Source: a virus. From it: 64,000 nt of DNA. Each line of letters opens with the position of its first letter. Positions within the stretch are counted from its first letter, which is position 1. The notes below the pieces were generated by a model, which worked only from the letters and a program-made list of their open reading frames with translations, had not been told where the DNA came from and ran no database searches. The position numbers and the translations under genes were made by a program. Below are positions 1-64,000 of this stretch, piece after piece. The stretch is taken from positions 35,512 to 99,511 of the IMG/VR virus record IMGVR_UViG_3300032284_001716; one strand, given 5' to 3'.

Positions 1-2227
1 TGTCTGCAGCAAAGAACATTGCTGATGTGCCCGAGTCACCACGACGTTCTGCATCCTGATGAGCTTGGAACATCGCACGTGACTTGGCGTGACGATCCCA
101 GTTAGGATCATCAACCTCAATTGTCTTAGTCTGTGGTTTTGGCTTTACAACCTTTTCAGGAGCCGGCGTTGCGGCTGCTTTACGCGCAGCTACTTCTGCC
201 GCACCGTCACCTCTACCACTACCAATAAATTCTTGGTGTCGTAGGGCAGGTACAGTAACGTTACCCATAGCATCAAACTGTGCTGCTTCATCCTCAATTG
301 TCTTAGTCTGTGGCTTTTTAGCATCAGCAGCTTCAGCTGCTTCTTTTGCAGCTACCATCTTTGCCATTGGATTAGTTATGGCATTGGCATTTGCGGCTGC
401 TGTCATCTGCGCACCTTGCGCCATATCATCTCTATCTGCTGCTTCCCATCTTGCATTGCTACTCTGGACACCAGTAGCTGCAGCTTGAGGTCCAGCTACA
501 CTACTTCCACTTAGTCTGACTGCAGAACCCGGTGCACCATTTTGTCGCGCGTCTGCATTAGTACCACCTGGGACAATGTCTTCGACTTTTAATTTACTTA
601 AATGACCTAGGCGCTTTGCGGTATCAAGATCTGGGCGCGCCGGCGCCTCAAATCCCTTAACGACAGAATACAATCTGGCCTGGGTAGACAACTCTTCATT
701 ATTTAGATCGGCCCAAGCTTTTTTATAATGAGTCTTCATTTCCCAGGCAAATGCTTTTGACTGTTCAGCAACAGTCATCTCATTAGGCATTTTACCAAAT
801 TGTTTTCTAATTCGTTCAGAACGAGGGCCATCCCATTGAGCTATGCCATGAGCTCTTTGATTTGGATTGCTTCTTGAAGGATCCGCATGAGTATCATTTG
901 GTTTATGAAGTGCTTCACCTGATAAATTAGCGACGGCTATTCTAGCAGCGGAATCAGATAAACCTTCTGCTCTTAAAGCTGTATAAGCTTCTTGTTGATT
1001 TGCTGCTAAATTTCTATTCGGTGCGCCGACTCGTTGAGCGGTCGAACTAAGCGCTTCTAAACCAGGTCCAGCCGAACCAGCAGATGGTGTGTTTCCATAG
1101 ATATTTGTTCCCGGGGCATTATTTAATCTAGCGTTAGCACCACTTCCACTTCCTGATGGTGTGCCACCTATACCATTGCCCTGTCCGTTTCCACCTGTTC
1201 CTTGCCCACCCTGCGAACTTCCTTGACTATTTGTAGAAGCTGATACCGCTGCGGCGGATGACTGCTGGATCTGGGCTATCTCACTTTTTTTTACACTTTT
1301 TGCATCGATAGTAAGTGTTTGAACTTCAAACTTTAACTTATTAGTAGTGAATGTGAGAGTCTTACTATCAAATTTCAGATCTCCTTTCAGTTTTTTAGCA
1401 CCACCTCTGTTCTGAGCTTCCTGTATAGCTGGAGTAGAGCGTGCGCCACCGCTATTTCCACCGCCGCTAGGAGCTGGCGGTGGTATACTAGTATTAGATC
1501 CACTAGCTGCCGGTGTAGATGACTGATGATCAGTCATTGCGACTGTAGCGGCAGCTGCACCAACAGCGCCTGTCGTTATAGCTGTACGGTTTGACTTACT
1601 AGGTGTAGTTGGGCCTGGGTTGGCTCTAGGAGTCTGTGTTGGTGATGGCCCGCTACTACGACCACCCATGTTTTTAACTGCTGAAGCTATCTCTTGCAGG
1701 ATAGTTATAGATCGTGTCTGCAATTGAATCTGCTCTCTGATAAGCAGATTGTTCTCACGAGTTATACCGGTTGAAGCTTCAACACCAAACCTGGTTTCTG
1801 TAGCTTCACGCTTATAATCATTTGCTAAATTTTCATTAACTTGACTATTGCTAGAGGATTGAGAAGTAGCAGAAGTAGCTGTACGCTGCTTTTCCTTCTC
1901 AGCGTTATCATACATCTCCTTGAAAGCTTCCTTTAGAAGCTTTTTTTCATTTGATTTGCGCTTGTTCTCAGCCTTTGTATAAAGATCGTCAAAGATTTCC
2001 TTGACGTCTTTCTTGGTAAGAATGCTCCTGCGAGTTTTCTTACTCTCTTCTTTTTCAGCATTGACTTCGTCTTTTAAAGCTTTCTGCTCAGCTTCAAGCT
2101 TATCTTGATCAGCTTGCTGTGCAGCTATAGCTGCAGCAATTTGCTCCTGCGCTCGGCCAGCACCCTTGCCGCCCTCGCGCATAAGTTGAGCAAGAATCTC
2201 TTCGCCTGATTGTGCTTTGCCCGCCAT
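1..2227 (-). CDS. Tape-measure/tail-hub-like protein with tail lysozyme domain (partial, C-terminus off the left edge)
   Basis: The frame is open from the ATG at 2225-2227 to the window edge, at least 742 residues. The first 130 or so residues are charged and helical (Lys/Glu-rich, probable coiled coil). Long Ser/Gly/Gln-rich linkers follow. Around residues 415-480 is a stretch like the phage tail lysozyme family: 'NLSGEAL' with a candidate catalytic Glu near residue 437, then 'HGIAQWDGPRSERI'. That domain cuts peptidoglycan during DNA entry. The gene directly follows the gp26 frameshift extension, the place a tape-measure gene takes after tail assembly chaperones in lambda-type tails, and where T4 has hub genes 27-28-29. 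Tape measure is therefore inferred from position, length and helical start. The lysozyme call rests on the motif. A hub-associated hydrolase without a length-measuring role is the alternative. Confidence 0.6.
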   Translation of the reverse strand, partial: MAGKAQSGEEILAQLMREGGKGAGRAQEQIAAAIAAQQADQDKLEAEQKALKDEVNAEKEESKKTRRSILTKKDVKEIFDDLYTKAENKRKSNEKKLLKEAFKEMYDNAEKEKQRTATSATSQSSSNSQVNENLANDYKREATETRFGVEASTGITRENNLLIREQIQLQTRSITILQEIASAVKNMGGRSSGPSPTQTPRANPGPTTPSKSNRTAITTGAVGAAAATVAMTDHQSSTPAASGSNTSIPPPAPSGGGNSGGARSTPAIQEAQNRGGAKKLKGDLKFDSKTLTFTTNKLKFEVQTLTIDAKSVKKSEIAQIQQSSAAAVSASTNSQGSSQGGQGTGGNGQGNGIGGTPSGSGSGANARLNNAPGTNIYGNTPSAGSAGPGLEALSSTAQRVGAPNRNLAANQQEAYTALRAEGLSDSAARIAVANLSGEALHKPNDTHADPSRSNPNQRAHGIAQWDGPRSERIRKQFGKMPNEMTVAEQSKAFAWEMKTHYKKAWADLNNEELSTQARLYSVVKGFEAPARPDLDTAKRLGHLSKLKVEDIVPGGTNADARQNGAPGSAVRLSGSSVAGPQAAATGVQSSNARWEAADRDDMAQGAQMTAAANANAITNPMAKMVAAKEAAEAADAKKPQTKTIEDEAAQFDAMGNVTVPALRHQEFIGSGRGDGAAEVAARKAAATPAPEKVVKPKPQTKTIEVDDPNWDRHAKSRAMFQAHQDAERRGDSGTSAMFFAAD

Positions 2228-2230
2228 CTA

Positions 2231-2416
2231 CTAACCCATTCTTTGACGTTCTTCTTGCTCTTTGATAAAGTTAATCAACAGCTCAACGTAAATATCTCGT
2301 TCGAAGACTACTAAGTTCTCGATCTCCGATATTTGATATTTATGATGCTGAGCCAGGGAGAAGATAGTCTGATAGTAGTTGTCTAGATTGTTGTGACTCA
2401 GCGCAAGGTAAAAAAA
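2231..2416 (-). CDS. -1 frameshift extension of the gp26-like protein (gp51-position tail chaperone extension)
   Basis: This frame is -1 relative to gp26 and has no usable start codon. A TGA lies immediately upstream of the slippery T7 run, so the frame opens exactly there and runs 59 codons past it to TAG TAG at 2228-2233. Frameshifting would give a protein of about 292 residues: gp26 residues 1-233 followed by 'YLALSHNNLDNYYQTIF' and on to 'EQEERQRMG'. The extension is predicted helical and acidic. In T4, gene 51 follows gene 26 here. In lambda (G/GT) and P2 (E/E') a similar -1 extension of a tail chaperone precedes the tape measure. The protein's role as a tail assembly chaperone extension is inferred by analogy. 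Confidence 0.7.
   Translation of the reverse strand, partial: FFYLALSHNNLDNYYQTIFSLAQHHKYQISEIENLVVFERDIYVELLINFIKEQEERQRMG
2347..2416 (-). promoter_or_regulatory. Programmed -1 ribosomal frameshift signal
   Basis: On the minus strand, gp26 codons read GAT TTT TTT ACC, giving an in-phase slippery heptamer T TTT TTT at 2416-2410. Seven bases later a 9-bp stem can form between GCTGAGTCA (2402-2394) and TGGCTCAGC (2355-2347), with one G-U pair and a 38-nt loop. The spacer of 7 nt is typical of stimulatory structures. The gp26 stop codon (2398-2400) is inside the stem. Confidence 0.75.
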
Positions 2417-3111
2417 TCAGATAACGTTGTAAGTTCGATCGTCTTATCCGCCCCTGTTGCATTCTTGTACTCTAACTTATAGTACAGCGAAGGGAGGTTC
2501 GACATAAACTCACGTACAAGTTCGAAGCTCTTGATGTCCATAAGTTCTAGGAACTCAAGAAGGTCGTCCTCACTAAAGTCCCTGCCCTCATATACATTAT
2601 CTACATCATAGATCTGGCCGATACAACGAACGACAAGACGATAGAATGTCTCATCACCCTCTGATTTGAGGAAGACTTTATCATCGTAGATATAAGCCGG
2701 CGGATATTGCATAACCAAACCAGACTTATCGGTGATTGCAATCTTTGTATCCTGCTTATCGGGATACTTAATTTCGACCTTCTTCAGGTCGACCTCAAAG
2801 TCATATACCTGCTGATCTTCAATGTCACGATATGATACCTTAATTTGATCGCCAATCGAGAAACCACGAAGACGAACAAACAAATACTCGAGGGCAAACA
2901 GTGGAATCTTATCGATGTTGAACGTTGGGTCCATGCTGCAATTGTTGACGACCTGCTTTATAGCAGTCAGCATATCAGTTTGATCCTCACTCACTTTAGC
3001 CATAAGTAGAAGCTTCTCTTCCTTCACTAACATTGGTCTAAACATATAAGACTTACTGTCAGGTGGGATGCTGATAGAGATCGTAGGATACGAAATTTTA
3101 GGTAGTGCCAT
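2398..3111 (-). CDS. 26: gp26-like T4 baseplate hub assembly protein / tail chaperone
   Basis: 237 residues, slightly longer than T4 gp26 (208). The N-terminal half matches the T4 baseplate-hub family pattern: an early beta segment, 'RPMLVKEEKLLLMAK', an 'AIKQVVNNC' helix, then 'LFALEYLFVRLRGFSIG'. In T4 gp26 is needed to assemble the central baseplate hub. The ORF ends 'SDFFTLR', and the codons for the two Phe are the slippery site for a -1 shift into a 59-codon extension, so two products are expected. It lies between the gp54-like gene and the lysozyme-bearing tape-measure-like gene. Starting ATG at 3109-3111 is 19 nt after the previous stop. Confidence 0.8.
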   Translation of the reverse strand: MALPKISYPTISISIPPDSKSYMFRPMLVKEEKLLLMAKVSEDQTDMLTAIKQVVNNCSMDPTFNIDKIPLFALEYLFVRLRGFSIGDQIKVSYRDIEDQQVYDFEVDLKKVEIKYPDKQDTKIAITDKSGLVMQYPPAYIYDDKVFLKSEGDETFYRLVVRCIGQIYDVDNVYEGRDFSEDDLLEFLELMDIKSFELVREFMSNLPSLYYKLEYKNATGADKTIELTTLSDFFTLR

Positions 3112-3130
3112 TTTATACTCCAGTTGTTAA

Positions 3131-3877
3131 TTATGCAGTCATCGATGATTGCGGTGCTCTTAAGACCGCGCTATTATTAGGTTGATTAAGCGGCGAAGAT
3201 TGAAAAGATTGAATTGGCGCATTTAGATCTAATGTTGTACCAAAGTCATCCAGTGACCACTCGGTAAAGCTAAACTTAGCTGTTACTTTTAACAAACCAT
3301 TTTGCTGTTCCCATGAAACAGGAATATCATTAAGCGCAATCGGGAAAGCCCTATATAAGTTATAAGTGATAGAAGGTAGTCCAGCTGTGTCATATACAAC
3401 TATCTGAATATTTCCAGCATAGTTATCTTTATATTCAGTAGTATAAAACTTTCTGCCATCTAACTGTGCTATTCCGCCTGTTCGTGCGTAACCAGGTGGT
3501 GTAGCCCCGTTTGTCGTAAAGATATAGTTCAGCCATGTATATAAGAAAGCGTGAGTCATTCCAAATCGATCACAGATAAATGTCAAATCTACATCTGTAA
3601 AGTTGCTACTAAATGGCATCTTCTCTTGAACACCAACACCATATCTAGCACTATCAACGGTTCTTAGAGCTACACCAGGTAGACTAGCACTTACACAACG
3701 ATACTGTAGATCATCCAGGATCTTTGACGTTGGAACTGGGCCATTAACTAGTGTTGTAACTGCTGTACCATTCATTGCTGAATTGACGCCAAATGAAATT
3801 TGTACAGCGTACTTATTAGTCTGGAGGATGCCTCGTTGGCCGATTCTACCTCTAAATTCTTCGATATTAAATGCCAT
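3131..3877 (-). CDS. 54: gp54-like baseplate tail-tube initiator (tail-tube fold paralogue)
   Basis: 248 residues with the layout of a T4 tube-type protein: 'RCVSASLPGVAL' then 'YGVGVQEKMPF', a helix 'HAFLYTWLNYI', a beta stretch 'NIQIVVYDTAG' and a late 'FPIALNDIPVSWEQ' strand before 'KVTAKFSFTEW'. The same order is seen in the gp19 tube protein of this phage (60873-61469) and in T4 gp54, which starts tube polymerisation on the baseplate. The last 35 residues are low-complexity (Pro/Ser/Gln/Asn). The ATG overlaps the stop of the upstream 228-residue gene by one base. Another tube-like hub component is possible. Confidence 0.55.
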   Translation of the reverse strand: MAFNIEEFRGRIGQRGILQTNKYAVQISFGVNSAMNGTAVTTLVNGPVPTSKILDDLQYRCVSASLPGVALRTVDSARYGVGVQEKMPFSSNFTDVDLTFICDRFGMTHAFLYTWLNYIFTTNGATPPGYARTGGIAQLDGRKFYTTEYKDNYAGNIQIVVYDTAGLPSITYNLYRAFPIALNDIPVSWEQQNGLLKVTAKFSFTEWSLDDFGTTLDLNAPIQSFQSSPLNQPNNSAVLRAPQSSMTA

Positions 3878-4563
3878 TAGATCCTCGTAAGTGATTCTTT
3901 CCAGACGTCTGATTTGCGTTTTCCTTGGAACCTATCGATAGGTAGCATCAAAGCAACATCCCATTCGTCTGGAGCTATATAAAGAAACGGCGACCTAACA
4001 TGATCAATAAGGTATCTCTTCACACAAGGTTTAAACGGACCAAACTTAGAAGCACCTTGTAGGATTCTATACGAGATTTTAAGTTGTGTCTTCTCATCGT
4101 AAGTATCCTCAATGGCTATTGCCTTTGATACAAACTTACCAGTAGCTACCTCAGTATATTTTCCAGGCGATACTTCCTTATAGCCTTCTTTTATCTTAGT
4201 CCTTTTATTTATAGTGCTGTAGAGAGCATCCATCAATTTAGCTCTCATCACAGGAGGTAGATAGTGCATATTGATACCAAGAAATCCATCTGAGTAGATC
4301 TCGATTGGGAATATCAACGGGTACATATCATAGTATGGAAGGACTTCCTTCAGCTTTGGATCGTACTGGAAGGTGTACATCTTGCCAATAGAATCTTCGT
4401 CAATCTTTCCCTTACGGTTGACAATTGCAGCCTTATTGATGATATTACCGGGCTTTACAGAACGGATAGATAAAGCCTTCTCACGAAACCAGTCTACAGA
4501 CTTTTTCGGATCTAAGCCGGCGGCTTTACCTTTATTCAGGATGTTTTGAAATGTTGTCGCCAT
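3877..4563 (-). CDS. Conserved T4-type virion protein next to gp4; possible gp2 DNA-end protector
   Basis: 228 residues. The core contains 'YDPKLKEVLPYYDMYPLIF' and 'GFLGINMHYLPPVMRA', then 'ISYRILQGASKFGPFKPCVK' and a late 'EWDVALMLPIDRF' segment. I recognise this as a protein type conserved in aquatic T4-like phages but cannot assign it firmly. In T4, gene 2 (protein protecting packaged DNA ends) sits beside gene 4, and here the gene sits directly behind gp4 with a one-base overlap, so gp2 is a candidate by position. The N-terminal 40 residues are basic, which would fit DNA contact. Confidence is for a real head/tail completion gene, less for gp2 itself. Confidence 0.5.
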   Translation of the reverse strand: MATTFQNILNKGKAAGLDPKKSVDWFREKALSIRSVKPGNIINKAAIVNRKGKIDEDSIGKMYTFQYDPKLKEVLPYYDMYPLIFPIEIYSDGFLGINMHYLPPVMRAKLMDALYSTINKRTKIKEGYKEVSPGKYTEVATGKFVSKAIAIEDTYDEKTQLKISYRILQGASKFGPFKPCVKRYLIDHVRSPFLYIAPDEWDVALMLPIDRFQGKRKSDVWKESLTRI

Positions 4564-5012
4564 TAGAAGGTCAACCCTAACTCTTTCTCGGTTATAATGA
4601 TAAACTCGTATCCACGATCTTTGCAGTATTCACGTGCGGCTTTCCACTTTGCATCATTTACACCCCACGTCATAACCTCGTTAATATACCTGCGGTTCTT
4701 AGAACCACCCTTCTGGACAGTCGGAGGTTTTGTCTGAGCTAATGGCTTAACCTCTACGATCGCCGTCTTTATCTTTCCATCAGCTGTACGCATGTTTACC
4801 GTAAAGTCAGTGAAATATCTATGATACCTACCGTCAATCGGCGAACGGTATGGAATGATAGTTTCTTCACTCTGCCACCAAATCACATTAGGATCACCGT
4901 CAAAACGGTTCATCACGATGAGTTCCCACCTTGAGCGATACACAATATTTGTAGGATCACCCTTGTACTTCTGAGGATTTTTAGGCTTAAAGTAACCCTT
5001 ATATGTAGCCAT
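4563..5012 (-). CDS. 4: gp4 head completion protein
   Basis: 149 residues, close to T4 gp4 (150). It shows the family signature: 'FKPKNPQKYKGDPTNIVYRS' at the start, 'RWELIVMNRFD', 'IWWQSEETIIPYRSPIDG', 'RYFTDF' and 'IVEVKP'. The D...ExK arrangement resembles the TnsA-like nuclease fold, although T4 gp4 is known for completing filled heads before tail joining. It is the first gene of the leftward unit, with a late promoter motif on the minus strand about 34 nt upstream of the ATG. It overlaps the next gene by one base. Confidence 0.85.
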   Translation of the reverse strand: MATYKGYFKPKNPQKYKGDPTNIVYRSRWELIVMNRFDGDPNVIWWQSEETIIPYRSPIDGRYHRYFTDFTVNMRTADGKIKTAIVEVKPLAQTKPPTVQKGGSKNRRYINEVMTWGVNDAKWKAAREYCKDRGYEFIIITEKELGLTF

Positions 5013-5028
5013 GGGCTCCTACAAAAAC

Positions 5029-5036
5029 GATAAATA
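5029..5036 (+). promoter_or_regulatory. T4-type late promoter (GATAAATA), rightward
   Basis: GATAAATA differs from the T4 late -10 consensus TATAAATA at one base. It lies 27 nt before the ATG of the 315-residue tube cap gene, in the 50-nt gap between divergent units. Confidence 0.55.
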
Positions 5037-5045
5037 ACTTAAAGG

Positions 5046-5053
5046 TATTTATA
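5046..5053 (-). promoter_or_regulatory. T4-type late promoter (TATAAATA), leftward
   Basis: The minus strand reads TATAAATA, a perfect late promoter core, 34 nt upstream of the gp4 start. It lies to the right of the rightward promoter, so each transcript crosses the other promoter. Confidence 0.65.
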
Positions 5054-5062
5054 GGGATTCTA

Positions 5063-6010
5063 ATGGTAGATACAACAGTTAATATACAAGCAAGCTTACC
5101 ATCGAGCGTTAGTAGTATTGCAGCGGCTACAGACCCAAGTCAAGGTAATTTACAGCTTCAGAACAGCGTATCTAACGGTGTAATGCCGGTATCACAATCG
5201 ATATGTTTTCCTCAAGGTTTAGAAGCCCAAGACTTCTGGATGTCATTTAGCTTCTATCAATACCAACGCCCGACATTTTCTAATAATCCCGTTCTTAAAG
5301 ATGCTGGCACGATTAGGCTTCCATTAGCCAACGGCTTAGTTGACTCTCAGGGTGTTTCTTATTCTGTAAAACCATTGGATCCTGGCCTTGGTGCTGCTTT
5401 GAATGAAGTATCTGGTGGTAGAGGCGGTTCTAATCCAATGGATGCTATAAGTAATGCGGCAGAGAGCGGCATCCGTGGCGCGCTGGGCGGCGGCGCACAA
5501 AAGATTGCAGCAGCAGCATTAGGTCAAAATGCACCTCAAGCTTTACTTGGATTAGCAGGTGTAACACAAAACCCATGGCTAACTGTTATGTTTGATGCTC
5601 CTCAGTATAAAAAACATGCGTTATCTTGGACACTACTTCCATCTAATGAAACGGAATCACTTGCTATTGCCCAGATGATTACGACATTTAAGTTTAACAT
5701 GCTTCCTGATTCATCTGGCGCGCTTGGTGGTTCGCTATTGACGTATCCTAATATTGTTCAAGTTACTGTTAATAATGCTCAGGGAGCATTTTGGAACTAT
5801 ATCTTTAAACCAGCGGTCATCGAGACATTTTCAGTTAACTATGCGCCTACTGGACAGCCATCAATGTTTGGAAAAACTAAAGCCCCCACTGCAGTACAGC
5901 TTTCCTTGAATCTTCAAGAAATTGAGTTCTTCCTACAGAGGGATTATGGTGCTCCAAATAGTGCTGGTAACTCCAACCTCGATGCGCTCGAAAAATGGTT
6001 TAATAGCTAA
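5063..6010 (+). CDS. 48: gp48-like baseplate tail-tube cap protein
   Basis: 315 residues. The central part is Gly/Ala-rich. The C-terminal half holds a tube-like segment 'WLTVMFDAPQYKKHALSWTL', then 'LPSNETESLAIAQMI' and 'SLLTYPNIVQV', and ends with 'FKPAVIETFSVNYAPTGQPS'. This sandwich-helix-sandwich order is that of the T4 gp48 tube cap, which sits on the hub under the first gp54 and gp19 rings. It is the first gene of the rightward baseplate operon, followed by gp53 with overlapping stop and start. Distinction from gp54 rests on the separate gp54-like gene at 3131-3877. Confidence 0.65.
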   Translation: MVDTTVNIQASLPSSVSSIAAATDPSQGNLQLQNSVSNGVMPVSQSICFPQGLEAQDFWMSFSFYQYQRPTFSNNPVLKDAGTIRLPLANGLVDSQGVSYSVKPLDPGLGAALNEVSGGRGGSNPMDAISNAAESGIRGALGGGAQKIAAAALGQNAPQALLGLAGVTQNPWLTVMFDAPQYKKHALSWTLLPSNETESLAIAQMITTFKFNMLPDSSGALGGSLLTYPNIVQVTVNNAQGAFWNYIFKPAVIETFSVNYAPTGQPSMFGKTKAPTAVQLSLNLQEIEFFLQRDYGAPNSAGNSNLDALEKWFNS

Positions 6011-6891
6011 TGTCAGAATCATACTTTAAGAATTTTAATATAGTATCTTATGGGGGCGCTTACGCGGTTGATATAACAGAGCGCGTTGTTGAGCTGAAGA
6101 ATACATTAAAGAATCCATATATTTTCTATCCTATGAACATCGTTCAGGGTGTTAGACCAGATCAACTAGCATATGCTAATTATGAAGATCCATATACTAG
6201 CTGGATCATGTATATCACTAACGATGTACTAGATCCATATTTCGAATGGTATCTAACAGACTATCAGATGACTCAGTTCATCAAGGATAAGTACGGTAAC
6301 ATGCAGCGTGCAATGGATAGAGTTGCCTACTATCGAAATGACTATAGCGATAAAAACAGTATTGGTGTAGCCGCATTTAATGCTCTAACACCAGGTCAGA
6401 TGCAGTATTGGGAACCGGTATATGGTGTTGGTTCTTATGTTATTGAGTTTCGTAGAAAGGCATTAGAACTAAAGGCATCAACCAATTTTATTCTTAGCGT
6501 TGGATATACCGGTAATGCCGCTGGATTTGTTAGGGATGAAGTCTTAAATATTAAGTACTCAAGAACTACAACTGGAACGGCTCAGTTCATTCAGGCCAAC
6601 TCTACAAACATGTTGATTCAGCATATTGATGGTGATGCATTTCCACATGACGATGTGGTTATTACTGCGAACAGCTATATATATGGTGTAGAAAGCTCAT
6701 CAAATGTTAATATTACAAGCTGCGAGTTCATCTCAAATAACATTCCAGCTGATGTCTATGCATATTGGGCCCCAGTCTACTATTATGACATAGAGATTGA
6801 GAAGAATGAAGGCAATAAGACGATTCGCCTTTTACAAGCACAGTATGTTCCCGATTTTCTAAGAAACTTCAAAACACTATTGAGTCAATAA
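6010..6891 (+). CDS. 53: gp53 baseplate wedge protein
   Basis: 293 residues. The N-terminal half carries the gp53 signature: 'YIFYPMNIVQGVRPDQLAYA', then 'YEDPYTSWIMYITNDVLDPY' and 'FEWYLTDYQM'. T4 gp53 (196 residues) joins wedges to each other and to the hub. The extra 100 residues here follow the core and include a beta-rich segment ('AQFIQANSTNMLIQHIDGD') and a Tyr-rich part before the final 'ALEKNEGNKTIRLL'-type helix-strand end ('IEKNEGNKTIRLL'). ATG overlaps the preceding stop by one base (TAATG). Confidence 0.75.
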   Translation: MSESYFKNFNIVSYGGAYAVDITERVVELKNTLKNPYIFYPMNIVQGVRPDQLAYANYEDPYTSWIMYITNDVLDPYFEWYLTDYQMTQFIKDKYGNMQRAMDRVAYYRNDYSDKNSIGVAAFNALTPGQMQYWEPVYGVGSYVIEFRRKALELKASTNFILSVGYTGNAAGFVRDEVLNIKYSRTTTGTAQFIQANSTNMLIQHIDGDAFPHDDVVITANSYIYGVESSSNVNITSCEFISNNIPADVYAYWAPVYYYDIEIEKNEGNKTIRLLQAQYVPDFLRNFKTLLSQ

Positions 6892-6892
6892 A

Positions 6893-8119
6893 ATGGCAGG
6901 TTTTAATCCAGGTGACGTCTTTATAGATGCGGTATCAGTGACATCACCTCGCGGTGGTAGCAGGAATCTAGCTCGTCAGTTCCTATCGGCCGATGTCACT
7001 GAAACTATATTCACGCCTGGCTGTTTAGTACAGATTAGAGTTATCGACTTTGACGACTATCTAGGCACATTTGGTAAGCTTACAGGTGACGAGACTGTCA
7101 CTTTTACTTTCCGTAAGCCTAATGGAGGATCGGCAACCTATAATCTACATCTAAACTCGGTTAAAGAAGTTGAGGATTCCGGTTCAACAAAGTCTAAAAC
7201 CTACGTGCTTGATTGTATATCTGAAGAAGTTTTTTATGGTCAGGCAAAGCATGTCCAGAAGGGATATAATACTACTATTGATGGAATAGTCCAAGATGTG
7301 TTTGGTGAGCTAGGAAGTAAGTCACGTATTAATGCTGAGCCTACAAAAGGCAAGCGTAATATTAAACTAGCCAATCAACCGGTCTTTCATGCTATCGAGA
7401 TGCTAAGAAAAGAAGCTGTGTCCGAAAAGAATAAATCATCTAACTTTATGTTCTGGCAGACACACAGTGGATTTAACTTCAAGAGCATTGAGGAGATGAT
7501 GAGTGGTGGTGATGTTAAGACTTTTAGAAGAGATAATACGGTTGGGCATAATCAAAATAGTAATTTTGACGTAAATGCTATTGCGTTTAAGGTGCTGCAC
7601 TCTATGGATGCTATTAATCGTATTCATTCAGGAGCTATGAATCAAAGAGTGGCTACTTTTAATACCCATACAAATACGTTTACCTGGAAGGATATTAAAC
7701 CGAAGGGTAGCGACCTAAATTCTTTAGGTCAAGGTATTATTATGACAGCTAATTTTATTAATGCTTTTTCTAGTGGCATGAGGGCTGTAATGAGAATGGT
7801 CAATCACAACGATGATGTTAATATTGATAAGTCACATGTGCCGGAGACGATCCCACATAAGATGATGGACCTTGCAAGAATGCAAGAGCAGACTATGCAT
7901 ATGACAGTCATGGGTGATACAGTTCTTGAAGCCGGGAAGACTATTAATAATCAATTTCCAAAGATTACATCAGAGCCAAATAACAAAGATCCAGATGCGC
8001 AAGCAAGTGGAAGATGGATCATATCAAAAGTTAAACATGAAATTAGGGGTCCTGATGCAAGACCTAGATGGGTTTCACATCTAGAGTGTCTAAAGGGCGC
8101 ATATGAGGAGAGTGTCTAA
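6893..8119 (+). CDS. 27: gp27-like baseplate hub protein
   Basis: 408 residues. The first 200 follow the phage hub (gp27/gpD/VgrG-type) pattern: 'LSADVTETIFTPGCLVQIRV', a beta segment with 'GDETVTFTF', 'KTYVLDCISEE', and a helical 'PVFHAIEMLRKEAV' followed by 'NFMFWQTHSGFNFKSIEEMM', where hub proteins read out a second barrel. The C-terminal part ends in 'GRWIISKVKHEI', also typical. The trimer would form the conduit around the spike. The next gene encodes the gp5-like OB domain, the known binding partner of gp27, which supports the call. Confidence 0.65.
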   Translation: MAGFNPGDVFIDAVSVTSPRGGSRNLARQFLSADVTETIFTPGCLVQIRVIDFDDYLGTFGKLTGDETVTFTFRKPNGGSATYNLHLNSVKEVEDSGSTKSKTYVLDCISEEVFYGQAKHVQKGYNTTIDGIVQDVFGELGSKSRINAEPTKGKRNIKLANQPVFHAIEMLRKEAVSEKNKSSNFMFWQTHSGFNFKSIEEMMSGGDVKTFRRDNTVGHNQNSNFDVNAIAFKVLHSMDAINRIHSGAMNQRVATFNTHTNTFTWKDIKPKGSDLNSLGQGIIMTANFINAFSSGMRAVMRMVNHNDDVNIDKSHVPETIPHKMMDLARMQEQTMHMTVMGDTVLEAGKTINNQFPKITSEPNNKDPDAQASGRWIISKVKHEIRGPDARPRWVSHLECLKGAYEESV

Positions 8120-8430
8120 TGACTAAACAATCAAAAGGTATGCATTTCTTCGTTGCGGATGTTCGTAATATCGAGGATCCAAATGAAGGTGGTAAGATTC
8201 AAATTTGTGTGCACGGGCATCATAACATTGGGCCAAAACCTATTCCCGATAAAGATCTTCCATGGGCACATTGCATTATGAACAATAGTCCATCAATTAA
8301 TGGTATTGGTGAATCAGTTGGCTATATTGCACAAAGCACTGTTGTGGGATTCTGGTTAGATGGCGATAGAAAACAGATTCCATATATCATCGGTAGTGTG
8401 CACCGTGGCGCACAACCAAAGGGCAAGTAA
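8119..8430 (+). CDS. 5: gp5-like OB-fold hub protein (stand-alone, no lysozyme)
   Basis: 103 residues matching only the N-terminal OB domain of T4 gp5: 'HFFVADVRNIEDPNEGGKIQ', 'VHGHHN', 'DLPWAHCIMNNSPSINGIGE' and 'VVGFWLDGDRKQIPYIIGSV'. In T4 this domain docks on gp27 and is fused to a lysozyme and a beta-helix. Here the protein stops after the OB fold. The beta-helix-like part is on a separate gene (10151-10873), and a lysozyme motif is instead on the tape-measure-like gene. ATG overlaps the gp27 stop (TAATG). Confidence 0.75.
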   Translation: MTKQSKGMHFFVADVRNIEDPNEGGKIQICVHGHHNIGPKPIPDKDLPWAHCIMNNSPSINGIGESVGYIAQSTVVGFWLDGDRKQIPYIIGSVHRGAQPKGK

Positions 8431-10148
8431 TGGCTATTGGTAAAGATACAATATCAAGCGGATTAGGTAAAATAACCGGTCTCGGTGGTGTACAAGGTGA
8501 AGATCTTGAAGCACCCGCAGCTACGACCGGTAATAAAGGTGCATCTACACCAACTACTGATGCACCTAATCCTGGCCACATTCAACAGAATGGTAAAAAG
8601 CCACCAACAACTAGTGCTGCTGATATTCTTAAAGCCGCTAGCCAAGGAGTGTATGGTCAATCAGCCATTGGTGTTAAAAAGCCTAGAGAAGAATTAACGA
8701 AAGACGATAACGCTGTCAAGAGCGTTAAGGATAAACACACTGAAGACAATAAAGGTAAACCTACAGAGCCAAAGAATCCTACAGCTGGTGCATCAGTGGC
8801 TGCTAAAATTCATGATGCTCTACTAGAGGTCGACCCGGATCAGATTGCTGCACCATTGAAGATGGCATTGCAATCAATGAATATGATTCGCATGATGGAT
8901 AATATGACATCTCCTGCTGGTATTCTGGCTATGGCATCTGGTGGTATCGGTGGTGCACTCGGTGGACTGGCTGGTGCAGTCGGTCTTGGTGGTGTTCAGA
9001 ATGCACTTAACGGCGCGATGGGTGGATTAAGTGCAATTGCCGGCGTAACTAGTACTATGCAGAATGCACTTCAAGGCGGTATGATGGGTATGATCAGTGG
9101 TGCAGCACAAGGTGTGTTTCATCCCGCCGAACTTGCGCAGACTATTGAGTCTGCGTCGATCCTTCATACAGCAATGAATGAGATTGCAGCAGGTAGCGCA
9201 TACGCAATTGATGCTGTCGCACAGTTTGGTGGTCCCGCATTTGGTTTAACACCCGGTTCGCTCGAGGCAAAGATTGCATTGCTTGGTCCTGGTGGCCAAA
9301 TGACGCATACTCAGATCATTAATGGTGTTCGTGTAAATACATATATTCAGACATCCTCTATTCCTATGAATAATCACTATATGCCAAAGCTTAATGGGCT
9401 TGAGCATGTTGCAATTGCAGCTGGTGCTATCAGCGATATTGCTGGTTCATTATCAGATTTGATGGGAGTTGATAATCCAATTGGTGATGCGCTTGGTAAA
9501 GCATCTGATGCTCTTGGTGATGTAGCTGATGTTGCAGGTATTGCCGGTGGAATTGGTCATATCGGTGGTATGGTTAATGGATTAATGGGTGGTGGACCAG
9601 CTAGTATTGCTGGTGGGTTAGCTCTTGCCGGTACAGCCGCAAACGTTCTTGGTGGCGCTGCTAATGCACTAAGTGCCGGCGGATTAGCTGGTGCATTAAC
9701 CGGTGGTATTGCTGGTATTGTCGATGGTGGGTTGAATAAAATTCTCGGTGGTCCGCTTGGCGGATTAATGGATATGGCCAGTAATTTAATACCTAGTGTC
9801 GGCGGATCTATTATGGATATTGTTAAAAAAGAAGTACCTGGTATTGCAGCAATTGGTGGTAAGATGCCTAAGTTAGGTGAGACTATGACTGATTCTGTAA
9901 AGGTACTTGCGCTTAGTAAAAAAGGTGCTGATGCTGCGCGTAATATATTCGAAGCACCACAGGCTGCAGCTATTGGTGAATTAGTTGGCATGACTGCTGG
10001 CCTTGCGGCTGCTGTCGGTTCGTTTAAAGCTATTACACCATTTGGTGATATTGTGCACTCTGTTGCTGCTGGTGCTGCTATTGGCACAGTTGCTGGTTCA
10101 GCTATTGGATCAGTTGCACAGGGTCTTGGTTCTATTCTTAAGGGTTAA
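8430..10148 (+). CDS. Gly/Ala-rich hub-operon protein of unknown function
   Basis: 572 residues in the hub/spike operon. Residues 1-125 are polar, Pro/Thr/Lys-rich and probably disordered. The remainder is dominated by Gly, Ala, Leu and Ile with many G-x-x-x-G spacings ('GGIGGALGGLAGAVGLGG', 'AAGAAIGTVAGSAIGSVA'-like repeats at the end), the pattern of membrane-active glycine zippers. There is a less repetitive centre (about 300-320, 'ARGQMTHTQIINGV'-like: 'GGQMTHTQIINGVRVNTYI'). No enzyme motif is visible. Its position between the OB protein and the beta-helix spike suggests a component stored in or around the hub. Insertion into the cell membrane on infection is conjecture. Confidence 0.6.
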   Translation: MAIGKDTISSGLGKITGLGGVQGEDLEAPAATTGNKGASTPTTDAPNPGHIQQNGKKPPTTSAADILKAASQGVYGQSAIGVKKPREELTKDDNAVKSVKDKHTEDNKGKPTEPKNPTAGASVAAKIHDALLEVDPDQIAAPLKMALQSMNMIRMMDNMTSPAGILAMASGGIGGALGGLAGAVGLGGVQNALNGAMGGLSAIAGVTSTMQNALQGGMMGMISGAAQGVFHPAELAQTIESASILHTAMNEIAAGSAYAIDAVAQFGGPAFGLTPGSLEAKIALLGPGGQMTHTQIINGVRVNTYIQTSSIPMNNHYMPKLNGLEHVAIAAGAISDIAGSLSDLMGVDNPIGDALGKASDALGDVADVAGIAGGIGHIGGMVNGLMGGGPASIAGGLALAGTAANVLGGAANALSAGGLAGALTGGIAGIVDGGLNKILGGPLGGLMDMASNLIPSVGGSIMDIVKKEVPGIAAIGGKMPKLGETMTDSVKVLALSKKGADAARNIFEAPQAAAIGELVGMTAGLAAAVGSFKAITPFGDIVHSVAAGAAIGTVAGSAIGSVAQGLGSILKG

Positions 10149-10150
10149 AC

Positions 10151-10873
10151 ATGGCAAAGCCACCAAATAATCGATTTCCGGATCATCCACCCACACCGAA
10201 ACAATACCTAAGTCACGTATCGACACGTGTCGATGGAAGCTATCGTGCTCACTCGATTGATCCAAGTAATCGTATGAGAACCGTTGGATTCCTAACAGCA
10301 GCAGGTGTATTTTTAGCACATGTTATCGATGCTGCAGGACATGAGAGCTCGGCTACACCTGGTGGTACAAAACGATTCTCTCAGAGTGATACTAAGACCA
10401 CTACTAATCATGCTGATGCATCAGCTGGTGGCGGTAAGAGTGATAAGACAGCCGGCGGTGGTGATACACAGCATGGAGCCGATAAAACAGACTCTGTAAA
10501 GGGTGCCAAACTAGCTGCATCAAAGCAGTCTGCAAAGAACTTTGCTTCAGGTGGTAATGGTCGTCACGTAATGAAGGGTGATCAATCTAATGTCGTTGAA
10601 GAAGGTGGTATGCACTTTGATATTTCAAAGGGATATACACTTACTACTAAAGATGGATCGGTAGCATTAAAAAGCACAGGCGGTGACATCAATGTTTCTG
10701 CACCAGCAGGTAACTATGCTATTACAACTGCTGGTAATCAGACGCACATTGCATCAGATGACATGATATTTTCTAGTACAACACGAATAATTTTATCAGT
10801 TGGTGCATCATATATTGAGATTACACCAAGCAAGATTACTATTAAATCTGCTAAGGTTGATATTAACCCATGA
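10151..10873 (+). CDS. Central spike protein with C-terminal beta-helix (gp5C/VgrG-like)
   Basis: 240 residues. Residues 1-60 are polar ('YLSHVSTRVDGSYRAHSIDP') and resemble the linker part of baseplate spikes. From about residue 155 short strands repeat: 'GYTLTTKDGSVALKSTGGDI', 'NVSAPAGNYAITTAGNQTH', ending 'GASYIEITPSKITIKSAKVD'. That last motif is characteristic of VgrG and gp5-type needle ends ('IEITPSGITI'). The following PAAR gene supports a membrane-piercing spike. No lysozyme domain is present. The stop overlaps the next start (ATGA). Confidence 0.7.
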   Translation: MAKPPNNRFPDHPPTPKQYLSHVSTRVDGSYRAHSIDPSNRMRTVGFLTAAGVFLAHVIDAAGHESSATPGGTKRFSQSDTKTTTNHADASAGGGKSDKTAGGGDTQHGADKTDSVKGAKLAASKQSAKNFASGGNGRHVMKGDQSNVVEEGGMHFDISKGYTLTTKDGSVALKSTGGDINVSAPAGNYAITTAGNQTHIASDDMIFSSTTRIILSVGASYIEITPSKITIKSAKVDINP

Positions 10874-11082
10874 GCCACAAGTTTACCATTCTAAAAGATG
10901 GCGTTCTTATAGACTACGATAAATATGAAGATATACCTGATTCTTTTGAACACGTAATTGCATTTCTACCTGAGATTCCTGATGGTCCACATACTGAGGA
11001 TCAACATGATGAGATTGAGCAATGGAATGATAAACTTCAAGCATTAATGAAGAAGGAACGAGAGAATGCCAGCAGTAACTAG
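10870..11082 (+). CDS. Small acidic protein between spike and PAAR
   Basis: 70 residues, rich in Asp, Glu and His, beginning 'MSHKFTILKDGVLIDYDKYE' and ending in a helical 'EQWNDKLQALMKKEREN'. I do not recognise it. It overlaps the spike gene by 4 bases and the PAAR gene by 17, so translational coupling is likely and it is probably a real part of the spike operon. A chaperone or adaptor for the spike tip is one possibility, without direct support. Confidence 0.6.
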   Translation: MSHKFTILKDGVLIDYDKYEDIPDSFEHVIAFLPEIPDGPHTEDQHDEIEQWNDKLQALMKKERENASSN

Positions 11083-11356
11083 AAAAGGTGATGCTGATGT
11101 TTCTCACTGTAGTGGTATGACTAGAGATGGTTGTTCACCAGATGTTTATGTGAATGGTATTGCAGTTAGTAGACAGGGTGATAATAATACATCTCATCTA
11201 TTACCTGGAGCACCATGTCCTTCCCATGCAGCGCCAATAGCTACTGGTTCATCGACAGTGTTTGTTAATGGTAAGGGTATTGGAAGAGTTGGAGATGCAT
11301 TAAGTGGCTGCACATCAGTTGCAGCTGGTTCACCAAACGTATTTGCAGGCGGGTAA
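11066..11356 (+). CDS. PAAR-domain spike tip protein
   Basis: 96 residues with the PAAR layout: 'AVTRKGDADVSH' near the start, 'SPDVYVNGIAVSRQGD' and the paired 'GSSTVFVNGKGIGRVGD' repeat, then 'GSPNVFAGG' at the end. Cys15, Cys22, Cys51 and Cys81 and several His are candidates for the metal site that sharpens the tip. It would cap the beta-helix spike. The gp25 gene begins one base after the stop. Confidence 0.85.
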   Translation: MPAVTRKGDADVSHCSGMTRDGCSPDVYVNGIAVSRQGDNNTSHLLPGAPCPSHAAPIATGSSTVFVNGKGIGRVGDALSGCTSVAAGSPNVFAGG

Positions 11357-11357
11357 C

Positions 11358-11780
11358 ATGGTTAGCAGAGCAGACAGTATCGGACAACTATATTATAAGG
11401 CAGATACCTACTCTGACTTCTCAAATGCGTTCACAAAGCATCCAGTGACCAACGAGTTAGTAGTGTTAAAGAATGAGGATTCCGTAAAGCAGGCCGTTAA
11501 AAATCTGATCTTAACAAGTGTTGGTGAAAGGCTTTTCGATCCATTTTTTGGATCAGACATCAATAGAACCTTATTTGAGAACTTTACACCATTTACGGCT
11601 GAAGATTTAGTTAAGTACATTAATAAATCAATCAGACTATATGAGCCCAGAGTTAATCAAATACAGATTACTCCATTAGATGATCGTGATCGTAACGGTA
11701 TCACAATTAACATTCTTTTCACACTAATAAATAAGCCAGATCCGGTTCAACTAAGCATCTTCTTAAAAAGAGTCAGGTAA
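11358..11780 (+). CDS. 25: gp25 baseplate wedge protein
   Basis: 140 residues from the ATG at 11358, which follows the PAAR stop directly; the longer upstream reading would run inside PAAR. The gp25/lysozyme-like wedge signature is clear: 'VKQAVKNLILTSVGERLFDP', 'FFGSDINRTLFENF' (the 'GERLFDPFFGS' core with the EPR motif later as 'YEPRVNQIQI'). T4 gp25 (132 residues) forms the wedge core with gp6 and triggers sheath contraction. It is followed directly by gp6, as expected functionally. Confidence 0.9.
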   Translation: MVSRADSIGQLYYKADTYSDFSNAFTKHPVTNELVVLKNEDSVKQAVKNLILTSVGERLFDPFFGSDINRTLFENFTPFTAEDLVKYINKSIRLYEPRVNQIQITPLDDRDRNGITINILFTLINKPDPVQLSIFLKRVR

Positions 11781-13613
11781 ATGGCAGCCAATACATCACT
11801 ATCACTGACATCACTAGATTTTGATACCTTAAAGACTAACTTTAAAGGCTTTCTGACATCTCAGCCTCAGTTCAAAGATTTCAACTTCGAAGGCTCAAAC
11901 ATGAACGTCCTCCTGGACGTCATGTCATATAACACCTATCTGAACTCTTTCTACCTGAATATGGTATCATCCGAGATGTTCATGGACACAGCACAGAAAT
12001 ATGATTCTGTCGTGTCTCATGCTAAAGAGTTGAACTACCTTCCAAAGTCCGCCAAGTCTTCACTGGCTACTGTTTATTTTGATGCATCAACAATTGGTAT
12101 CTCGCCTCCTTTCTCTATTCCTAAAGGGGTGACGTTTAGTGGTACCAATTCAAATGGTGTATTTACATTCTCAACTAATCAGCTTCATAACTATCAGTCG
12201 GCAAACTCTACCTACACTGTAACAGGCTTAAACCTGTACGAGGGTGTGTATACAACTGACGTTTTTGTGGTTGACTATACAGTAGAGTCTCAAAAATTCC
12301 TTCTTACTAACGAGAATATTGACATTGATAGTTTAACTGTTACTGTTAGTGAGTCTGGTAACGATACTGTTTTTGCACGTGTTCAAACACTGTTTGGATT
12401 AAGTGAAGTATCAAACGTCTACTTCCTTCAGGGTGCACAAAACGGTCTTTACGAGGTTGTATTTGGCGACGGTCTGTTTGGCCGTAAGCCAGACAACTTA
12501 GCAATCATATCTGTTGAATATCGCGTATGCAGTGGTCCTGCGGCCGATGGCATCGACTCATTCCTATGTACGATGGATCTTGGCCAAATTAATGGTGGTA
12601 CTGCATCAATCTCAACACCAGTTGCATCTGCTATCTCTGCGGGTGGTGCAGACCCTGAATCGATTGAGTCTATTAGATTCTCTGCTCCTCGCTACTTTGC
12701 TACACAGCAAAGAGCTCTAGCATCTGACGACTACTCATCTCTTGTTCTGGATAACTATGGCGGACAGATTGATGCTGTTAGTGTGTATGGTGGTGAGACT
12801 CTTGAGCCTAAACAATATGGTCGTGTGGTTGTTTCTCTAAAGCCTATGGGTGGTACAGTTACACCTGATTATCTGAAGAATGAGATTTCATCATTCCTTA
12901 AGGCATATACATCTCTACCTACACGTATTATCATTGCTGATCCAGAGTATTTTTATCTAGGTGTCGATACAACTGTACAGTATGAGAAGGTCGCAACCAC
13001 AAAGCTAGTAACCGAACTTCAATCATTGATTGTTAACTCTATCTCAACATGGGGACAGAATAATCTTGGGCAGTTTGGTACTGACTTTAGATATAGTAAG
13101 TTTGTTGCTGCTATTGATGCGGTAGATACATCCATCACAAGTAATAATACAGACATCTATATGATTAAGCGTTTGTCACCACTTCTTGGATATGCTTCCG
13201 GATTCTCAATCTCATTTAATAACTCTGCAGATATTGAGCAGACATCACCGGGTTATACAAAGAATAAGCCGTTTCATGATGAGCCTGTCCTCACATCGAC
13301 AAAGTTTACCTATATGGATGCTGATGATAATATATGGGAAAATTGCTTTTTCAGGGATAATAATCTAGGCACTATTGTCATCTATTCTGTTATTAATGGT
13401 GAATTCACTATCATTAATCCATTAATTGGCACTATCAATTATGTCACAGGCCGTGTTGACATTCAGAAATTTATCACTACATATTATGACCAATACATAG
13501 CAATTAAATATAAGACTCTGAATAAGGATGTTATCATCGGGCAGAATGCTATTGCTCTGATCGACATCAACAGCTATGATGTGAATGTTTCCGTTATAGA
13601 GACATTAAAGTAA
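11781..13613 (+). CDS. 6: gp6 baseplate wedge protein (baseplate J-like)
   Basis: 610 residues, near T4 gp6 (660). The start 'LDFDTLKTNFKGFLTSQPQF' and 'FEGSNMNVLLDVMSYNTYLN', followed by 'SFYLNMVSSEMF' and 'AKELNYLPKSAKSS', is the strong gp6 family signature. The middle holds the J-like domain ('LYEVVFGDGLFGRKPDN', 'APRYFATQQRALASDDY'). gp6 dimers knit six wedges into the baseplate ring. Overlaps the gp7-like gene by one base. Confidence 0.9.
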   Translation: MAANTSLSLTSLDFDTLKTNFKGFLTSQPQFKDFNFEGSNMNVLLDVMSYNTYLNSFYLNMVSSEMFMDTAQKYDSVVSHAKELNYLPKSAKSSLATVYFDASTIGISPPFSIPKGVTFSGTNSNGVFTFSTNQLHNYQSANSTYTVTGLNLYEGVYTTDVFVVDYTVESQKFLLTNENIDIDSLTVTVSESGNDTVFARVQTLFGLSEVSNVYFLQGAQNGLYEVVFGDGLFGRKPDNLAIISVEYRVCSGPAADGIDSFLCTMDLGQINGGTASISTPVASAISAGGADPESIESIRFSAPRYFATQQRALASDDYSSLVLDNYGGQIDAVSVYGGETLEPKQYGRVVVSLKPMGGTVTPDYLKNEISSFLKAYTSLPTRIIIADPEYFYLGVDTTVQYEKVATTKLVTELQSLIVNSISTWGQNNLGQFGTDFRYSKFVAAIDAVDTSITSNNTDIYMIKRLSPLLGYASGFSISFNNSADIEQTSPGYTKNKPFHDEPVLTSTKFTYMDADDNIWENCFFRDNNLGTIVIYSVINGEFTIINPLIGTINYVTGRVDIQKFITTYYDQYIAIKYKTLNKDVIIGQNAIALIDINSYDVNVSVIETLK

Positions 13614-15871
13614 TGGAATTTTCAGTAGAGAAAAAGATCTCTAGCTTTGTTGAATCCCAGTTCCCTCAATTCTATCTGGATGAGGGTCCAAACTTTGTAG
13701 CATTCGTCAAAGCCTATTACGAGTGGATGGAGTCAGAGGGTGGCGCAATATATGGTGCTAGAAATATCTTTGATTTCAGAGATATTGACAACACCCCTGA
13801 TACTATGCCGTGGAATGATTCTAGCCTTAATGGATTCCTAGAACATTTCCAGCGTAAGTATCTCTACAGTATTCCATTCAACGTTATCGTCAATAAGCGA
13901 TTCCTTCTTAAGCACATTCTTGATGTATATCGTTCTAAAGGTACGATCAGCTGCTATAAGCTTCTATTCCGCCTCATCTATAATGAGGATGTTGATGTTT
14001 ATCTTCCCGGCGTTAATGTACTACGTTTATCGGATGGTAAGTGGAATCAACCATTATACCTCGAGGTATCTGATAGTACTATTAGTCCAAGTTTTGTTGG
14101 CAAACGTATTATTGGTCTAGGCTCACGCACTACAGCTACTGTGGAAAACTATAGTAGAGAGCCTATTAATGAGAATCTAATTTGTACATTATCATTGACT
14201 TCTATCCTACCAAAAGGTGGCACATTCACTAATGGTGAGAAAGTAATTGTCGTTGAAGATGCAACTAATGGAACACGTGTAGATTTAGCACCTGTTATCA
14301 TCGGCTCTCTTGATTCACTTGACATTATTAACGGCGGCCAAGACTATCAGGTTGGCGATGTCGTTAAGATTGCCCATCGTGATATTGTCACCGGTGCTTT
14401 AACATCATATGGTGTTGATGGAACACTTCGCGTTGCTGAGACTGCAACATCACAGGGCTCTATCCACTATAATATTAAGAGCGGTGGTTTTGGTATCTCG
14501 ATTGCCCAGGGCGCTCATATCTTTCAGTATAAGGGTAATGCTGATGGCGCCGGCGCCACATTCCAGATTGGTGCATTATCATATACCATTCCAGTAGTCT
14601 ATAACACTGATATTATCAGTGACTTTTTAGATGTTCAACTTGATGCAACATCATACGGGTTTGCTGCAAATGCAGCCGCAAATGCTAGTAGTGTTATTGG
14701 CCCATCAGATATTGAGTCCACACTATCATATGATATGAAAGTATTCGGATCTCTTGCAGCGCTGACTAACCAATATGGTGGCAATGGATACTCATCAAAT
14801 CTGAATATCTTTATCCGCAATACGATGGAAGCTGGCCAGTATTTAAGTGGTAATATCAGCTATAATACCACATCAAATACTATTACCGGTACTAACACTA
14901 CATTCCAAAGATACTTCTCAGCAAATGACGTCATATGGCTTCAGGCTAATACAGCTAATAATCTAACAAAAGAATACGCTGTTATTAAGTCAGTCGATAG
15001 TAACACAAGTATCACACTTTATGGTGCACCATCTATTAACTCGACAGCATCTGCAAAGCATAAAGTATCAACGGTTATTCTACCATCGCAGTTTGCCACG
15101 TATGAACCCATTGTAGCAACTAAAGATGGTTCTATTGCCGGCCTTAACTCAATCGTTGAAGGCGTACCTGCTGTAGGCTCTGGTGTTATCTCTCGCCTTG
15201 ATGCTGTTAACTCTGGTAAAGGTTATGTTGATACGGAGTATGTATCCGCATACCTATATGCCGGCTTAAGCTCAATTACTATCTACAATGGTGGTATATT
15301 ATACGCTAACGGTGAAGTTATTGTTTTTGCCGGCGATACTGAAGGAACTAGGGCCACCGGTTATGTCACAACAAATGCCAATGGTACAATTCTTGCAGCT
15401 ACTCTAACAAATGCTGGTTCAGGCTATAAAGGTGCACCTAGACTAATCGTACGTACACAGTACGGCACCGGCGCTGTGCTTGCAACCACAGTTAATGAGT
15501 TTAATCCACTCAGTAAAATCACAGGGCGTGTTAAAAAGACTGGACTAGGTAAGACTGCAGGTTTCTGGAATACAGACGATGGCTTCTTGGATTCGAATAA
15601 ATATATCCAGGATAGCTTCTTCTATCAAGACTTCTCATACCAACTCAAGACTGCTGCAACACTTGATAAGTATAAGAACATCTTGTATCAGACATTTCAT
15701 ACATCTGGTGCAGAACTGTTCGGTGAATATTCTAAGACGATTATTGATGGTGTACAAGCATCTATCTTGCAGGAAACTACGACGCCGTTATATGTATTGC
15801 CAGAGTATATTACTATTGACGATACAACAAGATCAATTGATACAACACACTATACGGCAGACCAACTCTAA
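13613..15871 (+). CDS. 7: gp7-like baseplate wedge protein
   Basis: 752 residues. The N-terminal 110 residues ('FVESQFPQFYLDEGPNFVAF', 'VKAYYEWMESEGG', 'FLLKHILDVYRSKGTISCYK') form a conserved helical domain found after gp6 in aquatic T4-like phages, where the protein takes the place of T4 gp7 (1032 residues). The rest is beta-rich with recurrent 'NGGxxYxxGD'-type turns ('INGGQDYQVGDVVKI', 'NAGSGYKGAPRLIV') and a module near residues 410-490 resembling ones in the two large proteins downstream. The assignment to gp7 is by position and N-terminal type. Confidence 0.65.
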   Translation: MEFSVEKKISSFVESQFPQFYLDEGPNFVAFVKAYYEWMESEGGAIYGARNIFDFRDIDNTPDTMPWNDSSLNGFLEHFQRKYLYSIPFNVIVNKRFLLKHILDVYRSKGTISCYKLLFRLIYNEDVDVYLPGVNVLRLSDGKWNQPLYLEVSDSTISPSFVGKRIIGLGSRTTATVENYSREPINENLICTLSLTSILPKGGTFTNGEKVIVVEDATNGTRVDLAPVIIGSLDSLDIINGGQDYQVGDVVKIAHRDIVTGALTSYGVDGTLRVAETATSQGSIHYNIKSGGFGISIAQGAHIFQYKGNADGAGATFQIGALSYTIPVVYNTDIISDFLDVQLDATSYGFAANAAANASSVIGPSDIESTLSYDMKVFGSLAALTNQYGGNGYSSNLNIFIRNTMEAGQYLSGNISYNTTSNTITGTNTTFQRYFSANDVIWLQANTANNLTKEYAVIKSVDSNTSITLYGAPSINSTASAKHKVSTVILPSQFATYEPIVATKDGSIAGLNSIVEGVPAVGSGVISRLDAVNSGKGYVDTEYVSAYLYAGLSSITIYNGGILYANGEVIVFAGDTEGTRATGYVTTNANGTILAATLTNAGSGYKGAPRLIVRTQYGTGAVLATTVNEFNPLSKITGRVKKTGLGKTAGFWNTDDGFLDSNKYIQDSFFYQDFSYQLKTAATLDKYKNILYQTFHTSGAELFGEYSKTIIDGVQASILQETTTPLYVLPEYITIDDTTRSIDTTHYTADQL

Positions 15872-15883
15872 GGAATATAGGCA

Positions 15884-16987
15884 GTGGCTCAACAGAATCT
15901 AAACGTAGGATTAGCGATTAACGACGGTACCGGTGACGTACTGCGCACTGCTTTTATCAAGATCCAAAATAACTTCTCTGACGTTTACACAAACTATGTT
16001 TCCAATACCCAGTTAATTGCCAATCTAGCATTATATCAGACACTATCAGGACTTCAATCTAATATTGCACCAATGTCCGTTAATACGGCAAGCTATATTG
16101 GAAGTCTTCCAGCAGCTAACGTCGTTTCAAATGCACAGTTGATTGCTAACCTAAGCAATTATGTGGCAAGCAATACTTTAGCAGGTCTTACACTTCAGAA
16201 TACAGCAAACAACACAAATTATGTTGGTCCTATCCCAGCATCTAATGTTGTTTCATCTGCTATCCTATCTGGTAATCTAGCGGCCTATCTAACACTTACT
16301 GGTGTTGCTGCTAACGTTCTTCAGGTCACAGCAAACAACTCTAACTATTTTAATAGTCAGAATGCTGCGTATTACACCAATGCTTCAAATTATCAGACAG
16401 GTACTTTACCGTGGGCACAAGCACCAACTGGTACAGTAAATACTTCGGCTGCATTTACATTTGCAAATACGATCACATTCTCTTCTAATATTGTTGCCAA
16501 TAGAATTTCTGCAAATGGCGGACTTGGTAATAATCAGATACTGGCTGCTAACTCTACAGGTGGTCTTTATTGGTATACACCATCAGCGTTTGATACAACT
16601 GCTCAATATACCTTCACGAATGCTATCTCATTCAGCAGCAATGTAAACTTTACCGGAACTATCAGTGCTGCTGGCGCAAATACACTATCTCAACTATTGA
16701 CCGATACTAGTGTTATCACATGGAACATGGCACAAGGTCAGATTGCTAAGGTAACTCTTGGTGGTAATAGACAAATGGCTAATCCAACTAATATGAAAGT
16801 TGGAACGTATATCTTGTATGTTTATCAAGATGGAACTGGCAGCAGAACGCTGACATGGGGCACTGCATTCAAGTGGACTGCAGGTGTAGCTCCAGTATTA
16901 TCAACAGCTAATGGTGCGCTTGATATGTTTACGTTTGCATCAGACGGAACAAATCTTTACGGCTCATACATGCCGAATCTTAAGTAG
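15884..16987 (+). CDS. Short fibre protein with shared C-terminal module
   Basis: 367 residues from a GTG start at 15884. It begins 'NVGLAINDGTGDVLRTAF' and 'IKIQNNFSDVY', a motif common at the start of phage baseplate/fibre proteins. The middle has Asn/Ala/Thr-rich repeats ('ANNTNYVGPIPASNVVS'). The last 100 residues ('ITWNMAQGQIAKVTLGGNRQ', 'GTYILYVYQDGTGSRTLTWG', 'FKWTAGVAPVLS', 'FASDGTNLYGSYMPN') recur at the ends of the proteins at 28676-30898 and 41773-42249. It lies between gp7-like and gp8, so it may be a short tail fibre or gp9-like connector. Confidence 0.65.
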   Translation: MAQQNLNVGLAINDGTGDVLRTAFIKIQNNFSDVYTNYVSNTQLIANLALYQTLSGLQSNIAPMSVNTASYIGSLPAANVVSNAQLIANLSNYVASNTLAGLTLQNTANNTNYVGPIPASNVVSSAILSGNLAAYLTLTGVAANVLQVTANNSNYFNSQNAAYYTNASNYQTGTLPWAQAPTGTVNTSAAFTFANTITFSSNIVANRISANGGLGNNQILAANSTGGLYWYTPSAFDTTAQYTFTNAISFSSNVNFTGTISAAGANTLSQLLTDTSVITWNMAQGQIAKVTLGGNRQMANPTNMKVGTYILYVYQDGTGSRTLTWGTAFKWTAGVAPVLSTANGALDMFTFASDGTNLYGSYMPNLK

Positions 16988-16998
16988 GATAGAATTTT

Positions 16999-18546
16999 AT
17001 GGGAAAGCTGCTACCTGGTTTCAGAAAATCACTTGTTGATGAGATTCAAATTGGTATTCAAGCCAATACATCTCACTACTATGCTTTCGCTGCAAACCCC
17101 GTTCCATTCACCGGCACAATACCTACTACAAAGGGTGATGATTATGACTCTGTTTTTGGTAGTGATTGGAAGATGGTATTTGGCAAAAAGCTAAATGCTA
17201 ATAATATCTTTGCTATGATTAAGAGATATGATTGGACATCTAATACGGTGTATCAATTCTATGATGATAAAAAGGATCTAAGTAACTCACAGTTTTATGT
17301 GATTACAACACCTACTTCATCAGTCGGTTATTATAACATCTACAAGTGTATCGACAATGCTAATGGTGCACCTTCCACATCACAGCCCGATCTAGTTCAG
17401 CCACAAAGCTTTCAGAAGTCTGACGGATATATCTGGAGATATATCAGCTCGATCGATTACGTAACATATGCCAGATATACTACAACAATGTTCGTCCCAA
17501 TTACATCAAATGCCACAATTGTAGCTAGTGCTTCTAATTATACTGGTGTTGAGAAGATTGTTGTTACCAATGCTGGTTCTGGTTATGAAACGTGGCATAA
17601 TGGTGCCATCAACGGTGTGCTTGATAGCTTTACCATTCAGATTGCAAATAATGCAGCTACAGTTGATAACTACTATACAAATAATAGCATCTACATCTAT
17701 GATGTTAACGGTGGAACGGCACAGCTTAGAAACATTGTTGCTTATAATTCAACAATTGGTCAGGGTAACTTTATTACAGTTGATGCTGCAGTTAACACCA
17801 CTCTTATTACTGCCGGCTCTACACAGTATAAAATTTCTCCACAAGTATACTTTGAAACTGATGCATCTTCGAAGCCTAAGGCATATAGCACAATAACACC
17901 GGGTAACAATACAATTGGTGCTATTACTATTGTTGATACAGGTTCAGGTCTAAGTTGGGCCAATGCACGAATCATCAGTAACTCTTCATATGGTACTGGC
18001 GCAACACTTCGTCCTATTGCTCCGCCCGCGGGTGGCCATGGCCGCGCACCTTCAGCTGAACTTCAATCCGCTGGTATTGGTTACTCATTTACATTCTCAA
18101 ATACTGAGCTTAATACTATTTCTACTGACTTAACATACAATCAGATTGGTATCATCAGAAATCCAACATCACTTCTTCAAGATGGATCTGGTGATAGCAA
18201 CGGTGTGTTCTGGTTAGCTAACACATTCAATCAAATTTTGAAGGCAAACATTAATCCAACTGGTGTTCTTTATACAGTTGGTGAGACTGTAAAAGGTAGG
18301 ACTTCAAATGCCACTGGCATTGTTGTCTTCTCTAATAGTTCAGTTCTTTATCTTGCTGGCGATAAATATTTCTCAAATTTAGAGATGGTTACATCTAGTG
18401 ATGGAATTAGATCCACAGCAATCACTATAAATACGTATGGGGACATCTATGCTACCGACGTATATCCGCTGTACGTCCAGAACATTGATAACGTAACGCG
18501 CTCCAATACCCAGTCTGAGACTTTCAAGCTGATCATACAGGTTTAA
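16999..18546 (+). CDS. 8: gp8 baseplate wedge protein
   Basis: 515 residues versus 334 in T4. The gp8 pattern is visible: 'VFGKKLNANNIFAMIKRYDW', 'TVYQFYDDKKDLSNSQFYV', 'YYNIYKCIDNANGAPSTSQP' and 'SDGYIWRYISSIDYV', corresponding to the T4 order of 'dWG..', 'YRCLD' and 'GYVWEYLF'. gp8 joins the wedge to gp7 and gp10. The extra length is beta-rich, with 'NAGSGYETWHNG'-type turns like those in the gp7-like protein. Confidence 0.8.
   Translation: MGKLLPGFRKSLVDEIQIGIQANTSHYYAFAANPVPFTGTIPTTKGDDYDSVFGSDWKMVFGKKLNANNIFAMIKRYDWTSNTVYQFYDDKKDLSNSQFYVITTPTSSVGYYNIYKCIDNANGAPSTSQPDLVQPQSFQKSDGYIWRYISSIDYVTYARYTTTMFVPITSNATIVASASNYTGVEKIVVTNAGSGYETWHNGAINGVLDSFTIQIANNAATVDNYYTNNSIYIYDVNGGTAQLRNIVAYNSTIGQGNFITVDAAVNTTLITAGSTQYKISPQVYFETDASSKPKAYSTITPGNNTIGAITIVDTGSGLSWANARIISNSSYGTGATLRPIAPPAGGHGRAPSAELQSAGIGYSFTFSNTELNTISTDLTYNQIGIIRNPTSLLQDGSGDSNGVFWLANTFNQILKANINPTGVLYTVGETVKGRTSNATGIVVFSNSSVLYLAGDKYFSNLEMVTSSDGIRSTAITINTYGDIYATDVYPLYVQNIDNVTRSNTQSETFKLIIQV
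18426..18433 (+). promoter_or_regulatory. Possible internal late promoter (TATAAATA)
   Basis: A perfect TATAAATA octamer inside the end of gp8, 123 nt before the next gene. Being within coding sequence it may be chance; the real function would be to boost the two large baseplate genes that follow. Confidence 0.3.
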
Positions 18547-18555
18547 GGATAGAAG

Positions 18556-21500
18556 ATGCCGATTAATACAGACTTAAATGTCGCCCCATTTTTTGATGAC
18601 TATGATGCAAACAATCAGTACTATCGTGTTCTGTTCCGCCCGGGCACTGCTCTTCAGGCGCGTGAGCTAACACAGATCCAGTCTATCCTACAGAATCAGG
18701 TTGAGAGCTTTGGTAATTGGGCATTCAAGAATGGTGACATTGTTACCGGCTGTGCTATTACAGATCAGCCAGTTATTCCTTATGTCCGACTAGCTGATAG
18801 ACAAACTAACAGTTATAGTATTACGCCAGCAAATCTTGCTAATACGCGTCTAGTTAGTGCATCATCAAATCTTCAAGCTCGTATCATTCTAGGCAATCCT
18901 GGACTTGTTGGTAACTATCCTAATACTAATATCCTGTATATCCAGTATCTCAATACCGGTACTGCAAATCAGGCAACGTTCTTACCAAATGAAACACTGA
19001 ACATCTATACGATCCCTTCAAATGGGACGATTATTGCAACTGTTAACACATTCTCAAATACTACATCTAACACATATACCACTGGCAATGCGCATGGTAT
19101 CGCCGTTAGTGAAGGTATTGTGTATCTGAATGGTACGTTTGTCAAGGTTCTAAATCCTACATATGGTATTGTCAATGCCTACGGCACGTCTGCCGGTAAT
19201 AACTTTGTTGGATTCCAGCTTGTCGAAACTGTTGTTACTGAGAATCAGGATCCATCACTTCTTGATAATGCGCTTGGCTATCCAAACGAGAATGCACCCG
19301 GTGCGTATCGTTTAATGTTGCAGCCAACGCTTGTTGCGATGGATCAGGCAACTGCTGCAAATACAGACGGTTTTAATCCTATTGCACAGTATAGCTTTGG
19401 TAAGCTTGTCAGTAAGCAGCAGACATTAGTAGATCTTCATTCGATCGTTGATGACGCTATCTCAACACGTATCTATGAAGAAGCCGGCAACTACGTAGTT
19501 AACCCATTTGTTGTTGACACTATCTCTAATGCAGCAGCTCCCGATGCAGCTAATGCTGCAAACGGCTCATCTGATGCAACAAAGGTCCTTGCTCGTGTCA
19601 ATCCTGGTGTAGGATATGCCCAGGGCCATAGAGTTGAACTTATCGCAACTCGCTATGCACCTGTTCGTCGTGGTAATGATACGGTATCCTATAAGTCACA
19701 GCAGATTACGTTTAACTACGGTAGCTACTTTGTACTTAATGAAGTATCTGGTGCATTCGCTTTCAGCACGGGTCAAACAGTTGACCTCTATAATACAGTT
19801 CAACAGTCTGTTACGAATAGAACATTCGGAGGCCTATCTGTTGCGGGTACTAAGATTGGTACAGCACAGGTTCGTTGCTTCACATACAACGCCGGCATTC
19901 CTGGTCTTAAGGATGCAACATATATCCTTCACGTATTCAACGTTCAGATGATCGCTGGTTATAATACTAACCAAGTCGTCTCCGTGTATCTGAATGGTAC
20001 ACCAAAGGCTGTTGGTGACGTTGTCGGTACCGGTCTTCAGTCTGCAAGTACGAAGGATCAACTATACTCAGTTGGTGCAGTTGGCCTAAAGAATCTTAGA
20101 GACTCTGCAAATAACAATAACACTCAGTATGTGTATAGAAGCCAGAACACATCTGCAACTATGCTATCTAATGGTTATATCTCTGTCACTATCCCTGCAT
20201 CTGCAACTGGTGGTACAGACATCCTATCATATGGTAATACCGGTTCAGCCACTCTTCCATCAGTTGATGGTGCTTCTTTCATCGTCATGTCACAGGCTAA
20301 TAATCAGTCTGCATCACTGACAGGTACAGTTAACGTCAGCACATCATCAAACGTTGTGACTGCATCTTCACCTATCCTATCAACAACATTCTATCAGGGT
20401 GATCAGGTTAAGGTAGGCACTGAAATTAGAACTGTTATAACAGTTTCAAACTCAACATCGATGGTTGTTGATGCTCCTTGGTCAGTTGCAAATGCCGCTG
20501 CTAACTACTATAAGTTTATTGCAGCCGGTAAGATCATCCCCGTATATCAGGCTGGTTCAACGGGTGGTGTGTACATCATTAACACAACAAGCTTTGCGGT
20601 TGCAACTAACCTAGCGCTTGCTGGTTCAAGCGGTGTAACAGTCACTTATGATACACAAAGAACAAGCACTATACCTGCTCAAAAGGTTATTAAGAAGAAT
20701 CGCTTTGTCAAGATTCAGGCTAACACGAATCCGGCTGGTCCTCAGGGTCCATACTGCCTTGGTGTTGCCGACGTTCATCAAGTTAGTGCAATCTACGGTT
20801 CAGCTGATGGTTCATATACAACAAGCGGTGTTAACTTAACATCTGCTTTTGCATGGGACCATGGTCAGAAGGACACTCACTATGACTATGGTAAGATTAT
20901 TCCTACCGGTGGTTATAGCCCTTCAACATATCCTTATCTACTAGTTCAGCTTGACTACTTTGTTCCGAATACAACACCAGGTTCTGGCTTCTTCACTGTA
21001 GAGTCGTACGCAATCGATGATTCGAACTCTTCTAATAATAATGCAATTCAAACTAAAGATATTCCTGTCTATGTTGACGAGGGTGGTACTACACGCTGGC
21101 TGAGAGACTATATCGATTTCCGTATCCCTGCAAACAACGTTTCAGCAGATACCGGTTCAATCGATAGCAGCAATGCTACCCAAGTTACAACTGCAATTGC
21201 CCTAGCAACTGTCAATCCATCTAATACACTGACGCTGGCTACCGGTTCTGGCTTGATGACACCTGCTTACGGTAAGAATATGAGCGTAGATTATACGATC
21301 TATCTGCCGCGCCAAGATCTTGTCATGATTACTGCTGACACAACGATCAAGATTAAAGAAGGTCTATCAACCGCTGCGCCACAAACTCCATTGTCACCTG
21401 ACAATGCAATGACACTTGCAGTTCTTAACATTCCTCCATATCCTTCGCTGACAACAGACCAGGTTGATTCTAACCGCCTGAATAATCAGCGTTCTATCAA

Positions 21501-22317
21501 TATGGTTCGTGACACCTCAACGGCTATTACTGTTAACCTAGTTATGAACCGTCGCTATACAATGAAGGATATTGGTAAGCTTGATAATCGTATCGGCAAC
21601 CTAGAGTACTATACATCTCTATCTCTTCTTGAGCAGAAGGCAAAGTCAACAAGCGTCACCGATCAGAATGGTTTAGACCGCTTTAAGAATGGTATCTTTG
21701 TCGATCCATTTACAGACTTCAAGAATAGTGATGTAACAAACCCAGAGTATAGCATTGCCATTGATCAAAATAGAGGTCTTGCGCGTCCTAAGTTCATCAC
21801 TGAGGTTATTAAGTTTGACTTCAATGCTGGGTCATCTACAAATATCCAGAAGACTTCACGCCTTCTAACACTTCCATATACCTCTAACTCGTTCATTAAC
21901 CAGCCATACGCTACAAAGTATAGATCATCGGCACACGTTGCGTCTGCGTGGAACGGTACTCTGGTTCTTGCACCTGCCTATAGCAACCATATAGATACTA
22001 ACAATACAGCTTCTGTTGGTATCACTATAGATAATGCAACACCATGGCAGCAATTTGCTAACTCACCTATGGGTTCAGCGTGGGGTAGTTGGCAGACTAC
22101 TTCTAATGTATCAAGCTATAGCGTACAGACAGGTACACAAGACGTCTTGAAGGTTGAGCTTGGTTATCAGTATGTGCAGAGTACTGCTCAGCAGGCTATC
22201 GATAGAGCGATTGGTCAATATCAGGCTCAAGGTTATCAGATTGGTGGAACATCAACTACATTTACCTCTGGCCATGGTGGTATTGGTTCGAACGCGTCGA
22301 TAACAAAAATTAATTAA
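18556..22317 (+). CDS. Large DUF4815-type baseplate/fibre structural protein
   Basis: 1253 residues. The N-terminal region 'INTDLNVAPFFDDYDANNQY', 'YRVLFRPGTALQARELTQIQ' and 'SILQNQVESFGNWAFKNGD' is the DUF4815 signature found in virion proteins of aquatic T4-like phages. The body is beta-rich; residues about 575-660 carry a 'TGTVNVSTSSNVVTASSPIL' / 'GDQVKVG' / 'VSNSTSMVVDAPW' module. The C-terminal third has 'LDNRIGNLEYYTSLSLLEQK', a conserved helix of this family. By position after gp8 it may fill the role of T4 gp10 (wedge pin). That role is inferred. Confidence 0.75.
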   Translation: MPINTDLNVAPFFDDYDANNQYYRVLFRPGTALQARELTQIQSILQNQVESFGNWAFKNGDIVTGCAITDQPVIPYVRLADRQTNSYSITPANLANTRLVSASSNLQARIILGNPGLVGNYPNTNILYIQYLNTGTANQATFLPNETLNIYTIPSNGTIIATVNTFSNTTSNTYTTGNAHGIAVSEGIVYLNGTFVKVLNPTYGIVNAYGTSAGNNFVGFQLVETVVTENQDPSLLDNALGYPNENAPGAYRLMLQPTLVAMDQATAANTDGFNPIAQYSFGKLVSKQQTLVDLHSIVDDAISTRIYEEAGNYVVNPFVVDTISNAAAPDAANAANGSSDATKVLARVNPGVGYAQGHRVELIATRYAPVRRGNDTVSYKSQQITFNYGSYFVLNEVSGAFAFSTGQTVDLYNTVQQSVTNRTFGGLSVAGTKIGTAQVRCFTYNAGIPGLKDATYILHVFNVQMIAGYNTNQVVSVYLNGTPKAVGDVVGTGLQSASTKDQLYSVGAVGLKNLRDSANNNNTQYVYRSQNTSATMLSNGYISVTIPASATGGTDILSYGNTGSATLPSVDGASFIVMSQANNQSASLTGTVNVSTSSNVVTASSPILSTTFYQGDQVKVGTEIRTVITVSNSTSMVVDAPWSVANAAANYYKFIAAGKIIPVYQAGSTGGVYIINTTSFAVATNLALAGSSGVTVTYDTQRTSTIPAQKVIKKNRFVKIQANTNPAGPQGPYCLGVADVHQVSAIYGSADGSYTTSGVNLTSAFAWDHGQKDTHYDYGKIIPTGGYSPSTYPYLLVQLDYFVPNTTPGSGFFTVESYAIDDSNSSNNNAIQTKDIPVYVDEGGTTRWLRDYIDFRIPANNVSADTGSIDSSNATQVTTAIALATVNPSNTLTLATGSGLMTPAYGKNMSVDYTIYLPRQDLVMITADTTIKIKEGLSTAAPQTPLSPDNAMTLAVLNIPPYPSLTTDQVDSNRLNNQRSINMVRDTSTAITVNLVMNRRYTMKDIGKLDNRIGNLEYYTSLSLLEQKAKSTSVTDQNGLDRFKNGIFVDPFTDFKNSDVTNPEYSIAIDQNRGLARPKFITEVIKFDFNAGSSTNIQKTSRLLTLPYTSNSFINQPYATKYRSSAHVASAWNGTLVLAPAYSNHIDTNNTASVGITIDNATPWQQFANSPMGSAWGSWQTTSNVSSYSVQTGTQDVLKVELGYQYVQSTAQQAIDRAIGQYQAQGYQIGGTSTTFTSGHGGIGSNASITKIN

Positions 22318-22331
22318 GTTGGAGATATAAA

Positions 22332-25013
22332 TTGAGCGCAGTTTTAAGCACATACACTACAGATGTTGAGACCTCTACTCGTAGTGGCCAACAGGTGGTT
22401 GTGGATACAAACACAACTAAGCAAAATATCGGTAATTTTGTTACTGATATTTCTCTGCAGCCATACATGGCAGCGGAGGTTATCTCCTTCTATGCTTACA
22501 ATATTCGCCCAGGTGCCCGTGTCCACTGCTTCTTTGATAGTGTCAATGTTGATGCTTACTGCGCGCCGGGCGTCACATCAGTGGCTAACACAACATCTAT
22601 CGATACCTCAACAAACGCGTCTATCGTAAAGACTGCAGACTGGGGTACTGCAATCTATGCAGACTCAGCAGGTCATGTGTTTGGTCAGTTTGCTATTCCT
22701 GGCGGAACGTTTAAGACAGGTGACCGTACATTCACAATTGCTGATACTGCTAACCTGATCCTTGGTGCCGATGCTCTTACAACTAAAGCTGCAGCAACAT
22801 TCACTGCATCTAATCTAAGTGTTACTAAACAGACTGTAACACTGACGACAGTTAACCCAATTGTGTCGGTTGTCCCTGTATCACAAACAGTTGTAAACAC
22901 AACCTATTCGAACACATCAATTAATCTTCCTGACATCGTTTATATCGATGCTCAGTGGGAGCCTATTGCTCAGACACTTTCTATTAACACACCTAACGGT
23001 GAAGCTGGTGTTTATGCAGTATCACTTGACCTATACTTTAAGCAGAAGTCATCTCTTGGTAACCATGGTGTAACTGTATATCTCTGTGAGATCGCCAACG
23101 GTTATCCTGATGGCAAAAAGATTCTGCCGTTCTCAACAGTGCACTTAAATGACGCTGACATCAATATTAGCGAGGATGCATCGGTTAAGACTACATTCGT
23201 ATTTGAAGCTCCTGTTTTCCTAAACAATGGAATAGAATACGCCTTTATCTGTAAGCCTGATGCTAACGATCCGGACATTTGGGTTTATAGTGCTGCACTA
23301 GGCGACATCGATATTAAATCTGGTATTCAGGTATACAGCCAGCCAGTTCAAGGCACAGCATTCTTCGGTGCCACTATGACAGAGTGGACCGCACTACAAA
23401 CAGAATATATCAAACATACACTCAATATTGCTGTATTCACTCAGGCAAGAGGCGATGTTTATTTTAACAATTCTAACACTGACTATCTGACAATTCAGAA
23501 TATTGCTTTTAATAACTCTAATACGACGATTCTTCCGGGTGATACAGTATATCAGTCAGGCAACAGCACAGTCACAACAGTTAATACCTCAATTAAGGGA
23601 ACTGTTCATGGATATGATAATACACGAAACATCCTTCGTGTTTCCGATTCTGGTGCAAACTTCTCAAATAATGCATACATCCAAGTACATCGTTTTGCCA
23701 ACTCAACACTAAGATCATCACCCGGACCCAACACATCTACACTAGTAGCTTTCGGTAATACCGGTGCAATATACAATCCTGTTGTAGACTCTATCGTTGG
23801 TCAGTTTGCTACGATCACTCCTGCAGGTACAAGCGTAAGCTTTGACTATAAGGGTGCCAGCAACACATACCTGATTGATACTGGCAACTCAATTCCGATT
23901 ACCCCTGGTATCGAAACAGATATGTTCGATAAGGAAAGAATTGTAGGTAGCGTATCGAACGAAGCATCAGCCGGTACCGGTAAGACACTGACAATGCATG
24001 CGCGCATGCAATCTGACTCTGCTCTTCTTTCACCGGTCATTGATCTTGTCAAGGCTAATAGTTTAGTTATTGCGAATCAGGTCGACCCTGTAGGTTTCAT
24101 TTATAATGAGTACTATAACAATGGTACATCAAAGACAAAGTATATCTCTCAACTTGTCACTCTAGCCGCTGGTCAGGATGCACAGGATCTGCAGATCCAT
24201 CTAACAGCACACCGTCCGGTCGGTACCGATATTCAGGTTTATGTTAAGTTCCTTAATAGCCAAGATCCTGAACCAATGGTTAATAAGACTTGGACACCAA
24301 TGGTTAACCTCGGTTGGAATATCTATGGCGATCCGGGCAATCCAAATGCATCCAATGAATATGTATTCCAGACATTCCCTTACTATGGTCTAACACCTAC
24401 AACCGGCACTATTACTGCTAACAGCGTATTGGCTAATACAGTAACTGGCGTCAGTACTCTGTTTGGTACAGAGGTTAAGGTTGGCCAGTGGATTAACATG
24501 GCTGCAAACACAACGTACTCTGAAAATGCACGTCAGGTTGTTGCAATTGCAAGTAACACCTCAATGACTCTGAGCGCACCATTTGGTACTAACTATGCTG
24601 CTGGTTCTTCATACTATATTGTGCCACCACCTACTACGGCTTGGAACTCAACGACATTCTCGACACTTCAGACTGGTAATATCGCTGCAAATACGACGAC
24701 AAATATCATTACCGGTACAGGTACAAACTTCCTATCACTTCTACCTGGACAAACCATTAGTTTTGCACAGGATAGTGATATTATCGTTAGTATCACTAAC
24801 TCTACATCTTTGGCGGTACGTACTCCGTGGTCATCAACGGTATCTGGTGCTAACATGTATCTGGTAAGCACTGGTGGTGTTTCTTATCTGAACTCTAAGA
24901 ATAGCCTATACACAACATTTAATAGATTCCAAATTAAGGTTATCCTTCAATCAAACGATAGCTCTAAAGTCCCACTTATCAATGACTTACGAGCATTGGC
25001 TATGCAGCTCTAA
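22332..25013 (+). CDS. Large virion structural protein, baseplate/fibre connector candidate
   Basis: 893 residues from TTG at 22332, which has GGAG eight bases upstream. The start 'NIGNFVTDISLQPYMAAEVI' and 'FYAYNIRPGARVHCFFDSV' continues themes of the DUF4815 partner proteins of T4-like phages. The middle reads like a beta-sandwich ('GVYAVSLDLYFKQKSSLGNH', 'IEYAFICKPDANDP'). Two copies of the small 'GT.F..GQ.I....SNTSM.L..P' module lie near residues 700-770 and 775-835. It ends 'FQIKVILQSNDSSKVPLIND', a frequent tail ending in such proteins. Function is inferred from position beside the DUF4815 gene. Confidence 0.65.
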   Translation: MSAVLSTYTTDVETSTRSGQQVVVDTNTTKQNIGNFVTDISLQPYMAAEVISFYAYNIRPGARVHCFFDSVNVDAYCAPGVTSVANTTSIDTSTNASIVKTADWGTAIYADSAGHVFGQFAIPGGTFKTGDRTFTIADTANLILGADALTTKAAATFTASNLSVTKQTVTLTTVNPIVSVVPVSQTVVNTTYSNTSINLPDIVYIDAQWEPIAQTLSINTPNGEAGVYAVSLDLYFKQKSSLGNHGVTVYLCEIANGYPDGKKILPFSTVHLNDADINISEDASVKTTFVFEAPVFLNNGIEYAFICKPDANDPDIWVYSAALGDIDIKSGIQVYSQPVQGTAFFGATMTEWTALQTEYIKHTLNIAVFTQARGDVYFNNSNTDYLTIQNIAFNNSNTTILPGDTVYQSGNSTVTTVNTSIKGTVHGYDNTRNILRVSDSGANFSNNAYIQVHRFANSTLRSSPGPNTSTLVAFGNTGAIYNPVVDSIVGQFATITPAGTSVSFDYKGASNTYLIDTGNSIPITPGIETDMFDKERIVGSVSNEASAGTGKTLTMHARMQSDSALLSPVIDLVKANSLVIANQVDPVGFIYNEYYNNGTSKTKYISQLVTLAAGQDAQDLQIHLTAHRPVGTDIQVYVKFLNSQDPEPMVNKTWTPMVNLGWNIYGDPGNPNASNEYVFQTFPYYGLTPTTGTITANSVLANTVTGVSTLFGTEVKVGQWINMAANTTYSENARQVVAIASNTSMTLSAPFGTNYAAGSSYYIVPPPTTAWNSTTFSTLQTGNIAANTTTNIITGTGTNFLSLLPGQTISFAQDSDIIVSITNSTSLAVRTPWSSTVSGANMYLVSTGGVSYLNSKNSLYTTFNRFQIKVILQSNDSSKVPLINDLRALAMQL

Positions 25014-25014
25014 A

Positions 25015-25227
25015 ATGTCTAATAAATATGTAAAGACTGATGTTGAAGGTTTAGTTAGAGATATGCATTCAGGAGCAATCCTAAATGTGGACTACGCTGG
25101 ACTCTCAGCTTATAAGAAACAAAAGAAGGCGTTTGAGACGACTCAGAATATGTCTGAAAGACTGGATAAGTTAGAAGGCGATATGGATGAGATTAAACAG
25201 ATGCTACAACTGCTATTAAAAAGATAG
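25015..25227 (+). CDS. Small coiled-coil virion-operon protein
   Basis: 70 residues from the ATG at 25015, which follows the preceding stop by one base; a longer reading would start inside the upstream gene. The start 'YVKTDVEGLVRDMHSGAILN' is a motif I associate with small conserved proteins in aquatic T4-like phages. The C-terminal half is a heptad-like helix ('MSERLDKLEGDMDEIKQMLQ'). Role unknown; probably a structural or assembly factor. Confidence 0.65.
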   Translation: MSNKYVKTDVEGLVRDMHSGAILNVDYAGLSAYKKQKKAFETTQNMSERLDKLEGDMDEIKQMLQLLLKR

Positions 25228-25233
25228 GCTTAA

Positions 25234-25809
25234 ATGACAGTCACAGTTCAAAATACTACGGTCACTAGTACGTTCGACTTCTGGCGAAATCGTACTAACG
25301 AACTTGCAACTGCGATGTCGACAGTGGCTGTCACGGTCAACTCTAATACAGCTGCAGGTAATGCTGCTATCTCCGGAACGTTTACTGCTAACGTAATTAA
25401 CGTTTCTAATGGTTCTAGCAATATCGTCATCTCATCACCAACCACTGCCCAGAAGACAAGTGGTCAGTATGCTCTGAATGCCAATAACTCTTGGACTTAT
25501 AATCCAACGAGTAATGGTTCATTCACAACAAATGGCCCATTGATTCAGAATGTCGATAGTTTTGCTATGACCTTCAATGCTGCTGAATATTTAATTAGTG
25601 TTGTTGATAATACAGCCAATAATTTCTATGCCTCAAAGCTTCTAGTCACCCACAATACCGGCAATAGTTTTGTGACAGAGTATGGTAGCATCACTACTAA
25701 TACAGCACTTGGTACTTTTAGCTCTGGATCTAACTCAACAGCTGTTATCCTTAGATTCACACCAACCTCTTCGAATACCACTGTTAAATTTGCAAGGACA
25801 CTTATCTAA
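25234..25809 (+). CDS. Small beta-rich virion protein
   Basis: 191 residues. It starts 'TVTSTFDFWRNRTNELATAM' and continues with a Ser/Asn/Thr-rich beta segment, then a compact domain ('IQNVDSFAMTFNAAEYLISV', 'KLLVTHNTGNSFVTEYGSI') that resembles a stand-alone fibre knob. No named family is recognised. The stop overlaps the next ATG (TAATG), so it is translated with the following two small genes. Confidence 0.55.
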   Translation: MTVTVQNTTVTSTFDFWRNRTNELATAMSTVAVTVNSNTAAGNAAISGTFTANVINVSNGSSNIVISSPTTAQKTSGQYALNANNSWTYNPTSNGSFTTNGPLIQNVDSFAMTFNAAEYLISVVDNTANNFYASKLLVTHNTGNSFVTEYGSITTNTALGTFSSGSNSTAVILRFTPTSSNTTVKFARTLI

Positions 25810-26141
25810 TGGCCACTAAGGCTAATTTAGTCATTGATCAGGGGGCCACTTATAGTACTGACATCTATCTACTAGATGATAATGGCGATTCGTTGATGCT
25901 TGGAAATTATACTGTGGCTTCTCAGATGAGAAAGTCATACACATCTTCAAACGCTATTAGCTTTTCCTGCAGTACCAACGTTATTGAAGGAACTATTACA
26001 TTATCATTAACAGCTGCACAAACCGGCGCTATTACACCAGGACGTTTTGTATATGATGTAGAACTAACGGACACATATTCAAACACGGTTTCCCGTGTGG
26101 TGGAAGGTATTGTCACGGTAACACCTCAAGTAACGAGGTAA
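25809..26141 (+). CDS. Ig-like/BppU-N-like small structural protein
   Basis: 110 residues with a beta-sandwich pattern: 'ANLVIDQGATYSTDIYLLDD', 'YTVASQMRKSYTS', 'GTITLSLTAAQTGAITPGRF' and 'YDVELTDTYSNTVSRVVEGI'. This layout ('D.GaTf...i.l', then 'PGRYVYDvel...g.v.rv.eG.v.v.P') is shared with N-terminal attachment domains of phage baseplate upper proteins. It likely decorates or links a baseplate or fibre part. The assignment is by pattern only. Confidence 0.6.
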   Translation: MATKANLVIDQGATYSTDIYLLDDNGDSLMLGNYTVASQMRKSYTSSNAISFSCSTNVIEGTITLSLTAAQTGAITPGRFVYDVELTDTYSNTVSRVVEGIVTVTPQVTR

Positions 26142-26143
26142 AT

Positions 26144-26383
26144 ATGTCCAACATAATTGTAGCCAAGGTCAATAACGGTGGTGTGATAAACAGTCAGACA
26201 CCAGTGACCATCAAGAATACTCCTACCCTGATTAGCGGTAACGCTCATCTTAGGGTTGAGCAACTAACCAATGTAGATTCAACCGGGGAAGTAGACGGGG
26301 GAACACTAATTTATAATGCTAATACGGGAACATGGTCTATACAACAGATCATAGTTACGTTCTTTGATGGTGGATCTTTCTAA
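26144..26383 (+). CDS. Small virion-operon protein ending in GGSF
   Basis: 79 residues, largely beta ('IIVAKVNNGGVINSQTPVTI', 'LRVEQLTNVDSTGEVDGGTL'). The ending 'FFDGGSF' is similar to the end of the next gene product ('STLDGGTF'), so both may finish with a common docking or trimer-end motif. Not recognised. It sits three bases after the previous stop and just before a late promoter. Confidence 0.55.
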   Translation: MSNIIVAKVNNGGVINSQTPVTIKNTPTLISGNAHLRVEQLTNVDSTGEVDGGTLIYNANTGTWSIQQIIVTFFDGGSF

Positions 26384-26393
26384 TCCTAAATCT

Positions 26394-26401
26394 TATAAAT
26401 A
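26394..26401 (+). promoter_or_regulatory. T4-type late promoter (TATAAATA)
   Basis: Perfect TATAAATA in a 47-nt gap, 30 nt before the ATG of the 657-residue fibre gene. It would start a fibre-gene unit. Confidence 0.7.
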
Positions 26402-26430
26402 TAAGAAAATAACAAAGAGGACCACCAGTA

Positions 26431-28404
26431 ATGGCAAACCTAATTCAGATCAAAAGAAGTAATACTGCTGCTACACCGGCAAACACGCTGAATGGTGGTG
26501 AGCTTGCATATTCGTATAACAGTAACTCACTCTTCATGGGTGCACAGACAGGTATATCAGCTGCTGGCTTTAAGATCGGTGGTTGGAAGTACAACTACCT
26601 TGATCAGGCTGGTAACCCTGGTGTCCTAACAGCCAACGCTGTCGTTATTGTCGACAATAACGGTTTCCATAACAACGTATATACTCAGGGTCTTACTGTT
26701 CAGACCTCAGGTGCTATCACAGCACCAACTATCACGTCAGTTTCAAACACAGCTAACTCTACACAGCTTGGTGCTGGTGGTTCAGGCCTAGGTACAGAGC
26801 TTGCTACAACAGCAGCTATTGTCACCTACGTTGCTGGTAGAACTGGTGCAGCGGTTGGTGCTAATGGTCAGCTACTATTCAACAACTCAGGTATCGTCAC
26901 AAGTACGTCGACAATCGCGTACGACTATACGACCGGCGCTATCACTATTGGTAACACGACTGTAAACGTACAGATTGGTTACGTTTCTGGCGGCGGTCAG
27001 CAGATGCAACATTGGCATGGTAATGCCAATACATATATGCAAGTTCAGATGACTAACGCTAATACCGGTACATCTGCTTCTACAGACTATATTGTAAACG
27101 CCGATAACTATACCGATACAACTAACTACGTCGACCTTGGTATCAACGGTTCTGGCTGGTCAAACACACAGTGGACAATTAACGGCGCTGATGACGGTTA
27201 TCTGTATGCCGCTAACGGCACGATGGCTATCGGTACTGCGTCTGCTAAGGCAGTTCAGTTCTTCTCAAACGGTACACTTGCTACTAACGAAGTTATGCGC
27301 ATCGATGCTGGTGCAAACGTTGGTATTGGTAACACAAACCCGAATGCTAAGCTTCAGGTAACTGGTACTGCTAACGTCTCCGGCGCAGCTCGTCTTGGAA
27401 GCACACTGACTGTTGATGGTGTCACAAACCTTAACGGTAACCTGACGATCTCTGCAACCTCAGGTCTTTCTGTAAACGGTTCGTACGGTACATCTGGTCA
27501 GGTTCTTGTTTCGAACGGTTCTGCTCTATATTGGGGTACAGGCACTTCAGGTGCTAATACACAGGTTCAGTTCAACGATAACGGTGTTGCTAACGCCTCT
27601 GCCGCGTTTACCTTCAACAAGGTATCTAATACACTTACAGTTGCTAACCTTGTAACAACATCTTCAGCTAACGTTGTTAACACAACTCTATCTGGCACAT
27701 TCACAAACGTAACATCGACAACTACATCGATCGGTGGTACTACAACGACTCTGTCTTCGAATGTCACCATTACTGGTGCAAACATTCAGGCTACATCGTC
27801 AACGTTCAATATTCAGAACGTTAACGTCTCTGGTAACCTTGTCGTCAGCGGTACACTAACTGCGATTGACTCTACAATCATCCAGACTAAAGACAACATC
27901 ATTCAGTTTGCTGATCAGCAAGCTAATACAGCAACATTCCTTGATGCTGTCGACACTGGTTTCTATGTTCAGACTGGTAACACGTCAACTTCATTCTATT
28001 CAGGTCTAGTTCGTGTTGCGGCAGGTTCTACTAATACTAACCCGCTGTTCAAGTTGTTCTCGACAGGCACATCTGTTAATACTACTATTATCGATACTGC
28101 TGCAACACTTGGTACATTGCAGGCTTACCTGTCATCAAGTGCCCTAACAACAAACAGCACGGTTGTCAATATCACAGCTAACTCTACAGTTTCTGTAGCT
28201 CTAGTTGCTAACTCGCTGTCACTATCGACCGCTCTTCCTGCTACATCAGGCGGTACCGGTACGGGCACATATACATCTGGTGATATTCTAGTGGCTAACA
28301 CCGGTAACGTACTAAATAAGTTAAGCCTTGGTACTTCTGGCTATGTACTTCAATCAAACGGCACTGCACTAGTCTATTCAACACTAGACGGTGGTACATT
28401 CTAA
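26431..28404 (+). CDS. Tail fibre protein with 'IQIKRS' N-terminal adaptor
   Basis: 657 residues. The N-terminus 'ANLIQIKRSNTAATPANTLN' and 'GGELAYSYNSNSLFMGAQ' is the adaptor motif seen at the start of many aquatic T4-like fibres. The shaft is Thr/Asn/Val-rich with short beta repeats; one part 'NVGIGNTNPNAKLQVTGTAN' is a common fibre repeat next to chaperone-type ends. It terminates 'YVLQSNGTALVYSTLDGGTF'. There is no obvious enzymatic domain. It is preceded by its own late promoter. Confidence 0.75.
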   Translation: MANLIQIKRSNTAATPANTLNGGELAYSYNSNSLFMGAQTGISAAGFKIGGWKYNYLDQAGNPGVLTANAVVIVDNNGFHNNVYTQGLTVQTSGAITAPTITSVSNTANSTQLGAGGSGLGTELATTAAIVTYVAGRTGAAVGANGQLLFNNSGIVTSTSTIAYDYTTGAITIGNTTVNVQIGYVSGGGQQMQHWHGNANTYMQVQMTNANTGTSASTDYIVNADNYTDTTNYVDLGINGSGWSNTQWTINGADDGYLYAANGTMAIGTASAKAVQFFSNGTLATNEVMRIDAGANVGIGNTNPNAKLQVTGTANVSGAARLGSTLTVDGVTNLNGNLTISATSGLSVNGSYGTSGQVLVSNGSALYWGTGTSGANTQVQFNDNGVANASAAFTFNKVSNTLTVANLVTTSSANVVNTTLSGTFTNVTSTTTSIGGTTTTLSSNVTITGANIQATSSTFNIQNVNVSGNLVVSGTLTAIDSTIIQTKDNIIQFADQQANTATFLDAVDTGFYVQTGNTSTSFYSGLVRVAAGSTNTNPLFKLFSTGTSVNTTIIDTAATLGTLQAYLSSSALTTNSTVVNITANSTVSVALVANSLSLSTALPATSGGTGTGTYTSGDILVANTGNVLNKLSLGTSGYVLQSNGTALVYSTLDGGTF

Positions 28405-28431
28405 CGTTAACATTAATGGATCTATTATATC

Positions 28432-28641
28432 ATGAATTCAGACCTTGTAAACCTTTATATTGAAAAACTACTATCTGAAGTAACTGAGTCTGTCAAGACT
28501 AGAATCTTGTTACAGACTCAGTTAACCTACACTGAGCGAATAAATGCTGAGTTACAGCAGAAGAACTCGGAATTGGAGGAGCAGATTAGTAAGTTAGAGG
28601 TTAGCTTAAATAAGCGAGCCGCTAAGATAAAAGAAGATTAG
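28432..28641 (+). CDS. Small coiled-coil protein between fibre genes
   Basis: 69 residues, almost entirely heptad-like ('LLQTQLTYTERINAELQQKN' then 'SELEEQISKLEVSLNKRAA'). It resembles in type, not in sequence, the 70-residue coiled-coil protein at 25015-25227. Position between two fibres suggests a fibre assembly chaperone or joint, comparable in role to T4 gp57A, but that is only a guess. Confidence 0.55.
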   Translation: MNSDLVNLYIEKLLSEVTESVKTRILLQTQLTYTERINAELQQKNSELEEQISKLEVSLNKRAAKIKED

Positions 28642-28675
28642 ACACCTCGGTATATACCGCTCATGAGGAAGCCAC

Positions 28676-30898
28676 ATGGCTAATAACATATTTCAAGTAA
28701 AGAGGACGTCGACCACAGGTCGTACTCCTAACACTACTTCTTCTGGTAACTCTCAATATATTAATGCTGGTGAGCTAGCACTCAATATGACCGATCAGAT
28801 GTTATATACATCTGACGGCACGAACCTAATTGTCATTGGTTCCAACACATTAAATCAAAACATTACTGGCAACCTAACTGTTAAAGCGATCATTGCTAAC
28901 GGCTCATTGGGCACAGCCAACCAAGTTCTCACAACAAATGGTACTGGTGTTTACTGGTCTACAATTGTAGGTGTTAATACTGCAGCTCAGTATACATTTA
29001 CAAATACAATTACGCATGCTAGCAGTATTAATATCAACAACAACCTTAACTTAAATTTTCAAACAGTTAATGCTTCTACGTACGTAGGTATGCGTCAGCA
29101 AAATGATGATAATTTCGTATTTTATTCGACAAATACTTCTGGCGGTTCTAGAGCTGTTTGGTCTATTTACGCTAACAGTATTACCAGTTCTTTTTCTTTA
29201 TCTGTACCAGCATTATTTAATACTAATACAACATTTTCTGGACCGATTATTTTAGGTGGTAGTAATGGTACTGTTGGTCAAGTATTAACATCAAATGGAA
29301 CTTCTGCGCCATATTGGTCAACAGTTTCTGGAGGCAGCGGCGGTACAACATCGACAACAGCCCGTCAAACATACGTAGCTAATGGTTCAACAAATACATT
29401 TACAGTTACATCAGGATATACTGCTAATAATCTAGATGTTTATCTAAATGGTGTTAAACTTCAATCTAGTACTGGCGTAAATACGTCATCTGGTAGTACA
29501 TTTACTATTTTAGGTGGTACACCAGCAAATGGCACATTAATTGAAGTTGTTGGTGGTCTTCAGTATAGCAATGTTTTAATTCTTACTGCTAATAATTCGA
29601 CTTCTTTAGGTGGTTTAAGTGCTTTCACCGGCTCTGCTGGTCAAGTATTAACATCAAATGGAGCTTCAGCTCCATATTGGTCAACAGTTTCTGGTGTTGG
29701 TGGGTCTGTTAATACTGCTGCTCAGTATACTTGGACAAATACACAAACATTTTCTAACACTATTACATTTAGTACTACCATTAATGGTACAGCAAACAAT
29801 TCTCTTTATCTTGGTGGTACTGCAGCGGCGAATTACCAAACAACAGCTGGTTTGTCTGCTAACGTAGCAACATTAACAGCAAACGCTGCTACTTACCTTA
29901 ACGGTAAAACTGAAGGTAATCTTAACGTAAACAGTGCTACTACTGCAACAACAGCAAACAATTCTTCTTACCTTGGTGGTACTGCTGCTGCTTATCATGT
30001 TAAAACTGGTGCTGATATTACTGAATACCAGTATATCCGTTTTGCCTCTGCAAACCAAAGTGATACTAACGATGGTAAAATAGGTTCTGGTTTATTTTCC
30101 AATGGTTTGAATATTGTTGGAAATCAAACCCAAAATGGAAATGGGCGAGAAATATCCTATTATGGAAAACTTTGGGATAGAGCGGCCGCTGGTGCAAGTA
30201 TTCTCGGACCATTAACAACAGGTAACACGATTACCATCGGTACTGCAGCATATTTTGTTGCAAACGGCAACTTAGGTATCGGTACAGCTTCTCCAGGCGG
30301 AAAATTAGATGTTCTGGCAGGCAATGCATACTTTACAGTAGCTCCTTCAACATATACATCAGCGGTTGTTGGGCCAAGGCCTGCTGGTGATGGAATTTCA
30401 TCTTTTATATTGCAGGCAAATTCGACAGCTGGTAATAAATTTGATTCATCATCTTCTGGTTTAATAGTATATGTTAATAATAATTCTAATATTCATAGTA
30501 CATTTGCTACTAACGGAAACTTTGGAATCGGGACGACTTCTCCAGCAGCCACACTTGATGTTGTTGGTACAGTCAATACATCAAAAGCTAATACGCTCAA
30601 TCAGACACTAACTGATGGTGCAACAATCACTTGGGATACATCACTAGGTCAGATTGCAACAGTTACATTAGCTGGTAACAGAACTATGGCTGCTCCGACT
30701 AACTTAAAGGTTAGTACGTATATTCTACATGTTATTCAGGACGTAACAGGCAGCAGAACATTGACATGGAACTCAGTATTCAAATGGCCAGCGGGTGTTG
30801 CGCCGGTCCTATCTACTGGTGCTAACAAGCGTGACGTCTTCACATTTGTGTCTGACGGTACAAACCTTTATGGCTCATTCCTACCAGATGTTAGGTAA
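28676..30898 (+). CDS. Tail fibre protein with shared C-terminal module
   Basis: 740 residues. Adaptor-like start 'NNIFQVKRTSTTGRTPNTTS' and 'INAGELALNMTDQMLYTSDG'. The shaft contains 'NNSLYLGGTAAANYQTTAGL' and 'NNSSYLGGTAAAYHVKTGAD' repeats, a phrase used twice ('GQVLTSNGTSAPYWSTVSG'), a 'TARQTYVANGSTNTFTVTSG' domain and 'NFGIGTTSPAATLDVVGTVN'. The last 100 residues are the module also found at the ends of 15884-16987 and 41773-42249 ('DGTNLYGSFLPD' end). It is probably a receptor-binding fibre. Preceded by AGGA-type ribosome binding site. Confidence 0.75.
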   Translation: MANNIFQVKRTSTTGRTPNTTSSGNSQYINAGELALNMTDQMLYTSDGTNLIVIGSNTLNQNITGNLTVKAIIANGSLGTANQVLTTNGTGVYWSTIVGVNTAAQYTFTNTITHASSININNNLNLNFQTVNASTYVGMRQQNDDNFVFYSTNTSGGSRAVWSIYANSITSSFSLSVPALFNTNTTFSGPIILGGSNGTVGQVLTSNGTSAPYWSTVSGGSGGTTSTTARQTYVANGSTNTFTVTSGYTANNLDVYLNGVKLQSSTGVNTSSGSTFTILGGTPANGTLIEVVGGLQYSNVLILTANNSTSLGGLSAFTGSAGQVLTSNGASAPYWSTVSGVGGSVNTAAQYTWTNTQTFSNTITFSTTINGTANNSLYLGGTAAANYQTTAGLSANVATLTANAATYLNGKTEGNLNVNSATTATTANNSSYLGGTAAAYHVKTGADITEYQYIRFASANQSDTNDGKIGSGLFSNGLNIVGNQTQNGNGREISYYGKLWDRAAAGASILGPLTTGNTITIGTAAYFVANGNLGIGTASPGGKLDVLAGNAYFTVAPSTYTSAVVGPRPAGDGISSFILQANSTAGNKFDSSSSGLIVYVNNNSNIHSTFATNGNFGIGTTSPAATLDVVGTVNTSKANTLNQTLTDGATITWDTSLGQIATVTLAGNRTMAAPTNLKVSTYILHVIQDVTGSRTLTWNSVFKWPAGVAPVLSTGANKRDVFTFVSDGTNLYGSFLPDVR
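29276..29331 (+). repeat. Direct repeat copy 1 in the 740-residue fibre gene
   Basis: 56-nt segment starting GGTCAAGTATTAACATCAAA, repeated at 29639-29694 with a few substitutions. It encodes the shaft phrase 'GQVLTSNGTSAPYWSTVSG'. Confidence 0.7.
29639..29694 (+). repeat. Direct repeat copy 2 in the 740-residue fibre gene
   Basis: Second copy of the 56-nt segment at 29276-29331, in the same reading frame and with a few substitutions. Confidence 0.7.
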
Positions 30899-30904
30899 TA
30901 AATA
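30897..30904 (+). promoter_or_regulatory. Possible late promoter (AATAAATA)
   Basis: AATAAATA differs from TATAAATA at the first base. It overlaps the stop of the preceding fibre gene, 19 nt before the next fibre ATG. Confidence 0.35.
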
Positions 30905-30922
30905 AAAATAAAAGGCTGTTGA

Positions 30923-32815
30923 ATGGCACAGGAATTTAATCTAGGAACTCTTGGACAGTTTTTATCAATTGATTTAGTTGGTAATAACATTTCATTTGTC
31001 GCTAATAATTTAAGTGTTGGTAACTCAACTGTAAACTCAGTAGTTAACTCAACCTCCATTTCAATAAATGGAGTTCAGATTATTAATGCTACTAATAGTA
31101 CTTTAACATCCAACAATGCATCATATCTTGGTGGCACAGCCGCAGCGTCTTATGCATTACTTTCTGGTGCTTCATTCACTGGCACAGTAAATGCAACAGC
31201 TCACACCATTGGAACTACATGGATAGCTAACGCGTCTGGCGTGTACATGTCTATGCCGTTGTCTGCAAATGGTGGAACTGGTACAGCTGGTCAATTACTA
31301 TACTCGAATGGTGTAACCGGCTCACCTTATTGGGCAGCTGCACCTGCTAACTATACTATCAGCACAGGTCTTGTTAATACAACCGGTACAATCACAGTCA
31401 ATGCTTCTTACATTGCTACGATTGCTGCTAACAATGCTTCATATCTTGGTGGTGTTGCGGCATCTGGTTATCAGACAACTGCTGGTCTATCAGCTAACAT
31501 TGCTACCCTAACGAGCAATAACTCATCATATCTTGGTGGCACAGCCGCAGCATCATATGCATTACTTTCTGGTGCTACTTTTACCGGGACTGTCGCGACT
31601 GGTGATGGAACGACTCTTAATTTAGGAAGAGAAACTACTGGTGGTCTTGAAGGAGCACAAATAAATTGGGCTAGCGGAAACTCATCAAACGCTTCATATC
31701 CATCATGGTCGACTGATATTTATGCCGCTGTGTTCAGAATTCTTAATGCCGGTGCTTCTAACACAAACGTTCAGATTTCAGGCACATCAACAGGAACTGT
31801 TGGTTTATTTGTTCAGGGTAATACCGGCATTGGAACGACATCACCTGCAGTTAAACTGCATATATCTGGTGATGCACTAAGAATAGACGGTACATCAGGT
31901 GAAGCTGGTCCATATCTTTATAGGGCCGGCGGCAACGCCCCAGATATTAGATTTTTTACTTCTAATGGTACTATTGCATCACCGACAACCGTAGCAAATG
32001 GCTCTAATCTTGGCCAGATCCATTTCCAAGGTTATGATGGAACAGCTTATCGTGATCTTGCGGGCGTTTGGGCACAAGTTGATGGCGCAGTTAGTACTAA
32101 TAATGTGCCTAGTGCACTAAAATTTTTGACCGGCAGTACATCACAAACTGAAAATATGAGAATATCATCCAACGGTAACGTTGGTGTTGGTACTACAACT
32201 CCTAGTGTAAAGCTACATGTTACTGGTAATAGTTATATATCAGGTGGCCTTTCTGTTGGTACTACCTCATTTAATAGAAAAGTTAACTTTGCTAATGGTG
32301 AGATGACTTTTATACCGTATACGGCTGCAGAAGGCGCATCTACAAATACGTATTTTATTAACGTATCTGATGCCAGTGGTAACTACGGCAACTCAATGAC
32401 ATTAAATTTTAGAGCACTTTATAGTTCAGGCGCAGCTTCAGGAACACTAGCTGCAATTACAATGAATACAACTCTACTAGGTGTTACCGGTGACGTCTAT
32501 ACGGCATATTCCGACGAACGTCTAAAAGATATTATTGGACCTATCGATAATGCTCTATCAAAAGTTCAATCATTGACTGGTTTTTACTACCAGCCTAATA
32601 AGACCGCAATTAGTCTGGGGATTGAAAAGAATCAACTAAGTAGAGTTGGTGTATCTGCACAAAAAGTTAAAGAAGTACTTCCAGAAGCAGTTGGACCTGC
32701 ACCAATTAATGATATGTATCTAACAGTTCAGTATGAGAAGATTGTGCCTTTATTAATAGAAGCTATTAAAGAGCTAAGTATAAAGATAGAAAAGTTAGAG
32801 CAGAGGATTGGCTAA
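30923..32815 (+). CDS. Tail fibre with S74 intramolecular chaperone
   Basis: 630 residues. The shaft has 'NNASYLGGTAAASYALLSGA' repeats like those of the previous fibre, and 'NTGIGTTSPAVKLHISGDAL'. The C-terminal 101 residues start 'SDERLKDIIGPIDNALSKVQ' (Ser530) and continue 'RVGVSAQKVKEVLPEAV' and 'MYLTVQYEKIVPLLIEAIKE', ending in a coiled coil. That is the peptidase S74 / endosialidase chaperone domain, which trimerises the fibre and then cuts itself off before the Ser of SDxRLK. The mature fibre would thus be about 529 residues. The preceding domain ('FLTGSTSQTENMRISSNGN') is also typical of S74 fibres. Confidence 0.85.
   Translation: MAQEFNLGTLGQFLSIDLVGNNISFVANNLSVGNSTVNSVVNSTSISINGVQIINATNSTLTSNNASYLGGTAAASYALLSGASFTGTVNATAHTIGTTWIANASGVYMSMPLSANGGTGTAGQLLYSNGVTGSPYWAAAPANYTISTGLVNTTGTITVNASYIATIAANNASYLGGVAASGYQTTAGLSANIATLTSNNSSYLGGTAAASYALLSGATFTGTVATGDGTTLNLGRETTGGLEGAQINWASGNSSNASYPSWSTDIYAAVFRILNAGASNTNVQISGTSTGTVGLFVQGNTGIGTTSPAVKLHISGDALRIDGTSGEAGPYLYRAGGNAPDIRFFTSNGTIASPTTVANGSNLGQIHFQGYDGTAYRDLAGVWAQVDGAVSTNNVPSALKFLTGSTSQTENMRISSNGNVGVGTTTPSVKLHVTGNSYISGGLSVGTTSFNRKVNFANGEMTFIPYTAAEGASTNTYFINVSDASGNYGNSMTLNFRALYSSGAASGTLAAITMNTTLLGVTGDVYTAYSDERLKDIIGPIDNALSKVQSLTGFYYQPNKTAISLGIEKNQLSRVGVSAQKVKEVLPEAVGPAPINDMYLTVQYEKIVPLLIEAIKELSIKIEKLEQRIG
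31121..31171 (+). repeat. Direct repeat copy 1 in the S74 fibre gene
   Basis: 51-nt segment starting TCATATCTTGGTGGCACAGC, matching 31526-31576 with two differences. Encodes 'SYLGGTAAASYALLSGA'. Confidence 0.75.
31526..31576 (+). repeat. Direct repeat copy 2 in the S74 fibre gene
   Basis: Second copy of the 51-nt segment at 31121-31171, in frame, two differences. Confidence 0.75.
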
Positions 32816-34005
32816 TGGCATTTTATAATGGTAGTACTGCAATATTTCCTGGATTACTTCCTCTGCCAAATCAAATATCTGCTGGTTCACCACTCTATAA
32901 TGATGGGCTTAATGCTTATTGGGCATATCCGGGTGAATCTCACACTGTAGTAGGCGGAGGCTTAGGCGGTGATTGGAGATATAGGACGATTCTAACACAT
33001 GGATACCAGGCTGCTGGTTATAAAGGTTATAGCCCATGGAAAACTGTAAATAAGACTTGGCACTCGACTGATACGACTTATTGCTGTGGTGAACAGTTAG
33101 ATCGTGGTGGTGCTTATCTAGATGGTTGTTTCAGTGATCTTAATGCGTATGTTTATGGTACTTCACATACCTGGGCGGGTTCAGCCGCTCATACGAGCAG
33201 CTATAGTTTATCTAATGGTACGCGTAGAACACAGAACAATGATAATTTCACTGCATTTGGTTCGGGAACTGCTCCGTATGGATACGTTTCAAATAATCCA
33301 GCAGGTGAAGGACTCTCTTACGGTGATCAAGGTGGGTTATCCAATAATCCACCAACTAGTCCAGGTACTGGCGGTTGGGGAATGAGTGTTAATAGAGCAA
33401 ACCATGGATGTGCCAGTACTCAAATTAATAATGCTGGTTATACATATGGTGGTGGCTCTGCAGTAACGAGTAAGCATCATTTCCCATCCGAAGTAATGTA
33501 TACAACAACTAGTTCTCCTGTGACATGGGGAGCAACGTGTGCAACCGGTGGTCAATATCAAGCTTATATTGGCGGATCTAGCAGTTCAGCATATCTATAC
33601 TATATGACGTACACTAATGATTCATTTTCTGCTTGGGCTTGGCCATCGGGTGTAACAACAGATGGTGTTAATAAAGCATTAATGTCAAAATATGGTTGGT
33701 TCTACTTTGGTAGAGATACAAATACATCAACATCACAATATAAATTTAGTGAATCAACACGTTCAGTTTTATCCACACTTACAAAACTTGGTTCATTCGG
33801 CGAAGAAAACTATCAGATGGGACAGGACTGGGGATATATGGTAGGTAATTATAATGGTCAACAGAATAACTGGACAGTTAAATATACCTATAGTAATGAT
33901 ACCATGGCAACACTTGGTTTTGGTGCACAACCAAAAGGTCACTACGGAACTAGTTCTGGTGCATGCTCGAGCGCTGCGGCCAGCGTAACATCGATGGCGA
34001 GATAA
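32815..34005 (+). CDS. Propeller-like adhesin paralogue 1
   Basis: 396 residues, one of three paralogues in a row. It starts 'AFYNGSTAIFPGLLPLPN' and 'LYNDGLNAYWAYPGE'. Recurring blocks suggest a beta-propeller: 'THGYQAAGYKGYSPWKTVNK', 'AAHTSSYSLSNGTRRT', 'MSVNRANHGCASTQINNAGY', 'YGWFYFGRDTNTSTSQYKF' and 'QMGQDWGYMVGNYNGQQNNW'. The end is 'KGHYGTSSGACSSAAAS'. Cys residues are conserved ('YCCGEQLD'), possibly for disulphide or metal binding. Probably a distal receptor-binding protein of a fibre; the propeller is inferred from repeat spacing. ATG overlaps the S74 fibre stop. Confidence 0.6.
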   Translation: MAFYNGSTAIFPGLLPLPNQISAGSPLYNDGLNAYWAYPGESHTVVGGGLGGDWRYRTILTHGYQAAGYKGYSPWKTVNKTWHSTDTTYCCGEQLDRGGAYLDGCFSDLNAYVYGTSHTWAGSAAHTSSYSLSNGTRRTQNNDNFTAFGSGTAPYGYVSNNPAGEGLSYGDQGGLSNNPPTSPGTGGWGMSVNRANHGCASTQINNAGYTYGGGSAVTSKHHFPSEVMYTTTSSPVTWGATCATGGQYQAYIGGSSSSAYLYYMTYTNDSFSAWAWPSGVTTDGVNKALMSKYGWFYFGRDTNTSTSQYKFSESTRSVLSTLTKLGSFGEENYQMGQDWGYMVGNYNGQQNNWTVKYTYSNDTMATLGFGAQPKGHYGTSSGACSSAAASVTSMAR

Positions 34006-34006
34006 T

Positions 34007-35188
34007 ATGGCATTCTATGTTGGTACAATAAATTATTTTCCTGGATTAGTGCCCCCAGTTAGTACAGCTACTGCAGGTTCTGCTCTTACTAATGATGGTA
34101 CAAATGCCTATTGGGCATATCCAGGAGCCTCTATTACTACATTAGGTGGAACTCTACAGTATCGCAGTATTCTTACACATGGCTATGTAGCGGGTGGATA
34201 TAAAGACGCTAATCCATGGCGCACAGTAAACAAGACATGGCACTCAACAGATATTACAATTTGTTGTGGTGACCAGATTGATCAAGCTGCAAATTATAAT
34301 GGTGGAACATTCAGCGACTACAATGGTTATGTACACGCATGTTCTGGTGCGCATGCGACAGCGTCCGCTCATACTAGTAGTTACAATTTACACACCGGTA
34401 ATGCTAGAACAGTTGGTACATCTAACTGGGGGACTCAACCATCTGTGGCATTTGGTTTTACAGGAAACGATCCAAACAGTACATCAGGTTTTCCATACGG
34501 CCAAGGTGGTTCAGTAGATACCGGTATAACTGATGGGACCGGTGCATCAGGTACCGGTACTTGGGAAATGAGCGTTGGTAGAACATACTTTGGAGGATTA
34601 ACTGACCAGTTAAATCAGATTGGATATATCGCCGGCGGTACAGAATCGCAAGTTACAGATCGATTCCATATGCCAACTGAAATCATGTATCAAACAACCA
34701 GCACTGGTGTCAGCGCCAATCACACGGCAGCAGGTGGCGGTGCCTCCATTGGATGGTGGAGTTTTGGTGGAACTGCCAAGCAGTTTAACTTTTCAACATT
34801 AGCTTATTCTGCATGGTCTGCAAGTCCTGCGCCTGCGCCTGATGGTGTTTGTAAGATTCTAACTACAAAACTTGGCTATCACTATGTCGGTACCGGTACA
34901 AATAATACGACCGGCTGGGGAAGATTCAGCGATTCTACTGGAGCAATGCAGAGCACTGCCGTTAGTAAACCTTCATCGTTTGGTGAAGAAAATTTTGAAA
35001 TGGGTCAAAACTGGGGTTATTGTCTTGGTGCTTATAATGGTCAGCAGAATAATTATAGCACGAAGCATAATTATCTGACTGATGCTATTACTGTAATGGG
35101 AAGTTCAACACAACCTAAAGGACACGCAGGATTAAGCTCTGCTGTCTGTAGTTCTGCCGCAGCATCAATCACATCGAGTTACATGTAA
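34007..35188 (+). CDS. Propeller-like adhesin paralogue 2
   Basis: 393 residues, paralogous along its full length to the protein at 32815-34005. Shared parts include 'AFYVGTINYFPGLVPPVS', 'THGYVAGGYKDANPWRTVNK', 'TWHSTDITICCGDQIDQAAN', 'SAHTSSYNLHTGNARTVG', 'FGEENFEMGQNWGYCLGAYN' and 'KGHAGLSSAVCSSAAAS'. The loops between blocks differ most, as expected if they contact variable receptors. Follows its neighbour by one base. Confidence 0.6.
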   Translation: MAFYVGTINYFPGLVPPVSTATAGSALTNDGTNAYWAYPGASITTLGGTLQYRSILTHGYVAGGYKDANPWRTVNKTWHSTDITICCGDQIDQAANYNGGTFSDYNGYVHACSGAHATASAHTSSYNLHTGNARTVGTSNWGTQPSVAFGFTGNDPNSTSGFPYGQGGSVDTGITDGTGASGTGTWEMSVGRTYFGGLTDQLNQIGYIAGGTESQVTDRFHMPTEIMYQTTSTGVSANHTAAGGGASIGWWSFGGTAKQFNFSTLAYSAWSASPAPAPDGVCKILTTKLGYHYVGTGTNNTTGWGRFSDSTGAMQSTAVSKPSSFGEENFEMGQNWGYCLGAYNGQQNNYSTKHNYLTDAITVMGSSTQPKGHAGLSSAVCSSAAASITSSYM

Positions 35189-37047
35189 TGGCATTAATTC
35201 AAACTCTTAATTACGTCACAACTGGATTATCACTTTTTCTAGACGCTGGAAACTCTAGTAGTTATTCTGGTACTGGTACATCATGGGTAGATCTAAGCGG
35301 TAATTCCTATAACTTTACTATAAATGCATCCGCATTTACTAATGAAAGTACCGGTAATGGTAGCATAAAGTATATGAACTTTGGCGGTAGCTATGGCATA
35401 GCTAAGAGAATAGTCAGCAACGCATTTTCTCCTGTGCCTTTAACTGATAGCACGTCTGGCTCTGGCATGACTGCTCTCGTTTGGACTAGAATAAAAGATA
35501 GCTCTGCTGATTGGAGAACTCTTTTCAGAGGAAATTCTGACCATGAAGTTATTGTTAACAGTGGTGGTTATAATTTAGGAATGTATGATAACATTAATGC
35601 TAACGGTTTTTTTAGCAGTAATTTTGATGTTCGAAACACACCTGGTTATCCATATGAATGGCATCAGATGTGCTGGACTTTTCCTGGCACATCTCCATAT
35701 TATAACTTTCAGTTAGATGATAACCAAAATATTTTAGGTACAAATACAAATACAAATGCTAGATTCAAAGATGGCATATCATCAATAGGTGGATATGGCC
35801 AATCAAATACCGATCCTAGTGTTGGCAGTAGTCAATATTGGGGTGATGTAGCAGTAGTAATGTTCTATAATAGGGTTCTAACTGCATCTGAGATTTCTCA
35901 GAACTATTATTTCTTTAAAGATCGCTATAATAGAATGAACCCTAATAGTAGTGCTGGTTCAGCCGCTATAAATATTGACTTAACATCAAGCTTTCCAGCA
36001 CCCAACTCTAATACAATTGGCGCTACGCTTTACACTGATGGGGCTTCATATTTCTGGCAGTATCCAGGCGACACGCAGCAGAATTCTCTCGGTAATACTT
36101 TTAGGTATAGAACACTAATTACGCATGGATACCTTGCGGCTGGCTATAAGGGATCAAACCCCTGGAGATCTATTAATAGAACATGGCACGCAACCGATGT
36201 TACTATCTATTGTGGTGAACAGCTTGACAAAGCTGGAGCTTATATCGATGGAACATGGAGTGACTATAATGGTTATGTCCATTCTACTAACGATGCTTTT
36301 CAAGGTGCGTCTGCCCACACTAGTAGTTATAGTCTTCAAAATGGAACCATGAGGACACGTGGCACATCACTAAATAGTCCACCAGGATCAGGTTTTGGGT
36401 TTCCAACAGCCACAGGAACTAGCAGTGAAGGTGGTTGGGATATGTCAGTGGGTAGATCCGGCGGTATGGCCGGTTGTGTGAATCAAACTGGTCAATGGGG
36501 ATATTGTGGTGGTGGTGGAAGTGCTGTGACTGATAAGTTTCACTTTCCATCAGAAACAATGTTTGTTACAACATCAGCGCCAGTTTCAGTTGCTATGACT
36601 ACAGCAGCGCATGGTGAGACTAAAGGTTGGTTTAGCTTTGCGGGTACAAAATCTTATGTGACATATTCTAATGATTCTTGGACATCTTATAGTAACAGTA
36701 TTGCGCCTGATGCATGGTCACATATATTAAGCACAAAATGGGGTTTCCATTATGGTGGTACCGGCGGTAATGTAACATCTGGTTTTGGTAAGTTTAGTGA
36801 TTCTACCGGTAGCGATATAACAACTTCTTTAACAAAACCAAGAGCCGTCGGCGAAGAAAATATGCAAATGGGTCAAAACTGGGGTTATATGTTAGGTGAA
36901 TATGATGGTCAACAAACTAATATGACTGTAAAGCATATGCATGCTACGGACGTCATAACAACATTGGGGGCTGGCGCACAACCTAAAGGTCATTACGGTC
37001 AAAGCAGTGGTACGTGCTCGAGCGCTGCCGCTAGTATTATGAACTAA
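35188..37047 (+). CDS. LamG-propeller fusion adhesin (paralogue 3)
   Basis: 619 residues. Residues 1-250 form a concanavalin A/LamG-like lectin domain ('GLSLFLDAGNSSSYSGTGTS', 'WVDLSGNSYNFTI', 'YEWHQMCWTFPG', 'WGDVAVVMFYNRVLTASEIS', 'QNYYFFKDRY'). Residues 255-619 are paralogous to the two preceding proteins ('THGYLAAGYKGSNPWRSINR', 'GEENMQMGQNWGYMLGEYDG', 'KGHYGQSSGTCSSAAAS'). Fusion of a sugar-binding domain to the propeller-like unit suggests glycan recognition on the host surface. The lectin assignment is by fold pattern. ATG overlaps the previous stop (TAATG). Confidence 0.65.
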   Translation: MALIQTLNYVTTGLSLFLDAGNSSSYSGTGTSWVDLSGNSYNFTINASAFTNESTGNGSIKYMNFGGSYGIAKRIVSNAFSPVPLTDSTSGSGMTALVWTRIKDSSADWRTLFRGNSDHEVIVNSGGYNLGMYDNINANGFFSSNFDVRNTPGYPYEWHQMCWTFPGTSPYYNFQLDDNQNILGTNTNTNARFKDGISSIGGYGQSNTDPSVGSSQYWGDVAVVMFYNRVLTASEISQNYYFFKDRYNRMNPNSSAGSAAINIDLTSSFPAPNSNTIGATLYTDGASYFWQYPGDTQQNSLGNTFRYRTLITHGYLAAGYKGSNPWRSINRTWHATDVTIYCGEQLDKAGAYIDGTWSDYNGYVHSTNDAFQGASAHTSSYSLQNGTMRTRGTSLNSPPGSGFGFPTATGTSSEGGWDMSVGRSGGMAGCVNQTGQWGYCGGGGSAVTDKFHFPSETMFVTTSAPVSVAMTTAAHGETKGWFSFAGTKSYVTYSNDSWTSYSNSIAPDAWSHILSTKWGFHYGGTGGNVTSGFGKFSDSTGSDITTSLTKPRAVGEENMQMGQNWGYMLGEYDGQQTNMTVKHMHATDVITTLGAGAQPKGHYGQSSGTCSSAAASIMN

Positions 37048-37062
37048 CACGAGAGAGCAACT

Positions 37063-38259
37063 ATGACGTCATATGTTAATATTTTAACCGTTTCTGTTAT
37101 CTTTTCTGATGCTGATGAAAGCACTATCTTTAATGGTGGTGCTTCTCTTCTTAGAGCTCAGCTAGGAACTAACATCACATCTATTGATAATAATGTGAAG
37201 GTTGATGTTATAGAAACGCTTAAGCAGACTGATGAAAGTCCGGCTACAGTAACGGTTGTTGCTACAATTACAACTACTGATAAAGATGCAGTTATTAGTA
37301 CTATACCGGTTGTTAGCAATCAAAGTGTACAAATTACTTCATCGGCTACTGAATCACAGGATGGTGATAATTATATCACCATTGTTACTTCAGTCTTCAG
37401 TGTTTCTGACAGTACTCTACATGCTTATGTTGAGTCTGTATCAAAGGATAATAAAGAAGCTGCGCCTCCATCACAATATCGTTATATTGTGATGCCACAT
37501 AATGTTATTGAGCCATATCTACATGGAAGTGCAGGGCTTGATGATATGATGTATTGTGGCGATATGTATAGTATGATGAATGTAAGTTGCGTAAAGATAG
37601 CAGAAAAAATGTATCAGACATTAAAGCATCTATGGACTCGTGTTAAGTTATATGAAGTTGATGCTGATACAGCGTTTTATGGTACTACATTTTTCAGTGA
37701 GATTAGACCAATAGCTAAAGTTTGGGAAGCAAAGACACCATGGTATGGTGAGAAAACTCCAACAGAGATTACGCCTGAAATTCAAGCCATGATAGTTAGG
37801 ATGATGACGATCTTTGCAAAAGAGATTATTGGACAAGAGTTTGATAGCCGATTCTTAGCACTGAAAGATTCTACAGAGCTTGAGGCTGCTTCTTGGGATC
37901 TACAAAAACATGAGGCCAAAGAATGGTTAATCAATCAAGGTGCTAATGGTAGTAAAACACCATTCCTTGATTATCTAGCTGAAGAACATAACATCGATAA
38001 GACAACACTATCTAATAATATTTTAGCTAATGCTGAGGATTATGAGGATAGACTTAGTACATTGCTTGTTCAGCAGCAAAAAATCTTTAAACAGTTTGAT
38101 GCATGTACTACCGTATGGGATATAAATATCCTTTATGAGGACTACCTAGGAGTCCAAATGCCTATTAAGCAAGCTATTGCACTTGGTAGAGCAGTAAGTG
38201 AAAGTGACTGGGAACGTAAAGATGAATGGAGACTTAAGGGAAATGGATATTATTTCTAA
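37063..38259 (+). CDS. Unknown late protein with N-terminal beta domain
   Basis: 398 residues, not recognised. Residues 1-130 look beta-rich and resemble Ile/Val/Thr strand repeats ('VTVVATITTTDKDAVISTIP'). Residues 140-398 are helical and aromatic-rich ('DDMMYCGDMYSMMNVSCVKI', 'LWTRVKLYEVDADTAFYG', 'TTVWDINILYEDYLGVQM'). No catalytic motif is visible. It directly follows the adhesin genes and overlaps the next gene by 17 bases, so the pair is likely co-translated. Confidence 0.55.
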   Translation: MTSYVNILTVSVIFSDADESTIFNGGASLLRAQLGTNITSIDNNVKVDVIETLKQTDESPATVTVVATITTTDKDAVISTIPVVSNQSVQITSSATESQDGDNYITIVTSVFSVSDSTLHAYVESVSKDNKEAAPPSQYRYIVMPHNVIEPYLHGSAGLDDMMYCGDMYSMMNVSCVKIAEKMYQTLKHLWTRVKLYEVDADTAFYGTTFFSEIRPIAKVWEAKTPWYGEKTPTEITPEIQAMIVRMMTIFAKEIIGQEFDSRFLALKDSTELEAASWDLQKHEAKEWLINQGANGSKTPFLDYLAEEHNIDKTTLSNNILANAEDYEDRLSTLLVQQQKIFKQFDACTTVWDINILYEDYLGVQMPIKQAIALGRAVSESDWERKDEWRLKGNGYYF

Positions 38260-39070
38260 ACTGATTGATACAAATAAAATTGTATCTGCTAATGTGAATG
38301 ACATTAAGATTGATCCGGACTTTAGAGATCAACATAGTCTTTCTACTTTTGATATGAATTTAATTAAGTCGGCAGTCCATGTCAATATGGGTATGACTGA
38401 CTACCAGTGTAAACACTTTGTAGCAAAAAGCCAAATCACGCCATATAAGCAGGTCCGTCAATCTCTCATGGAGCTTGAGGTGCGTTATCACGCATATCAG
38501 GAGATTCGTAATAGTCTTCGTAAGGCCGAGATTAGTCGTAAGAAGATGCAGCGTCAGATGGATTCACTTGAAGATCCGCTTGATAAAGAGCTCGTACAAA
38601 TTGATTTAGAGAAAAATGACTATGATATTACTATCTGGCAGCGTAAGCTTAATCAGAGTCAGTATGAGATCAGGTCGTTTCTGAATGTTATAAATGAGTA
38701 TGTAAAAAATGAAGACGACCTGGACTTCTACCTTCAAGTTAACGAGGAAGAAGAACGTAAATACTGGGTAGCCCGTATGGGTAAACAGGCAGCAATGGAT
38801 GTTATTGCATTTGGTCGTATTGGTTCAGGCAATATGGATTCAATTGCGATGATGGACGAACGCGATCAACTTGAAACGTTGCAGGTCGCACTACAATATG
38901 CCGGTATGGTCAACGCTGGAATCTCTAAAATTGCTGAGCAAACACAATCACAGGTGAACACCTATTTGAATAGTAAAGAGCATCGTATCGCTCAAATTCT
39001 TGATGGTATTAATAATGACCCAGATCTTCAGCTTACCGATAAATCCAAAGTTAACCCAGAGTCAATTTGA
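38243..39070 (+). CDS. Unknown helical, coiled-coil protein
   Basis: 275 residues from the ATG at 38243, which has AAGGGA five bases upstream; an upstream ATG at 38198 is less well placed. The central region is a long charged helix ('LRKAEISRKKMQRQMDSLED', 'ITIWQRKLNQSQYEIRSFLN'), followed by 'RKYWVARMGKQAAMDVIAFG' and 'MMDERDQLETLQVALQYAGM'. I do not recognise it. It pairs with the upstream 398-residue protein by overlapping reading frames and may act with it in the virion. Confidence 0.55.
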   Translation: MDIISKLIDTNKIVSANVNDIKIDPDFRDQHSLSTFDMNLIKSAVHVNMGMTDYQCKHFVAKSQITPYKQVRQSLMELEVRYHAYQEIRNSLRKAEISRKKMQRQMDSLEDPLDKELVQIDLEKNDYDITIWQRKLNQSQYEIRSFLNVINEYVKNEDDLDFYLQVNEEEERKYWVARMGKQAAMDVIAFGRIGSGNMDSIAMMDERDQLETLQVALQYAGMVNAGISKIAEQTQSQVNTYLNSKEHRIAQILDGINNDPDLQLTDKSKVNPESI

Positions 39071-40679
39071 GTATTTTGCTGGGTTTATTAGTCACCATAA
39101 GCATCTGATTTATGACCTCTACTTTACTTGTAGAATAGCGCCATTTGATCAAGATGCTATGGGTGATGTTTTTATCGAAAATCCATCTATTACTACAGAA
39201 ACGGCTCTTTGGTTTAAGAATACGTTTGGTGTAAAGATTAGTGCTACATTCAACAACATTCAGGTTCCACCAACTCAGCAAAATCTTGATCTTTGGATTA
39301 AGAATTTTACTCCACTATGGGAAGCCGGTGTTGATACAGTCACACTTCCACATACACACTGGGTAGCAACTGGTCAGATTCAAAAAGCTTTCCCGGGCAT
39401 ATTCATTAAGAATACTATACTTAGAGATGTGAACAGTGCTAGTGAGGTTGTTAACCTTGCTAAAGCTGGATTCGACTATATTAATATAGATCGAGACTTG
39501 ATGCGTGACCGTGACGCACTGCTTCGACTTAAACAGGCAAAAGAATGGGTAAAGAAAAACTTAGGAAAAACACTAGTTTTTAGCCTTCTTGCAAATGAAG
39601 GTTGCCTAGGTAAGTGCCCAATGATGGTTGAACACTTTGAGTATAACAATACTCGTGTTTTTGGACAACCACAATACTTCACAGATACTATCAGCAGAGT
39701 TAGTTGTCCAAAATGGGACTATGAAGATCCATCTGTTCAACTGAAAACTGCAAGCTTTCCACCTTGGAAAGCTGATTGGGAAGAGTTCTTTGACTTAGGC
39801 ATTGATGTATTCAAAATGCATGGTAGGGAGAGTACGAACAGAATGTTCGAATCACTCAATATTATACACAAATGGAATACAGATCAAGAAATACTATTCG
39901 ACGACTTTAAGCAGTATATTGAAGATAAGAATCTAGTTGATAAACCTATTAATATCTGGCGCAATAAGATTAAAAATTGTAAGTTTGATTGCTGGGAGTG
40001 TCAGTACTGTGATAAGATTTATGCTAAGAAAGCCCCGGCACAAGAAAGCACTCTTGTTCAATCCATAGTAACCGCGGTTACTGAAAGTGGTTCTAACGAG
40101 TTAGTATTAGATATACCCGGTTTAACTAGTCCACGCGTGCAAGCTTTACTCAATAAGTTTGCTAAACACAGTAAAAACTATCTTGAAGTTGGTTCATATT
40201 TAGGTGCCACTGCATGTGCAGTACTATCAAATAATAGTATTAATATAGCTTGTGTAGATATGTGGAAAGAACAAATTCAACCGGCTAGAGATGATATAAC
40301 TTTGCCACCTAATAATAAAGAAGCTTTTGTTTCTAATATAAAGAAGTATAAAGGTGATAATACAGTCAAAGTATATGACTGCGATATGTTTAGTGTAAAT
40401 CTGGATCAGTTATCCAACATAGATTTCTTTTTCTATGATGGCCCTCACGATGCTAAATCAACAGTTAGGGCAGTGGAATATTTTTATCCTGTGTTTGCAA
40501 AGGAAACAATATTAGTATTTGATGACGCAAATTGGGATGACGTTGTCAAGGGAGCGGATGAAGGCATTGCCCGAACTAATCTCAAGATCAAATATAGTAA
40601 AATTTTACTTAATCTACCAGAAAATAAAGATGAATGGTGGAATGGTCTTTACATCCTAGTAGTTGAAAAAGGAAACTAA
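39000..40679 (+). CDS. U32-peptidase-like barrel fused to a SAM methyltransferase
   Basis: 559 residues if the ATG at 39000 is used; the ATG at 39015 is also possible because the gene overlaps the previous one. Residues about 20-345 resemble U32-type TIM barrels: 'NSASEVVNLAKAGFDYINID' and 'LVFSLLANEGCLGKCPMMV'. Cys202, Cys206, Cys236 and the cluster Cys327, 331, 334, 337 could bind an Fe-S cluster, as in UbiU/UbiV-type U32 proteins. Residues 390-559 are a class I methyltransferase: 'YLEVGSYLGATACAV' (motif I), 'CVDMW', 'IDFFFYDGPHDAKSTVRAVE', 'ILVFDDANWDDVV'. The product could modify a cofactor, tRNA or sugar; the substrate is not visible. Located before a permease-like gene. Confidence 0.5.
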   Translation: MMVLIMTQIFSLPINPKLTQSQFEYFAGFISHHKHLIYDLYFTCRIAPFDQDAMGDVFIENPSITTETALWFKNTFGVKISATFNNIQVPPTQQNLDLWIKNFTPLWEAGVDTVTLPHTHWVATGQIQKAFPGIFIKNTILRDVNSASEVVNLAKAGFDYINIDRDLMRDRDALLRLKQAKEWVKKNLGKTLVFSLLANEGCLGKCPMMVEHFEYNNTRVFGQPQYFTDTISRVSCPKWDYEDPSVQLKTASFPPWKADWEEFFDLGIDVFKMHGRESTNRMFESLNIIHKWNTDQEILFDDFKQYIEDKNLVDKPINIWRNKIKNCKFDCWECQYCDKIYAKKAPAQESTLVQSIVTAVTESGSNELVLDIPGLTSPRVQALLNKFAKHSKNYLEVGSYLGATACAVLSNNSINIACVDMWKEQIQPARDDITLPPNNKEAFVSNIKKYKGDNTVKVYDCDMFSVNLDQLSNIDFFFYDGPHDAKSTVRAVEYFYPVFAKETILVFDDANWDDVVKGADEGIARTNLKIKYSKILLNLPENKDEWWNGLYILVVEKGN

Positions 40680-40680
40680 A

Positions 40681-41718
40681 ATGGATTTAATTAAGTTGAC
40701 GGGTGGTTTAGACTACCTGTGGATGGTTTTCTTCATTATGATCAGTGCTGGACTAGCAAAAGAGTACAATCTTTTTGCCCCAGCATTTGCCTATGTAAGA
40801 AATACCTTTCGTAGCAACAAGTTTGTAGTTGTGATATTGAGTGCGATTGGTGGGATACTGCCAATTGAAGGAAGAGTAACCGTATCAGCGGGCCTACTGG
40901 ATACGGTTGCACCTAAGTGTGGCCATGGCCGTGAAAAGATGGGTATAGTTGATTATCTAGCTACACACCATTACTATATGTGGTCACCATTAGAGAAAAC
41001 AGTTATACTTCCAATTGCAGCATTTGGGCTAACGTATGCTACTTGGATTAGTATGATTGCTCCTTTACTAATCGTAAGTTTTGCTTTTATCGCTTGGTAT
41101 ATTTGGTATCAAGTTAAAGAAGAAGACATTACAATTACTCCAGGTAATTTTAAGATTAGTGCAGTTATTAGAAACGTATTTCCAATGTTTATTGCCATAG
41201 GTGTATACATCTGGGGCGGTGGTGAAGATAATGTGTTTACAATATTTGGTGTATTGGCATTGTATTATGTGTTCATCACACAGCAATGGTCTCCAAAGAA
41301 ATTACTGTCTTATGTCAACTGGGAAGTCATCCTTGTAGTTGGTACAGTTATTATACTTGGTAACTACTTGAAGATGTATGAAAATGAATACTCTAGCTAT
41401 ATAAAGTCTGCAGGGTTAGATCCAACAACATTCCTTGGAATGTTAATGATTAGTCTTGTAGGATTTACCGCTAGTTTTCTAATGGGAAGTAGTGGTAAGT
41501 TTGTAGCATTTGCTGTTCTGCTTTCCCAACTATTTGGGCCAGTATATTTCTTATGGTTCTTTGCTGTAGATTATGCTGGATACCTATTAAGCCCAACACA
41601 TAAGTGTGTTATGGTGGGAAATAGATACTTTGGAACTCCCTATAAGACTTATTATCTAGCTTTAGGATCATGGGCATCTCTGTTATTGTTAACAGCTGGT
41701 ATCTTCACTTTTCTATGA
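40681..41718 (+). CDS. Integral membrane permease, DUF401/ion-transporter-like
   Basis: 345 residues from the ATG at 40681 (AAAGGAAA just upstream; a TTG at 40663 is less likely). About eight to ten hydrophobic segments are seen, e.g. 'YLWMVFFIMISAGLA', 'FVVVILSAIGGILPIEG', 'WISMIAPLLIVSFAFIAWYI', 'VILVVGTVIILGNYL' and 'YYLALGSWASLLLLTAGIF'. The C-terminal phrase 'LLSPTHKCVMVGNRYFGTPY' resembles the DUF401 permease family of the ion-transporter superfamily. It would sit in the host inner membrane and may move an anion or organic acid. No partner transport gene is adjacent, although three TctC-type binding proteins lie downstream in this island. Confidence 0.5.
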   Translation: MDLIKLTGGLDYLWMVFFIMISAGLAKEYNLFAPAFAYVRNTFRSNKFVVVILSAIGGILPIEGRVTVSAGLLDTVAPKCGHGREKMGIVDYLATHHYYMWSPLEKTVILPIAAFGLTYATWISMIAPLLIVSFAFIAWYIWYQVKEEDITITPGNFKISAVIRNVFPMFIAIGVYIWGGGEDNVFTIFGVLALYYVFITQQWSPKKLLSYVNWEVILVVGTVIILGNYLKMYENEYSSYIKSAGLDPTTFLGMLMISLVGFTASFLMGSSGKFVAFAVLLSQLFGPVYFLWFFAVDYAGYLLSPTHKCVMVGNRYFGTPYKTYYLALGSWASLLLLTAGIFTFL

Positions 41719-41726
41719 TATAAATA
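41719..41726 (+). promoter_or_regulatory. T4-type late promoter (TATAAATA)
   Basis: Perfect TATAAATA directly after the permease stop codon, 46 nt before the next gene. It is followed at once by a 9-bp hairpin. Confidence 0.7.
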
Positions 41727-41727
41727 G

Positions 41728-41750
41728 AGTGGGGAGTCAATCTCCCCACT
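41728..41750 (+). other. Perfect hairpin in a late leader
   Basis: AGTGGGGAG (41728-41736), loop TCAAT, CTCCCCACT (41742-41750): nine perfect pairs. No T-run follows, so it is not a standard terminator. It would lie at the start of the transcript from the promoter at 41719, perhaps stabilising the RNA 5' end. Confidence 0.6.
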
Positions 41751-41772
41751 AGCCAATAGGGGAGAGTGAACC

Positions 41773-42249
41773 GTGGCAGATTCAAGTTTTGTAGTCAAAA
41801 ATACGCTGGTCGTGAATGGGGCCTTTTCTGCCAATTCAACAGCGGTCGCCTTCGGTAATACGACCATCTCTCCGAATGGTTATATCTCTTCAGCCTCTGG
41901 TTCAGCACTGACGTTTACTGGTGCAGTTCTTTTGCAGGCTAATGTGGTCAATCAGACCCTAACTGATGCAGCTACTATCAATTGGGATACGTCAGCTGGC
42001 CAAATTGCATATGTGACGCTTGGTGGAAATAGAACTATGGCTACACCAACCAATCTAAAGGTTGGAACATATATTCTACACGTGCTTCAAGATGGAGTAG
42101 GTGGACGCACACTATCATGGAGTTCAGTCTTTAAGTGGACCGCAGCGGTTTCTCCAGTTTTATCGACTGTTGCTGGCAGACGAGACATTTTTACTTTTAT
42201 GAGCGATGGTACAAATTTGTACGGGTCATATCTTCCAGACGTAAGGTAA
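41773..42249 (+). CDS. Mini-fibre: short linker plus shared C-terminal module
   Basis: 158 residues from a GTG start at 41773 with GGGGAGAG upstream. Residues 1-55 are Ser/Asn/Ala-rich ('VKNTLVVNGAFSANSTAVAF'). Residues 56-158 are the module shared with two longer fibres: 'NQTLTDAATINWDTSAGQIA', 'NRTMATPTNLKVGTYILHVL', 'FKWTAAVSPVLS', 'FMSDGTNLYGSYLPDVR'. It therefore looks like a stand-alone knob. It directly precedes the collagen-like adhesin gene, so both may act together. Confidence 0.65.
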   Translation: MADSSFVVKNTLVVNGAFSANSTAVAFGNTTISPNGYISSASGSALTFTGAVLLQANVVNQTLTDAATINWDTSAGQIAYVTLGGNRTMATPTNLKVGTYILHVLQDGVGGRTLSWSSVFKWTAAVSPVLSTVAGRRDIFTFMSDGTNLYGSYLPDVR

Positions 42250-42253
42250 AAAG

Positions 42254-43834
42254 ATGTTTGTAGCTTTTCTCCCACGACCAACACAAGTTGTTAATATTAA
42301 CTCCGGTACGAACAATGTCAATCTGTTCACGCAAGCTAATAGCCCAACATATCCATTGAATCTACTCTGCTTTATCAATGCAGCGGTAGGTTCTTCTTCT
42401 AACTCATCTCCTGCTTTCAGAACAGGCACAGGTTGGATTCCAGGTTCATACCTGTATATTCAGAATGCTAACACTGTTACTGGTGGTACCGGCCCAACAG
42501 GAAGCACTGGCTCACCTGGAAGTGTTGGCTCGCCGGGAACAACCGGTTCGCCAGGTCCGGCCGGAACACCCGGTTCGACAGGAACAACAGGAACAACAGG
42601 CGCGGCTGGTTCTCCAGGCAGTGCGGGTGCTCCAGGCCCTCAGGGTGCGCATGGCGCGGGTGGTGCTGGTGGTAACGGTGGTGCGAACTATCTTGCAGGT
42701 TCTGGTGGATCATCAGGAGCGGGTGGCTCTACTGGATCGCCCGGCGGAACCGGCGGTAACGGAAATAACGGTTCCCCAGGTGGTACAGGTGGAACAGGCG
42801 GCAACGGAAGTAATGGTACTGCCGGCGGTACAGGTGGAACCGGTGGTAACGGAACAGCCGGCGGCCCTGGTGGCGCAGGTGGTTCAGGCGGCATTGCGTT
42901 CCAAGCTGACACAGTTTCGGGACTTATCACTGTCTTAAATAACACAACTACAATTAGCGGTGGTACTGCCGGCCCAGGTGGACCCGGCGGTCCAGGTGGA
43001 GCGGGCGGCCCCGGCGGACCTGGTGGCCCTGGAGGCGCAGGCGGTGGTGCAGGCCCGGGCGGACCTGGTGGTCCTGGAGGCGCAGGTGGCGATGGCGGCG
43101 GTGGCGGTCCGGGTGGTGCAGGCGGTTACGGCGGCGGTGGCGGCGGTGGTGGCGGTGGATCTGGTGTCTACGGCCCCGGTGTTCGCTTCAATCCTTATAG
43201 TGCTATCATTTATATCACCGGTGCATCGGGCGGCGGCGGAGGCGCAAGCTATAGCTCACCTGGAGCCGGTGGTTCTGGTGGTTGGACTTATTCACCTGCG
43301 TTCTATTCACCCGCAGGTAAGGCTGATCCGCCAATCTACAATCCAGCATTTAACGTATATGCTTACAACGGTGGTGCAGCTTCTGGTGGATCCGCTGGTG
43401 GCGGTGGTGGAGGCTGGTATGGTGGTGGTGCAGGTGGTAACGGCGGTGGTATTCAATCGGCAGGTGCCGGTGGTAATCCAGGCTCTGCATCAGCATATGC
43501 TAACTATACACCGGGTGGAAAGGCGGATCCGCCAATCTTCACCGGTTATTACTACTATAACTATTGGAATGGTGGCGGTGGCGGCCCTGGTGGTGGACAA
43601 GGCGCAACAGGACCGACCGGTCCAGCGGGCAGCGCGGGTTCACCCGGCGGAACCGGTCCAACGGGGTCAGCGGGTAGTGCTGGATCGCCGGGTAGTACCG
43701 GGCCGACTGGTTCTGCAGGATCACCTGGAGGCACTGGACCAGCTGGAACACCGGGCTCGCAAGGACCTGCTATTTCAGGCAACTCAAATATTATCTACGT
43801 AAACACAGGTACAAGAAACGGACCGATAGGATAA
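42254..43834 (+). CDS. Collagen-like/glycine-rich adhesin
   Basis: 526 residues. Residues 1-75 are a globular start ('FVAFLPRPTQVVNINSGTNN', 'GTGWIPGSYLYIQNANTV'). From residue 76 a long glycine-rich part follows: G-x-y triplets ('GSTGSPGSVGSPGTTGSPGP'), a short non-glycine strand (residues 214-236), then GGx runs, two aromatic loops containing 'AGKADPPIYNP' (355-364) and 'GGKADPPIFTG' (422-431), and a final G-x-y stretch with end 'SNIIYVNTGTRNGPIG'. It could form a collagen triple helix or a polyglycine-II sandwich like the gp38 tip adhesins of T2/S16. The loops would then be receptor contacts. GC content is higher than in neighbouring genes. Confidence 0.65.
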   Translation: MFVAFLPRPTQVVNINSGTNNVNLFTQANSPTYPLNLLCFINAAVGSSSNSSPAFRTGTGWIPGSYLYIQNANTVTGGTGPTGSTGSPGSVGSPGTTGSPGPAGTPGSTGTTGTTGAAGSPGSAGAPGPQGAHGAGGAGGNGGANYLAGSGGSSGAGGSTGSPGGTGGNGNNGSPGGTGGTGGNGSNGTAGGTGGTGGNGTAGGPGGAGGSGGIAFQADTVSGLITVLNNTTTISGGTAGPGGPGGPGGAGGPGGPGGPGGAGGGAGPGGPGGPGGAGGDGGGGGPGGAGGYGGGGGGGGGGSGVYGPGVRFNPYSAIIYITGASGGGGGASYSSPGAGGSGGWTYSPAFYSPAGKADPPIYNPAFNVYAYNGGAASGGSAGGGGGGWYGGGAGGNGGGIQSAGAGGNPGSASAYANYTPGGKADPPIFTGYYYYNYWNGGGGGPGGGQGATGPTGPAGSAGSPGGTGPTGSAGSAGSPGSTGPTGSAGSPGGTGPAGTPGSQGPAISGNSNIIYVNTGTRNGPIG

Positions 43835-43838
43835 AAAC

Positions 43839-44306
43839 ATGGACATTCACTACAAAATCATTGAAGTCAATCCAAATGAACATGCGATCGTCGTTAGATA
43901 CTTTACTGATTTCTTGTCAGAGGAAGATCTAGCAACAAATCCGGAGGATCCTAACAGACTTCCGGATGGATCGCCTGTCAGATGCCGTACAGACTATAAC
44001 ATTAACGTTCCAGTGCCAGCACCAACCGGTGCGCAGCTTGAGGAATTTATTATCTCAAACGCACCAGTTCACTGGCTTGAAATTGTTCGTCAGGTTAGAG
44101 ATCCGGATATTGACACCTCGTTATCAGAGCTTCAAAACATGATTGGTGTACATAACACCAGATCAGTTGAAGTTGCACCATCTCAGCCAACATATCTTGC
44201 ACCATTTACTCCTCCTGCAGAACCTAAGGAAGAGATTGCTGGTGTCATGACTGATGATGATATTAAGGAACTTCTAGCAAAGGCAGCGGCCGGTAAAGCT
44301 GGTTAA
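43839..44306 (+). CDS. Fibre-associated protein of unknown function
   Basis: 155 residues. The start 'YKIIEVNPNEHAIVVRYFTD' and 'SPVRCRTDYNINVPVPAPTG', with 'EEFIISNAPVHWLEIVRQV', is a type I have seen beside tail-fibre genes in other phages, but I cannot name it with certainty. The C-terminal 40 residues are Pro-rich, then an acidic helix. It follows the adhesin gene by 4 bases, so an assembly or attachment role for that adhesin is plausible. Confidence 0.5.
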   Translation: MDIHYKIIEVNPNEHAIVVRYFTDFLSEEDLATNPEDPNRLPDGSPVRCRTDYNINVPVPAPTGAQLEEFIISNAPVHWLEIVRQVRDPDIDTSLSELQNMIGVHNTRSVEVAPSQPTYLAPFTPPAEPKEEIAGVMTDDDIKELLAKAAAGKAG

Positions 44307-44308
44307 TT

Positions 44309-45391
44309 ATGACTCTGAGTAGAAAACTCAATGAGAATATCTTTTATTATGATGGTGCTAGGAATCTCTATAACAATAGGCACGATCTTCTAGCATCAGA
44401 GTTTTCCACTCTGAAACGCTTTTACTATTATGATAAAGAGTTCTCACAGGTAAACTGGACTAAAGAGCCAGTAGAAGATCTATGGACTCTTTATTCCAGG
44501 AGAGCCCAACAAATTAGAGATGACTTCGACTATGTCATCTTATGTTATTCAGGCGGTGTTGACTCTACCACTATCCTAGAAGCTTTCTACTATAACAACA
44601 TCTATATTGATGAGATTCTACTAGTGGGTGCTTTCTCACGGGATAAGTTTCAGGGTGATGACACCAACCATAATGCAGATTTGTACTATAATGTGCACCC
44701 TACTTTGAGGTCAATGAATCTTCCAAACACGAAGATTACAGTTAAAGACTATACAGAGTACTTCAATGATCCAAATAACTTCTCACTAATCAAAGAATAT
44801 GGCGATGACTTTGCGCTCATGCTAGGTGCGTACACTAGTGTGCATAACCTATTCTGGTATGACTTAAAGAAGTTTATCGGCGCGGATAAGACCAAGAATA
44901 CCTGCTATATTATGGGATCTGATAAACCAAAGCTATCATATGAGGCACACACAAATCGTTTCTACACTGATATGAACGATGCATCTGTGGCCGACTATGG
45001 CGCTGCGTTTGTAGATGAGAACTTCACTCGAGTTAACTTCTATACAGAGCCTAAAGCCGAAGCTATCATGAGGAAGCAGCTGCACACGCTTCTAAAGTTC
45101 TATATTCAGAATATCAATATCGATAAGACTATGACACATGATAACTTTCAGCAGCACTACATAAGCATAGTCAATGGGCTGATGTACAACCTTCGAAATC
45201 CGCTAAAGTATAAGTCTAAAAAATCAGTAATATCGTGCCTAAGTGTCAGAGATATGTTTATGTTGGAGTCACAGGACTCTGATATGTTCAAGATATATAA
45301 ACAAGCAACACTTAAATTGGACAAACGAGTTGCGTACCTCAGAAGAGGCATCCAAACTCAGAAATATTACGTAACAGAAAGTGCGGAATGA
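44309..45391 (+). CDS. PP-loop ATP-pyrophosphatase protein A
   Basis: 360 residues. The ATP-pyrophosphatase loop 'CYSGGVDSTTIL' is at 79-90. The N-terminal 70 residues ('DLWTLYSRRAQQIRDDFDYV') and the distal motif 'CYIMGSDKPKL' (199-209) are shared with two other proteins in this island (47929-49224 and 50113-51318). PP-loop enzymes use ATP to adenylate a substrate, typically a carboxylate or carbonyl, before amide or thio transfer. No glutaminase or thio-carrier domain is present. Substrate unknown; 7-deazaguanine synthesis (QueC) is unlikely because QueD, QueE and QueF companions are absent. The stop overlaps the next ATG by 2 bases. Confidence 0.65.
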   Translation: MTLSRKLNENIFYYDGARNLYNNRHDLLASEFSTLKRFYYYDKEFSQVNWTKEPVEDLWTLYSRRAQQIRDDFDYVILCYSGGVDSTTILEAFYYNNIYIDEILLVGAFSRDKFQGDDTNHNADLYYNVHPTLRSMNLPNTKITVKDYTEYFNDPNNFSLIKEYGDDFALMLGAYTSVHNLFWYDLKKFIGADKTKNTCYIMGSDKPKLSYEAHTNRFYTDMNDASVADYGAAFVDENFTRVNFYTEPKAEAIMRKQLHTLLKFYIQNINIDKTMTHDNFQQHYISIVNGLMYNLRNPLKYKSKKSVISCLSVRDMFMLESQDSDMFKIYKQATLKLDKRVAYLRRGIQTQKYYVTESAE

Positions 45392-45855
45392 CGCATCTTT
45401 TCTATTTCCTTTTATGGACACTTGTGATATATTGTATGCATAGGATCGTGCACATAGTTCCTTATATGAGCAAGATCCATGGCGATCATCACAAGCAGGT
45501 GTCCCAGGCAACGATCCGTGGTCTACACTGGACGAACCTATTCCTATACTTTGATAGCTGGAAGAGTACTGCAGACCAATGGATAACTGAGGTCATTCCA
45601 ACTTTTATTCTATGCTTAGTGTCTGGACAATGGTGGTTGATGGTATTCTACTATATTTGGGCAGCATTCATTCAAGAGTCTATTGAGCATAACGAGAAGT
45701 TTAATCTATATCCATTTATCACCAGTGGTAAATGGCACTTGATTCATCATAGAGAACCCGATAAGAATTATGGAGTATTCTTTCCCATCTGGGATATGAT
45801 ATTTGGCACGTGGAAGGGAATCGATGGCAACGCACAAGAATTGGCTAAGAAGTAA
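45388..45855 (+). CDS. Fatty acid hydroxylase/sterol desaturase-like membrane diiron protein
   Basis: 155 residues with the His clusters of this membrane diiron superfamily: His18/His22 ('HRIVH'), His31/34/35 ('HGDHH'), His101, and His117/120/121 ('HLIHH'). Hydrophobic stretches 'FLLWTLVIYCM' and 'WWLMVFYYIWAAFI' would place it in the inner membrane. It is shorter than usual members, which have 200 or more residues, but the His boxes are kept. Such enzymes hydroxylate or desaturate lipids, carotenoids or sterols. It overlaps the PP-loop A gene by four bases and PP-loop B by 32 bases. Confidence 0.7.
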   Translation: MTHLFYFLLWTLVIYCMHRIVHIVPYMSKIHGDHHKQVSQATIRGLHWTNLFLYFDSWKSTADQWITEVIPTFILCLVSGQWWLMVFYYIWAAFIQESIEHNEKFNLYPFITSGKWHLIHHREPDKNYGVFFPIWDMIFGTWKGIDGNAQELAKK

Positions 45856-46645
45856 TATCACTGATCGTAAGGATGTAGGTTTAGATCTTGATGTTACAGT
45901 AACAAAGATCGATGAGTGGAACCTTAATACACCATGGGATAAAGCTTCAGAAAATGTAGTAAAACTTATTGCTGACCTTGATAAACCAATATTCATTGGA
46001 TTAAGTGGTGGTTTAGATTCTGATTATGTCTGTACCGTATTCGAAGAAGCCGGTGTTAAGTATACACCGATAATTATCGATACACCTGGAAATCAAGATG
46101 AATTGAAGTATGCATACCAGTTTTGTAAAATCTGGGGTATAGATCCACTAGTGATCAAGAAGACTGAAGCAGAGATGCTAGGTACATACTATGATAAGAT
46201 CTTGAATGCTTGCAGTGGATATGGTCATAACTCTGTTGCCATGTATATGATCGGTGAATACACCAAGAAGATGGGTGGTGTCTATGTTATGGCTGAACAT
46301 CTAATAGATGAAAAGCCACGCGGTGGTTTTAATGTGGGTTGCAACGAGTGGGATTTCTATAACGATCTACTTCTCGGTGAGGACAATACCGTATACTTCT
46401 TCAACTATACACCAGAGATTAGCGCTGCAATGATCAGAGAATTTCCTGATTATGATGATGTGCAAAAGTCTAAAGCAGAGTTTTACGGTCTTGAATATAG
46501 GCTTAAGATGAAGTATCGTTATAGTGATTCGTACAATAAAACGTTCGGCCAATTAAGACGAACAAAGTGGTTGACACACAATCCTAACTATACGTTTGGA
46601 ACAAGAGAAGAATATCTAAATTTGCTACAATCGATGGGTGAATAA
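45824..46645 (+). CDS. PP-loop ATP-pyrophosphatase protein B (asparagine-synthase-like)
   Basis: 273 residues from the ATG at 45824, which has GGAAGGGA upstream; a TTG at 45803 would be in the previous gene. The loop 'IGLSGGLDSDYVC' is at 58-70. The following 'IIIDTPGNQDELKYAYQFCK', the 'GYGHNSVAMYMIGEY' helix and 'GGVYVMAEHLIDEKPRGGF' resemble the synthetase half of asparagine-synthase-type enzymes, without a glutaminase half. It lacks the N-terminal region shared by the other three PP-loop proteins and so is a separate branch. It may activate a carboxylate for amidation. Preceded by a diiron hydroxylase and followed by a 2OG-type oxygenase. Confidence 0.65.
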   Translation: MATHKNWLRSNITDRKDVGLDLDVTVTKIDEWNLNTPWDKASENVVKLIADLDKPIFIGLSGGLDSDYVCTVFEEAGVKYTPIIIDTPGNQDELKYAYQFCKIWGIDPLVIKKTEAEMLGTYYDKILNACSGYGHNSVAMYMIGEYTKKMGGVYVMAEHLIDEKPRGGFNVGCNEWDFYNDLLLGEDNTVYFFNYTPEISAAMIREFPDYDDVQKSKAEFYGLEYRLKMKYRYSDSYNKTFGQLRRTKWLTHNPNYTFGTREEYLNLLQSMGE

Positions 46646-47545
46646 ATGGAAGAACCTAAAGTAGAAATTGGGTCTCAACAGACTCTACTTGAAACTAAAA
46701 AGAATCTTCAGTCTTTAAGAGCTTACACCACTGAACGTGGTTGGGGAAGTGATCTTTATAGTGACTTTGAACGAGCTTATGGCAAGTATCTACTGGTTCC
46801 ATTTGATATTCCAAAGATTTTACCAAATGATCCAAACAAGTTTGTAGAGTTTTTCTTTACAAAGGGTGCAAATGCAGTAAAGATTAAGACAGATATGTTA
46901 AGTAAAGCAGGATCTGGTCAGGGTGGTAAGTCGCCGTATGTACAGATTACTAGTGTATCTGAAAAGCATTCAGACGTTTGGTCGGATAATCCAGTTCCTG
47001 AAATTTATACTGAGTTTCCAGAGATCTTCGAGCAGATTCATGAGTATATGCCATTCATCACCAGAAAGAATTTCAAATGGTTTATGTGGTCCAGCAACTG
47101 GGATGTACCACCACACCGTGATTATGGATCACAGTTAGATTGTCCAGCTGGTATTCGTATCATGTTGTTTGACAATAACCCTGAACCTACCTTGAGTATG
47201 TCAGTAGATCCGATCGATAAAGAGTACAGCCGCAAATATCCTATTATTCTACCTGATGATACCAACAGTTTTGCCTGGAATAATCTTCGTCAGAAGCACG
47301 AAAGTAGGTATATCAAGGGTCACCGCAAGATTCTCTTTATAGTTTCAGCCAAAGAGATCGGATTTATCACTAGTACGACATATGGTAAACGTACCTTAAA
47401 TCAATATGTCGATCTTCTTGATCGAAGTGTGGCCAAATATAAAGATCATGTGGTAGTGGATACCGACAATGACTATACAGACTATCTAGATTTCAATGGC
47501 ACCGAGCCTATAAATATAGTTATGGGTAACAAGGAGATTCTCTAA
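46646..47545 (+). CDS. 2OG-Fe(II) oxygenase-like protein (Asp/Arg hydroxylase type)
   Basis: 299 residues. A His-x-Asp pair lies in 'PPHRDYG' (His157, Asp159), followed by the core strand 'IRIMLFDNN', and a distal His218 in 'NNLRQKHESRY' with Arg227 in 'GHRKILFIVS'. This order fits the double-stranded beta-helix oxygenases of the aspartyl/arginyl hydroxylase group, which hydroxylate side chains or small molecules using 2-oxoglutarate. The N-terminal 110 residues are not recognised. It follows PP-loop B without gap. Confidence 0.5.
   Translation: MEEPKVEIGSQQTLLETKKNLQSLRAYTTERGWGSDLYSDFERAYGKYLLVPFDIPKILPNDPNKFVEFFFTKGANAVKIKTDMLSKAGSGQGGKSPYVQITSVSEKHSDVWSDNPVPEIYTEFPEIFEQIHEYMPFITRKNFKWFMWSSNWDVPPHRDYGSQLDCPAGIRIMLFDNNPEPTLSMSVDPIDKEYSRKYPIILPDDTNSFAWNNLRQKHESRYIKGHRKILFIVSAKEIGFITSTTYGKRTLNQYVDLLDRSVAKYKDHVVVDTDNDYTDYLDFNGTEPINIVMGNKEIL
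47509..47516 (+). promoter_or_regulatory. Possible late promoter (TATAAATA)
   Basis: Perfect TATAAATA inside the end of the oxygenase-like gene, 28 nt before the next ATG, a spacing like the other late promoters here. Its location in coding sequence lowers confidence. Confidence 0.4.
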
Positions 47546-47919
47546 TGACCATTAAACTATATCAAGACCTTATCAAGACTGATGAACAGACTTGGAATGA
47601 AAGATCACCACAGGGTGAAACAGATCAGTATTTTGTTGATTGGAAGACGAACGTTGTCGAAAAGCAGCCTGGATATATTAGCATGACGACTAGAGAAGAT
47701 CTAGATGCTAATACCAGAAGAATTACCTGGGAAATCGATACTATCGATCACGCAAAGCCGTTCTATCAGGCTACACATGATCCAAGTAATCCTATCTATA
47801 AGGCTTATATCGATAATGTAATGAGCATGCCTACATATCAGCACCATAAGTTTAGACTTAGCCTTGATCGTAATGATGGTTCGAACAACGCTGTAACTGT
47901 TATGGTTGAACCAAAGTAA
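47545..47919 (+). CDS. Small unknown protein in the accessory island
   Basis: 124 residues: 'DEQTWNERSPQGETDQYFVD', 'TRRITWEIDTIDHAKPFYQA', and 'RLSLDRNDGSNNAVTVMVEP' at the end. Not recognised. The pattern suggests a small alpha/beta fold. ATG overlaps the previous stop (TAATG), and the PP-loop C gene follows nine bases later. It is not repeated in the second PP-loop/TctC unit. Confidence 0.5.
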   Translation: MTIKLYQDLIKTDEQTWNERSPQGETDQYFVDWKTNVVEKQPGYISMTTREDLDANTRRITWEIDTIDHAKPFYQATHDPSNPIYKAYIDNVMSMPTYQHHKFRLSLDRNDGSNNAVTVMVEPK

Positions 47920-47928
47920 AATTTCAAA

Positions 47929-49224
47929 ATGCCCCTTGTTGTTACCGGTGAAGTAGGTATATATTGGAACAAATTCGGGGAGCGTTATGCTGACACCGTA
48001 AATAAGCAGCTGCAGAAAGATACCAGTCTTCTGCAGCTTCATTGTGGTTACTACCTTTACAATGATAAAATCTACATAGATCGAAAAGATCTACTAGATG
48101 AAATGTTAGTAACACGTGATAATAATTCAGTTCAATTTATGTTCAATGAAGATGTCTTTCAAAAGATAGACTGGACAGTAGAACCAGATATTAGCCTAGA
48201 TGAGCTCTACAGGCAAAGAGCACAGCAAATCAGAGATTCTTACGACTATATCATCTTGAGTTACTCGGGTGGTGCAGACTCGCATGAAGTATTAAGTGTA
48301 TTTCTTAAGAACAATATCTTCATCGATGAAATTCAAGTAGTACATCATTACGATCTGATAAAGAAGATCGGTCGTACTACTATGGAGACAGACCCGGGTT
48401 TAGCTATGATGCTTGAGTTCGAGCGTGTTGCATTACCTACTATTAAAAAGTTAGTAGAGAAGTCACCAGGTACTAAGATTAATCTGATGGATGCATCTGA
48501 CTTTGTTGTACAAGATGTACATGGTCATAGATTCTCATTTATGGGAATGGATAAGTTCAACAATAATGCCGGCTTCATGTGTATGACTACACCATTTGTC
48601 CGCAATTTCTTTCAGCATCATCAGAATAATAAGAACCTAAATTTGGGTGGCAAGAAGGTCTGTTTCCTCCGTGGAACAGAAAAGCCAAGTCTCAAGATGT
48701 ATAGAAATAATCTGAAGTTTAACTTTACCGACGCATCGATGCATGGAACCAAGCTGATGCAGAAGGGGGATATAGATGAGATATATACTATTGAGAACTT
48801 CTTCTGGAGCCCGGATGCTCCTCTGATTCCAATCAAACAATCACATGTCATTAAGAAAGTACTCGAGCGAGATCCAAAATTCTATGCTCAGTTCATGATT
48901 AATCAAGAAAAGAATATTCGAATGACTGAGTTTAATAAACCAGGCATTGCAGAAGAGCAAGACTTCCAAAGAAAGTATACTAGAATAATCTATAGTCATT
49001 GGAACGATACTTTCTTTAAGGCTCCAAAGAAAGCTCCAGTATCTGGAGAGTTCCAAGCTGTTAAGATATTGTTCAATGACACATACTATCGAGATGCTAT
49101 AAAAGAACAGAATAACTTCTTCTTTAAGAAGTATGATTTAATCGAAGATAAGTCCTTACTTAATAAGACGCTTGCTTCATATCGTTATGATCTAGGAGAG
49201 ATGAATGTACAATGGAATGATTAG
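47929..49224 (+). CDS. PP-loop ATP-pyrophosphatase protein C
   Basis: 431 residues; no clear ribosome binding site precedes the ATG at 47929, and comparison with PP-loop D suggests a start nearer residue 38 could also be used. A conserved N-terminal region ('GYYLYNDKIYIDRKDLLDEM', 'ELYRQRAQQIRDSYDYIIL') leads into the loop 'SYSGGADSHEVL' (SGGADS 113-118). The distal motif 'CFLRGTEKPSL' is at 245-255. The C-terminal 170 residues are helical. With the following TctC gene it forms a two-gene unit that occurs again directly downstream. It is homologous to PP-loop A and D. Confidence 0.65.
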   Translation: MPLVVTGEVGIYWNKFGERYADTVNKQLQKDTSLLQLHCGYYLYNDKIYIDRKDLLDEMLVTRDNNSVQFMFNEDVFQKIDWTVEPDISLDELYRQRAQQIRDSYDYIILSYSGGADSHEVLSVFLKNNIFIDEIQVVHHYDLIKKIGRTTMETDPGLAMMLEFERVALPTIKKLVEKSPGTKINLMDASDFVVQDVHGHRFSFMGMDKFNNNAGFMCMTTPFVRNFFQHHQNNKNLNLGGKKVCFLRGTEKPSLKMYRNNLKFNFTDASMHGTKLMQKGDIDEIYTIENFFWSPDAPLIPIKQSHVIKKVLERDPKFYAQFMINQEKNIRMTEFNKPGIAEEQDFQRKYTRIIYSHWNDTFFKAPKKAPVSGEFQAVKILFNDTYYRDAIKEQNNFFFKKYDLIEDKSLLNKTLASYRYDLGEMNVQWND

Positions 49225-50113
49225 AAATGCTGCTATTGGTTTGATGATGATTGGTTCTGCATCGGCCGCAGAACAAGTAGAAATCATCTCAAGTATTCCT
49301 GCGGCTGGTTCTGGTGGACAGATTGGTGCCGGTATTACACAAATCCTGAATAAAGTACAGACTGACCGTGAGTATAAGTTCGTCGTGAGCCCGGGCGCAC
49401 AGGGCGATACATCAGCTCTCAAAGCTCTAGTTGATGCAAAGACTCAGAATGTAGTGATGTTTAATGGTATCTCAGTGACTACCACTAACAGACTTCTGAA
49501 TCCTAATGCAGGGTTTGATCGCGATAAGGACTTCATTCAGAGTATTGGTATTGGTAAGAACTACTATGCCATTATGGTGAATCCAGACTCGCCTATTAAG
49601 AATGTTGATGACCTAGTGAAGTCTATCAAGAGCAAGCCGAAGGCTTTCTTCTCGACTACATTGACGGCGCCGGGTTCTGTTATCATCAATGACATCTTCC
49701 TGAAGAGATACGGTATCACCAATAAGGTTGAATCGATTAACTATAAGTCGCCACAGGAGATTATCCTAGCTCTGAACAACAAAGAGTCAGATTATACTAT
49801 CTTTACGGTGTCTGATATGACTAATCTGAAGGCTATCATGGTATCGTCAGAGAAGCGCCTGATTCAGTTCCCTGATGCGCCAACAGCTAGGGAAACCGGG
49901 TTCGATGCGTTCTCGCTATCATCTATTCTTATGTTCTCTATTCCTAAAGATCGTGCCGCGTTTCAAAGAACATTTGAAGAGGACATGAAAAAAGTGTGTG
50001 CACACCCAGACTATGAGCGTATTGCCAATATTCGTGCTCCATATCGTTCAGAATGCATGACTCCAGCTGATACTATGGCTACTGTCGAAAACGAATTGAA
50101 GACTATCAGATAG
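49205..50113 (+). CDS. tctC: TctC/Bug-type solute-binding protein 1
   Basis: 302 residues. AGGAG six bases before the ATG at 49205 supports this start. The N-terminus 'MIRNAAIGLMMIGSASA' is a signal peptide (cleavage likely after ASA or SAA). The rest follows the TctC family: 'VEIISSIPAAGSGGQIG' early, 'VVSPGAQGDTSALKALVDAK', 'YYAIMVNPDSPIKNVDDLVK', 'FFSTTLTAPGSVIINDIFLK' and 'FPDAPTARETGF'. TctC proteins are periplasmic receptors for organic acids in tripartite tricarboxylate transport. The membrane subunits TctA and TctB are not in this window, so it would need a host transporter. It overlaps PP-loop C by 20 bases. Confidence 0.75.
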   Translation: MYNGMIRNAAIGLMMIGSASAAEQVEIISSIPAAGSGGQIGAGITQILNKVQTDREYKFVVSPGAQGDTSALKALVDAKTQNVVMFNGISVTTTNRLLNPNAGFDRDKDFIQSIGIGKNYYAIMVNPDSPIKNVDDLVKSIKSKPKAFFSTTLTAPGSVIINDIFLKRYGITNKVESINYKSPQEIILALNNKESDYTIFTVSDMTNLKAIMVSSEKRLIQFPDAPTARETGFDAFSLSSILMFSIPKDRAAFQRTFEEDMKKVCAHPDYERIANIRAPYRSECMTPADTMATVENELKTIR

Positions 50114-51318
50114 TGTATACTACAAGCAATGGTTACTATCTTTATAACGACAAGTGCTTCTTCACACGCGAGGAAGTACTTGACGAGATGTTGCTTAATA
50201 AAGACTATGATGGATCCTTTGAATTCAAATTCAACGATGAGGTTTATTCAGAACTCAACTGGCAGGTAAACACGTATCCTCCATTGAGACAGCTGTATAA
50301 AATAAGAGCACAGCAGCTTAGGGACAAGTATGATTACTTGATATTATCATATTCTGGTGGAAGTGATTCTACAGAAGTATTAGAGACGTTTTTAAGAAAT
50401 AACATATTCATCGACGAGGTTCAGGTTCTGAACTTTGAATCCCTATTTTCAAAGGCTAGATTATCTTCTGACCTACATTATTTTCTTGAGTATAGACTAT
50501 CAGCTGTCAGCGGCTTGAAAAGAATTAAAGAGTTTAGCCCTAATACTAAGATCACAATTATCGATGCATCGAACTTCCTGTTCGATCAGGTAGTCAACAA
50601 TAAATTTGAGATGTTAGGTATCGATAAAGAGAAACCTTCAGTTACATTATTAACAGGCTCTAGTGCTCGCTCGACTAACTACTATATGCAAAGGTATAAT
50701 GAGAAAAATACCAATAAACAGAACTCATGTTTCATCAGAGGTTCAGAGAAGCCGTCCTTAAGTATTGAAGACAGTAAACTTTACCATTCATTCTACGATA
50801 TATCGATGAATGGATACTCATACAGAACTGATCCCTATCAAACAGAACTGTTCTTTTGGTCTAAAGATATGCCAATGATTGTACTAGCACAGATTCAAGT
50901 ATTGAAGACGGCACTAGAGAATAATAAGACTTTCTACAATCTCTTTTTGCATATGCAGGTATTATCAAAGCAGCATATCATTCAGAAGTTAAAAGGATAC
51001 TCTCCGGCTGTCAACCTTGAAAGAATGTATTCATACTTCATATACGATCATTGGGGAAAGAATAGCTTTAACTCAGAAAAGATTATCTATAAGTCACCTG
51101 AGTTTGAGCTTATTAAATCTATAGCAGGGCGGCACAGCGGATATGAAGTAATGACTGAAAAAAACAACTTTTATAAAAATAAATACAGCCTGATCAACAA
51201 TCAATACCTACTAAGCAAATTCAAATTTGGACAAAGATATTATGTCGGGGAGTTACAGTTAAATCATGATAAGGATCTTAATAAGTCTTCTGTTATTATG
51301 CTCAACGGCAAATGCTAA
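50113..51318 (+). CDS. PP-loop ATP-pyrophosphatase protein D
   Basis: 401 residues from a GTG start that shares one base with the TctC 1 stop. 'GYYLYNDKCFFTREEVLDEM', 'QLYKIRAQQLRDKYDYLIL' and the loop 'SYSGGSDSTEVL' (SGGSDS 81-86) match PP-loop C closely, as does 'CFIRGSEKPSL' (206-216) with the nearby 'SMNGYSYRTDPYQTELFFW'. It is the second PP-loop gene of the duplicated unit. It overlaps the following TctC gene by 53 bases. Substrate unknown. Confidence 0.65.
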   Translation: MYTTSNGYYLYNDKCFFTREEVLDEMLLNKDYDGSFEFKFNDEVYSELNWQVNTYPPLRQLYKIRAQQLRDKYDYLILSYSGGSDSTEVLETFLRNNIFIDEVQVLNFESLFSKARLSSDLHYFLEYRLSAVSGLKRIKEFSPNTKITIIDASNFLFDQVVNNKFEMLGIDKEKPSVTLLTGSSARSTNYYMQRYNEKNTNKQNSCFIRGSEKPSLSIEDSKLYHSFYDISMNGYSYRTDPYQTELFFWSKDMPMIVLAQIQVLKTALENNKTFYNLFLHMQVLSKQHIIQKLKGYSPAVNLERMYSYFIYDHWGKNSFNSEKIIYKSPEFELIKSIAGRHSGYEVMTEKNNFYKNKYSLINNQYLLSKFKFGQRYYVGELQLNHDKDLNKSSVIMLNGKC

Positions 51319-52012
51319 AGATATTGATATTATTACTAGGTTTGGAAATTCATCTGTTGCTACAAGAAATCTGATTGAATATGTTTATGTGTTGAATGGT
51401 ATTCAATCAGATTATACATTCAAAGTCGTGTCTGCACCGGGGGCTAGAGGTGAGGTTGCAGATCTTAAAGCTAAGATGATAGCTGAAACCAATGATGTTT
51501 TAATATTCAACTCTACTTCATCATATACAAATAAATCTAGTGAAGGTATCATCCCTCTTTATAGTATATGGGGATCGCCGCAATCTATTATGGTTGCGCA
51601 AGATTCGCCTATCCAAACTATAGATAACTTCATTAAATTTGCTAAAGCAAAACCAAACCTTTACTATGCTACAGAGGATAATGCCTCTGGATCGGCTATA
51701 TTAAACAATCAATTGATAAAGGAATTTGGTCTTAAGAATGTAGTTAATCTAAGCTATAAAAGCATAGGTGATGCAAAGAAAAGCATACTGATTGGCGAAG
51801 CGGATTATACCATCTTTAATGTTAATGAGATGATAGGTCTAAAATCTATCAAGTATTTTGACTATATGACAGAGTCAATGATGTCTGTGCCGGCCACCAG
51901 ATTGGAATTTGGTAGCCGGCTTAAACCGATATTCATGGCAGCGTGTAACGATAAAGCTTATATAGAAAAGCTTGTTAAAACTGGTTACACGTCTGTATGC
52001 AAAGAAAAATAA
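51266..52012 (+). CDS. tctC: TctC/Bug-type solute-binding protein 2 (short)
   Basis: 248 residues, shorter than the usual 300-330. Signal peptide 'MIRILISLLLLCSTANA' is followed by 'KDIDIITRFGNSSVATRNLI'. Recognisable TctC parts are 'VVSAPGARGEVADLKAKMIA', 'GSPQSIMVAQDSPIQTIDNF', 'FAKAKPNLYYATEDNASGSA' and 'SYKSIGDAKKSILIGEADY'. The segment corresponding to the C-terminal 'DAPTARETG' loop is shortened, so binding specificity may differ. The stop directly abuts the stop of the convergent gene at 52013. Confidence 0.65.
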   Translation: MIRILISLLLLCSTANAKDIDIITRFGNSSVATRNLIEYVYVLNGIQSDYTFKVVSAPGARGEVADLKAKMIAETNDVLIFNSTSSYTNKSSEGIIPLYSIWGSPQSIMVAQDSPIQTIDNFIKFAKAKPNLYYATEDNASGSAILNNQLIKEFGLKNVVNLSYKSIGDAKKSILIGEADYTIFNVNEMIGLKSIKYFDYMTESMMSVPATRLEFGSRLKPIFMAACNDKAYIEKLVKTGYTSVCKEK

Positions 52013-52627
52013 TTAGGTAAACTTAGGACCGACAACCCAGATTACGATCGATCGACGCGTACCCTTTGTTATCGGCTTCACGCGATGAATCATAAATGAG
52101 GGGAAGAGAATGCATCTTCCTTTCTTAGCATCAACGGTAATAGGTTCATTCTCCATACCGTTATTGATCTGAAACTCGCCACCCTCAAAATCGTCGTTCA
52201 GTAAGAACGTCAGTGATAACTTACGTGTGTCATGCATATTCTGTGGCATGTGACCCATGCCCATATCCATATGCCAATCATACTTTCCCTCTTCATCAGA
52301 GTTGTAGACTGTATATTGGAAAGCATCGTATCCGTTCAACTCAAATCCATAGTACATCTCATTGATGCTCTGGATGACAAAGTTAAATTTATCAAAGATC
52401 CATGCAGTCTCTGGTGTACGTGCGTGGAACTTTACATTCGACTTACGGACTCTCTCGGTTTCCTCTTGAGTGCCGGAGAATGTGGTACCACGTTCAGTTC
52501 CCTGTTCTTCACAGTAATTAAGTACTGCCTGAATCTCTTCCTCAGTAAAGAGGTCGTCCCAGAATGACCATGGGTGCGTGATACGTGAACGATTATACGG
52601 ATCGTTATAGATTGTTGTGTACTTCAT
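52013..52627 (-). CDS. 2OG-Fe(II) oxygenase (prolyl 4-hydroxylase/PKHD type)
   Basis: 204 residues. The oxygenase signature is complete: 'YDWHMDMG' (His119, Asp121), 'RKLSLTFLLNDDFEGGEFQI', 'GRCILFPSFMIHRVKPITKG' (His181), and 'RRSIVIWV' (Arg191). Enzymes of this group hydroxylate proteins or small molecules with 2-oxoglutarate and Fe(II); phages of aquatic bacteria often carry them. The ATG overlaps the stop of the upstream gene by four bases (52624-52627). Third gene of a leftward unit that starts near 54269. Confidence 0.85.
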   Translation of the reverse strand: MKYTTIYNDPYNRSRITHPWSFWDDLFTEEEIQAVLNYCEEQGTERGTTFSGTQEETERVRKSNVKFHARTPETAWIFDKFNFVIQSINEMYYGFELNGYDAFQYTVYNSDEEGKYDWHMDMGMGHMPQNMHDTRKLSLTFLLNDDFEGGEFQINNGMENEPITVDAKKGRCILFPSFMIHRVKPITKGTRRSIVIWVVGPKFT

Positions 52628-53313
52628 TTACGGAAAATTCTCCAATTAGACGATGGCTGAATGCCTGTAGGTTTTGCTTCCACTTTTCTATAGGTAAAGA
52701 ATACGTCACCTGCAAGACAAACTCTCTTCTGTTTAAGATCATCTAAACTCTTGCAGCCTTCATCAAACTCAGAATTACCATAACCAACAGTGTGATGACT
52801 CAACCTTGCAGGGAATACGAAAAGATTTCCCTCAGTCGGGGCAAAGCCTGTGTCATATGCGTTAAACTTGTTAACCTCGGTAGAGTTAAACCTGATCATC
52901 CCATAGTATGGGTCATTCATGTGTGGAGGTGTTGACGAGAAGACAATAGGTTTCTCAAGTTGATCCGGAATGTTAGCATAGTATGTGAATGAAAGATGAG
53001 CATCTTCATGGCTATGGAAAGGTGTGTGTCTTTCCTTGGTGATGTTCATCCAAGTCTTAACAATGTTAATATCAAAGATTTCAGGATCGATAGCAAGAGT
53101 ACGAAGATACTCTTCAATAGAGCCAGTAATATATCCAAACAACGGCGCAAAGGCTTCCTCATGGTGGATATTGACGTGACCAGTATACTCATTCGAGTAA
53201 CCGTCAACAGTCATATACTTCATGAGTTTGCTTAGGAAGATCGGCTTGAACTTATCAGCATCCCTATACTGATCTTCAAGAACTAGTGTTGGAAAGAGTG
53301 CATGTCTAATCAT
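52624..53313 (-). CDS. 2OG-Fe(II) oxygenase-like protein (second, 2OG-FeII_Oxy_5 type)
   Basis: 229 residues. The start 'HALFPTLVLEDQY' is typical of this oxygenase group. 'TPFHSHEDAHLSFTYYANIP' carries His102-x-Asp104, 'NLFVFPARLSHHTVGY' gives a distal His (173 or 174), and 'KRVCLAGDVFFT' gives Arg197. The order matches 2OG-Fe(II) oxygenases next to it, though overall similarity is low. It lies between TctC 3 and the PKHD-type gene, overlapping both by four bases, so the three are one unit. Confidence 0.7.
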   Translation of the reverse strand: MIRHALFPTLVLEDQYRDADKFKPIFLSKLMKYMTVDGYSNEYTGHVNIHHEEAFAPLFGYITGSIEEYLRTLAIDPEIFDINIVKTWMNITKERHTPFHSHEDAHLSFTYYANIPDQLEKPIVFSSTPPHMNDPYYGMIRFNSTEVNKFNAYDTGFAPTEGNLFVFPARLSHHTVGYGNSEFDEGCKSLDDLKQKRVCLAGDVFFTYRKVEAKPTGIQPSSNWRIFRK

Positions 53314-54269
53314 CTATTGGCCTCATTTAACCTTTTCAGTTTTTCAACAAAAGCGTCGTCTACACGAATCACATACTTAACTATATTGAGGGCTTCATCG
53401 TGGTAGATCGGATTGACCTCTATGTTCATCTTTCTTGCTTCCTCTAGATACTCAGAGTCCATTACGGCTTTCGTAAAAGCTTCACGCAGTTCCTGAGCAT
53501 TCTTTTCAGGAATTCCTGGAGGGGCGACAAATGGCCTTAACATAGCATAGCTTGCCTCCACAATAGATAGTATTGTTTTGTCTGTATCTAATTGTACCAT
53601 CTCAGCGAGAGTCTGTACATCTTTATATTCTATGTGTCTATGAATACCGTTACCAAACTGCATGCATGCATTGATACCTGAATCTGGCTTAAGCCAGTTA
53701 GGCTTCTGCGTCTTGATACCAACTAGATTATAAACTACAGCATCAACCTCTTTTCTCTCGAGAGCCATTCTGGCATCTCCGGGAGTTGCATAACCTGTAA
53801 CGATCTTAGCATCTAACTTAGCTATATCACGAACTAGGAAAGCCGGATTCACACCTGCATAGTTCTCTGATCCGATGATCTTTGGATTATCCGTGTTGCA
53901 CCACATGATAACTGCATCCTTACGCCCGTCGACGTTTGAACCAATCCATGTGAATTTAGTAGCATCAAATTGTACGTTAGGGACGTGTAGTGTACCGACT
54001 AATGGAATTTCCTTGTAGAAGGTGCCGATGACCGACCCATCCTTAGGTGCAATATTGTATAGGTAGTTGGCTGCAACCAGGCTGGCTGCCCCAGGCATGG
54101 ACTGAATAACTAGTGTCGGTTTGTTAGGAAGATATTTGACCAGATACTTACCAAGCACTCTGGCATTGATATTGTAGCTATCGTTGTCTGATGGGACGAT
54201 AATCTTTAGGGTTTCTGCCGCAGCCGGCGTGACCATTAGGGTCAAAGCGAGGATAATCGCTCGAAACAT
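53310..54269 (-). CDS. tctC: TctC/Bug-type solute-binding protein 3
   Basis: 319 residues, full family length. Signal peptide 'MFRAIILALTLMVTPAAA' is followed by 'ETLKIIVPSDNDSYNINARV', then 'LVIQSMPGAASLVAANYLYN', 'DGSVIGTFYKEIPLVGTL', 'FTWIGSNVDGRKDAVIMW', and 'FVAPPGIPEKNAQELREAFT' with 'MDSEYLEEARKMNIEVNPI'. This is the most conventional TctC of the three and is on the opposite strand from the other two. First gene of a leftward unit with a late promoter motif 40 nt upstream. No TctA/TctB is present. Confidence 0.85.
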   Translation of the reverse strand: MFRAIILALTLMVTPAAAETLKIIVPSDNDSYNINARVLGKYLVKYLPNKPTLVIQSMPGAASLVAANYLYNIAPKDGSVIGTFYKEIPLVGTLHVPNVQFDATKFTWIGSNVDGRKDAVIMWCNTDNPKIIGSENYAGVNPAFLVRDIAKLDAKIVTGYATPGDARMALERKEVDAVVYNLVGIKTQKPNWLKPDSGINACMQFGNGIHRHIEYKDVQTLAEMVQLDTDKTILSIVEASYAMLRPFVAPPGIPEKNAQELREAFTKAVMDSEYLEEARKMNIEVNPIYHDEALNIVKYVIRVDDAFVEKLKRLNEANR

Positions 54270-54283
54270 TTACTTCTCCATGA

Positions 54284-54291
54284 GATAAATA
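54284..54291 (+). promoter_or_regulatory. T4-type late promoter (GATAAATA), rightward
   Basis: GATAAATA in the gap between divergent units, 35 nt before the gp13 ATG. Same sequence as the rightward motif at 5029-5036. Confidence 0.55.
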
Positions 54292-54308
54292 ATAAAGAAT
54301 CACGCTTG

Positions 54309-54316
54309 TATTTATA
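54309..54316 (-). promoter_or_regulatory. T4-type late promoter (TATAAATA), leftward
   Basis: Minus strand reads TATAAATA, 40 nt upstream of the TctC 3 ATG. It lies beyond the rightward promoter, repeating the arrangement seen at 5029-5053. Confidence 0.6.
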
Positions 54317-54325
54317 GGACCTCCA

Positions 54326-55066
54326 ATGGCCGCCATTTCATCAAGAAACGACTTTAAGAAATATTGCCTTCGTAAGCTCGGTGCACCTGTCATTGAGATT
54401 AATGTTGATGATGATCAGCTCGAGGATCGTGTCACCGAGGCTATCAGCTATTATTGGGACTATCACTTTGATGGCGCCGATAAGGTATACTACAAGTACC
54501 AGATCACACCAACGGACATTACGAACAAGTATATCACTATGCCTGATAATATCATCGGCGTGGTTAATCTGTTCCCAATTGGTCAGGCGCTGAACACGAA
54601 CAATCTATTCAACATTCGTTATCAGATCGCTCTAAATGATTTATACACACTAACATCTGTCAGTATGGTTCCATACTATATGGCTCTCCAACACATTCAG
54701 TTCCTTGAGCAGTTCCTAGTTGGTCAGCAGCCTCTACGTTATAACCGTGTTATCGGCCGATGCTATATCGATATGGACTGGACGATCGTTAATCCTGGCG
54801 ACTATCTTATCCTTGAAGCTTATCAGGTTGTTGATCCTGAGCTTTATGTTAAGGGATATAATGAGCGCTGGCTTCAGAACTATGCTACTGTCCTTATCAA
54901 GGAACAGTGGGGAAGTAACCTCAAGAAGTTCGAGGGCATGCAACTTCCAGGTGGCCTAAAATTCAATGGACAAAAGATATACGACGAGGCACGACAGGAT
55001 AGAGCAGCTATGGAGCAGGAAATGATTACCGGCTTCAGCATGCCCGTCCATGATATGATCGGGTAA
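54326..55066 (+). CDS. 13: gp13 neck protein
   Basis: 246 residues (T4: 309). It shows the gp13 signature 'FKKYCLRKLGAPVIEINVDD', 'DQLEDRVTEAISYYWDYHFD', 'YLILEAYQVVDPELY' and 'VLIKEQWGSNLKKFEGMQLP', ending with 'IYDEARQDRAAMEQEM'. gp13 with gp14 closes the head after packaging and forms the neck where the tail joins. It starts the rightward head and neck operon, followed two bases later by gp14. Confidence 0.85.
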   Translation: MAAISSRNDFKKYCLRKLGAPVIEINVDDDQLEDRVTEAISYYWDYHFDGADKVYYKYQITPTDITNKYITMPDNIIGVVNLFPIGQALNTNNLFNIRYQIALNDLYTLTSVSMVPYYMALQHIQFLEQFLVGQQPLRYNRVIGRCYIDMDWTIVNPGDYLILEAYQVVDPELYVKGYNERWLQNYATVLIKEQWGSNLKKFEGMQLPGGLKFNGQKIYDEARQDRAAMEQEMITGFSMPVHDMIG

Positions 55067-55068
55067 CA

Positions 55069-55791
55069 ATGGCTACCAATTTTTACTTTAATAATTTCCA
55101 AGCTAGCGGCGAGCAGAATCTTCTCGAGAACCTGATCATTGAATCAATCAAGATCTATGGTGAGGATATGCTTTACATTCCGCGTAATCTTGGTAATTTA
55201 GATGCTTTATACACTGCAGATGATCAATCGTCTTATACGAAGTCATTTGGAATTGAAATGTATATTAAGAATGTTGATGGTTTTGCCGGTGATGGTAACT
55301 TTATGTCTAAGTTCGGCCTTGAGATTAGAGACCAGGTTGTGTTCTCAGTTGCGCAGCGTATATTCAACAATGAGATTGGTGATACGACCGGATTCACACG
55401 CCCGAGAGAAGGCGATCTAATCTTCTTCCCTCTTAATAAGAAATGCTTCCAGATCAAGTATGTCAACAAGTTTGAGATGTACTACCAGTTAGGTAGCCTG
55501 CAGACTTGGGAGATGACATGTGAACTATTCGAGTATTCAGACGAAACTATGAATACCGGTATTCCTGAGATTGATGTTCTTCAGGTAAAGTTCAGCACCA
55601 ATGAGCTTGACTATACTCTAAGAGATACTGATAACAACTATCTTCAGAATGAGGATGGCGACTTCATCATGAATACTCAATATGATCTGAATGTCATTGA
55701 AGGTACTGGAACAAACGAAGTATTTGCGACAGAGACGAGCGGTATTATTGACTTTACACAGGTCGATCCATTTAGTGAAGGTCACTTCTAA
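55069..55791 (+). CDS. 14: gp14 neck protein
   Basis: 240 residues (T4: 256). Family parts include 'NLLENLIIESIKIYGEDMLY', 'IPRNLGNLDALYTADDQSSY', 'IEMYIKNVDGFAGDGNFMSK' and 'TRPREGDLIFFPLNKKCFQI'. gp14 forms the collar with gp13. The stop and the next ATG overlap (TAATG), and the order gp13-gp14-gp15 matches T4. Confidence 0.9.
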   Translation: MATNFYFNNFQASGEQNLLENLIIESIKIYGEDMLYIPRNLGNLDALYTADDQSSYTKSFGIEMYIKNVDGFAGDGNFMSKFGLEIRDQVVFSVAQRIFNNEIGDTTGFTRPREGDLIFFPLNKKCFQIKYVNKFEMYYQLGSLQTWEMTCELFEYSDETMNTGIPEIDVLQVKFSTNELDYTLRDTDNNYLQNEDGDFIMNTQYDLNVIEGTGTNEVFATETSGIIDFTQVDPFSEGHF

Positions 55792-56609
55792 TGTTCGGAC
55801 AGAATTTCTACTTCTCAACTATTAGAAAGTATGTGACACTATTTGGCACATTGTTCGATGATATTACTATCATTAGAACAGATCAAGCTGGTCACCTGAA
55901 CGCTGTTATCAAAGTTCCCGTCACGTATGGACCTAAGGAAAAGATGCTTGCTCGCATCGAGGAAGATCCAAATATCGATAGGCCGACAGCTACACCTACT
56001 CTACCGCTAATGTCATTTGAGATGACTAATCTTACCTATGACAATACTAGAAAGTTGAACACTGTTGGTAGAAGCGCATTTGTCGGACCAAACAACCAGT
56101 ATTCGTATCAGTATAATCCTGTTCCATACAATATTGGATTCAGGCTTTACATCTACGTTAAGAACGCCGAGGATGGGACAAAGATCGTAGAGCAGATTCT
56201 ACCTTACTTTACACCTGACTTTACTACCACATTAAAGCTTATTCCTGAGATGAACATCACGATGGATATTCCAACCGTGATGAATACTATTACCCAGGAT
56301 GACACTTACACTGGTGACTTTAAAGAACGCAGAGCTATTATCTGGACATTAGACTTCACCATGAAGGGTTACATCTATGGACCGGTGAAGAAAGCTCCTA
56401 TCATTCTATTTGCAAATACTGTGTTCTATACACCGAAAGACATTAATAATCTTGCAAATACAGAGTATTCAGATTACGTGTCTGTTCGCCCAGGTTTAAC
56501 AGCAAATGGCCAGCCAACATCAAATGGTGATCTATCTATTAGTACTTATGACATCTTGGCATCTGATGACTATGGATACATAATCGATAAAGGTTATAAT
56601 GAGACATGA
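55791..56609 (+). CDS. 15: gp15 tail terminator / sheath stabiliser
   Basis: 272 residues, same length as T4 gp15. Key parts are 'STIRKYVTLFGTLFDDITII', 'IKVPVTYGPKEKMLARIEED', 'TLPLMSFEMTNLTYDNTRKL' and 'IGFRLYIYVKNAEDGTKIVE', with 'ERRAIIWTLDFTMKGYIYGP' later. The hexamer caps the finished tail and connects to the neck. It overlaps gp16 by four bases (ATGA). Confidence 0.92.
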   Translation: MFGQNFYFSTIRKYVTLFGTLFDDITIIRTDQAGHLNAVIKVPVTYGPKEKMLARIEEDPNIDRPTATPTLPLMSFEMTNLTYDNTRKLNTVGRSAFVGPNNQYSYQYNPVPYNIGFRLYIYVKNAEDGTKIVEQILPYFTPDFTTTLKLIPEMNITMDIPTVMNTITQDDTYTGDFKERRAIIWTLDFTMKGYIYGPVKKAPIILFANTVFYTPKDINNLANTEYSDYVSVRPGLTANGQPTSNGDLSISTYDILASDDYGYIIDKGYNET

Positions 56610-57031
56610 CAGCAAATAATGATCCGTTAGGTAAAGCATTGAACCTAACACCGATGGCGACCGATACTGCGGTCAAGTCGATTGTTGCTAAGGCACACGA
56701 TGACAGCGCCAAGAATGACTTCGAGATGGCAAGATCAAACATTCACGAGGTCATTCAGAATGGCACTTATGCAATTGAGAAGTTATCACAGATAGCAGAT
56801 CAAAGCCAGCATCCAAGGGCCTTTGAGGTTCTAGCAACACTTATGAAAACTATGCTTGATGCTAATAAGGACTTACTTGACCTGCAGAAGAAGATCCGAG
56901 ACATCTCTGCTGCCGATGCTCCGACTAATGAAAATGCAAAGCAAGTGACGAATAACCTATTTGTTGGATCTACTGCAGACCTTCAGAAAGTCATTGAGGA
57001 TATGAAAAATGGTGGATCTAAGTCAGCTTAA
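56606..57031 (+). CDS. 16: gp16 small terminase subunit
   Basis: 141 residues (T4: 164). Typical helical gp16: 'DFEMARSNIHEVIQNGTYAI', 'EKLSQIADQSQHPRAFEVLA', 'LMKTMLDANKDLLDLQKKIR' and 'VTNNLFVGSTADLQKVIEDM'. It recognises DNA and stimulates the gp17 ATPase. It overlaps gp17 by 23 bases, an arrangement also typical for T4. Confidence 0.88.
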   Translation: MTANNDPLGKALNLTPMATDTAVKSIVAKAHDDSAKNDFEMARSNIHEVIQNGTYAIEKLSQIADQSQHPRAFEVLATLMKTMLDANKDLLDLQKKIRDISAADAPTNENAKQVTNNLFVGSTADLQKVIEDMKNGGSKSA

Positions 57032-58655
57032 AGGTTATAACGGTAACCAAAATCTAAAGCGATCACGACAGTCGATTGAGTGGACACCAGATCTAGTTAG
57101 TGAGTACGTTAAGTGCTCTGACGATCCTATCTACTTTATTGAAACATATATGAAGATCATCAATATCAATGAGGGTCTGGTAAGCTTCAAGCTATATGAC
57201 TATCAGAAAGAGATGGTCTTGGCTATGAAGGAGAATCGCTTCAATATCATTGCGACCGCGCGTCAGGCTGGTAAGTCAACAGTAACCTGCGGATTCATTC
57301 TTTGGTATATCATCTTCCACGCAGATAAAACAGTCGCACTACTTGCCAATAAAGGAGAGACCGCCCGAGAGATTCTTGGTCGTGTCCAGTTGGCTTATGA
57401 GCATCTTCCTCGTTGGTTGCAGCACGGGGTTGTTGAGTGGAACAAAGGCTCATTCGAGCTTGAAAACAACTCACGTGTTATCGCAGCTGCTACCTCAAAG
57501 TCAGGTATTCGTGGTTACTCTATCAACCTACTGTTCATCGACGAGGCTGCATTTATTGAGAACTGGGATGAATTTTTTACATCGGTTTATCCTACCATCT
57601 CATCTGGTAAAGAATCTAAGGTCATTCTCGTATCGACACCAAACGGTTTGAATCACTTCTACTCTCTATGGATTAATGCTAGAGAGAAAAGAAATGGTTA
57701 TCATCCGATCGAGGTTATGTGGAATGCAGTTCCTGGTCGTGATGAGCGATGGAAGCAAGATACACTAGCCGCGATGAACTTCGATACAGAAAAGTTTGAG
57801 CAGGAATATGGTGTTGAGTTCATGGGTTCATCCGGTACACTTATTGCTGGTTGGAAACTAAAGGAACTAGTGCATCAGGTGCCTATTGTCCTAAAACAAG
57901 GATTATCACAATACGTCCTTCCTGAGAAAGGCCACTCCTATATCATCATGGCTGACGTGTCACGAGGTAAGGGATTAGACTACTCGGCCTTCCATATCAT
58001 AGACGTCACAAAGATGCCGTATAATCAGGTATGCGTCTATAGAAATAACTCAATCACACCCCTAGACTATGCAGCTATCATCCACAAGATGGCTGTGGCT
58101 TATAACCAAGCTTCTGTTATGGTTGAGATTAACGACATCGGTGAGCAGGTTGGTCAATCACTTCACTTTGACTATGAGTACGAAGGTGTCCTTCTAACAG
58201 AATCAGCTGGTAGAGCTGGCAAGAGGGTAACACTTCGAAGCAGTGGACCATCGGTTGATTGGGGCATCAGAACAACAAAGATAGTTAAAGCGGCTGGCTG
58301 CTCTATTATCAAGCTACTAATCGAACAGAATCAGCTGATCATTAACGACTTCCATACGATAGAGGAGCTTGCAACCTTCTCACGTAAGCTCAATAGTTAC
58401 GAGGCTGAGGAAGGAAAGCATGATGACTTAGTCATGGGGCTTGTACTTTTTGGTTGGTTGTCCGATCAACAATACTTCAGAGAATATACAGACATAAATA
58501 CATTACAGAGACTACGTGAAAAGTCAGAAGAAGAGATCATGGATGATATGCTTCCATTCGGTTTCATCGATGACGGCAGAGACGACGTTATCGAACAACT
58601 CGAGTTGCCAAGGGGCAACTGGCTGGTGTCTGATATAGAGAACGAGTTTTTATAA
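57009..58655 (+). CDS. 17: gp17 large terminase subunit
   Basis: 548 residues (T4: 610). Walker A 'ARQAGKST' is at 84-91, Walker B 'LLFIDEA' at 174-180, the coupling motif 'VILVSTPNG' at 205-213. The nuclease half carries Asp316 ('MADVSRG'), Glu373 ('MVEINDIG') and Asp472/473 ('HDDLVMG'). It packages DNA into the prohead and cuts it. GAGGAT precedes the ATG at a normal distance. The stop codon lies inside the late promoter of gp18. Confidence 0.95.
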   Translation: MVDLSQLKGYNGNQNLKRSRQSIEWTPDLVSEYVKCSDDPIYFIETYMKIININEGLVSFKLYDYQKEMVLAMKENRFNIIATARQAGKSTVTCGFILWYIIFHADKTVALLANKGETAREILGRVQLAYEHLPRWLQHGVVEWNKGSFELENNSRVIAAATSKSGIRGYSINLLFIDEAAFIENWDEFFTSVYPTISSGKESKVILVSTPNGLNHFYSLWINAREKRNGYHPIEVMWNAVPGRDERWKQDTLAAMNFDTEKFEQEYGVEFMGSSGTLIAGWKLKELVHQVPIVLKQGLSQYVLPEKGHSYIIMADVSRGKGLDYSAFHIIDVTKMPYNQVCVYRNNSITPLDYAAIIHKMAVAYNQASVMVEINDIGEQVGQSLHFDYEYEGVLLTESAGRAGKRVTLRSSGPSVDWGIRTTKIVKAAGCSIIKLLIEQNQLIINDFHTIEELATFSRKLNSYEAEEGKHDDLVMGLVLFGWLSDQQYFREYTDINTLQRLREKSEEEIMDDMLPFGFIDDGRDDVIEQLELPRGNWLVSDIENEFL

Positions 58656-58658
58656 ATA
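58651..58658 (+). promoter_or_regulatory. T4-type late promoter (TATAAATA)
   Basis: Perfect TATAAATA overlapping the gp17 stop codon, 46 nt before the gp18 ATG. The sheath gene needs high expression. Confidence 0.75.
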
Positions 58659-58703
58659 TCGTAGAATCTATAGCATACATTTTCCACTGGAAGGAGAACT
58701 CAA

Positions 58704-60842
58704 ATGCCTTTTCAACTAAGCCCTGGCGTTAACGTCACTGAGATCGATCTAACAACGGTCGTTCCTGCAGTCGCAACATCGACTGGTGCTATCGCCGGTA
58801 TCTTCAATTGGGGCCCGCTCGATGAGCGTATCCTAATTGATAACGAGACAAAACTCGTTAACACATTCGGCAAGCCCAACTCAAATAACGCAGAAACATG
58901 GTTCACAGCCGCTAACTTCCTAAGCTATACAAATAGCCTTTATGTTGTTAGATCAGCTAATACTACATCAGCTGATCCTACCGTTGGTGCTGCTTCAGCT
59001 ATTGCCAACAACGGTGCAGTAGTCAGCTATCTCACAGAGCTTGTTAAGAATGAGCAGGATTTCCTTCTTAAGAAGGATACTACTACCGGTCTTAACCTGT
59101 TTGATGCAAACACACGTTTTGTTGCTAAGTACCCTGGTGCTCTTGGCAACTCACTATATGTTTCAATGGTAGACAATACACAACAGTATGTTGGAACTCT
59201 TTACTCAAACGGTTCATATGTCAACTCAACATATGCTAATGCCGAACTTACAATTACTCGTGCAATTGGTTCGAACCTAGCTATCTTTACCGTTAAGTCG
59301 ACTCAAGGCAACGTTGCCGCAAACATTGCTGCATCTAATGCTTATATGAACTTTGTTATCGGTTCGATCGCTATCAATGACTATGTCACGTTTGGTAATA
59401 CATCTGTTGGAATTCAGTATTCTCAGCTTTCTGGAAATGGTGCAGCAACAGTAAATGCTACACATACTATTTGCTCGGTATACTTCCAAGATACATATTC
59501 ATTAGGCAGTGACTTTATTGCTAACAATGCACAGAATTCTATCCTAAATCATTATTGGGAATTCTTCAACGTTGTATCGCAGCCTCCAGTTCAGACTGAT
59601 TATGTTGCTAACTTTGGTAACACTGCAGCTATCGACGGTCTACATATTGTAGTTGTCGACAGGCTTGGTAAGTTCACAGGCGTTCCTGGCACTGTCCTTG
59701 AAACATACGAGAATCTATCTCGTGCGACGGATGCTAAGACTGTTGGCGGTGCATCTAACTATTACCAGACTGTTATCAACCAGAACTCACAATATATCTG
59801 GTCAGTCCGTGATCGCGCATCAGCGTCTTCAAATACAGCTGTTAACCTAGTATCATCAACATCAAGCAATACTGCTAGATACACATTCACTGGTGGTGCA
59901 GATGGTTATACAGAATCAACGGCTCCTCTATACGTTCTAGCTGATGGTTACGATAACTTTGCATCTGCTGAAGATGTTGACGTTTCTCTAATTCTTCAGG
60001 GTAAGCCAACAGGCGGTTCGACATCTCAGGGTGGTATGACAGTCGGTAAGTTCCAGCTTGCTAACTATCTGATCGATAATATCGCAGAGACAAGAAAAGA
60101 TTGTGTTGTCTTCGTTACGCCAGATGATGGTGCAGTAACTGGCAATATGGGTAATGAGTCAACTGCTCTTGTTAACTGGCGCAATGCAATGCATGACAGC
60201 TCATACGCTGTTGTCGACTCTGGTTATAAGTATCAGTATGACCGCTACAATGACGTGTATCGCTACCTGCCTTCAAACGGCGATGTTGCTGGTCTATGCG
60301 CACGCACAGACAATACACGTGATCCTTGGTGGTCACCTGCCGGCTTCAATCGTGGTCAGCTAAAGAATATCGTTAAGCTTCGCTACAACCCACGCAAGGC
60401 AGATCGTGATCTTCTTTACAGCCATGGTATCAACCCGATCGTCACATTCCCTGGTCAGGGTACTATCCTGTTCGGTGATAAAACAGCTCAGACGAAGCCA
60501 TCTGCATTCGATCACATTAACGTTCGTCGTCTGTTCATTGTCCTTGAGAAGGCCATTGCAACTGCTGCGAAGTTTACCCTGTTCGAGTTCAACGACGAGT
60601 TCACAAGAGCACAGTTCAAGAACCTAGTAACTCCTTTCCTACGTGACGTTCAAGGTCGCCGTGGTATCACTGACTTCCTAGTGGTCTGCGATGCAACTAA
60701 CAACACACCGGAGAGAGTGGATCGTAACGAGTTCTGGGGCGACATCTATATCAAGCCTGCACGTTCTATCAACTATATCCAGTTGAACTTCGTTGCGGTT
60801 AGAACCGGTGTTCAGTTCTCTGAAGTCGTTGGTCAGTTCTAA
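58704..60842 (+). CDS. 18: gp18 tail sheath protein
   Basis: 712 residues (T4: 659). The start 'LSPGVNVTEIDLTTVVPAVA', 'GAIAGIFNWGPLDERILIDN' is the sheath signature. The C-terminal part 'QLKNIVKLRYNPRKADRDLL', 'GINPIVTFPGQGTILFGDKT', 'HINVRRLFIVLEKAI' and 'NEFWGDIYIKPARSINYIQL' is strongly conserved in contractile sheaths. The protein contracts to drive the tube. The middle is long and Asn/Thr-rich compared with T4. GGAGAA precedes the ATG. Confidence 0.95.
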   Translation: MPFQLSPGVNVTEIDLTTVVPAVATSTGAIAGIFNWGPLDERILIDNETKLVNTFGKPNSNNAETWFTAANFLSYTNSLYVVRSANTTSADPTVGAASAIANNGAVVSYLTELVKNEQDFLLKKDTTTGLNLFDANTRFVAKYPGALGNSLYVSMVDNTQQYVGTLYSNGSYVNSTYANAELTITRAIGSNLAIFTVKSTQGNVAANIAASNAYMNFVIGSIAINDYVTFGNTSVGIQYSQLSGNGAATVNATHTICSVYFQDTYSLGSDFIANNAQNSILNHYWEFFNVVSQPPVQTDYVANFGNTAAIDGLHIVVVDRLGKFTGVPGTVLETYENLSRATDAKTVGGASNYYQTVINQNSQYIWSVRDRASASSNTAVNLVSSTSSNTARYTFTGGADGYTESTAPLYVLADGYDNFASAEDVDVSLILQGKPTGGSTSQGGMTVGKFQLANYLIDNIAETRKDCVVFVTPDDGAVTGNMGNESTALVNWRNAMHDSSYAVVDSGYKYQYDRYNDVYRYLPSNGDVAGLCARTDNTRDPWWSPAGFNRGQLKNIVKLRYNPRKADRDLLYSHGINPIVTFPGQGTILFGDKTAQTKPSAFDHINVRRLFIVLEKAIATAAKFTLFEFNDEFTRAQFKNLVTPFLRDVQGRRGITDFLVVCDATNNTPERVDRNEFWGDIYIKPARSINYIQLNFVAVRTGVQFSEVVGQF

Positions 60843-60848
60843 TAAATA
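60841..60848 (+). promoter_or_regulatory. Possible late promoter (AATAAATA)
   Basis: AATAAATA overlapping the gp18 stop codon, 24 nt before the gp19 ATG. One base from consensus. Confidence 0.4.
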
Positions 60849-60872
60849 GATCAAAGGACAAGGAGTAATCAA

Positions 60873-61469
60873 ATGGCCTCAGGTTTCAATATCAGCACAT
60901 TCAAGGCAAGAGGTCTAACCTCTGGTGGCGCACGCCCCTCGCTCTTCGAAGTGTACCTAACAATCCCGAGCTTCGTAGCAGCCGCTACGGGCTCGGACAC
61001 AAAGTTCCGCTTTACCTGCCGTGCAGCTTCGCTGCCGGCAGCAACGGTCGGTACGGTCAACGTTCCATACTTTGGTCGTACAATTAAGCTAGCTGGCGAC
61101 AGAACATTCGCTGACTGGACAGTCACGATCATGAACGACGAAGACTTCATCGTTCGTGCAATGTTCGAGAAGTGGTCAAACGAACTTAACAAGCTTCAGG
61201 CTAACGTTCGTAAGGCTTATAACTCAGAGAATGACTATAAGGCAATCCTTAACGTCATTCAGTACAGCAAGGACGGCGTTCCGATTCGTTCATACGACAT
61301 CATCGGTGCGTTCCCGACTTCAGTTGATGCCATCACTCTTGACTGGGATACTACAAACCAGATCGAGCAGTTCGGTGTTACGTTTGCTTATGATTACTGG
61401 CTGCCAACCATTGGTTCAGAGTTAGTTAACTCTTACTATGGTGAAGCAGTTAGTCCGGTAGCAAGCTAA
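60873..61469 (+). CDS. 19: gp19 tail tube protein
   Basis: 198 residues (T4: 163). Signature parts: 'RPSLFEVYLTIPSF', 'FRFTCRAASLPAATVGTVNV', 'PYFGRTIKLAGDRTFADWTV' and 'IRSYDIIGAFPTSVDAITLD', with 'FGVTFAYDYW' at the end. It forms the tube inside the sheath. A strong terminator follows. The gp54-like protein at 3131-3877 is a relative. Confidence 0.92.
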   Translation: MASGFNISTFKARGLTSGGARPSLFEVYLTIPSFVAAATGSDTKFRFTCRAASLPAATVGTVNVPYFGRTIKLAGDRTFADWTVTIMNDEDFIVRAMFEKWSNELNKLQANVRKAYNSENDYKAILNVIQYSKDGVPIRSYDIIGAFPTSVDAITLDWDTTNQIEQFGVTFAYDYWLPTIGSELVNSYYGEAVSPVAS

Positions 61470-61488
61470 TATCCTAATTGGTTATTGA

Positions 61489-61514
61489 GGGGGAGCTAGT
61501 CTCCCCCATTTTTT
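61489..61514 (+). terminator. Rho-independent terminator after gp19
   Basis: GGGGGAG (61489-61495), loop CTAGT, CTCCCCC (61501-61507), then A and six T (61509-61514). It separates the sheath/tube transcripts from the portal gene 16 nt downstream. Confidence 0.85.
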
Positions 61515-61529
61515 GAAAAAGGAAAATAG

Positions 61530-63302
61530 ATGGCAGAATTATTCGGTTTCGAGTTTAAGCGCAAGGTTGTACAAGATGCGGCTCCTTCATTTGCTCCTAA
61601 GGAGACAGATGATGGTGCAGTCGTTGTTGCGGCCGGTGGATCCTTTGGAACGTACGTTGACCTTGATGGTACAGTACGTACAGAGGCAGAACTCGTTACC
61701 AAGTATCGTGAGATGGCCCTTCAGCCAGAGTGCGATTCGGCTGTTGATGAGATTGTCAACGAGATGGTATCTTTAGACGAGAAAGAACTTGTCAAGATCG
61801 ATCTTGATGGACTGGACATTCCAGCAAACGTTAAGAAAGCAATTCACGAAGAGTTTAAGAATTGCCTCAACATTTTAGATTTCCGTCGTCATGCCTACGA
61901 GATTATGCGTCGTTGGTATATTGATGGACGACTATACTATCATAAAGTTATCGACGAGACCGATCCTAAAGCAGGCATCAAAGAGCTTCGCTACATTGAT
62001 CCTCGTAAGATTCGTAAGGTCCGTGAAGTTGTAAAGAAGAGAGTTCGTGGTGGTCAGCAGGGTGATCCTGTTATGACTAAGACACAGAATGAGTATTACA
62101 TCTTCAACGATAAGGGATTTAACTACGGCAATAAAACCACCGGTCCTGCGACTGCTGGTTTAAAGATTGCTAAAGACACTATTCTCCATGTCACGTCTGG
62201 TTTGACTGATACGAACGGCACAATGGTGCTATCATATCTACATAAGGCTATTAAGCCTCTTAACCAGCTGCGCACCCTTGAAGATGCTCTAGTCATCTAC
62301 CGTATTGCACGTGCTCCTGAGCGCCGCGTATGGTATATTGACGTTGGTAATCTTCCTAAGATGAAGGCGGAGCAGTATATACGCGATATGATGGTTAAGC
62401 ATAAGAATCGACTGATCTATGATGCCGAATCCGGCAACATTAGAGATGACCGCAAGTTCATGACAATGCTAGAAGATTACTGGCTAGCTCGTCGTGACGG
62501 AGGCAAGGGTACGGAGGTTACTACTCTTGCCGGCGGTCAAACTCTCGGTCAGATGGATGACGTTCTATACTTCCAAAAGAAGTTCTATCAGACACTCAAT
62601 GTTCCTGTTAATAGACTTAACTCTGATGCATTGTTCTCACTTGGTAGAGCTACTGAAGTAACAAGAGACGAACTTAAGTTTTCACGCTTCATTAACAGAA
62701 TGCGTGGTAAGTTTGCTGAAATTTTCACAAAGATGTTAGAGACACAGCTTGTACTAAAGCAGATTCTAACTATTGAAGATTTCAATAATATCGCTGCTGA
62801 TATTAAGTATGATTTTGCTAAGGATAACTACTTCACAGAGTTGAAGGATGGCGAAATCATGGACAACCGTATGAATCTTGCACGTAACATGCAAGATATG
62901 GTTGGTAAGTATTACTCACAAGAGTGGCTTCGTAAGAACGTTCTTCAGCAGTCTGAAGATGATATTAAGGAAATGGATGATCAAATCATCGCTGAAACAG
63001 AATCAGGTGATCCACGCTGGATTAATATAACTGTTCTGCAGAATGAGCAGATGGAACAGCAGATGAATATGCCTATGGGACCAGATGGTCAGCCTATGCC
63101 AGGTGGTGCACAGGGTGAAACAGATCAACAGCCTTTAGCTGATGATGAAGCAACCGATGCCGGCCCAGAGCACGATCAGCAAACTAAGAAAATGCAGCAG
63201 GCACAAGCTACATTTGATCTTCTACAGCAGAAGAGAAACAGAACACTTTCTGATGAGGCTAAATTAAAATCCGTTACTCAGATCTTAGCACGTAATAAAT
63301 AA
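61530..63302 (+). CDS. 20: gp20 portal protein
   Basis: 590 residues (T4: 524). Conserved parts: 'TKYREMALQPECDSAVDEIV', 'NEMVSLDEKELVKIDLDGLD', 'GIKELRYIDPRKIRKVREVV', 'LRTLEDALVIYRIARAPERR', 'VWYIDVGNLPKMKAEQYIRD' and 'LNVPVNRLNSDALFSLGRAT'. The dodecamer forms the DNA channel at one head vertex. The C-terminal 90 residues are Gln/Met/Asp-rich and extend beyond T4 gp20, ending with a helical 'KLKSVTQILARNK'. GGAAAA precedes the ATG, just after the terminator. Confidence 0.95.
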   Translation: MAELFGFEFKRKVVQDAAPSFAPKETDDGAVVVAAGGSFGTYVDLDGTVRTEAELVTKYREMALQPECDSAVDEIVNEMVSLDEKELVKIDLDGLDIPANVKKAIHEEFKNCLNILDFRRHAYEIMRRWYIDGRLYYHKVIDETDPKAGIKELRYIDPRKIRKVREVVKKRVRGGQQGDPVMTKTQNEYYIFNDKGFNYGNKTTGPATAGLKIAKDTILHVTSGLTDTNGTMVLSYLHKAIKPLNQLRTLEDALVIYRIARAPERRVWYIDVGNLPKMKAEQYIRDMMVKHKNRLIYDAESGNIRDDRKFMTMLEDYWLARRDGGKGTEVTTLAGGQTLGQMDDVLYFQKKFYQTLNVPVNRLNSDALFSLGRATEVTRDELKFSRFINRMRGKFAEIFTKMLETQLVLKQILTIEDFNNIAADIKYDFAKDNYFTELKDGEIMDNRMNLARNMQDMVGKYYSQEWLRKNVLQQSEDDIKEMDDQIIAETESGDPRWINITVLQNEQMEQQMNMPMGPDGQPMPGGAQGETDQQPLADDEATDAGPEHDQQTKKMQQAQATFDLLQQKRNRTLSDEAKLKSVTQILARNK

Positions 63303-63314
63303 TTGGAGATGACA

Positions 63315-63575
63315 ATGACTGATGAAGTACAGTACTCTGTTCAAGACTTAATTTCTACGGCATATGATCAAAAACCTGTCGACTTTGAAACTGCGTTTAG
63401 CGCACTTATAGTTGATCGTTTGGCTGCAGCTGTAGATGATAAGAAGGTATCAGTAGCCCAAGCGATGTTTGGTGATCAAGCATCAAGCGAGGATTACTCT
63501 TCTGATGAGACAGAGGCAGAAGAATCTGAAGTCGAATTAGAACAAGAGGAAGAGCAAGATGGCGAAAGCGCTTAA
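63315..63575 (+). CDS. 67: gp67-like prohead core protein
   Basis: 86 residues from the ATG at 63315, which has GGAG six bases upstream; TTG at 63303 is less likely. The first half ('EVQYSVQDLISTAYDQKPVD', 'FETAFSALIVDRLAAAVDDK') is helical, and the end is a run of Glu/Asp/Ser. T4 gp67 (80 residues, acidic) lies at the same place after the portal gene and forms part of the scaffold core that is later degraded. The call relies on position and acidity. Confidence 0.7.
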   Translation: MTDEVQYSVQDLISTAYDQKPVDFETAFSALIVDRLAAAVDDKKVSVAQAMFGDQASSEDYSSDETEAEESEVELEQEEEQDGESA

Positions 63576-64000
63576 AGACATTCTGCAGCAAGCACACGAT
63601 AGAATCAAGGGCGTTCACGCTTCTACAACTTCTGCCGGTTCAACCGGTAAAGAAGCAGGCGTAGACTATAAGCCTAAGGCTGGAGCCGAGCAAGATTTTA
63701 TCGCAAAGCATTCCGTTGAAAAGTGGGATGAGCCTCATGGCAATCCTAACTATGCCGATAAGGTAAAGGAAGCTCCTTATAAGAAGCAGACTGAAGGCGT
63801 TTACGAATCAAAAAAAGCTGAGGACACTAAGTGTAATCACACTCCAGGCCAGACTTGGTGTCCAATTCATGAAATGGCTGACTGCTCTATGTCAAAGACT
63901 ATCAAAGAGAAGTATGACGATAACAGCACTAAAGTAAGTGACTGGTCAGACAAGAAGCTAAAGTGGCATGCAAGCGATGATAGAAAGCACTCATCGTCAC
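63559..64000 (+). CDS. Prohead-core-position protein with Cys/His cluster (partial, C-terminus off the right edge)
   Basis: At least 147 residues; the ATG overlaps the gp67-like gene by 17 bases. The N-terminus 'MAKALKDILQQAHDRIKGVH' is helical, then a charged Lys/Asp/Glu stretch ('SVEKWDEPHGNPNYADKVKE'), and around residues 92-110 'CNHTPGQTWCPIHEMADCSM', which could bind a metal ion. In T4 gene 68 (core protein) is found here, but T4 gp68 is not known for such a cluster, so the identity is open. Confidence 0.55.
   Translation, partial: MAKALKDILQQAHDRIKGVHASTTSAGSTGKEAGVDYKPKAGAEQDFIAKHSVEKWDEPHGNPNYADKVKEAPYKKQTEGVYESKKAEDTKCNHTPGQTWCPIHEMADCSMSKTIKEKYDDNSTKVSDWSDKKLKWHASDDRKHSSS

Follow-up and report, generated by a model that had tools for sequence, protein, structure and literature searches.

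A phage-associated PP-loop protein family linked to TctC-type binding proteins in exchangeable cassettes, a candidate uptake module

Introduction

Virus-encoded transport components are known from several systems; cyanophages, for example, carry PstS. Viral contigs have been found to encode amtB together with a porin and glnK (PMC8115048), and a tctA domain match was reported on a SUP05 viral contig (PMC4164917). In bacteria, the binding proteins of tripartite tricarboxylate transporters (TTT) are mostly "orphans" and are thought to share a TctA (PMC5994714; PMC8556258). No account of a phage gene pair joining a PP-loop protein with a TctC was found in the literature surveyed, which included few subscription journals and preprints. 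Here we describe such pairs in a stretch of 64,000 nt (the window), which spans bases 35512-99511 of a virus record 99,511 bases long, and their distribution among uncultured viral genomes.

Results

An accessory island rich in PP-loop and TctC-like genes

The window encodes terminase, portal, sheath, head-tail connector and baseplate proteins and, by its gene content, derives from a contractile-tailed T4-like phage. An accessory island at 44.3-54.3 kb, bounded by the neck genes on one side and, close to the tail genes, by a gene for a collagen-like protein, contains four PP-loop (PP) genes, three TctC-like genes, one fatty acid hydroxylase-like gene and two 2OG-Fe oxygenases. The genes of the island, called as simple open reading frames here as in all the other loci, which are uncultured and possibly fragments, are the following:

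44309-45391, plus strand: PP3, a PP-loop paralogue (29% identity to PP1, E 1e-27) overlapping the fatty-acid-hydroxylase-like gene downstream
45388-45855, plus strand: fatty acid hydroxylase-like membrane protein (PF04116, E 6e-17)
45803-46645, plus strand: PP4, a shorter PP-loop/Asn-synthase-like protein (PF00733 at E 4e-4, slightly below cut-off; recovered by the iterated PP profile)
46646-47545, plus strand: conserved protein without family (no Pfam or convincing PHROG match; kept in the related phages L003 and L004)
47929-49224, plus strand: PP1, a PP-loop (N-type ATP pyrophosphatase-like) protein of 431 aa, with SGGADS at residues 113-118
49205-50113, plus strand: TctC1, a predicted secreted TTT-type solute-binding protein (PF03401, 48 bits; signal-peptide-like N terminus)
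50113-51318, plus strand: PP2, the PP-loop protein in the second cassette, divergent and with a GTG start, assigned by homology to PP1
51266-52012, plus strand: TctC2, a shortened (248 aa) TctC-like protein, predicted secreted, assigned by homology to TctC1 and by fold matches
52013-52627, minus strand: 2OG-Fe(II) oxygenase (PF13640, E 6e-16)
52624-53313, minus strand: second 2OG-Fe(II) oxygenase-like protein (PF13759, E 5e-9)
53310-54269, minus strand: TctC3, a third TctC-like protein, predicted secreted, tied to both 2OG oxygenases and not to a PP gene (iterated phage TctC profile, E 9e-76; PF03401 at 16.3 bits, below the 27-bit cut-off)

The minus-strand unit at 52013-54269, which combines the two 2OG oxygenases with a TctC and has no PP gene of its own, is conserved in many related phages. 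The collagen-like Gly-X-Y protein (42254-43834) is encoded less than 10 kb from the 2OG-Fe oxygenases (52013-53313), and prolyl hydroxylation of a collagen-like virion fibre by these enzymes is possible.

The initial annotation of the window had described two adjacent units of a PP-loop gene and a TctC-like gene with overlapping ends, and coordinates and homology bear this out. PP1 and PP2 are 38% identical over 389 aa (E 9e-84), TctC1 and TctC2 share 31% (E 2e-28), and the overlaps are of 20 nt between PP1 and TctC1 (8 nt if TctC1 begins at the in-frame ATG at 49217) and of 53 nt between PP2 and TctC2. The second cassette begins on the final base of the first, the start of PP2 being the last base of TctC1 (50113). 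The PP-loop motifs SYSGG.DS and CF.RG.EKPSL were located as had been claimed. PP3, PP4 and TctC3, as well as a porin-PP pair that lies in the same record outside the window, are additions to that description.

Separate exchange of the two cassettes

The further proposal of a tandem duplication did not hold, since approximately unbiased (AU) tests rejected pairs 1 and 2 of the window as closest relatives (p 4e-4 for PP and 1e-5 for TctC). Two related phages (L003 and L004) have the same island layout as the window, and in all three the first pair is orthologous, with 80-90% identity in TctC and 58-59% in PP. The second slot holds three different cassettes, for which a single clade was rejected (p 1e-82 and 3e-7): the second pair of L003 groups with that of L029 and the reversed pair of L023/L024, and those of the window and L004 are distinct. 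Because the second-slot cassettes do not form one clade and the pairs of the window are not sisters, the slot is best read as a site of whole-cassette exchange. On this phylogenetic evidence the two units are anciently diverged, separately exchanged cassettes.

Within the first pair, dN/dS relative to L003 was 0.2 for PP1 and 0.056 for TctC1, at a dS near saturation; as estimated from these substitution rates, both genes are under purifying selection. With 59% identity in PP against 90% in TctC, the enzyme diverges much faster than the receptor, not the pattern expected if both simply shared one fixed substrate.

Linkage and co-variation of PP and TctC genes

An alignment-seeded PP scan of IMG/VR returned 196 stretches with relatives, of which the best 80 were kept. 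A TctC lay directly downstream and on the same strand in 32 of the 33 close PP genes having a downstream neighbour, with gaps of -53 to +17 nt and mostly overlapping; in the one exception (L022) it was six genes further on. Over all PP-seeded loci, TctC was the next gene after 41 of 164 PP genes and after 16 of the 1195 remaining genes (P 2e-27, odds ratio 25). Since related loci share ancestry, such P values exaggerate how many independent events underlie the linkage. The genetic tie between a PP-loop enzyme and an organic-acid receptor, first noticed in the window, is strongly supported by the many other phage genomes in which the pair was found.

The distance matrices of PP and TctC correlated with r 0.87, a value reached in 0 of 2000 permutations. 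Five loci have two close pairs each; among the 32 within-genome swaps possible there, the highest correlation came from the native PP-TctC pairing, a result that points to co-variation beyond the common descent of the genomes. The histories of PP and TctC agree, at variance with an origin of the TctC genes from unrelated sources.

A phage-associated PP-loop family

The SGGxD[ST] signature was kept in 245 of 253 distinct PP proteins, and G114, G115 and D117 were invariant across 94 members. The AF2 model of PP1 (pLDDT 91.3) was matched by Foldseek to GMP synthetase and LarE with a probability of about 1.0, at an E of only 2.6e-3 and a whole-chain TM of 0.2-0.3; GMP synthetase, LarE, NadE and carbapenam synthetase were all weak structural matches of its core, at E about 3e-3. 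The nearest structural kin were unannotated proteins from uncultured phages (E 5e-38). Signature and modelled core fold place the PP proteins in the PP-loop/N-type ATP pyrophosphatase superfamily. No convincing Pfam or NCBIfam match to a known subfamily (QueC, NadE, AsnB, LarE, TilS) was obtained among the 94 members, no PHROG family claims the protein, and the PP profile gave only chance matches among PDB sequences. A pattern scan of one genome each of 84,980 prokaryotic species, by which distant kin can be missed, returned no relatives; none was found in plasmids or among INPHARED phages. The scan seeded with PP1 alone also returned none, and it was the alignment-seeded scans that recovered the relatives described above. 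Judged by these comparisons, PP is a new phage-associated PP-loop family with a putative catalytic role.

Properties of the TctC-like proteins

TctC1 scored above the PF03401 cut-off (48 vs 27 bits) and TctC2 slightly below it (25.8), and the TctC family profile matched a terephthalate-binding protein at E 1e-62. TctC2 is devoid of the C-terminal tail and of an internal stretch near the usual PT..E.G loop; it was modelled as a two-domain binding protein of the TctC/Bug type (pLDDT 91.7), with TphC, AdpC, Bug27 and BugD among its best PDB matches. A signal-peptide-like N terminus was recognised by a hydrophobicity rule in almost every complete phage TctC, among them the three of the window.

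The ligand loop P-F-x-A-G-G-x-x-D, a motif of TTT binding proteins (PMC8556258), is degenerate in most phage TctCs, only 19 of 114 fitting a loose form of it, and TctC1 reads SIPAAGSGGQIG at this position. The ligand class is consequently uncertain and perhaps not that of a classical dicarboxylate. TctC1 also has two cysteines near its C terminus (C265 and C284; about 49997-50056 in the window), a pair common to the close PP-linked TctCs and invariant in an alignment of six sequences. TctCs encoded on plasmids were merely 24-28% identical to those of the phages, and INPHARED matches to TctC, TctA and DctP were below 30% identity and in short unannotated or bacterial-looking records.

Association of PP genes with TctA, porins and DctP

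Scanning with TctA as seed gave 21 non-redundant loci, 8 of which had a PP gene no more than two genes away (P 0.002 vs random genes of the same loci). The orders observed were PP-TctA-TctC (L058, L102), porin-TctA-TctC-PP (L107 and L089, the latter a 343,632-base record), TctC-TctA-PP (L108) and TctA-PP (L101, L109); adjoining PP and TctA genes were separated by -14 to +9 nt. Genes for terminase and a gp23-type major capsid protein on the 343,632-base record, among others, identify these records as phages, and a 157,933-base record has TctB-TctA. TctA occurred in 2 of 22 records, one of them with TctB; none was found in the 99.5 kb record of the window, itself possibly a fragment. Bacterial orphan TTT binding proteins share few TctA carriers, which makes it plausible for a phage TctC to lack a carrier of its own. 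A tryptophan-halogenase-like protein (L090:5100-6677; PF04820, E 1e-84) is encoded two small genes upstream of a phage TctB-TctA.

Outside the window, at about 25.0-29.1 kb of the same record (L091:5005-9095), an outer-membrane Porin_2 gene, a fifth PP-loop gene and a SPASM radical SAM gene were detected, the porin gene (about 25.0-26.4 kb) overlapping the PP gene by 1 nt. All six loci of a Porin_2-seeded scan, four of them new, had PP directly downstream; besides L091, the loci with a porin directly upstream of PP include L093, L045 and L130-L133. No relatives of the phage Porin_2 were returned from prokaryote genomes by pattern scan, by which distant kin can be missed. We take the presence of Porin_2 to suggest that the host of the phage belongs to the Alphaproteobacteria.

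A DctP-seeded scan returned 448 stretches. Among the 64 distinct loci examined, PP lay within three genes in 48 and TctC was present in 31; in 42 loci the distance to PP was at most two genes, a count that random genes from these loci reached in 20.5 on average and in 33 at most. In L149 and L169 the order was PP-TctA-TctC-DctP in a row. DctP-family proteins that start directly at the mature domain were observed in hundreds of phage contigs (L061:10195-11154; L135-L214). By the hydrophobicity rule, 62 of the 64 distinct phage DctP-like proteins have no signal peptide, and they are probably cytoplasmic. No DctM was found in the 22 records examined, and on these two negatives we reject the idea that the phage DctP belongs to a TRAP transporter.

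Uptake proteins are not the sole partners of PP. Of 145 PP proteins, 51 had no detected uptake partner and 16 were paired with a fatty acid hydroxylase instead; relatives of this hydroxylase were found in 25 loci, and pairs of the kind that it forms with PP3 recur in about 16. In L092 (9474-10467) an APS-kinase-like gene is followed by DUF2061, which recurs beside PP genes, and a sulfur link of these neighbours is possible.

Discussion

A model for solute uptake and use

On balance, we lean towards reading each unit as a phage-borne cassette for the uptake and use of a solute. TctC would be exported into the periplasm of the infected Gram-negative cell, bind a small solute (most likely an organic acid, judging by the family) and pass it to a TctA-type carrier, which would be the host's in the phage of the window and phage-encoded in others. 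The cytoplasmic PP-loop enzyme would then spend ATP on the same imported solute, by adenylation followed by amidation or a similar transfer. Different cassettes may serve different solutes, which would explain both the presence of two or more cassettes in one phage and the swapping of the second slot between related phages. The cytoplasmic DctP-like protein may, as a guess, buffer the imported acid or hand it over. The gene arrangements that add TctA, a porin or DctP favour the idea of capture, import and subsequent action. More tentatively, and with considerable doubt, the PP family could be the core of a modular and exchangeable virus-encoded nutrient pathway, leading from the porin to TctC/TctA and on to a cytoplasmic DctP-type carrier and the PP enzyme, with a product that the host alone does not make.

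Other explanations start from the surroundings of the cassettes. The porin, TctC and TctA of the phage might alter the host surface or occupy receptors and carriers, in a form of envelope remodelling or superinfection exclusion in which PP modifies an envelope molecule together with the fatty acid hydroxylase, radical SAM or 2OG oxygenases. The majority of PP partners are indeed envelope proteins, PP genes are also paired with the membrane fatty acid hydroxylase and with DUF2061, and the island lies downstream of tail fibre-like genes; yet solute-binding proteins, like the TctA carrier, are components of solute uptake, and DctP homologues without signal peptides should be cytoplasmic and not change the envelope, so we regard this explanation as unlikely. 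It is also quite unlikely, in our view, that PP and TctC merely reside together without joint function, as host-derived accessory genes gathered in a hypervariable island beside tail fibre genes. The other accessory genes of the island (fatty acid hydroxylase and 2OG oxygenases, with radical SAM in relatives) and the swapping of cassettes between phages agree with such a gathering, against which stand the fixed gene order with overlapping ends and almost invariable adjacency, a co-variation of PP and TctC that exceeds within-genome swaps, and the fact that the same PP family adjoins TctA, porin and DctP in differently arranged genomes.

Two functional alternatives concern the fate of the ligand. 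TctC and DctP could be nutrient sensors, with PP making or destroying a signal that would adjust the timing of infection to the nutrient state. Signalling is among the roles that TTT binding proteins can have (PMC5994714), and a cytoplasmic DctP without DctM fits a sensor or carrier better than transport, but we saw no regulator or histidine kinase among the genes of the cassettes, and TctA and porins indicate bulk uptake; we give sensing little credence. Least credible to us is NAD salvage, in which TctC would import nicotinate or quinolinate for a NadE-like amidating PP enzyme, possibly against an NAD-depleting defence. Bug27 and Bug69 bind nicotinate/quinolinate (PMC11452294), NadE is among the weak structural matches of PP1 and a cytidylyltransferase-like gene lies upstream in many distant loci; against this, a NadE family match was absent in Pfam and NCBIfam, GMP synthetase and LarE match PP1 as well, and the upstream cytidylyltransferase reads, by sequence, as closer to TagD than to NadD.

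If the uptake-and-use reading is true, a widespread phage uptake system, with 196 IMG/VR stretches containing PP relatives and 448 a DctP relative, has seemingly gone unnoticed, and large phages would bring in selected solutes for their own enzyme, beyond reusing host nutrients. The neighbouring binding protein would then offer a direct route to the substrate of the PP enzyme.

Comparison with known systems

The phage TctCs share the fold and secretion signal of the TctC/Bug proteins of tripartite tricarboxylate transporters (PF03401; TphC, Bug27, BugD, AdpC); many retain the PGAxG loop and, likewise, they may occur as orphan genes without their own TctAB. They differ in adjoining a phage-associated PP-loop gene, in the mostly degenerate PFxAGGxxD loop and in the unusual shortness of TctC2. 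With the N-type ATP pyrophosphatases (GuaA, NadE, LarE, asparagine/carbapenam synthetase, QueC) the PP proteins have in common the SGGxDS PP-loop and core fold, but they measure about 400 aa, have a C-terminal half peculiar to the family (GxDKP, FYWxPD and KQAH motifs), are matched by no family model and had no bacterial homologue by pattern scan. The phage DctP-like proteins match the TRAP solute-binding protein DctP (PF03480) over their full length (E 2e-46), and most copies retain the arginine of GxKxRxxxxPV; unlike TRAP DctP, nearly all are devoid of a signal peptide, and DctM was not found in the 22 records.

Set beside the phage auxiliary uptake genes described so far (PstS, amtB-porin-glnK and the SUP05 tctA), the PP-TctC module is, in our interpretation, a phage auxiliary uptake module built around a new enzyme family. 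It has in common with them a virus-encoded transport component and a presumed boost of uptake in the infected cell, and is distinguished from them by the tie of that component to a phage-associated enzyme family, in many genomes and in exchangeable cassettes.
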